This document shows positions 1 through 25,287 of a stretch of DNA of 25,287 bases, piece by piece. Both the position numbers and the translations under genes were made by a program. The notes beneath the pieces are model-generated. The model saw nothing but the letters and a program-made list of their open reading frames with translations. It was not told where the DNA came from and did no database searches. The stretch spans positions 1-25,287 of the forward strand of contig NC_018021.1 of NCBI RefSeq assembly GCF_000266885.1. The letters run 5' to 3'. Within the stretch, counting starts at the first letter, position 1; each line of letters starts with the position of its first letter. Source of the DNA: Turneriella parva DSM 21527 (GTDB lineage: Bacteria > Spirochaetota > Leptospiria > Turneriellales > Turneriellaceae).

Positions 1-78
1 ACACCGCTAAGCCTTGCGCGCTTGCACATAAGTAACTTCCCATAAGATATATTATGTCACATCATGAAAGCAGGGCGC

Positions 79-115
79 ATCAACGTACCGACACATAGTT
101 TACACTTTAGACTCA
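79..115 (+). repeat. 37-bp direct repeat, left copy
   Basis: This segment starts ATCAACGTACCGACAC and matches 1420-1456 at 36 of 37 positions. It contains the IS 3' terminal motif. It is far too long to be a normal IS481 target duplication. Confidence 0.85.
92..104 (+). repeat. IS left terminal inverted repeat core
   Basis: CACATAGTTTACA is the inverse of TGTAAGCTATGTG at 1391-1403 with one mismatch. It lies downstream of the transposase stop, as expected for the 3' end of the element. Confidence 0.6.
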
Positions 116-147
116 CCACATCCTTTACAAATTCCTTTGTCCAAATC

Positions 148-1326
148 TTATAATGGCTTTATCGGCATTGGGTTTCTGTACTGCAACACTTTACCCGTAA
201 ACATGTCAATTACGCCAAGGGCGACCGAGGCAAAGTGTATCCGTGCATGCCTTTCAGATATCTCCTCCAGGCCAACTAGTTCGCCCGCAAGTGCACCGGA
301 GAGAAATATGCGGAACCCGGCATAGCCGATGTTGCCGGCGTCATTGACCCGGCAGGTTTCGATATTCGTAGCGTATGCAATCTCCGGTAGCTTCTCCGGA
401 TATTCGCGCGGTGACCGCTTGTACAACTCTGATGGCAATTTGTCCCGTAAGGCTTCATGCGGCCGTTCGTAATTATACTCTTCCATGAATAAGTCGAAGG
501 CCAGTTGCTGGTCATCGAGTGAGGATTTAGGTGGCAGTGCCGTGGCTTCTTTCAACGTCTTGTGCATGCGTTCGTGACGCCCATTTTGCTGCGGCTTACC
601 GGGTTCAATGCGTTCAAGCCCTATGCCCAGCTTCAGCCACCAAACAGACAGTCTGCTGAGGCCCGCGAGACTGGTTGAGGCAAACGGCGCCCCATTGTCA
701 GTTCGAATGGCGTGAGGCATGCCAAATTCACGAAAAACCTCAGCAAATATAGCCTGAGTATTCTCTGTGTTGGTCTTCGGTACAATCTTGCAGCCTAACA
801 GAAAGCGGCTATGCGCATCTGTTATGGTCACAGGATCACAGCGCAGGCCATTGCCCACAGTGAAATGGCCTTTGAAATCGGCGCACCAAACATCATTAGG
901 CTCCGTCACATGCGATAACGGATATACCGGCACGGCTTTGCGCTGCCGTTTTTGCTTTCGGGTCAGACCTTTGCGGCTAAGAATTCGGCCAACGGTGCTT
1001 GGACACGGCCAGTCTGAAACACCAGGATAACGCCGTTTTATCAAGGCCAAGAGTTTCCGGGCACCCCAGGTTGGATGGCTGTCCCGCGCCCTGATAATCA
1101 TTTCGACGATCTTGGGTCTTACCGCCTTGGGTTGCCTCTTGGGCGCCCGAGACCGGTCTTTGAGCCCATCCAACCCTTGGGATTCATATTGCTCGAGGTA
1201 TTTGTATCCGGTGACACGACTAATGCCGAACTCCCGGCAAAGGTCTGTCATCGACCAGCCACCCTCTTTCCAGGCGACCACGAATTTCATCCGCTCTTCA
1301 TACACATTAGTCTCCTTCCATGGCAT
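148..1326 (-). CDS. IS481-family DDE transposase
   Basis: The 392-aa protein should catalyse cut-and-strand-transfer of its own element. Residues about 25-60 form a helix-turn-helix (REFGISRVTGYKYLEQY). A second DNA-binding region follows, then an rve/integrase-type catalytic core. The DDE residues read as D150 (in WCADFKG), D210 (in RTDNGAPF) and E252 (in GRHERMHKTL), with spacing typical of IS481. The C-terminal part contains EEYNYERPHEAL, common in this group. The ATG at 1326 has a GGAGG ribosome site (complement of 1333-1337) about 7 nt upstream. The gene is complete, with no frameshift. Assignment to the IS481 family rather than IS3 OrfB rests on the single ORF and the motif layout. Confidence 0.92.
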   Translation of the reverse strand: MPWKETNVYEERMKFVVAWKEGGWSMTDLCREFGISRVTGYKYLEQYESQGLDGLKDRSRAPKRQPKAVRPKIVEMIIRARDSHPTWGARKLLALIKRRYPGVSDWPCPSTVGRILSRKGLTRKQKRQRKAVPVYPLSHVTEPNDVWCADFKGHFTVGNGLRCDPVTITDAHSRFLLGCKIVPKTNTENTQAIFAEVFREFGMPHAIRTDNGAPFASTSLAGLSRLSVWWLKLGIGLERIEPGKPQQNGRHERMHKTLKEATALPPKSSLDDQQLAFDLFMEEYNYERPHEALRDKLPSELYKRSPREYPEKLPEIAYATNIETCRVNDAGNIGYAGFRIFLSGALAGELVGLEEISERHARIHFASVALGVIDMFTGKVLQYRNPMPIKPL

Positions 1327-1390
1327 CGAATACCTCCGATGCCTGAAATGGACAAATGGCTGATTTGTTAAGTATGTGCTGAGCGAGTTT

Positions 1391-1403
1391 TGTAAGCTAT
1401 GTG
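1391..1403 (-). repeat. IS right terminal inverted repeat core
   Basis: TGTAAGCTATGTG pairs with the left terminus at 92-104. It lies about 65 bp upstream of the transposase start, where the promoter end of an IS481-type element would be. Confidence 0.6.
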
Positions 1404-1419
1404 ATGACTACGTACCCAA

Positions 1420-1456
1420 ATCAACGTACCGACACATAGTTAACACTTTAGACTCA
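1420..1456 (+). repeat. 37-bp direct repeat, right copy overlapping the MFS stop codon
   Basis: Second copy of the repeat at 79-115, in the same orientation. Its last three bases (TCA, 1454-1456) are the complement of the TGA that ends the MFS gene. The transporter's stop therefore appears to be donated by an IS-terminus-like sequence. Confidence 0.85.
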
Positions 1457-2728
1457 ACCTGCCTGGATACTCGTCTGCCGCCTGAAGACAATCCACGCGA
1501 CAAAACAAGCAATGCCACCGAACACGAATGGTAGCGGCAACCAGGCAGCATAGAGGCTGGTTGCGACCAGCGGCGCGACAAACCGTGCCATCGATGCCAG
1601 CGCCTGCAAATTACCCATAGTTTGTCCCTGGGTCGTTGTGGCCGCCCGCAGCGAAGCATAGGCCTGTATAGACGGCGCACTAAAGCCCAGCGCAAGCGTC
1701 ATAAAAACGATTAGCATAGTTAATAAAACAGTCTTGATAGTCAGCCCAAAAATGAGCGTCGCGGGCATATAGCCAATCCAGGGCAGCAGCAGCATTCCCA
1801 TGGCGCTCGCTAAAAATCCGGCACGCACCCAATATTCTGGCGGCCGGCGCTTTTCAACGCGCCGATAGATGCCACCCTGTACAATCGCCAGAATAAGCCC
1901 CTGCGCCCCAAAATAATAATAGGTATCCTTCAGATCGAAGCCATACTGGTGCTGCAAGATCCAAGCAAAAAGCACCTCAAACGCCACAAAACTCAGTTGC
2001 GTCAGCAGGTGTGCAACATAGATGGCTCGGTCTCCCACCCGGGCAAGCGACTGCACAACCGCCACAAGCGCCGAACACCCATCGCTTCCGCTTGCCCTAC
2101 CCCAGATGTCGCCACGATTAAACATAATCATAATCGGCGGCAACACAGACAACAGTAGCGGCACAATTCCAATGAACCAAAAGTGATTAATTTCCGGCAT
2201 ATCGAGATTGATGTGATGCTTAATTTTAATCATCACCACCCCCAAAAAGGGTCCGAGAACGAATCCCATGCCGATGGCTGCACCCAGAAGCCCCATGGCC
2301 CGCGGCCGCTCGTCAGCAGAGGTATTATCGGCCAGAATACTTTGCGCAATTGCAATGTTTCCCCCGGTGATACCGCTGACGATGCGGCCAAACAAGAAAA
2401 CCCAGTAGGAGCTCGAAAGTATCCAAATCACATAGCTGGCCAGATTGCCAATCGCTGAAAAGAGAAATACCGGCCTTCTGCCATAGATATCAGATAACCG
2501 GCCGATAAACGGCGCGCTGAGCATCTGCGCACCCGAATAAGAGGCCATCAAGACCCCCATGAACACCTCGGGCGGCCAGGATGCCGAGGTGCCATTCTGA
2601 ACGAGATACGCCGTCAGATCGCGTAAAACTGGGATAATAACCCCAAAACCGAGCATATCGAGAAAAACAATGAGGTAAACAACCTTCAGGTTTGGGCGTG
2701 CCACTACTGCATGAACCAAAGCAGACAC
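1454..2728 (-). CDS. MFS efflux transporter, tetracycline/drug-export type
   Basis: This 424-aa inner-membrane protein has about 12 hydrophobic segments and probably exports a drug or metabolite by proton antiport. The first segment reads DMLGFGVIIPVL. The MFS loop 2-3 signature GRLSDIYGRRP is at 76-86, and an antiporter-like segment (GAAIGMGFVLGPFLG) is near TM5; both are typical of the TetA/DHA1 group. A hydrophilic stretch of about 30 residues (GDIWGRASGSDG) forms the central loop. The start is GTG at 2728, with no strong ribosome site. The protein ends soon after the last membrane helix, and its stop lies in the repeat at 1420-1456, so a short tail may have been lost. It is divergent from a PadR-like gene and probably controlled through the shared palindrome. 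The substrate cannot be told from the sequence. Confidence 0.85.
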   Translation of the reverse strand: MSALVHAVVARPNLKVVYLIVFLDMLGFGVIIPVLRDLTAYLVQNGTSASWPPEVFMGVLMASYSGAQMLSAPFIGRLSDIYGRRPVFLFSAIGNLASYVIWILSSSYWVFLFGRIVSGITGGNIAIAQSILADNTSADERPRAMGLLGAAIGMGFVLGPFLGVVMIKIKHHINLDMPEINHFWFIGIVPLLLSVLPPIMIMFNRGDIWGRASGSDGCSALVAVVQSLARVGDRAIYVAHLLTQLSFVAFEVLFAWILQHQYGFDLKDTYYYFGAQGLILAIVQGGIYRRVEKRRPPEYWVRAGFLASAMGMLLLPWIGYMPATLIFGLTIKTVLLTMLIVFMTLALGFSAPSIQAYASLRAATTTQGQTMGNLQALASMARFVAPLVATSLYAAWLPLPFVFGGIACFVAWIVFRRQTSIQAG

Positions 2729-2758
2729 AGCCGGTCAAAGATTCTCAGGTTTTTGTGC

Positions 2759-2787
2759 TTGACCTTGTGTTCTAAATAGAATATTCG
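2759..2787 (+). promoter_or_regulatory. Candidate promoter of the PadR-like gene
   Basis: TTGACC (2759-2764) is followed after 17 nt by TATTCG (2782-2787). Transcription would start at about 2794-2797, on or beside the ATG at 2797, giving a leaderless mRNA. The -10 match is weak and the call is an inference. Confidence 0.35.
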
Positions 2788-2797
2788 ATTTAGAACA
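2768..2797. promoter_or_regulatory. 30-bp operator palindrome between the MFS and PadR-like genes
   Basis: The arms TGTTCTAAAT and ATTTAGAACA flank a GAATATTC core. The whole 30 bp is self-complementary except for one pair (A2778 against G2787). It overlaps the candidate -10 and ends on the first base of the PadR-like start codon. A dimeric winged-helix repressor bound here would block both divergent genes. This is the likely binding site of the adjacent regulator. Confidence 0.75.
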
Positions 2798-3291
2798 TGC
2801 CCTCGTTCAACCCCTTGCGCACCCTGCTGCTCGCATACCTGCAATCGGTTCCCGATGGCACAGTAAGCCGCTACGAAGCCATGACCAATATCAATCTATT
2901 CTTTTCGAGAATCGACAAGCCCTACTCCCCAGGTGCAATTTATCACGAAACCGGCAAGCTCGAGCACGAGAGAATGATTGAAATTAAGCGTGATAAGATT
3001 CAGGTTAGCGATGCATCCCTGAACTGGCTGCAAAACCAGCTCACCACCTCCCCTCTGCCCGGCTCAATATTGGGCAAGCTGACCTTCTTGGTGGCGGCAT
3101 CCCTGCTCGCAGACAAGCGAGCTCGACAGTCAGCCATGAAGCGGCTTGAAATCGACATGATTAATATTAATCCTAATGACGCTGTCAACGCCTCATCTCT
3201 TGGCGGTGTCGAGTTGGCGACAAGTATTTGTCTCTCTAATCTGCTTCTGGCAACCAAGCGATCTGTCCTTGAAATAGGCGCCCAATATTAA
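2797..3291 (+). CDS. PadR-like winged-helix transcriptional regulator
   Basis: The 164-aa cytoplasmic protein probably represses itself and the divergent transporter. Residues about 5-80 look like a PadR winged helix: a first helix (LRTLLLAYLQ), a helix ending in the PadR-like YSPGAIYHETGKLEHERMI, and a wing (EIKRDKIQVSD). The remainder (80-164) is mostly helical and would be the dimerisation part; it is shorter and less charged than in classical PadR proteins. There is no ribosome site before the ATG because the operator palindrome fills that space. Pairing with a drug-type MFS gene fits the usual PadR role in efflux control. The family call is by pattern only. Confidence 0.7.
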   Translation: MPSFNPLRTLLLAYLQSVPDGTVSRYEAMTNINLFFSRIDKPYSPGAIYHETGKLEHERMIEIKRDKIQVSDASLNWLQNQLTTSPLPGSILGKLTFLVAASLLADKRARQSAMKRLEIDMININPNDAVNASSLGGVELATSICLSNLLLATKRSVLEIGAQY

Positions 3292-3332
3292 GGCTCCAGC
3301 GACTGGCATATGATCATCAGGACGACGGCAAG

Positions 3333-4211
3333 TTATTGGACAAAGTTTATGGCGCCAAGTTCTTGGTCATGCACTGTGGCGCGTGCGAGCGGTATCAGAA
3401 TATCCTGCCCGCCAGGGTGAATTCGCGAGCGAATATAGATATTATGACTAAAAATCATCAACTCGAGGGGCTGCACCAGTGCCCGCTGGGGATACCCGTT
3501 TTTATCAAAAAAATCGACCTTTAGCATGGCTTCTTGCCTTATTTTGCCCTGGAAATACTGCTCAATTTGATCAAAATTCTTGGGGAAAAGTATCTCAAAT
3601 TTCTCTGTTTTTCGCTGCCAGCGGCGTATTTTCTGAAACCGGGTTTTCGATGCAAAAATATCAGGCTCTGTCTGCAGAAGGTGTATAAACGCGAGCGCCG
3701 TAGCGCGCGCATCGGCTAAGGCACGGTGCGCCTGCCCCGTATCAATGCCCAGCTCTTTCTTGATGGAGTCGAGCGAATGCGAGAGACGCTCGCTGCGCAG
3801 CTTTCGCGATAGCTGCAGATGGTCATAGTAGCTGCGGTTCAGCCAGGGTAATTTCGCGGCGGCAAATGACTGCTTGAGAAAAGACAGGTCGAAAGGCGCA
3901 TTGTGAAACACCCAACTACCCTCGGGCATAAACTTCTGAAACGCCGCAAGACCATCTGCGAGGCTTACCGCCTTCTCTTCGAGCTCTGCAGCAGAAATCT
4001 GGTGAATGGCACGCGCCTTCGGGTCCATCTTGCGTTCGGGACGAATCAAGACCGAAAAGTCTTCGCGCAGGCCCTCGATCGTGAACGCAACCGCGCCGAT
4101 CTCGATTATTTCGTGTTTATAGGGGTTAAGCCCCGTCGTTTCGAGGTCAATCGCGAGAAAGCGCATGTCGAGCGCCCACTGCTCTACAGGTGTCGAGCCG
4201 TCGCGAACCAT
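3333..4211 (-). CDS. DnaQ-like 3'-5' exonuclease with WYL-like C-terminal domain
   Basis: The 292-aa protein has an N-terminal DEDDh exonuclease fold that removes nucleotides from DNA or RNA 3' ends with two metal ions. The motifs are D22/E24 in AIDLETTG (ExoI), D108 in HNAPFDLSFL (ExoII), and H162/D167 in HRALADARA (ExoIII), matching the epsilon/DnaQ group. Residues about 210-285 are not exonuclease. The pattern DFFDKNGYPQRALVQPLEL followed by NIYIRSRIH resembles a WYL ligand-sensing domain. The alternative start ATG at 4166 (MRFLAIDLE) fits the domain boundary better, and neither start has a clear ribosome site. It is convergent with the PadR-like gene (41 bp gap, no hairpin terminator seen). 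It is not the polymerase III epsilon subunit by context. Confidence 0.85.
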   Translation of the reverse strand: MVRDGSTPVEQWALDMRFLAIDLETTGLNPYKHEIIEIGAVAFTIEGLREDFSVLIRPERKMDPKARAIHQISAAELEEKAVSLADGLAAFQKFMPEGSWVFHNAPFDLSFLKQSFAAAKLPWLNRSYYDHLQLSRKLRSERLSHSLDSIKKELGIDTGQAHRALADARATALAFIHLLQTEPDIFASKTRFQKIRRWQRKTEKFEILFPKNFDQIEQYFQGKIRQEAMLKVDFFDKNGYPQRALVQPLELMIFSHNIYIRSRIHPGGQDILIPLARATVHDQELGAINFVQ

Positions 4212-4283
4212 GCGTCAGCTGCGGGTGTCGGGGTGTCGGGTCGATTGCAAAACAATTCGCAGGCGCATGCCCACAGGGCAGAT

Positions 4284-5138
4284 CTAGCCCAATGATGCTA
4301 TTACACGCCCAGAAACGGCCTGAGTCGCATTTTTAGAGCTTTTTATAGGGGGATTTATGGCTTTACTGACAGCTAGCGCGCCTGCTGGGTCTGCCTGCGG
4401 CGTTCTGGTAGCCCCCGTTGCCATGGCACACGGCTCGTCTGGCATCGCTCCGCGCGCTGATTGACCGAATGGCCGCCTTACCATAGGCTCGCCGGCCTTG
4501 ACCGCAGCCAGGCCTTTGGACCAACATTCGGCAAGAAATACCGCCTCTGCTTCACCGTGTGTCGCACGCGGAGAGGCTATGGCGCTACCCATGGGCGCAG
4601 ATGCACCCAGATCTAGGGCCTGTAGCCGCCAAGCCAGCCCATCAGGCGCCCTGGCTATAGAAATCCACAGCTGTACTTGAGCCAGACGACCTGCCGTGAA
4701 ATAGCCCGAAGGCACCGCACGCGCCCCAGATTCAGCACGGGGTAGATCCTCATGATTTGCGCAGGCCTTAATTTGTGCGATTTGCCCATGAAAATGCTGT
4801 TTCTTATTAGCCAAATTGGCCTTGGTCTCGTGGGCTGCGCGCTTTGCCGGGTTGGCGGCTTTTTTGAGCGCCAAAGCGCGGTCAGTTTGGGCGGTCTTGA
4901 CCGCAGAGACGAAGCTGCCACCCAGACTGCGGGCTGAATGCCGCAAATAGGCGCTAAAACCTTGTGCAAAATTTTTCTTCTGCAGGGGTTGGCGATTCTG
5001 AACGATAGGTAGATTAGGCGAGACTTTGGCCGCAGGCGTGGCATGCGCGCGCAATTCGGCTGCGCCGGCAAAAATTGCCAGCGAGATCAAAAGGGATTGG
5101 CTGAGTCTTTTCAGGCCCACTCTGGGCGATTGGCCCAA
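4284..5138 (-). CDS. Secreted alanine-rich protein of unknown function
   Basis: I do not recognise a family. The 284-aa reading frame opens with basic residues (RVGLKRLSQ) and a hydrophobic stretch (LLISLAIFAGAAELRAHA) that looks like a signal peptide cleaved near residue 32. The rest is rich in Ala, Lys and Pro. The middle (about 60-125) is strongly basic with KKAANPAKRAAHETK, and a more ordered part lies at 145-215 (YFTAGRLAQVQLWISIARA). The start is TTG at 5138; GTG at 5120 would keep the signal peptide. The signal peptide supports this frame over the overlapping 138-aa frame at 4655-5071. It is probably expressed alone from the AT-rich region at 5145-5202. Location is inferred as periplasmic or surface. 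Confidence 0.55.
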   Translation of the reverse strand: MGQSPRVGLKRLSQSLLISLAIFAGAAELRAHATPAAKVSPNLPIVQNRQPLQKKNFAQGFSAYLRHSARSLGGSFVSAVKTAQTDRALALKKAANPAKRAAHETKANLANKKQHFHGQIAQIKACANHEDLPRAESGARAVPSGYFTAGRLAQVQLWISIARAPDGLAWRLQALDLGASAPMGSAIASPRATHGEAEAVFLAECWSKGLAAVKAGEPMVRRPFGQSARGAMPDEPCAMATGATRTPQADPAGALAVSKAINPPIKSSKNATQAVSGRVIASLG

Positions 5139-5154
5139 AAAGGGTCAAAAAGTC

Positions 5155-5202
5155 AAGAAAAAATGTAAATTTTTTGTTTATACTGTAAATATAGTAAGCT
5201 AT
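5155..5202 (-). promoter_or_regulatory. AT-rich candidate promoter upstream of the secreted protein
   Basis: On the minus strand TTTACA is followed after 16 nt by TACATT, and an imperfect 16-bp palindrome (TACTGTAAATATAGTA on the plus strand, 12 of 16 matching) overlaps the -35. This is a short AT-rich island in GC-richer surroundings. Assignment is tentative. Confidence 0.3.
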
Positions 5203-6201
5203 TTAGGCGGCTATCTGGGCAGCGGGTATGTCTTTGAGCACCTGAACGACGTCTCGCAAGAAGCCGGCAAAGGTCAGGTTCTTTTCGAGCAGCGCGAACT
5301 TGCGCTGAAACTCGCATGCCGCGATCAGATTCGAGAGAACCGCCCGCTTGTACGTCTGGTGCTTACGCTGCCAAGACTTGACGCGCGAAAAATCGGCCGC
5401 AAGCACAGCCACGACGCCATCGTAAAAATCGATCAGGTCAAGAATGGTGTCCGCAAAAGGCTCGAGCTCGCTGTTGCCCGGGGCAGACTTATACATTTTC
5501 TCCATAAAGGAGGTGATGATTTCGACCTCAGAGACTTTAATGCGTGTGAACATCGGTATCGAATACATTTTGCGCCATTCGAGGTTGCGCAAAAAGTAAC
5601 GCGCAGCAAAAACTGCGTTCTGCGAAATTGACTCATCGGTCATTGTTTCAACCAGGTCAACGGCACGCGCCTTGCCCTGCTCTTCGATGCGCTCGCGCTC
5701 GACCTTCACCTTCATAAAATCTTCGGGCTTAAAAATAATCAAACGCGATCGGGGGTATTTGCCCTTGATGCGCATAATATTCTGGCGCGGTATTTTTTGG
5801 TCTGAAATGAAATACCGCCGTCCATCGCCAATAGCTGGTAGCACATTGGGCCAATAGCCGTTGAAGTGAAAGGCAAGCCCGGGCAGAAGATCAAGACCCT
5901 CAAATTCTTGCGGAATGCGCATGTGGCGAATGCCCGACTCTTCGCCGTACTCGAACGGAATTTTGACGAAACTGCGCTCCATCGGAAAAAACTGCAAAGG
6001 CGAATCGGGGCGTGTCTGCACCCGAAATTCATCGCCGAGAAAAATGACGTGCAGCATCGGGTGAATCTGCGTATCGACGCCGGCAGTTGTCCAGCCTTGG
6101 GGTTTGCCACCACGAAAAGCCAAGAAAGTGCCGTTGCGCATATTGACGCGCAGCAAGAAACCCACAGGGGTATGGTGCTCTACATAGTCATCGAATTTCA
6201 C
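5203..6201 (-). CDS. Conserved-looking protein of unknown function
   Basis: I do not recognise this 332-aa protein. It has no signal peptide and no clear membrane segment. The first half (1-165) alternates short beta-like stretches, for example GFLLRVNMRNGTFLAFRGG and SRLIIFKPEDF. The second half (170-330) is helical, with many charged residues and FADTILDLIDFYDGVVAVL. The start is GTG at 6201, 11 nt after the stop of the NtrC/Fis-like gene, so the two are probably co-transcribed. AGGG in the preceding gene's last codons may act as ribosome site. The C-terminal helices could be a coiled or protein-interaction module, but this is only an impression. Orientation and spacing suggest a partner of the upstream regulator-like protein. 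Confidence 0.7.
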   Translation of the reverse strand: MKFDDYVEHHTPVGFLLRVNMRNGTFLAFRGGKPQGWTTAGVDTQIHPMLHVIFLGDEFRVQTRPDSPLQFFPMERSFVKIPFEYGEESGIRHMRIPQEFEGLDLLPGLAFHFNGYWPNVLPAIGDGRRYFISDQKIPRQNIMRIKGKYPRSRLIIFKPEDFMKVKVERERIEEQGKARAVDLVETMTDESISQNAVFAARYFLRNLEWRKMYSIPMFTRIKVSEVEIITSFMEKMYKSAPGNSELEPFADTILDLIDFYDGVVAVLAADFSRVKSWQRKHQTYKRAVLSNLIAACEFQRKFALLEKNLTFAGFLRDVVQVLKDIPAAQIAA

Positions 6202-6212
6202 GGCGCTTTACC

Positions 6213-7247
6213 CTACTCGTCATTATCGGCATCGGAGGATGTATAACTTTCGAGCTGGTATTTTCTGAGCTTGTGCTGCAACGAGCCGCGAGAGACCTTG
6301 AGCAACCGGGCAATCTTATGCTGCGAGCGGCCGACGCGGGCATGCGCCCTGCGTATTGCCTCTTTTTCAAACTCGGCAACGACGCCGCGCAGCCCCCTAC
6401 CCTCTTCGAGAATCGACTCGACAGAAAGCCCTGCCCCGCCCAAAACCTGTTTTTTCAAGAAAGCCAGATTTGCTGCCGCGTCTGATCTGGGACCATAGAA
6501 CGCCTGCCAGAACTGCCCGAGCGACTGCAACTCGGCGGCGTCGCGTTTTGCCAGCGCAGGCATCACAAGCTTCTGCGGCTCAAGCATGGCGGCGAGCGAC
6601 TGGTGCACAATTTTCCGGTCGCTGAGCATACCGACGTCGTATACGCTCGCGACCCTGAGAGCGTCACCCGAGCGGGCATTTTTCCAGAGCTCTTGCTGCT
6701 CTTTCAGTTCGAGCAATGCAATCTCTGGCACGAGCCAGGTCGTGCGGTCAGCCTGCTCAATCTGGCAAACCGGCGAGCGATTGAGGTCGGGCAACTGGCC
6801 TGTATGCAAGAGAGCCAAAGACTGCAACACAAACCTTTTGCCCACCCCCGGCTGGCCATTGAGCAACAGAACCGGTGGCGGCGACAACAGTGCTGCATTG
6901 AGCGTCGCCGCAAGGCCAGGGGCATCGGGCATAAAGGGGAAAAAGGTCGGCCGAATTTCGGGCCCTGTCTTCTCGAGCTGCAGCAGCAGACCCCAGACAG
7001 CGCCTGCCGCGTCAGAAACTGGCGATGGTGCAAATAGCTTAACCGTCAGGCCGTTGCCAGACTGCCACTCGAATACCTGCGGTAGCGAGGCGGCAGGGCG
7101 AAACGCGACAGCCGCTTCAGAAACCTCAACGACGCGTTCGGCACCGTCGAAAATCAGGGCGACTTCAAAACCCGAACCAGCTGCAAAGAAATGCGCGCGC
7201 CACAGACCCCACAGGCCACGAGACTGGTACTCTGACCAGATTTGCAT
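6213..7247 (-). CDS. Degenerate NtrC-type AAA+ protein with Fis-type helix-turn-helix
   Basis: The 344-aa protein has the outline of a sigma-54 activator but lacks the catalytic parts. Residues 1-95 are an N-terminal domain that is not a receiver (FEVALIFDGAERVVEV). A Walker A-like GQPGVGKR is at 131-138, with Arg in place of Ser/Thr. The Walker B equivalent reads WLVPEIALLELKEQQELW, where the usual LDEI has become VPEI. No GAFTGA loop is present, so sigma-54 contact and ATP hydrolysis are unlikely. Residues about 294-332 form a Fis-family helix-turn-helix (HKIARLLKVSRGSLQHKLRK). It probably binds DNA as a non-catalytic regulator. It is divergent from parA across the candidate parS region and leads a likely two-gene operon. 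Class is fairly sure, function is not. Confidence 0.72.
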   Translation of the reverse strand: MQIWSEYQSRGLWGLWRAHFFAAGSGFEVALIFDGAERVVEVSEAAVAFRPAASLPQVFEWQSGNGLTVKLFAPSPVSDAAGAVWGLLLQLEKTGPEIRPTFFPFMPDAPGLAATLNAALLSPPPVLLLNGQPGVGKRFVLQSLALLHTGQLPDLNRSPVCQIEQADRTTWLVPEIALLELKEQQELWKNARSGDALRVASVYDVGMLSDRKIVHQSLAAMLEPQKLVMPALAKRDAAELQSLGQFWQAFYGPRSDAAANLAFLKKQVLGGAGLSVESILEEGRGLRGVVAEFEKEAIRRAHARVGRSQHKIARLLKVSRGSLQHKLRKYQLESYTSSDADNDE

Positions 7248-7283
7248 CTCTCATGCAGCTTAATTTTAATCGCCCGTCAATCA

Positions 7284-7292
7284 TTATCCATA
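7284..7292 (+). other. DnaA-box-like sequence
   Basis: TTATCCATA differs from the DnaA consensus TTATCCACA at one position. An inverted partial copy (ATGGATAA) lies at 7397-7404. Two such boxes in about 120 bp near parS-like sites are suggestive, but chance cannot be excluded. Confidence 0.3.
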
Positions 7293-7304
7293 GAAGCACG
7301 CAAA

Positions 7305-7320
7305 TGTCGGATACCCGACA
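7305..7320. repeat. Candidate parS site 1 (one mismatch)
   Basis: TGTCGGATACCCGACA is the same 16-mer as sites 2 and 3 with one base changed. It lies between the divergent NtrC/Fis-like gene and parA. Confidence 0.7.
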
Positions 7321-7420
7321 AAGAAGATGAGCACGACTCATGTCCAGCCATAGGTCAAGCAAACCTGCAGCCCGGGCCCATGCAGTTCTTTACACCATGG
7401 ATAAAATCTCTGCGATCGAA

Positions 7421-7436
7421 TGTCGGATATCCGACA
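7421..7436. repeat. Candidate parS site 2
   Basis: TGTCGGATATCCGACA is a perfect 16-bp palindrome. Centre-to-centre distance is 116 bp from site 1 and 39 bp to site 3. It is preceded by TCGAA, a flank nearly shared with site 3. It differs from the widespread chromosomal parS TGTTTCACGTGAAACA but keeps the TGT...ACA frame. Confidence 0.75.
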
Positions 7437-7459
7437 CTCAAAAGCGCAAAAGCTCGAAG

Positions 7460-7475
7460 TGTCGGATATCCGACA
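7460..7475. repeat. Candidate parS site 3, next to the parA start
   Basis: Perfect palindrome identical to site 2, ending 3 bp before the ATG at 7479. Binding here would cover the parA translation start, so this copy may also serve as an autoregulatory operator. Confidence 0.75.
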
Positions 7476-7478
7476 TTC

Positions 7479-8294
7479 ATGCGCGGCCGCATGAATGCGC
7501 TTGACGCATGGAGTAATCGCGCCCACCTGAACAAAGTGGGCGCCGATGTTATTGCAATTGCCAACCAAAAAGGTGGCGAAGGAAAGACGACAACATCGAT
7601 TAATCTCGCGCACGGGCTCTCGCTCGCCGGCAAGCGCACGCTGCTCGTCGACATGGACCCCCAGGGCAACAGCTCGGGAATCTTTACTGATATCGATAGC
7701 CTCACGAAAACCGTCGCAGACCTCTTCACCAAAAAATACACCGCTCAAGAAATTATCGTTTCAACGCGCTACGAAAAGCTCGATATTTTGCCGGCAAAGA
7801 TCAGCCTCGCAGAAGTTGAGCTCAGCACGCTGAATGTTGACGCCCCTTATGTCATGCGCGATGCGCTGGAGAGCGTTAAAGACAAGTACGACGCCGTGGT
7901 GATCGATTGCCCGCCCAGCCTTTCAATATTTACCATTAACGCGCTCGGCTCGGCGGGTTTTGTTGTCATACCACTTCAGGCAGAGAAATTCAGCATTGAC
8001 GGCATCAAAGGTTTGCAGGGCACAATAGAGGGTATTAAGCGGCGCATAAATCCAGAGCTGAAGATTCTGGGCGCGCTCATCACTCAACTCAAGAGCAATA
8101 CCGTTCTGACCAAGACCATATTGCCAGTAATACAGAACTACTTTCCTGTTTTTAACACCTCTATTTCGACTGGTGTCGCAGTGGGGGAGAGCCACCTGTC
8201 GCGCCGCTCATTGCTCGACTACAACTCGGGCGTGAAGCAGGCCAAAGAATATATGGCGTTCGTCAAAGAAGTGCTCGATGGCATCAAAAAGTAA
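7479..8294 (+). CDS. parA: ParA/Soj-type partition ATPase
   Basis: This is the ATPase of a ParABS DNA-segregation system, which forms gradients on the nucleoid that move ParB-parS complexes. The deviant Walker A KGGEGKTT is at 31-38 (271-aa version), then DMDPQGNSS, and DCPPSL as Walker B. There is no N-terminal helix-turn-helix, so it is Soj/type Ib-like and not P1 ParA-like. The open frame extends upstream to 7242, but that part crosses the parS-like sites and is not protein-like. I choose ATG 7479; ATG 7491 is nearly as good. Neither has a clear ribosome site. It overlaps parB by 17 bp, giving a tight operon, and is probably autoregulated through the palindromes. Confidence 0.93.
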   Translation: MRGRMNALDAWSNRAHLNKVGADVIAIANQKGGEGKTTTSINLAHGLSLAGKRTLLVDMDPQGNSSGIFTDIDSLTKTVADLFTKKYTAQEIIVSTRYEKLDILPAKISLAEVELSTLNVDAPYVMRDALESVKDKYDAVVIDCPPSLSIFTINALGSAGFVVIPLQAEKFSIDGIKGLQGTIEGIKRRINPELKILGALITQLKSNTVLTKTILPVIQNYFPVFNTSISTGVAVGESHLSRRSLLDYNSGVKQAKEYMAFVKEVLDGIKK

Positions 8295-9114
8295 AAAACT
8301 CGGCTTCGCCGCCGATATTTTCGAGCAAGACATCGAAGGCATCATTCGCAAGATTCGGTTGGGCGAAATTCAGCCCTCCGCAGAGCAGCCGCGCACACGT
8401 TTTGACGAAACCATCACCGCACTCGCTGAATCGATTAAGACAGAAGGCCTCCTTCAGCCAATTGTTGTAACTAAAGAGGGAACACATTACAAAATAATCG
8501 CGGGCGAGCGCCGCTACCGCGCCGCAAAGCTGCTCGGCCTTGAAGAGATCGAGTGCCGCATCTTGCGAAAAAATGCGAAAGACACGTACCGGCTGGCAGT
8601 CATCGAAAACCTGCAGCGCGAAAACCTCGACCCAATCGACGAATCGCGCGCATTTCGCAGGCTAAAAACCGAGTACGGCCACACCGATGCTGAACTCGCG
8701 CAGATTGTTGGCAAATCACGCAATTATGTCAGCGAGATACTTTCGGTAGCTGAAATTCCCAGCTCTTGGATAGACCGGGCGAAAAACGCCGGCATCGAGT
8801 CGAAAAACCTGTTCATTCAATTTGCGCAGGCCGTTAAATCGGGCTCTGCAGAACAGTTCATCACGGCGTTCTCATCGGGCAACCTGACGACAGTCGCATC
8901 GGCCAAACAATTTAACCGAGCAAACAAACCAGACGTGCAGCCGAAGCGCCCGGCAGCAACTGGCGCGCCTGCCGAGGTCTCATGCTCGAGCGAGCAATCT
9001 GGCCGCACGGCAAAATTCACGATCACGGTGCAGGCGGGCCAGGCGCTTCCATCGGGAAAAGTGAAAGCGCTTGAGTCTGCGCTGGTAGAAATAATAAAAC
9101 GCCAATTGAAGTAG
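8278..9114 (+). CDS. parB: ParB/Spo0J-type centromere-binding CTPase
   Basis: The 278-aa protein binds parS, loads as a CTP-dependent DNA clamp and spreads. The N-terminal domain contains the CTP-binding motif GERRYRAAK at 76-84 and ENLQRENLDPIDE at 110-122. A helix-turn-helix follows (about 134-160, TDAELAQIVGKSRNYVSEIL). A basic, Pro/Ala-rich linker (about 220-245) leads to a C-terminal dimerisation segment ending in ALVEIIKRQLK. Box II and III are intact, so it should be functional. The start ATG lies inside the end of parA in another frame, a sign of coupled translation. The recognition helix presumably matches the TGTCGGATATCCGACA palindromes and not the canonical parS, which is testable. 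Confidence 0.93.
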   Translation: MASKSKKLGFAADIFEQDIEGIIRKIRLGEIQPSAEQPRTRFDETITALAESIKTEGLLQPIVVTKEGTHYKIIAGERRYRAAKLLGLEEIECRILRKNAKDTYRLAVIENLQRENLDPIDESRAFRRLKTEYGHTDAELAQIVGKSRNYVSEILSVAEIPSSWIDRAKNAGIESKNLFIQFAQAVKSGSAEQFITAFSSGNLTTVASAKQFNRANKPDVQPKRPAATGAPAEVSCSSEQSGRTAKFTITVQAGQALPSGKVKALESALVEIIKRQLK

Positions 9115-9148
9115 CGGCATACTGAAGCCGTTATCTGCGCGAAAAGGG

Positions 9149-9177
9149 TTGACAACCAAGGATTATGTCACATTATT
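9149..9177 (+). promoter_or_regulatory. Candidate sigma-70 promoter for the rep leader
   Basis: TTGACA (9149-9154) is followed by CATTAT after 16 nt (9171-9176), or ATTATT after 17 nt. Transcription would begin near 9184 and give a leader of about 205 nt before the initiator gene. The motif TTGACAAC recurs in the leader as TGACAACC at 9250-9257, and inverted at 9348-9355. Confidence 0.55.
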
Positions 9178-9197
9178 GTGATGAAGACAAGGGCTTG

Positions 9198-9234
9198 TTG
9201 GATTCTTGCGCAAAAAAAATAAAATAGCGCCAAT
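9198..9234 (+). other. AT-loop hairpin in the rep leader
   Basis: GATT and GCGC on the left pair with GCGC and AATC on the right, separated by an A-rich loop (AAAAAAAATAAAATA). This could fold in the leader RNA, or the A/T stretch could serve as a DNA-unwinding element. The assignment is uncertain. Confidence 0.3.
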
Positions 9235-9268
9235 CCCGCGTTTTCAACTGACAACCTTTGGTTTTGGG

Positions 9269-9320
9269 TAAAAAAAAGGGCATGTTGCCATGCCCGAAAT
9301 TCCAAAGGGAACTTGTTGGA
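9269..9320 (-). ncRNA. Predicted antisense (counter-transcribed) RNA against the rep leader
   Basis: A minus-strand promoter (9327-9355) predicts a start near 9320, and the intrinsic terminator at 9270-9295 predicts the end. This yields an RNA of about 50 nt, with a small stem (TTCC/GGAA) and the GNRA terminator hairpin. It is fully complementary to the rep leader across the ribosome site AAAGGGA (9304-9310) of a leader ORF. By analogy with CopA of plasmid R1, it would limit synthesis of the initiator. The ends are inferred from signals only. Confidence 0.5.
9270..9295 (-). terminator. Intrinsic terminator on the minus strand inside the rep leader
   Basis: Read on the minus strand, GGGCATG, a GCAA tetraloop and CATGCCC form a perfect 7-bp GNRA hairpin followed directly by eight T residues. 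This is a strong Rho-independent terminator. No minus-strand protein gene precedes it, so it most likely ends a short antisense transcript. Confidence 0.75.
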
Positions 9321-9350
9321 TGATGAGACATAATCATGCGCCAACAAGTT
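9310..9350. repeat. Inverted repeat spanning the antisense promoter
   Basis: AACTTGTTGG (9310-9319) pairs perfectly with CCAACAAGTT (9341-9350). The stem continues inward as ATGAT/ATCAT with a 3-nt bulge (GCG). It overlaps the -10 and spacer of the minus-strand promoter and the start of the leader ORF, so it may be an operator for a copy-control repressor or an RNA structure. A further copy of CTTGTTGGA is at 9194-9202. Confidence 0.7.
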
Positions 9351-9415
9351 GTCAAACAAAATTTGATTATTTTCGGTCAGGCGAGGGGAGATGGACGCAA
9401 ACAATATGTACCTAG
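9320..9415 (+). CDS. Possible 31-aa leader peptide overlapping the rep start
   Basis: The frame starts with two tandem ATG codons and encodes MMRHNHAPTSCQTKFDYFRS and 11 further residues, ending TAG at 9413-9415. It has a reasonable ribosome site, AAAGGGA at 9304-9310, 9 nt upstream. Its stop lies 24 nt inside the initiator gene (ATG 9391), in another frame, which would allow translational coupling. The predicted antisense RNA covers its ribosome site. This layout resembles the tap/repA leader of IncFII plasmids, though no sequence similarity is claimed. A 13-codon frame (9282-9323) ends ATGA at this start. The peptide itself is probably unimportant. Confidence 0.35.
   Translation: MMRHNHAPTSCQTKFDYFRSGEGRWTQTICT
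9327..9355 (-). promoter_or_regulatory. Minus-strand promoter for the antisense RNA
   Basis: On the minus strand TTGACA (complement of 9350-9355) is followed after 17 nt by TATGTC (complement of 9327-9332). With 16-nt spacing TGATTATGT gives an extended -10. The -35 is a perfect consensus. It faces the rep promoter and points at the terminator at 9270-9295. Confidence 0.55.
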
Positions 9416-10296
9416 CGATTATGTCCGATATTTTGGACAGCGGCACATGGGCGCAGCTTGGGCCTGCAGCCAAAGCTCTCTATCCGGTGCTGTGCAAATT
9501 CAGCAACCACACATTCAAGCCTGTGTGGCCAGGCACGGACGAACTCTTGCGCCTCACGGGGTTTAAGACAAAAAAGTCGCTGCAAGAAGCAAAGCGTGAG
9601 CTCATCAAAACGGGGTTAATCCACGTCGTGGCGGGAACAGGCCGCACACCGTCACATTACTATTTTCGCTTCGATTACCGCGGCAGCCGGGTGGATATCG
9701 AGGCACACCGGGCGAACACCGCATCACGCAGAGGGATACAAGAATCGCCCCCTGAGAGATACATCGATACCCCACAGGGGGCGGCTGCAGTAGCCCCGAA
9801 CCATATCAATATCCACATTAACAAACTCACACAAACCACAACCAATAACAACCCTGACTTGTCGTCGTTGCTGAATGAATTTTTTGGCTCTGGGCAAAAG
9901 CGCGGGGACTACAAAGAGCGGCTCGTGCAAGAAATGCTCGAAAAATATGGCTCGCTCGAGGTTGGCGAGGCGGTGCGAATCGCGATCAGCCGGGGTAAAG
10001 ACGGCGACATTCGTTTTCTCGAAGGCATTCTGAAAAACCGCGATGCGAAAAAGCCGGTTGCGGCGCCGGGCGGCGATGGGGATTTTTCATTCAACGCGCT
10101 GCCGCCTGCGCTCAAAATCTGGCAAGACCACCTTGAGCCCATGGGGCGATTTGGCTCTACCTGGTATTTCAAGGCTCTGTCTGAAGTTTCGGCAACATTT
10201 GTTGAAGAGCAGTTTAAGCGTGCAGGCCTGCAGATCAAGATATTGAAGGGTTCGTCGCCGGCTGCATCAGAGCAGGGTTTCGCTGCTGCAAATTGA
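9391..10296 (+). CDS. Winged-helix protein, putative replication initiator
   Basis: The 301-aa protein follows parAB in the same direction. Residues about 20-95 form a winged helix (LGPAAKALYPVLCKFSNH, then DELLRLTGFKTKKSLQEAKR and IHVVAGTGRTPSHYYFRF), resembling helix-turn-helix domains of phage and plasmid replication proteins. A Pro/Asn/Thr-rich linker (about 115-155) leads to a helical C-terminal region (160-215, LVQEMLEKYGSLEVGEAVRI) and a last domain (235-290). The ATG at 9391 is preceded by GAGGGGAG. The long structured leader with opposing transcription is what one expects of a copy-controlled initiator. No nuclease or helicase motif is visible. A regulator or phage-derived protein is the alternative. 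Confidence 0.6.
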   Translation: MDANNMYLAIMSDILDSGTWAQLGPAAKALYPVLCKFSNHTFKPVWPGTDELLRLTGFKTKKSLQEAKRELIKTGLIHVVAGTGRTPSHYYFRFDYRGSRVDIEAHRANTASRRGIQESPPERYIDTPQGAAAVAPNHINIHINKLTQTTTNNNPDLSSLLNEFFGSGQKRGDYKERLVQEMLEKYGSLEVGEAVRIAISRGKDGDIRFLEGILKNRDAKKPVAAPGGDGDFSFNALPPALKIWQDHLEPMGRFGSTWYFKALSEVSATFVEEQFKRAGLQIKILKGSSPAASEQGFAAAN

Positions 10297-10394
10297 TCGT
10301 TTTCAGGCCAATAAATTGATTGAAACACTATTCAGGCTTTCATCATGGGGCAAATATTTCGGCGATCGCTGATCGTACTTAAAGAGGGGGCTTT

Positions 10395-11003
10395 ATGCCA
10401 TTGATGCTTTACACAGTTGTTTTCTTTTTTCTACTTTGTCTTTTCGGATTGTTTTGGTATCTGCAAAGCGGGTCACCTGTACGCGACGCGTACGTCTCGC
10501 CGCTCTTTGGCGACCATGAAAAAAATCTGACAACCGAAGATCTGTCACTGCTGCTTGGCCTGAAGCGTATTGAGCATCTTGCCGATCGCGGCCGCTGGCT
10601 GCTCTTCATTTCGGTTTTGCTGCTGGTCATTGAATTTTTTGCCGTACTCGCGATGCTGATCGAAAGCCGTGGACAGATGTACGTGGTCAGCGCTGTGAAT
10701 CACGGTTACGTGATCGGCGGGTTCATCTATCTTTTGGTTTCGGTACTTGCTGTGATTTTTTCGGTGCGACTGGTGTCGGCAGAAAAATCTCTCTCGATTG
10801 CAAATCCGTTCGAGCGCATTGAGGCGTGGGAACATAAGGTTATTCAGGCAGACGCAGAGCAGAAAAAGCGCATCGTGCTTTATCTAAACCAGGAATCGGG
10901 CAGGCTTGAAGGTTACTTTGCATTTGTTTTTGGTTTGGTAGGTTGCGGCGTGACCTTGCTCATGATCTGGGTTGCAAGCTGGCTCACCCAGTTCGTGCGC
11001 TAA
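10395..11003 (+). CDS. Four-helix membrane protein of unknown function
   Basis: I do not recognise a family. The 202-aa protein has four hydrophobic segments: about 5-23 (LYTVVFFFLLCLFGLFWYL), 72-93 (LLFISVLLLVIEFFAVLAML), 110-132 (VIGGFIYLLVSVLAVIFSV) and 178-200. Charged loops lie between, including RDAYVSPLFGDHEKNLTTED after the first segment and an Arg/Lys/Gln-rich stretch (about 140-165) before the last. It should sit in the inner membrane. The ATG at 10395 has a good ribosome site (GAGGGGG at 10384-10390). It is separated from the initiator gene by 98 bp without a recognisable terminator. The fibre-like gene starts 10 bp after its stop, so the two may form an operon. Confidence 0.75.
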   Translation: MPLMLYTVVFFFLLCLFGLFWYLQSGSPVRDAYVSPLFGDHEKNLTTEDLSLLLGLKRIEHLADRGRWLLFISVLLLVIEFFAVLAMLIESRGQMYVVSAVNHGYVIGGFIYLLVSVLAVIFSVRLVSAEKSLSIANPFERIEAWEHKVIQADAEQKKRIVLYLNQESGRLEGYFAFVFGLVGCGVTLLMIWVASWLTQFVR

Positions 11004-11013
11004 TCTCTCTTTG

Positions 11014-13407
11014 ATGGATATCACCCGTTCACGCAGCGCGACCGCTGCGCAGGTTCGATCGCTTTCGCCGTCGCTGAAAGTCTTAAGCCAGGGCGGCTCG
11101 GTCAGCTTTCAGATTGAACGCACTGCGCCACACTGCAGCGCCGTTGTTGAATATGATTCACCCGCCTGGCTGAATCGTCTGCAGTTTGAATCTTCGCTGC
11201 ATGTTCTGGCGGATATAGCATGGTCAGATGACGGCGTGCATTTCTTTCGGGTGCACGGTGTTCGGCACGAAAGCCGAGGCGACACGCGGGAGTTTTATTT
11301 TCCGCTAACCGTTGCAAAATTTTTGCAGGTACACTTTTATCAAGAAGGTGGCCCGGTGCATGCAAGCGAGCTGCGCAATTTTCAGACAAAATTTCATTCT
11401 CAGGTTCAGCTGAAGGCCTCTTCAGAATCTGACCGGCTATGGACTGCTGCGAACCTCGTTGATCGGCGTGAAGACTATGGTTGGGCTTCGGTCATTCGTG
11501 AAAAAAACGAGCCAGAAGAAGTGCAACTCGATTTCGGCGGCCTGTACTTTATCGATGGCGTGCAGATGAAGGCCGTGGCTGACGAACTGAATTATTTTCC
11601 GTCAGCATTTCAAATTCAGTTGTCTGAAGATGGCAACTTGTGGCAGACCTTGCATAGCGAAGACCATTTTTTTACGGCTTCTGCCTGCTGGAACGCCTGG
11701 AGCTTTAACCCCACACGGGCCCGATGGGTAAAGATTGCGATCAACAAGTCTGCCCATTATAAAAAAGGCGAATACCAGTCGAAAATTCTTGATATTGCCG
11801 TTTCAGGCGTCGCCGCCCGCTGGATTCAAAACGACCAGCAGGCGCCGGCTTCGTTGCGCATGGCGAGCGAGAACGTACCGGGTGCAGTGTTGCTCGCGGG
11901 TAACGGCATTGCAGCCCCGAGTCGCGTTATTCAGAGCGATGACTCAAGGCTGCGCAATGCCAGCACTGAGTACCGTGGCATCATGCAGTTTGCGCGCGAC
12001 AATGAAGTCTCGCAAGAGAAGGCAGTGCAGGCCAACGATTCGCGGCTCAAGGCGGCGACGACGCTCGCGCCGGGCATCGTGCAGCTGGCAAAAAACGGAG
12101 AGGTCAGGGCAGGGGCAGCCGTGCAGGCAGACGATACTCGCCTTGCCCGTACATCTACCGAAGCACCGGGCATTGTGCAGCTCGCGAATGACCGTGAGTC
12201 GCGTTCAGGTGTCGCGGTACAGGGCAGCGACTCGCGCCTGAAAGGTGCGTCAACCGACGCAGCCGGTATCGTGACGCTCGCGCAAGATGGCGAGGTGGCA
12301 GCGGGCAAAGCGGTGCAGGCCAACGATTCGCGGCTGCGGCTTGCGACACAGGCCTGGCCTGGTATTGTATTGCTGGCGCAGGCAGGTGAAATCGCCAGCG
12401 CGAAGGCCGTCGCCGCTGACGACCCGAGGTTGATAGAAGCGGACGAGTCGCACAAGGGCAGGGTGCAGCTCGCGCGCCACGGCGAGGTGATCGAGAAACG
12501 GGCGGTTCAGGCCAATGATCCCCGTCTGGCAACTGCTACCGAAGAAAATCGCGGTATTGTGCAGTTTTCACGCAATGGTGTTGCGACACCTGGTCAGGCA
12601 GTGCAGGCAACCGACAGCAGGTTGACCGATGCGCGCAGGCCATTGGCGCACGCGCACGAAGAGTATGCGAAAACAATCCACGAATTCTCGCAGCACACGG
12701 GCAATCTACAGGTTAAGCGCTCGGGAAAAACAGCGCTGCCCGAAGGGTTTAATGCTATAGCAGATATTAATATCCCACTGGTTATTGAGAACACCGAAGG
12801 GGTTGCTGCCAGTTTCAATGGCGGCTCGGTGCATGCGGCCGAGACAACGGCGAGTTTTCATGTCTCTCAGACCGATAGCGCGATACAGGCGGCGTCGCGC
12901 GACAAGGCTGCGGCGACGCTGGTTTCAGCGAATGCTTATGCGCTACACCTGCCGCGCTCAGCGCTTGGCGTGAAATCATCAGAAAAGGCGCTGCACGCAG
13001 AAGGGCGGGTATTGGTCGAAGGTGCTGTTACCATTCAAGGCGCGCAGAGCGTCGTTGTCTCTCTGCCGCGGGCTTCAAACGAGGCCTTCGTTGAAGGCGA
13101 TCTGCTGACGATCGAAAACGGAGTTGCCGCGAAAATGCGCCAGGACGCGCAGGTCTGCGTCGGCGTTTTCACCAAGACAGCCGGTCTTTCGCTCGAGAGC
13201 GCGAATGCTACCGTTCGCGCCGCAGTTTCTGGAATCGTCAGCCTGCGCGTTTTTGGCCAGGTTAAGGCTGGCGACCGGCTGGTCTTGAATTCGGGCCAAC
13301 CGGGAACCTGCCGAGTTGCGCAGGGGCAAGAAAAGATCGTCGCGATCGCGCTCGAAGCAGTGCAGCAAGACCGCGAGAAACCCGTAATGAGCATTCTCGT
13401 CCGGTGA
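11014..13407 (+). CDS. Tail-fibre-like repeat protein with discoidin-like N-terminal domains
   Basis: The roughly 797-aa protein starts at ATG 11014; the open frame runs from TTG 10972 but that overlaps the preceding gene. Two beta-rich modules (about 1-125 and 130-280) look like F5/8 type C (discoidin) carbohydrate-binding domains, the second with YFIDGVQMKAVADELNYFPS and RWVKIAI. Residues 289-544 are eight exact-length 32-residue repeats with consensus PGIVQLAxxGEVxxGxAVQA, then NDSRLxxAT. This form is typical of phage tail-fibre repeats. A stretch DARRPLAHAHEEY follows, as in fibres. The C-terminus (about 690-797) is beta-rich (GQVKAGDRLVLNSGQPG). No signal peptide is visible. It could be a fibre or adhesin, possibly displayed by a phage-like particle. 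It is coupled to mtnB by a GTGA overlap. Confidence 0.75.
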   Translation: MDITRSRSATAAQVRSLSPSLKVLSQGGSVSFQIERTAPHCSAVVEYDSPAWLNRLQFESSLHVLADIAWSDDGVHFFRVHGVRHESRGDTREFYFPLTVAKFLQVHFYQEGGPVHASELRNFQTKFHSQVQLKASSESDRLWTAANLVDRREDYGWASVIREKNEPEEVQLDFGGLYFIDGVQMKAVADELNYFPSAFQIQLSEDGNLWQTLHSEDHFFTASACWNAWSFNPTRARWVKIAINKSAHYKKGEYQSKILDIAVSGVAARWIQNDQQAPASLRMASENVPGAVLLAGNGIAAPSRVIQSDDSRLRNASTEYRGIMQFARDNEVSQEKAVQANDSRLKAATTLAPGIVQLAKNGEVRAGAAVQADDTRLARTSTEAPGIVQLANDRESRSGVAVQGSDSRLKGASTDAAGIVTLAQDGEVAAGKAVQANDSRLRLATQAWPGIVLLAQAGEIASAKAVAADDPRLIEADESHKGRVQLARHGEVIEKRAVQANDPRLATATEENRGIVQFSRNGVATPGQAVQATDSRLTDARRPLAHAHEEYAKTIHEFSQHTGNLQVKRSGKTALPEGFNAIADINIPLVIENTEGVAASFNGGSVHAAETTASFHVSQTDSAIQAASRDKAAATLVSANAYALHLPRSALGVKSSEKALHAEGRVLVEGAVTIQGAQSVVVSLPRASNEAFVEGDLLTIENGVAAKMRQDAQVCVGVFTKTAGLSLESANATVRAAVSGIVSLRVFGQVKAGDRLVLNSGQPGTCRVAQGQEKIVAIALEAVQQDREKPVMSILVR
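11878..12645 (+). repeat. Eight tandem 96-bp (32-codon) coding repeats
   Basis: Eight in-frame units of exactly 96 bp each. The protein consensus is (P/R)GIVQLAxxGEVxxGxAVQA followed by NDSRL. Units have diverged at DNA level and length is strictly kept, so selection on protein period is likely and recent slippage is not. Confidence 0.9.
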
Positions 13408-14042
13408 ACCAGGCAGATCTCGCATCGACTGTGGTCGCCCGCCAGCTTGCTGAGTGCGGCAATCTGTTTCACCGCTGGCAGTGGTCGCTTTCGACGAGCA
13501 GCAACTATTCGGCGCTGCTGCCCGATTCGGTGGTAGCGATTTCACGCTCGGGCGTTGATAAGCAGTTTATGACTGCGAATGATTTTCTCGCTGTCGATCT
13601 GCATGGCGCTCCGCTGGCGAATTTCAAAGAGATCCGTCCCTCAGCTGAGACGGAGTTGCATTGCCATATTTACCGCAAGGCTCAGGGGCAAGCATTGCCA
13701 ATCGCTTCGGTGCTGCACACGCATTCAAAGTTTGCGGTATACTTTTCCCGGCGCTTTGCTGCCGAGGGGGTGGTGCGCTTCTCGGGCTTCGAAATGCAGA
13801 AAATTTTCGACGGTATCGACACTCATGACAGTTCAATCGAAGTGCCTATATTTGCCAATAGCCAAAAGATGAGTGATATTACAGAGAAATTCGACGCGTA
13901 CCTCGCCAAGAATGCCTGGCCCGCTGCCTATTTGATCGAGGGGCATGGTGTTTATGCCTGGGGCAAGTCGGTATACCATGCAAAACAAAAATTAGAGGCG
14001 CTAGAGCATCTGTTCGAGCAAAAGTACATGGAGGAGAAATAA
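13404..14042 (+). CDS. mtnB: Methylthioribulose-1-phosphate dehydratase
   Basis: This class II aldolase-fold zinc enzyme dehydrates 5-methylthioribulose-1-phosphate to 2,3-diketo-5-methylthiopentyl-1-phosphate in the methionine salvage pathway. In the 212-aa product the metal ligands are H105 and H107 (VLHTHSKF) and H181 (LIEGHGVYAWG). SLSTSSNYSA (28-37) and the Glu/His-rich ETELHCHIY segment are typical of MtnB and separate it from fuculose or ribulose phosphate aldolases. The start is GTG at 13404, overlapping the upstream stop as GTGA. The gene leads a compact mtnB-mtnD-mtnC operon. Genes for the first steps (mtnN, mtnK or mtnA) are not in this window. Confidence 0.92.
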   Translation: MNQADLASTVVARQLAECGNLFHRWQWSLSTSSNYSALLPDSVVAISRSGVDKQFMTANDFLAVDLHGAPLANFKEIRPSAETELHCHIYRKAQGQALPIASVLHTHSKFAVYFSRRFAAEGVVRFSGFEMQKIFDGIDTHDSSIEVPIFANSQKMSDITEKFDAYLAKNAWPAAYLIEGHGVYAWGKSVYHAKQKLEALEHLFEQKYMEEK

Positions 14043-14582
14043 ATGCAGAGCCAGTTAACGATTTGCCCTGAAGGCAATTCATCACAAAAAGAAGTCTATT
14101 CTGATTTCGAGACCATCAAGAAACACCTTGCGGCTGTTGGCATTGGCTATGAGCGCTGGGTTGCAGAGCAGCCTTTGGCGGCTGACGCTTCGCCCGAAGA
14201 AGTTGCGAAGGCCTACAAAACTTCGATCGACAAGATCATGCAGCAGGGTTACAAAACTTATGACGTGGTTTCGCTGCACCCCGATGCACCGCAGGCAAGT
14301 GAGGCGCGTAAAAAATTTATCGATGAGCATACGCACGGCGAAGACGAGGTGCGCTTCTTCGTCGATGGTTCAGGCATGTTTTACATTCACAAGGCCGGCA
14401 AGGTCTTCATGATGCTCTGTACCAAGGGAGACTTCATCAATTTGCCTGCAGGTACAACGCACTGGTTCGACATGGGCCCAAAGCCCTTTTTTAAGGCGAT
14501 TCGTGTTTTTAACAACCCCGAAGGCTGGGTGGCGACATTTACGGGCAGCGATATTTCGCAGAAGTTTCCGAAATACGAATAA
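14043..14582 (+). CDS. mtnD: Acireductone dioxygenase
   Basis: The 179-aa cupin oxidises acireductone to the 2-oxo acid precursor of methionine plus formate (iron form), or to an off-pathway product (nickel form). The four metal ligands are all visible: H96, H98 and E102 in EHTHGEDEVRF, and H140 in LPAGTTHWFDMG. The spacing and numbering match the well-studied Klebsiella enzyme. The ATG follows the mtnB stop directly (TAAATG), with GGAGGA just before it in the mtnB end. Full length, in the cytoplasm. It uses the product of mtnC, encoded next. Confidence 0.95.
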   Translation: MQSQLTICPEGNSSQKEVYSDFETIKKHLAAVGIGYERWVAEQPLAADASPEEVAKAYKTSIDKIMQQGYKTYDVVSLHPDAPQASEARKKFIDEHTHGEDEVRFFVDGSGMFYIHKAGKVFMMLCTKGDFINLPAGTTHWFDMGPKPFFKAIRVFNNPEGWVATFTGSDISQKFPKYE

Positions 14583-15290
14583 GTGAAAATTCAGGCTGTA
14601 GTCTGTGATATCGAAGGCACGACGTCTTCGATATCGTTCGTTCACCGTGTGCTGTTTCCTCTTTCATTAGAGCGCATGCATGATTACTTGCGCGAAAATG
14701 CCGCCGACAGAGAGTTAAAAGCGCAGCTTGCAGAGCTCTGGGTGCGGCTTTTTCCCGGGCAACCACAATCTGCAGACATGCCTGAAATTCTCGAGCGTAA
14801 GCTTGTCGAGTTTATTCAAAACGATGTCAAAGACACGACGCTGAAGTGGGTGCAGGGCAAAATCTGGAAACAGGCCTTTGAGAGCGGTGTCGTCAAGGGG
14901 CATGTCTACCCCGAGGTTGCTGGCTTTTTTGAAAGGTGGATTTCTCAAGGCATGAGCCTCTACATCTATAGCTCGGGCTCGGTCGAAGCCCAGCAGTTGC
15001 TTTTTCGCCATTCACAAGCTGGAGACCTGACGAGATTTCTCAGAGGATACTTCGATACAACGACTGGCCCCAAGCGCGAGACAGATTCTTACCGTTCGAT
15101 TGCGAAGAGTATAGGCGTAGAGCCTGCGTCGATTTTGTTTTTGTCTGACATCACGGCCGAGCTCGATGCCGCGCAGACGGCTGGCTTTAAGACCTGTCTT
15201 TTGCTGCGAGGGGCGGCTGCGACACCCGCAGGTTATACTGGCCCGACCGCTGCCGACTTTGCCGGTGTTCACCAGCAGTTCTTTCTGTGA
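14583..15290 (+). CDS. mtnC: Enolase-phosphatase E1 of methionine salvage
   Basis: The 235-aa HAD-superfamily enzyme enolises and then dephosphorylates diketo-methylthiopentyl-phosphate to acireductone, in one magnesium-dependent protein. HAD motif I is D9 and E11 in VCDIEGTTSS, where the Glu replaces the usual Asp and is typical of MtnC. Motif II is SSGS (near 124), and the late acidic motif is FLSDITAELDAA. Length agrees with the family. The start is GTG directly after the mtnD stop (TAAGTG). This completes a three-gene block covering the steps from methylthioribulose-1-phosphate to the methionine keto acid. A terminal aminotransferase is not seen. Confidence 0.93.
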   Translation: MKIQAVVCDIEGTTSSISFVHRVLFPLSLERMHDYLRENAADRELKAQLAELWVRLFPGQPQSADMPEILERKLVEFIQNDVKDTTLKWVQGKIWKQAFESGVVKGHVYPEVAGFFERWISQGMSLYIYSSGSVEAQQLLFRHSQAGDLTRFLRGYFDTTTGPKRETDSYRSIAKSIGVEPASILFLSDITAELDAAQTAGFKTCLLLRGAAATPAGYTGPTAADFAGVHQQFFL

Positions 15291-15348
15291 ACTCAAGGCG
15301 CATCAGTTAAATTGATTGCCCCGTGCGCTTTGCACGCAAAATGCGCAC

Positions 15349-16821
15349 ATGGCTAAACCCTACATTGTAACGATCGATCAAGGCACGACTGGATCGCGCG
15401 TCTTCTTGATCTCTGAACGCGGCGAGGTGATCTCGAGCGCGTACGAAGAATTCACGCAGCATTTTCCGAGGCCCGGCTGGGTTGAACACGACGCCGAAGA
15501 GATTTGGGCAAGTGTTGAAAAGTTGCTCGCGCGGGCCATCGAGGCATCGGACGCTGCGGCGATAGGCATTACGAACCAGCGCGAGACGACTGTCGTCTGG
15601 GAAAAAAGCACCGGCAAACCGATACATCCTGCTATTGTCTGGCAATGCCGCCGCACCGCAGACTATTGTGAGCAACTCAAGAAAGAGGGCAGGGCGGAGC
15701 TCTTTCGGAAAAAAACGGGTCTTGTGCTCGACGCCTATTTTTCAGGGACAAAAATTAAGTACATTCTCGACAATGTCGGTGGTGCGCGCAGCCGCGCCGA
15801 AAATGGCGAATTGCTGTTTGGCACGATCGACACATTTTTGTTAAACCGGCTGACGGGTGAGCATAAGACCGACTTCACCAACGCGTCACGCACTCTGATT
15901 TTCAATATTCATGAGCGTAAATGGGATGCCGAGCTCTGTGAGATCCTGAAAATTCCACAAAAAATTCTGCCGTCGGCGCAGGCGAGCAGCAGCCTCTTTG
16001 GCAAGACAAAGGGGCTCAAGGCGCTGCCCGATGGCGTGCCGGTCTATTCGCTGATCGGCGACCAGCAATCGGCTCTTTATGGCCAGCTGTGCCACAACCC
16101 CGGCGAGGCAAAGAATACCTATGGCACTGGCTGTTTTGTGGTGATGAATCTCGGCGATAAATTTCTCGAGAGCAAGAACGGCCTGATCACGACTCTTGCC
16201 TGCGATGCGCACGGCAACCCGGTCTACGCACTCGAAGGTTCAATTTTTATCGGGGGTGCGGTTGTGCAGTGGCTGCGCGACAAGATGCATTTCTTCGACG
16301 ACTCGGGTAAGTCAGAAAGCCTCGCGAAATCCGCAAACGACGAATCAGAAGTTGTGTTTGTGCCCGCATTCGCAGGCCTCGGCGCGCCCTATTGGGACCA
16401 GAATGCGCGCGGTGCAATTCTCGGCCTGACGCGCGATACCACGTCGGCGCAAATTACGCAGGCTGCGCTCAAAGCAATCGCGCTGCAATCGTACGACGTC
16501 ATCGCGGCGATGCAGGCCGACAGCGGTCTCAAATTACCGGTTCTCAAGGTTGATGGTGGCGCCACGCGCAACAATTATCTGATGGAATTTCAGGCCGGGG
16601 TTTTGGGTGCTTCAGTGGTTGCGCCACGAAATGCCGAGACGACGGTTCTGGGTGCTGCCTACCTCGCAGGCCTCGGCGCGAAAATTTGGTCATCGCCTGA
16701 AGATCTGGCAAGCCTCAACCCGCCAGCGGCGACGTTTCACCCGGTCATGACAGCCGCGCAACGCGAGCGCGAACTAAAACTGTGGAAAGATGCGATTGGG
16801 CGCGTGCTGACGACGCGCTGA
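15349..16821 (+). CDS. glpK: Glycerol kinase
   Basis: The 490-aa FGGY-family kinase uses ATP to make glycerol-3-phosphate, feeding phospholipid synthesis and glycerol breakdown. It begins MAKPYIVTIDQGTTGSRVFL with the N-terminal phosphate-binding motif. Further signatures are GITNQRETTVVW, the FGGY-like GEAKNTYGTGCFV, GLGAPYWD (around 345), and the C-terminal LKVDGGATRNNYLM. All are intact and length is normal. The frame extends upstream to 15316, but M12 (15349) matches the family start. No strong ribosome site is seen. A short inverted repeat (CGTGC/GCACG, 15322-15336) lies just upstream. No glpF or glpD is nearby, so it appears to be a single gene. Confidence 0.95.
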   Translation: MAKPYIVTIDQGTTGSRVFLISERGEVISSAYEEFTQHFPRPGWVEHDAEEIWASVEKLLARAIEASDAAAIGITNQRETTVVWEKSTGKPIHPAIVWQCRRTADYCEQLKKEGRAELFRKKTGLVLDAYFSGTKIKYILDNVGGARSRAENGELLFGTIDTFLLNRLTGEHKTDFTNASRTLIFNIHERKWDAELCEILKIPQKILPSAQASSSLFGKTKGLKALPDGVPVYSLIGDQQSALYGQLCHNPGEAKNTYGTGCFVVMNLGDKFLESKNGLITTLACDAHGNPVYALEGSIFIGGAVVQWLRDKMHFFDDSGKSESLAKSANDESEVVFVPAFAGLGAPYWDQNARGAILGLTRDTTSAQITQAALKAIALQSYDVIAAMQADSGLKLPVLKVDGGATRNNYLMEFQAGVLGASVVAPRNAETTVLGAAYLAGLGAKIWSSPEDLASLNPPAATFHPVMTAAQRERELKLWKDAIGRVLTTR

Positions 16822-16830
16822 CAAGTGGAG

Positions 16831-17304
16831 TTAGGCGTTTACGGCCTGCAGAATGTCGAGCGCATGTGTCTTGACAGAAACTTTGTCGAAGACATGCGTG
16901 ATTTTTCCGGTTGTGTCGATGACAAACGTGGCGCGCAAGATTCCCATGTATTTGCGGCCATACATTGATTTTTCAGCCCAAACGCCAAAACCTTCAGTGA
17001 TTTTGCCGGTGTCGTCAAACAGCAAGGGAAAGTTCAGTTCTTGCGCATCGATGAATTTTTTATGCGCCTTTTCATTATCTCTGGAGCAGCCCACGACGGT
17101 GTAGCCGGCCTTCTTGAGAGCCGCGCTGTTGTCACGAAAGCATTGCGCTTCGGTCGTGCAACCCGGTGTGCTGTCTTTTGGGTAGAAATAAAGAATCAGA
17201 GGCTTTTTCTGCCAAAGTTCAGCGAGCTTGATTTTTTTGGGCTCACCCTCGCCGACCAGAATTCCGGTCAGCGAGGCAGGTACTTTTTTGCCGGCTGCGA
17301 GCAT
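16831..17304 (-). CDS. bcp: Peroxiredoxin of the BCP/PrxQ type
   Basis: The 157-aa thiol peroxidase reduces hydrogen peroxide and organic hydroperoxides in the cytoplasm. The peroxidatic Cys is C49 in DSTPGCTTEAQC. A second Cys (C55) lies six residues on, whereas the usual resolving Cys of BCP is at plus five; this may change the disulfide. The fold continues with VVGCSRDN and FPLLFDDTGKITEGFGVW, as in BCP. The frame runs upstream to 17409, but ATG 17304 gives the family start (LAAGKKVPASLTG). It overlaps the upstream stop as TAATG, so translation is coupled. It is convergent with glpK, with 9 bp between stops. Confidence 0.92.
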   Translation of the reverse strand: MLAAGKKVPASLTGILVGEGEPKKIKLAELWQKKPLILYFYPKDSTPGCTTEAQCFRDNSAALKKAGYTVVGCSRDNEKAHKKFIDAQELNFPLLFDDTGKITEGFGVWAEKSMYGRKYMGILRATFVIDTTGKITHVFDKVSVKTHALDILQAVNA

Positions 17305-17519
17305 TAAGAAAGTTTGCCGAGAACGCCTTTTTCTTGCAGGTATTTGTAGAAGTTGTCGCGGTTCTTCGGTTTGTATTTTGCACCGCTGTCTTTTTTCCAT
17401 GAGCGGCATGCATTCTGCATTTTATCAACGTTCTCTTTTGATGAACCTTTTTTGAAGTGTTTCAGTACGGTAATCATTTCATGTTCTTGCTCGCAAGCAA
17501 CCAGATGTTTATCAGCCAT
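17304..17519 (-). CDS. Possible internal in-frame gene for a 71-aa basic protein
   Basis: An ATG at 17519 lies in frame with the pyroglutamyl-peptidase gene. It is preceded by a perfect ribosome site, AAAGGAG (complement of 17527-17533), with 7-nt spacing. The product would be a small Lys-rich soluble protein (HFKKGSSKENVDKMQNACRS, YKPKNRDNFYKYLQ) of unknown function. It would be translated alone as well as at the end of the fusion. It is directly coupled to the peroxiredoxin gene. The site could also be a relic from before the two genes fused. Confidence 0.5.
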   Translation of the reverse strand: MADKHLVACEQEHEMITVLKHFKKGSSKENVDKMQNACRSWKKDSGAKYKPKNRDNFYKYLQEKGVLGKLS

Positions 17520-18197
17520 GAGTAGTCTCCTTTGGTTTTCGCGCGGCATGCCGTTTGTACCAGAGCCGTCAATTGCTTTTGTGTCCGAGTTGTTGCCGGC
17601 GCCCGATAGAATGCGTTTCACTGAGAATATCAAATCGCACACAGCCTTCACATCATCAGCAGCCCCCTTGCGAAATTGTTGCGGTGAGCGCGCTGGCACA
17701 TGCAGAAACAACGCATTTATCGCAGGCTCTACGGATAACATCATGAAGTAGACAAAATTGCAGAGGTAATCGCCCGCGTTTTCACTGAGCATGAAAAGCT
17801 GTCTGGTCGCGAGAGGTAGCTCTGCGAGCAGTTGCTCTGACACGATCTTGCTCGTATAGAAGCGAGCTTTATCGGCGGCAATTTTACGAGTAGCAGAGCC
17901 GTGCCGGCGCAGGTTGCGGGCGTGGCTCTCGATCGTGAGAGATCCCCCTTGTTTTTCACCCATGAGCAAAACCAGATCAGGTTTCGTCTTGAGCACCTGA
18001 GGCTGCAAAATCTGCCAGGCAGTGGCAAAATCTACGGGCAATATTGCTGATTCGGCAAGGCGAATACCAGGTGGCATTTTTGAGGATATCAGCGCCTGAA
18101 GCAGGTCTGCCGACGTATTGCAGCTTCGTCCGCCAAATGGTTCAAATGCTGCCATAAAGACCGTCAATGATTTGTCATGAAATACTTGCCGGGGCAT
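17304..18197 (-). CDS. Pyroglutamyl-peptidase I domain fused to a small basic C-terminal domain
   Basis: Residues about 10-195 are a C15 cysteine peptidase that removes N-terminal pyroglutamate. It shows FEPFGG (18-23), the Glu region SLTIESHARN (E90), the nucleophile C146 in SENAGDYLCNFVYF, and H166 in ALFLHVPAR. The fold is complete. After a Gly/Asn/Ser-rich linker (195-225) comes a 71-residue domain that begins MADKHLVACEQEHEMITVLK and ends KYLQEKGVLGKLS; I do not recognise it. It starts at a Met with its own excellent ribosome site, so two products are possible. ATG 18197 is chosen; ATG 18155 (MAAFEPFGG) is a shorter option but trims the first strand. It is divergent from the cytochrome peroxidase. 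Confidence 0.8.
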   Translation of the reverse strand: MPRQVFHDKSLTVFMAAFEPFGGRSCNTSADLLQALISSKMPPGIRLAESAILPVDFATAWQILQPQVLKTKPDLVLLMGEKQGGSLTIESHARNLRRHGSATRKIAADKARFYTSKIVSEQLLAELPLATRQLFMLSENAGDYLCNFVYFMMLSVEPAINALFLHVPARSPQQFRKGAADDVKAVCDLIFSVKRILSGAGNNSDTKAIDGSGTNGMPRENQRRLLMADKHLVACEQEHEMITVLKHFKKGSSKENVDKMQNACRSWKKDSGAKYKPKNRDNFYKYLQEKGVLGKLS

Positions 18198-18212
18198 GTG
18201 TCTTTGTATAGT
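18186..18212 (+). promoter_or_regulatory. Weak candidate promoter of the peroxidase gene
   Basis: TTGCCG (18186-18191) and TATAGT (18207-18212) are separated by 15 nt. Transcription would start within a few bases of the ATG at 18222. The short spacer makes this uncertain. Confidence 0.25.
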
Positions 18213-18221
18213 TTACGGAGT

Positions 18222-19193
18222 ATGAAAAAATACTTAATATACTTTATTGCAGCCGTGGCTGCCCTGCAATGCGGGCCCAAGGTTGACTACGCTGAATTGC
18301 GCACGCGGGCAAAATCGGCGTTCGGTACGCTGCCGGCAAAAATGCCTGGCTCTGAAAAAGACACCCCAGAACTCATTGCTCTGGGCAAAATGCTCTATAA
18401 TGACCGTCGGCTGTCAATCAATGATACCCAGTCGTGCGCGAGTTGCCACATTCTCGAGGGCAAGAAGGGCGGGGTAGATAACACCAAATTCAGCCCCGGC
18501 GCGAAGGGCTCGCTCGGCGGCCGCAATGCGCCAACGACCCTTAATGCTGGCTTTCACTTTGTTCAATTCTGGGATGGCCGCGCAGCGAACCTCACTGAAC
18601 AGGCGAAAGGCCCGGTATTGAACCCGGTTGAAATGGGCATGCCGAGCGAAAAGGCCGTGGTCGATAAGATTTCGCAGGTCGCCGAATATAAAGAGGCTTT
18701 CCCCAAGGCTTTTCCGGGTTCAAAGAATGCGATTACTTACCAGAACATCGCCGAAGCGATTGCAGCGTTTGAGCGCACTTTGATCACGCGTGACCGCTTC
18801 GATGACTTCATTAACGGCGACGATAAGGCGATGACCAAAGAAGAACTATTGGGAATGCAGACTTTCATGAACCAGGGTTGCACCACTTGCCATATCGGTC
18901 AATTGCTCGGCGGCAACAGCTACAGAAAAATGGGCCAGGCTCGCCCATATGAAACAAAAGATCTTGGCCGCTTCGATGTCACCAAGAAAGAAGAAGACAA
19001 GTTTATGTTCAAGGTGCCGTCGCTGCGTAACGTTGCGCTGACCGAACCCTATTTCCATGATGGTTCTGCCGCCACGCTTTCTGAGGCCGTGGCAAAAATG
19101 GCCTACCACCAGCTCGGCAAAGAACTGGGCGAAAAAGATGTTGCTTCAATCGTGACATTTCTCAAGGCTCTGACAGACAAACAGCGACAGTAG
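18222..19193 (+). CDS. Di-haem cytochrome c peroxidase, CcpA/MauG family
   Basis: The 323-aa protein reduces hydrogen peroxide in the periplasm with electrons from cytochrome c or quinol chains. It has two c-type haem motifs, CASCH (72-76) and CTTCH (220-224). Conserved family blocks are KGSLGGRNAPTTLNAGF, FWDGRAANL, NPVEMG, and the C-terminal KVPSLRNVALTEPYFHDGS. The N-terminus MKKYLIYFIAAVAALQC is a signal segment ending in a Cys that could be a relaxed, spirochaete-style lipobox. The frame extends to 18177, but ATG 18222 gives the signal peptide start. GGAG sits only one base before this ATG, too close to be a good ribosome site. A paired peroxide role with the nearby peroxiredoxin is plausible. 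Confidence 0.93.
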   Translation: MKKYLIYFIAAVAALQCGPKVDYAELRTRAKSAFGTLPAKMPGSEKDTPELIALGKMLYNDRRLSINDTQSCASCHILEGKKGGVDNTKFSPGAKGSLGGRNAPTTLNAGFHFVQFWDGRAANLTEQAKGPVLNPVEMGMPSEKAVVDKISQVAEYKEAFPKAFPGSKNAITYQNIAEAIAAFERTLITRDRFDDFINGDDKAMTKEELLGMQTFMNQGCTTCHIGQLLGGNSYRKMGQARPYETKDLGRFDVTKKEEDKFMFKVPSLRNVALTEPYFHDGSAATLSEAVAKMAYHQLGKELGEKDVASIVTFLKALTDKQRQ

Positions 19194-19200
19194 GCAAGAC

Positions 19201-19229
19201 GGGCATTTCAGAATTTCTCTGAGATGCCC
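19201..19229 (+). terminator. Strong hairpin after the cytochrome peroxidase
   Basis: GGGCATTTCAGA (19201-19212) pairs with TCTGAGATGCCC (19218-19229) over 12 bp with one G-U and a 5-nt loop. It starts 7 nt after the stop codon. There is no T-run behind it, so it may act as an mRNA 3' stabiliser and not as an intrinsic terminator. Confidence 0.5.
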
Positions 19230-19239
19230 ATATTGCTCA

Positions 19240-19257
19240 CGCTTCGCCCCCGAAGCG
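19240..19257 (+). other. Second hairpin before the TPR gene
   Basis: CGCTTCG, a CCCC loop and CGAAGCG form a perfect 7-bp stem 13 bp before the TPR start codon. It lacks a T-run. It could occlude translation initiation or mark the end of the upstream transcript. Confidence 0.4.
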
Positions 19258-19270
19258 CCGACACTCAAAT

Positions 19271-20050
19271 ATGGGTCGGCAGCTGCTTGAAATCGCGGGG
19301 CGATTTCTCATATATTCCATTCTGCTTTCTCTCATCAATTTTCTCTCTGCTGCGCATGCACTAAACCCCGACAACGACTATAGAGATGCAGCGCAAACCT
19401 TCGCGCAACGCGACATGGCATCGACGCAGAAGGCAATCTCGATGCTCGAAAAAGTACTGGAGCAAAAGCCCGACCATCTCGACAGCCAGGCCCTGATCGC
19501 CTATGCGTACGCCCATGAGGCCTTTATTCTCTCGCAGCTCGGTGAGAGCGGCAGCGATTACCAGAATTCGGCCGAAGCTTTTATCAAGGCGGTTCAGACA
19601 CAACAGCCACAGAATGCATCTGCAAAGAAGGCATCTGTCTTCTTGCTGATGTCGTCGGGCAAAGTGGCTGACGCGCGCAAAATTCTCGAAAAAGATCTGA
19701 ACGACAAAGAGGCCGACGCAGATATCTGGTACATGTACGCACTCGCGGGCGATGCCGACAAAACCGTCAATCACCTCAATCGTGCGTTGACGCTAAACCC
19801 CGACCACGTGTGGATCTATACCGACATGGCCTTTCGCGCTCTGAAAATGGGTGATGCTGTCGTCGCCGAAAAATGGATTAAGGCGCTAGAGGGCAGGCGG
19901 CCGGCAGTTGCCGAGGTGCCTTTACTCTATGCAGTGCTTGCGGCACAAAAAAAGGACAAAAAGCGTGCGCAAGAGCAATGGGCTGAATTTGTCCGCCGGT
20001 CGCCTGAATCACCGTTGGTCGCAAAATTTTCACCAGCGAAGAAGAAATAA
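19271..20050 (+). CDS. Exported TPR-repeat protein
   Basis: The 259-aa protein has an N-terminal hydrophobic signal (FLIYSILLSLINFLSAAHA) with likely cleavage after residue 30. The rest is helix-turn-helix repeat structure of TPR type. Examples are AISMLEKVLEQKPDHLDSQA (about 54-75), KVADARKILEKDLNDKEADA (about 130-150) and TVNHLNRALTLNPDHVWIYT (about 168-190). TPR proteins are scaffolds, so a periplasmic assembly role is plausible, but the partner is unknown. The start at 19271 has no obvious ribosome site. Its stop abuts the stop of the convergent HELAH gene with no spacer, so both transcripts must read into each other or end inside coding sequence. Confidence 0.78.
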   Translation: MGRQLLEIAGRFLIYSILLSLINFLSAAHALNPDNDYRDAAQTFAQRDMASTQKAISMLEKVLEQKPDHLDSQALIAYAYAHEAFILSQLGESGSDYQNSAEAFIKAVQTQQPQNASAKKASVFLLMSSGKVADARKILEKDLNDKEADADIWYMYALAGDADKTVNHLNRALTLNPDHVWIYTDMAFRALKMGDAVVAEKWIKALEGRRPAVAEVPLLYAVLAAQKKDKKRAQEQWAEFVRRSPESPLVAKFSPAKKK

Positions 20051-20566
20051 TCAGTTTAGCGGCAAGCTGTCGCGCATCTCTTTCGGCGCCTTGAGCAGGT
20101 CACTCACCAGCGATTCGATTTCACATGCGCTCGCACCCCCGCGGGCCTGCCAACGTTCGGGTATTGAGGCAGCTGGCTTTTTGCTGAGCACCGTATTGCA
20201 TTTTGGAGGCGCTTGCATGACATTCGCCAACGGCTCCGAAATTGTATAGGGCAAAACCCTCCAGGCCAGGTCAAGATACAGGTGTGCCAGCTCATGCCGC
20301 AGCTGACTGGCATTGCGCTGACGCAGCAGTATGCGCGCCCGCTGCCGGTCGAGCACCGATGCCATGCGTGCGCCTCCCTTTACTTCATAGAAGTATTTTT
20401 TGCCAATACACAGCCTGACCTCTGCCGGATAGACCGTTGGGGCGTAGCGAGCGGCAAATTCACTCCAGATTCTGCGGCTTTCGGGGCTGCGCTCAAGTTT
20501 TTCACATTCGGCAGCGAGGCCGCCAGCCATGAGCAGGCTAAATATCAAAACGATTGCGGGTTTCAC
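20051..20566 (-). CDS. Secreted HELAH-motif protein, possible zinc metallopeptidase
   Basis: The 171-aa protein carries a signal peptide (AIVLIFSLLMAGGLAA, cleaved near 19). It has the zinc-binding HExxH motif as HELAHLYLD, with H91, E92 and H95. A third metal ligand is not obvious; E110 or later residues are candidates. The pattern QLRHELAHLYLD resembles short exported peptidases that act on envelope proteins. It may have up to four Cys in the mature part (C21, C53, C123, C148) that could form disulfides. It overlaps the end of the zinc-ribbon gene by 29 bp and is last in the operon that begins with the PBP-like gene. No close family is claimed. Confidence 0.7.
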   Translation of the reverse strand: MKPAIVLIFSLLMAGGLAAECEKLERSPESRRIWSEFAARYAPTVYPAEVRLCIGKKYFYEVKGGARMASVLDRQRARILLRQRNASQLRHELAHLYLDLAWRVLPYTISEPLANVMQAPPKCNTVLSKKPAASIPERWQARGGASACEIESLVSDLLKAPKEMRDSLPLN

Positions 20567-20756
20567 AATTTGGGCAGAGAATCGTCACCTCACCCTTGAC
20601 ACGGGAGTTGCCCGCTTTATCGACCAGTTTGCCGACCGCGGTAAATTGAAAATCCAGCCCTTCGGGATGGTAATTGCCTTTGCCATATTTCGAAGTGCCT
20701 TCCATAACGTAACCGCACGCATGGCACTTGACTTTGAGTCGAATTTTTTCAGCCAT
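20538..20756 (-). CDS. Small zinc-ribbon protein
   Basis: The 72-aa cytoplasmic protein has two Cys pairs, C11/C14 in KCHACG and C61/C64 in LCPNCE, which should bind one zinc as a ribbon. The middle is beta-like (GLDFQFTAVGKLVDKAG). The role is unknown; small ribbons of this kind often bind RNA or assist other proteins. The ATG overlaps the stop of the MlaD-like gene by one base (TAATG), giving tight coupling. It is the third gene of the envelope operon, and a cytoplasmic zinc protein between two exported ones is an odd placement. Confidence 0.78.
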   Translation of the reverse strand: MAEKIRLKVKCHACGYVMEGTSKYGKGNYHPEGLDFQFTAVGKLVDKAGNSRVKGEVTILCPNCETRNRFDI

Positions 20757-21685
20757 TAGTTATTGAAGAAAATTCTGTAGGGCGCCGACGCCATGTCATT
20801 CAGTTTTTCGTTTGCATACCGCGCATAGTCGAGCAGCAAAAGATAGAGCGTCTCTTCGTGCAAGAGGCGCGCGCTGAAGCTTTCACCGCCGTACGCGACG
20901 CTCTGTTCGAGCTTGAGCATGTTGGCCTTGATTTTCGGCAGGTTCTTGTTCAGGTCATAAACCAGAAACTCGCTCGCGCCGTTAACCTTCAAGAGCATGC
21001 CATAAAGATCAGAGCTTGTCGAATTGACCATGCTGAAAAAGCCATTCATCATGCGCGTTGTATTGCGCACGACATTGCGGGCAGCGACTCTTTGCACGTA
21101 CGGTATGCGCTTGAGATCGACCACGGTCTTGCGAAGTTGCTTTAGCCGCGTCTCAAGTACGCTCAGGTTGCCGTTGTCCGATCGAATGGCGTCGTAGTAT
21201 TGCTGAAACATGATCGACGAATTGACTATTTTTTCAAGCGGCATGGAGTGTTCGAGAGAGTAGACGGCATCATCAGCCGAGCTGGGCACAACTTCAATAT
21301 TGATGAATTTTGCGCCGAAATAACCCCATGAGCTGAGCGAGGCGCGGCTTGCCGCCCTCGGTATCGGAAAATCTTTTCTGATCTTCGCGTAGATGCGGTG
21401 GCCGCTCGTGCCCGAAACGAGGTATTCAACTTCGCCGATTTCGAGCGCGCCCTGGTAGCGAATTTTCGTACCGGGGCGCACGTCTTCGACGAACTCTGAT
21501 GAAAAAGTCATGCGATAAAAATCGAGCGAGCGCACGAGGCTGCGCGTGCCGAAATAACCGAGAAAAACTACAAAAAACATCAGAATCACAAAGCCGATGA
21601 GCAGAGTCATTCTGTCCGGGTTGCGAATTGTGTCCCAAAAGCTGAGCCATTCTGCCGTCGAAGTTCTTATTTCAGCTGTTTTCAC
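20756..21685 (-). CDS. MlaD/Mce-domain protein
   Basis: The 309-aa protein is anchored by one N-terminal membrane helix (about 28-50, LIGFVILMFFVVFLGYFG). Residues about 58-135 are an Mce/MlaD domain: MTFSSEFVEDVRPGTKIRYQ, then GALEIGEVEYL and GYFGAKFINIEVV. Such domains form hexameric rings that carry lipids between membranes. The C-terminal part (150-309) is long and helical, as in needle-like Mce proteins. No MlaE permease or MlaF ATPase is encoded nearby, so partners must lie elsewhere. It overlaps the PBP-like gene by 4 bp (ATGA) and the zinc-ribbon gene by 1 bp, in one operon. Confidence 0.82.
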   Translation of the reverse strand: MKTAEIRTSTAEWLSFWDTIRNPDRMTLLIGFVILMFFVVFLGYFGTRSLVRSLDFYRMTFSSEFVEDVRPGTKIRYQGALEIGEVEYLVSGTSGHRIYAKIRKDFPIPRAASRASLSSWGYFGAKFINIEVVPSSADDAVYSLEHSMPLEKIVNSSIMFQQYYDAIRSDNGNLSVLETRLKQLRKTVVDLKRIPYVQRVAARNVVRNTTRMMNGFFSMVNSTSSDLYGMLLKVNGASEFLVYDLNKNLPKIKANMLKLEQSVAYGGESFSARLLHEETLYLLLLDYARYANEKLNDMASAPYRIFFNN

Positions 21686-22503
21686 GGGTGGTATTTCTGC
21701 AACACTGCCAGCGCATTTAACGCAGCCTGAGAGCCTGTTTTTCGCCGTTCATAACAGAGCAAGAGTAATTTCTTTCCGGTGCTGTTGTTCTTGAGGTGCA
21801 ACACCGCGATACCGTACTGGTGTTTTCCTTCGCGCACGGTGCCGGTTTTGCCCCAGAGAAAAGTGTATTTTTTCTGGTTTCCGAGTAGCCTGCAAAAATC
21901 TCTTAACGTACCCCGCCAGGTGCCGGCAAGGGAATCTGTGATCAGCGCTGCGTGCGGGTTTTTTACTGCTGAGGCTTCGAGTAACCGTGCATACATCGTG
22001 ACCAGGCGGCTGACTGCGATGCCTGAATCAAGGTCGTAACCATATACGTGCACCGGCTTTTCTATGCGCAGGTTCTCGGGCCACTGAAAACGCTCGCGCA
22101 TCCAGATTTCGAATTGCGGTATACTTTGTCCGCGAAAGAGGCTCAAGAAGAAATAATTGCAGCTATGAACCAGCGCCTCACCCAGATTTACAGCACCGTG
22201 ACCCTCGGGTGTCCAGCAGCGCAAGTCTGCCTCGCGTTTGCGCTCCGCCGGGCAGAGAATGGTTTGCCTGGCATCGAGCCCCTTTTCGAGCAGGTACCAC
22301 GCAGCGAAGGGTTTCAAGAGCGAGCCGACCGGGGCGAGTTCTTCGGTACCAGACTCAGCGAGGGTACGGGGTTCGCCTGAACCCACTTCGACGACCACAA
22401 ACGCTGCCCGGGGCTTTTTCGCAGCACCGGCTGCGCCAAGCCCGCAGCCGAGGCAAAAAGCGGAAAGCAAAATTCGATTTACGGCACCTTTTGAAATGCG
22501 CAT
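21682..22503 (-). CDS. Exported penicillin-binding-protein-like transpeptidase or carboxypeptidase
   Basis: The 273-aa protein has a signal peptide (ILLSAFCLGCGLGAAGAA) and the three serine-acyltransferase motifs in order: S61-L-L-K64, S114-C-N116 (VHSCNYFF) and K219-T-G221 (LWGKTGTV). It should act on peptidoglycan stem peptides in the periplasm. The domain resembles the catalytic end of class B PBPs but is short and lacks the N-terminal dimerisation domain. A beta-lactamase-like role is less likely because of SCN and the overall layout. It heads the operon with the MlaD-like, zinc-ribbon and HELAH genes, and is divergent from queE with a 21-bp gap, so its promoter must overlap queE. Confidence 0.8.
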   Translation of the reverse strand: MRISKGAVNRILLSAFCLGCGLGAAGAAKKPRAAFVVVEVGSGEPRTLAESGTEELAPVGSLLKPFAAWYLLEKGLDARQTILCPAERKREADLRCWTPEGHGAVNLGEALVHSCNYFFLSLFRGQSIPQFEIWMRERFQWPENLRIEKPVHVYGYDLDSGIAVSRLVTMYARLLEASAVKNPHAALITDSLAGTWRGTLRDFCRLLGNQKKYTFLWGKTGTVREGKHQYGIAVLHLKNNSTGKKLLLLCYERRKTGSQAALNALAVLQKYHP

Positions 22504-22524
22504 GTTCTAGCCGACACGGTTACA

Positions 22525-23199
22525 ATGGATGTCACGGCGAAAAGAGAAGACCTGAAGCTCACGGTCAATGAGATATTCTACAGCATTCAGGGCGAGGGCA
22601 GTTACGCGCTGCATCCCTGTGTTTTCGTGCGGCTCACAGGCTGCAATCTGCGCTGCACCTGGTGCGACACAACGTATTCATTCTACGAAGGTGAGCCGCA
22701 GACAATCACGCAGATTTTGCAGACTGTCACGGGGTATGCGGCGAAAAATGTCGAAATCACAGGCGGCGAGCCGCTGCTGCAGAAAAATGTGTATCCACTA
22801 ATGCATGCGCTGCACGAGTCAGGGCACAAGGTCTTGCTCGAAACATCCGGCTCGGTCAAGGTGAATCAGGTGCCGCAATTTGTGCATACCATTCTCGACA
22901 TGAAGGCGCCCGGCTCAGGCGAACACAAAAAAAATCGCTACGAGAACCTTCAATTACTCAAAAGCTCCGACGACTTAAAAATTGTTATCGCCAATCATGA
23001 GGATTTTCAATTTGCTGAAGACCTGATACGCGAACACAAAGTCGAAGCGTTGCTGCAAAATCCGGTCATTATTCAGCCAGTTTTTGGCGAGCTTAACCTT
23101 GCAGAGGCCGGCGAATGGCTTAAAAATTCACCGCTCAATCTTCGGCTCGGCATGCAGCTGCACAAATACATCTACGAACCCACGCTCAGAGCGGTCTGA
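22525..23199 (+). CDS. queE: 7-carboxy-7-deazaguanine synthase
   Basis: This radical-SAM enzyme rearranges 6-carboxytetrahydropterin to 7-carboxy-7-deazaguanine, on the way to queuosine in tRNA. The 224-aa protein has the cluster motif C40-x3-C44-x2-C47 (LTGCNLRCTWCDT) and the substrate loop EIFYSIQGEG at 16-25. ITGGEPLLQ is the SAM-binding GGEP motif, and the C-terminus HKYIYEPTLRAV is typical. There is no clear ribosome site before ATG 22525. The gene overlaps queD as TGATG. This is the first of three precursor genes in one operon; queF, tgt and folE are not in view. Confidence 0.94.
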   Translation: MDVTAKREDLKLTVNEIFYSIQGEGSYALHPCVFVRLTGCNLRCTWCDTTYSFYEGEPQTITQILQTVTGYAAKNVEITGGEPLLQKNVYPLMHALHESGHKVLLETSGSVKVNQVPQFVHTILDMKAPGSGEHKKNRYENLQLLKSSDDLKIVIANHEDFQFAEDLIREHKVEALLQNPVIIQPVFGELNLAEAGEWLKNSPLNLRLGMQLHKYIYEPTLRAV

Positions 23200-23555
23200 T
23201 GCAGATAGAAAAAGAGTTTATTTTCGATTCTGCGCACTTTCTCCCGTTGGTGCCCGAAAACCATAAATGCAGAAAACTGCATGGCCACACCTACCGCGTC
23301 ACCATTGCCGTGTCAGGTGAAATCAACCCCCAGGGGTGGATTATGGATTTTGCCGATATCGGCGATATCGTGAAGCCGATTGTGCGCTCGATCGATCACA
23401 CGCTGCTCAACTCTGTCGAAGGGTTAGAGAACCCAACCGCAGAAAATATTGCGCGTTGGCTGTTTGACCGTATTAAAGAGAAATTACCAGAACTTGCGTT
23501 TGTGATTGTTCAAGAAGGCGAGTCGTCTCGCGTGATCTATCCCCAAAGGCAATAA
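23199..23555 (+). CDS. queD: 6-carboxy-5,6,7,8-tetrahydropterin synthase
   Basis: This 118-aa PTPS-family zinc enzyme converts dihydroneopterin triphosphate to 6-carboxytetrahydropterin for queuosine. Zinc ligands are H13 (DSAHF), H28 and H30 (KLHGHTY). The catalytic Cys is C24. DFADIGD, DHTLLN, PTAENIARW and QEGESSRVIY are all present, and E and H positions fit QueD and not eukaryotic PTPS. Full length. Its ATG overlaps the queE stop by one base, and its TAA shares a base with the queC ATG, so stoichiometric expression is likely. Confidence 0.95.
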   Translation: MQIEKEFIFDSAHFLPLVPENHKCRKLHGHTYRVTIAVSGEINPQGWIMDFADIGDIVKPIVRSIDHTLLNSVEGLENPTAENIARWLFDRIKEKLPELAFVIVQEGESSRVIYPQRQ

Positions 23556-24268
23556 TGGCGCCGCGTGCAGTTGTGCTTCTTTCAGGCGGGCTCGACTCGG
23601 CGACCTGCATGTATCTCGCCCGCGAGCATGGCTTTGAAGTCGAGGCCATCTCGTTCAACTACCAGCAGCGTCATAGTGTTGAATTGACCGCGGCGCAAAG
23701 GCTCGCAGCTACCTGCGGCGCCAACCATACGATTATCGACGTGAATTTGCGAGCGATCGGTGCGTCGGCTTTAACGAGTGATATTGCTGTGCCAAAAGGC
23801 GGCACACACCTGCAGGGCGAAGCGGTGATACCTTCGACGTATGTGCCGGTGCGCAACCTGGTATTTCTCTCTCTCGCCTATGCATTAGCCGAAGCGAAAG
23901 ATTGTTCGGCTATTTTCACTGGAGTCAATGCCATCGACTATTCAGGGTATCCCGATTGCCGCCCCGATTTTATTGCCTCGTTCGCGCAAACAGCGGCGCT
24001 GGCTTCTAAATCGGGCAGAGAAGGGCGCGCACCTGAAATTCTCACACCGCTCATTGCCATGACAAAATCAGATATCGCCACAGAAGCGCTGCGGCTCGCT
24101 GTGCCGATTCACCTCACCTGGTCATGCTATGACCCGCAAACTGCCGGCGACATGCTTAAACCCTGCGAGCAATGCGACGCCTGCCTGCTGCGCGCGCAGG
24201 GTTTTGCTGCGTTGGCGCTGCAGCTATCTAAAGAAGTAATTTTCGGTTCTCCCGTAAAAGTCGCATAA
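23555..24268 (+). CDS. queC: 7-cyano-7-deazaguanine synthase
   Basis: The 237-aa ATP-dependent enzyme converts 7-carboxy-7-deazaguanine to preQ0 using ammonia. The PP-loop SGGLDSATC is at 10-18. A conserved PVRNLVFLSLAYALAEA helix and the GVNAIDYSGYPDCRP block follow. The zinc Cys set is C191, C204, C207 and C210 (CYDPQ...CEQCDAC), as in QueC. Full length. The last 41 bp overlap the convergent maf gene, so no terminator separates them. It is the third gene of the queE-queD-queC operon. Confidence 0.95.
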   Translation: MAPRAVVLLSGGLDSATCMYLAREHGFEVEAISFNYQQRHSVELTAAQRLAATCGANHTIIDVNLRAIGASALTSDIAVPKGGTHLQGEAVIPSTYVPVRNLVFLSLAYALAEAKDCSAIFTGVNAIDYSGYPDCRPDFIASFAQTAALASKSGREGRAPEILTPLIAMTKSDIATEALRLAVPIHLTWSCYDPQTAGDMLKPCEQCDACLLRAQGFAALALQLSKEVIFGSPVKVA

Positions 24269-24815
24269 ACCGACTTGAGGGAAACCCCATCACGTTAAAG
24301 TAACAACCTTCGATGCGCTCAATATTTTGCATGCCAAACGCATCTTGCACACCGTAACCACCCGCTTTGTCATAGGGTGACGGCGTGTCGGCATAGGCCT
24401 CGATCACTGAAGCTGGCAGCTCGGCGAAAAAGACCCGGGTTGTCTCGATAATCTCGGCCTTTTCACCGCGCGGAAACACCAACGAGACCGCGGTATGCAC
24501 GAGATGCGGCCGGCCAGAGAGTCGCGACAGCATCGAAATCGCTTCAGGTCTGTCTTGCGGCTTCTCGAGCACCAGGCCATCGAGTACGACAATCGTATCG
24601 GCAGCCACAGTCAAAACACCTGGCGCAGCGATCACTCTCGCCTTTTCGTGGGCTATCCTCAACGTCTGCTTTTCTGCGTCTGCGTCGCGAATCGCCAGTT
24701 CGTCGATGTTGGCCGGCCGCACTTCGCAGCGAAAACCGAGTTTTTCAAGAATTTCACGGCGTCGCGGTGAAGCGCTCGCGAGCACAATCTGCACAGAAGC
24801 AAATTCATTGCTCAT
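24228..24815 (-). CDS. maf: Maf-family nucleoside triphosphate pyrophosphatase
   Basis: The 195-aa protein hydrolyses dTTP, UTP or modified pyrimidine nucleotides to monophosphates, as a house-cleaning enzyme linked to septum formation. It has the signature LASASPRRREIL near the N-terminus. AADTIVVLDG is followed by KPQDRPEA and LSGRPHLVHTAVSL. Then come PYDKAGGYGVQ and IEGCYFNVMGFP. These fit the YhdE-type (dTTPase/UTPase) subgroup better than YceF. The stop codon is TAG at 24228, inside the end of queC. Its ATG (24815) directly abuts the ATG of the divergent DUF423 gene, leaving no intergenic DNA. Confidence 0.92.
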   Translation of the reverse strand: MSNEFASVQIVLASASPRRREILEKLGFRCEVRPANIDELAIRDADAEKQTLRIAHEKARVIAAPGVLTVAADTIVVLDGLVLEKPQDRPEAISMLSRLSGRPHLVHTAVSLVFPRGEKAEIIETTRVFFAELPASVIEAYADTPSPYDKAGGYGVQDAFGMQNIERIEGCYFNVMGFPSSRFMRLLRENRKLLL

Positions 24816-25244
24816 ATGAACTCATTGACGCCGCGCGTTTCGCCTGTTTCATGCTGCATGCGCTTCATTCTGACTGCAGGCATCTCTGGCTTTCTCGCTG
24901 TTTTTTTCGGGGCATTTGGCTCACACGTTCTGAAAGCATCGCTCGGCGAAAAATTCTTTTCGGTTTTTCAGACCGCAAACCAGTACCACTTCTGGCATAC
25001 GCTCGCATTGCTCGCCGTCGCCCTCGTGCGCATCGATCGCCCGCAGAAATTCTTCACCGCCGCCTGCTGGGCATACCTCGCCGGGCTGCTGCTCTTCTCG
25101 GGCAACCTATACCTCTACGCCGTTTACCAGCAGCGCATTTTCGCGATGCTCGCGCCGCTCGGTGGTGCAGCGTACATGCTCGGTTGGCTGTTTTTGACGC
25201 TCGGGGCGGTGCGGGTGTTTGCACCGGCATCTAAACCAGATTGA
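24816..25244 (+). CDS. DUF423-family small membrane protein
   Basis: The 142-aa inner-membrane protein has four hydrophobic segments: about 17-32, 57-68, 80-100 and 111-133. Family hallmarks are FFGAFGSHVLKASLGE (31-45), FQTANQYHFWHTLALL (51-66) and the C-terminal LAPLGGAAYMLGWLFL. The function is unknown for the YgdD group. ATG 24816 abuts the maf start; ATG 24858 (MRFILTAG) matches the usual family start better, and neither has a strong ribosome site. It is divergent from maf and must use a promoter within maf. The gene is complete and its stop is 43 bp before the window end. Confidence 0.85.
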   Translation: MNSLTPRVSPVSCCMRFILTAGISGFLAVFFGAFGSHVLKASLGEKFFSVFQTANQYHFWHTLALLAVALVRIDRPQKFFTAACWAYLAGLLLFSGNLYLYAVYQQRIFAMLAPLGGAAYMLGWLFLTLGAVRVFAPASKPD

Positions 25245-25287
25245 TATTGTTTAACAGCTGAGGATTTCCATAGCTACTAAATCTTGT

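Follow-up and report, generated by a model that had tools for sequence, protein, structure and literature searches.

The window analysed here is a whole stretch of DNA of 25,287 bp, the complete plasmid of Turneriella parva DSM 21527, whose genome otherwise consists of one chromosome of 4,384,015 bp; the published genome has 4,409,302 bp and lists the plasmid as record CP002960 (PMC3746428). On its plus strand lie parA, parB, rep and a gene for a discoidin-type protein, with a compact set of opposing promoters, hairpins and boxes in the gap between parB and rep:

7242-8294, plus strand: parA, Soj-type ATPase (Pfam AAA_31/ParA), listed with a TTG start at 7242; the true start is probably further in
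8278-9114, plus strand: parB (Pfam ParB_N and HTH_ParB; NCBIfam TIGR00180 above cut-off)
9149-9176, plus strand: probable sense promoter of the rep leader, TTGACA-16-CATTAT, from the scan and from relatives
9162-9176, no strand assigned: box 1, ATTATGTCACATTAT, near-palindrome ATnATGTnACATnAT, at the sense promoter
9194-9203, plus strand: further copy of the sequence targeted by the antisense tail, CTTGTTGGAT, close to the 5′ end of the mRNA and the only other one in the window
9270-9321, minus strand: predicted antisense RNA of about 51 nt (49-55 nt depending on the start), from covariance model R1, folding and conservation
9278-9295, minus strand: hairpin II, intrinsic terminator stem GGGCATG-GCAA-CATGCCC, followed by eight T residues at 9277-9270
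9297-9314, minus strand: hairpin I of the antisense RNA, AAGUUCC-CUUU-GGAAUUU, from folding
9310-9319 and 9341-9350: 10-bp perfect inverted repeat, AACTTGTTGG and CCAACAAGTT, flanking the leader ATG; a sense hairpin is possible
9320-9334, no strand assigned: box 2, ATGATGAGACATAAT, over the antisense -10 and holding the leader ATG
9320-9415, plus strand: 31-codon leader frame, overlapping the rep start at 9391; conservation as an ORF unsupported
9327-9355, minus strand: antisense promoter, with -35 TTGACA at 9355-9350 and -10 either TATGTC at 9332-9327 (N17) or GATTAT at 9335-9330 (N14)
9391-10296, plus strand: rep, winged-helix initiator of 301 aa (Pfam HTH_36; PHROG replication initiation)
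10972-13407, plus strand: discoidin-type protein, a syntenic neighbour common to the plasmid and Leptospira interrogans chromosome II

The 25-kb plasmid is chromid-like in that it carries core-metabolism-like genes at 13404-16821 and 22525-24815. Among these are genes for a class II aldolase, an ARD and a HAD hydrolase (methionine salvage-like), an FGGY kinase, queE-like, queD-like and queC genes, and a Maf gene. An IS481-type transposase gene (151-1326, minus strand) lies close to the record end.

The rep start at 9391 is immediately preceded by GAGGGGAG. For the Rep protein, Pfam gives HTH_36 alone, with nothing else at E ≤ 10 and no match to the RepA_N domain, and no PDB chain matches it in sequence. 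Its AlphaFold model has a moderate pLDDT of 73, and a Foldseek search of the fold gave weak similarity (E 0.04), with 5kbj, 4pql and 4pt7, which we take to be RepA_N N-terminal domains, among the best matches. Of the 48 genomes of the class, 36 carry Rep homologues, the most distant with about 24% identity, and the RepC family (RP-C, PF03428) was found in none of the 48.

A sequence-only reading of the window had described both promoters, the terminator hairpin with its eight T residues, the inverted repeat, a ribosome-site-like AAAGGGA at 9304-9310 (inside the target of the antisense RNA) and the 31-codon frame, and all of them lie where it placed them. Generic scans of the region alone stay near shuffle level, with three promoter-like elements against 1.8 expected and five terminator-like elements against 3.9, and the case for the unit therefore rests on comparison with relatives. 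The comparison also alters one detail: TTGACA-N17-TATGTC is present on the minus strand, but TATGTC is a poor -10, sharing only three of six bases with TATAAT, and the hexamer conserved across the class is xATTAT, which overlaps TATGTC and in T. parva takes the form GATTAT, 14 bp after TTGACA. The 5′ end can therefore be placed only to within a few bases, and the predicted RNA has 49-55 nt. An A+T-rich stretch lies upstream of the antisense promoter and reaches about 9378. In the T. parva genome the RNA scores 64 bits with model R1 (E 6e-13), its fold has a z-score of -3.5, and Rfam has no match at gathering score within the 25,287-bp plasmid. Since parB and rep, which flank the gap, both read on the plus strand, no other gene needs a minus-strand promoter and terminator there, and an antisense RNA best explains the pair.

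Upstream of rep, 37 aligned loci have the same elements on the minus strand: TTGACA, then a -10 resembling ATTAT and, after a short stretch, a GC hairpin followed by a T-run. The -35 is a perfect TTGACA in 28 loci and keeps five of six bases in the other nine; the hairpin with its minus-strand T-run is present in essentially all 37, and in most it lies 73-100 nt from the -35. Within the short stretch, most loci have the small hairpin I, in which UUCC...GGAA is kept and the loop varies; it is missing from three (L031, L034 and L038). Close relatives retain the inverted-repeat core CAACA:UGUUG, and most relatives have a TTGACA-like element and box at the place matching the sense promoter. An automated search found 28 distinct terminator stem sequences in the 37 loci; it mis-picked the stem in a few, including L007, L015, L018 and L040, where the hairpin is still visible by eye.

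A covariance model built from 24 of these loci, for which the automatic structure comprised five pairs and left out hairpin I, recovers loci outside the seed at E values from 3e-14 to 6e-4. Searched against the class, it places the unit in 34 of 48 genomes, at one site each and nowhere else on their chromosomes, apart from G017, which has two rep genes and two sites; among 344 other genomes of the phylum it found none. Thirty-two of the 34 unit-bearing genomes have a Rep match, and in these the site immediately precedes rep, on the antisense strand. The terminator pairs covary, with a score of 0.699 against 0.226 for shuffled alignments and at most 0.20 for slid controls, and 92% of alignment cells are paired against 65% after shuffling; the alignment was fitted to the tested structure and kinship inflates the counts, and the slid control holds relatedness constant. 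These values indicate that the structure of the predicted RNA, in its terminator stem, is under selection, and the comparison with relatives settles that the putative unit is more than chance. Covariance in relatives had been proposed as a check on the leader, and it came out in favour: the unit is recognised and its stem covaries.

The exceptions are few. G019 has a rep homologue (L020, G019:C30) without the unit, and the leader there is only about 190 nt long, with a sense hairpin AAGAGACA...TGTCTCTT. Conversely, G010 and G011 keep parA-parB and the unit, with no Rep match in either genome: in G011 (L089, G011:C50:5800-8800) a discoidin gene follows the unit directly, and in G010 (L090, G010:C134:6100-9100) a membrane-protein gene comes after some 600 bases that hold no long plus-strand frame. 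Both units are probably remnants of a replicon that has been lost or has integrated into the chromosome.

One relative is a replicon of L. interrogans, NZ_CP020413.2 (350,181 bp), labelled "plasmid unnamed1", which we infer to be chromosome II. Its genes run HTH-parA-parB-rep-discoidin, the order of the T. parva plasmid, with ParA 59% identical, Rep 41% identical over 72% and the discoidin protein 33% identical over 765 positions (E 1e-103). The antisense unit there (L035) scores 63.9 bits, which is not an independent test because L035 is among the 24 seeds; it was identified before the model was built. Its location is:

about 295,200 to about 295,141 of NZ_CP020413.2, minus strand: antisense unit of chromosome II, predicted RNA

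By sequence, plasmid and chromosome II have in common a syntenic, homologous block of parA, parB, antisense unit, rep and discoidin gene, and the predicted unit goes back to the ancestor of a replicon family to which Leptospira chromosome II belongs. The N-terminal part of the chromosome II Rep is common to the T. parva protein, and its C-terminal stretch (about residues 192-290; L035:4576-4870) is common to lcp-type Rep proteins, a pattern of modular initiators. Like T. parva, the lcp1, lcp2, lcp3 and LE1-type replicons have parA, parB, a gap of comparable size and rep, their gap being about 410 bp long, with TTATGTC boxes; unlike T. parva, they have another leader sequence and an initiator that shares only the C-terminal stretch. 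The antisense model gave no convincing match in lcp2, lcp3, LE1-type and related replicons (best E 0.042). The parB-rep gaps of lcp2, lcp3, LE1-type, pLiSL32 and L. weilii replicons (L072-L076, about 400-420 bp) hold a strongly conserved, apparently structured leader with TTATGTC and GACATAAC boxes, unrelated to the antisense RNA and possibly a second control RNA.

Both promoters in the T. parva gap overlap a box, ATGnGACATAAT. Of 37 loci, 21 have the box at both promoters and a further 11 have it at the sense promoter alone, with no occurrence in 117 kb of flanks. It is also in excess across the T. parva chromosome (28 sites against 2 for the control), which rules it out as a Rep-specific operator. 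Nor did an SOS site fit, since among the adjoining genes that were read one UvrD-like helicase alone looked like an SOS gene. The box may act as an extended -10 (TGTG-n-CATAAT) or as the site of a regulator, perhaps a global one; a text search of open-licence PMC papers for it returned nothing relevant. The near-palindrome ATnATGTnACATnAT is enriched also in families f1-f4 of the class, and a further plasmid copy lies at 51-65. Of the sites on the T. parva chromosome, among them C1:4383957-4383971, one is found some 100 bp upstream of dnaA. The enrichment, together with the resemblance of box 2 in the plus direction to an extended -10 (TGTGACATAAT), would fit a reading in which box 2 serves as a second plus-strand rep promoter or as a repressor operator, beside an incidental minus-strand promoter. 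That is very unlikely, since box 2 is missing in 16 of 37 loci, yet the minus-strand TTGACA and the terminator stay.

We propose that a cis-antisense, counter-transcribed RNA of about 50 nt is encoded here, which would limit expression of Rep and so set the copy number and incompatibility of the replicon, and we give this reading a probability of roughly 0.86. The strong minus-strand promoter between target and rep would drive a short RNA consisting of a single-stranded 5′ tail, a small hairpin and the terminator hairpin. This RNA would pair with the rep leader at 9270-9321, with perfect complementarity that is automatic for transcripts of the same locus, and its tail would also be complementary to the second site near the mRNA 5′ end, 9194-9203. 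We infer that the RNA is transcribed, pairs with the leader, acts negatively on Rep and thereby controls copy number: because every replicon copy would make the RNA, more copies would mean more RNA and less Rep. Several observations weigh against this reading. In G019 rep does without the unit; two genomes keep the unit after loss of rep, which an unneeded relic or another role would explain; and the folding and pairing tests described below show no effect in T. parva. The sequence-only reading had likewise put a short antisense RNA against the rep leader, for copy control beside ParAB, and the covariance in relatives supports that part; the coupling to a leader peptide that it added fares differently.

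In that coupling, modelled on tap, the antisense RNA would block translation of the 31-codon leader frame, and ribosomes passing through the frame would open the ribosome site of rep. The arrangement in T. parva invites it, with AAAGGGA inside the RNA target and the frame running across the rep start, and in 15 of 36 loci the leader frame extends at least as far as 20 nt before rep. Nevertheless, frames at homologous positions are no longer than in dinucleotide shuffles (combined p 0.98); they shrink to 1, 1, 3, 5 and 9 codons in L011, L042, L018, L037 and L035, the L. interrogans frame of nine codons stops about 70 nt before rep, and both G017 copies read ATG TGA. No conservation of a leader peptide goes beyond the part dictated by the DNA box, and stop codons in the box account for the surplus of the leader frame over the other two. 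The ATG itself is explained by the putative box ATGnGACATAAT, of which it is part. The comparison with shuffles and with the other frames thus rejects the leader ORF as a conserved part of the unit, so that the frame, real as it is, is of a length expected by chance, and the coupling is unlikely. We favour control of rep through leader structure, as in repABC replicons, over coupling through a leader peptide, with translation block, premature termination or a leader switch as candidate outcomes of pairing.

The most explicit form of leader control would be a three-arm switch in which arm A, the antisense target, pairs with an arm B upstream of rep and keeps the ribosome site free. Once the antisense RNA occupies A, B would fold over the ribosome site, or else a terminator would arise, and rep would be shut off. 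In 13 of 37 loci (p < 0.05), mainly of family f6, the target pairs with the rep-proximal leader more than shuffled sequences do, with a combined p of 3e-9 that is approximate since the loci are related, and arms A, B and C are clear by eye in L033, L030 and L038. Folding with the target blocked predicts a fall in accessibility of the rep ribosome site in L007, L019, L023, L027 and L035. Against this, the mean effect over loci is small (0.030 versus 0.007); in T. parva antisense binding gives no computed fall in accessibility, and the target does not pair with the rep-proximal leader above shuffles (p 0.40). Arm B, moreover, coincides in part with the A+T-rich stretch ahead of the antisense promoter and is thereby constrained at the DNA level. 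We rejected a ribosome-site switch as a universal mechanism, the folding effect being weak over loci and absent in T. parva, and regard the three-arm switch as a tentative option, somewhat less probable than its negation. The upstream target copy CTTGTTGGAT has counterparts in nine related loci in the T. parva order, or in ten counting L029, whose upstream copy matches its own, different target; this points to a function for two-site binding or for competition with CCAACAAG at 9341. The same tracking of target sequence by the upstream copy speaks against transcriptional interference alone, in which the convergent promoter would count and not the RNA. The promoters do converge at about 150 bp and the promoter is better conserved than hairpin I, but interference needs no precise short RNA, and the terminator stem covaries and in most loci is held at its distance from the -35; we consider this reading extremely unlikely.

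Among known systems, the nearest analogue of the proposed antisense RNA is the ctRNA of alphaproteobacterial repABC replicons (IncA, RepE, inc-alpha), which is also about 50 nt long, ends in a terminator hairpin, lies between parB-like and initiator genes and opposes the initiator leader, in a family that likewise includes secondary chromosomes. The order parA-parB-antisense unit-rep is that of repABC replicons as well. The repABC ctRNA is reported to lower repC expression and to make the leader form a terminator (PMC6090056, PMC3155836). Membership in repABC is ruled out because RepC is absent from all 48 genomes of the class; the T. parva system differs further in an RNA without an Rfam match, in its phylum (Spirochaetota), in a separate sense promoter after parB, in the second target copy and in the shared promoter boxes. 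In pMV158, RNAII (48 nt, with a 5′ tail and a terminator hairpin) inhibits initiator synthesis (PMC4485353). The T. parva RNA was said to be among the smallest of its kind, which holds, but it is no record, given the 48 nt of RNAII (PMC4485353) and the approximately 50 nt of the repABC ctRNA (PMC6090056). pMV158 is also a rolling-circle replicon with a CopG repressor, whereas T. parva has two hairpins, a ParAB partner and an operon without a CopG-like gene. The plasmid pSK41 is of the RepA_N type, and antisense control of its initiator by RNAI has reportedly been described (going by the title of a 2006 paper by Kwong, cited in PMC3155836). As in T. parva, an antisense RNA there faces a winged-helix initiator, though the structural match of Rep to such proteins is weak (E 0.04). 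IncFII plasmid R1 has the CopA/CopT-tap-repA arrangement, in which an antisense RNA opposes an initiator leader holding a short frame. R1 had been offered as the parallel for T. parva, where the leader frame shows no conservation as an ORF and the RNA is shorter and unrelated; the repABC ctRNA is the closer one. Taken with repABC, the T. parva system suggests that the plan of parA, parB, antisense RNA and initiator arose twice with unrelated initiators.

The open-licence PMC papers searched yielded no published antisense RNA for Leptospira or Turneriella replicons, and the passages searched in the Leptospira transcription start site and sRNA papers (PMC5243855, PMC13224635) do not mention the unit, which counts against the proposal. 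In Leptospira, chromosome II is kept at a ratio of about one to the main chromosome (PMC13342612). Vectors for Leptospira fail in hosts whose rep is the same, for reasons described as unknown (PMC4338851, PMC4640553); the open-licence PMC papers searched gave no mechanism for either. A link to vector incompatibility is by analogy only, because those reports concern lcp-type replicons, which lack the RNA. In the fullest picture, one ancestral antisense RNA would control a family of replicons from a 25-kb plasmid to the Leptospira second chromosome, acting on a two-site target through a leader switch, and promoter boxes in common with chromosomal promoters, among them the one upstream of T. parva dnaA, would couple initiation of the second replicon with that of the main chromosome; as a whole this is quite improbable. 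For chromosome II itself, the antisense unit would provide a concrete candidate control, with coordinates.
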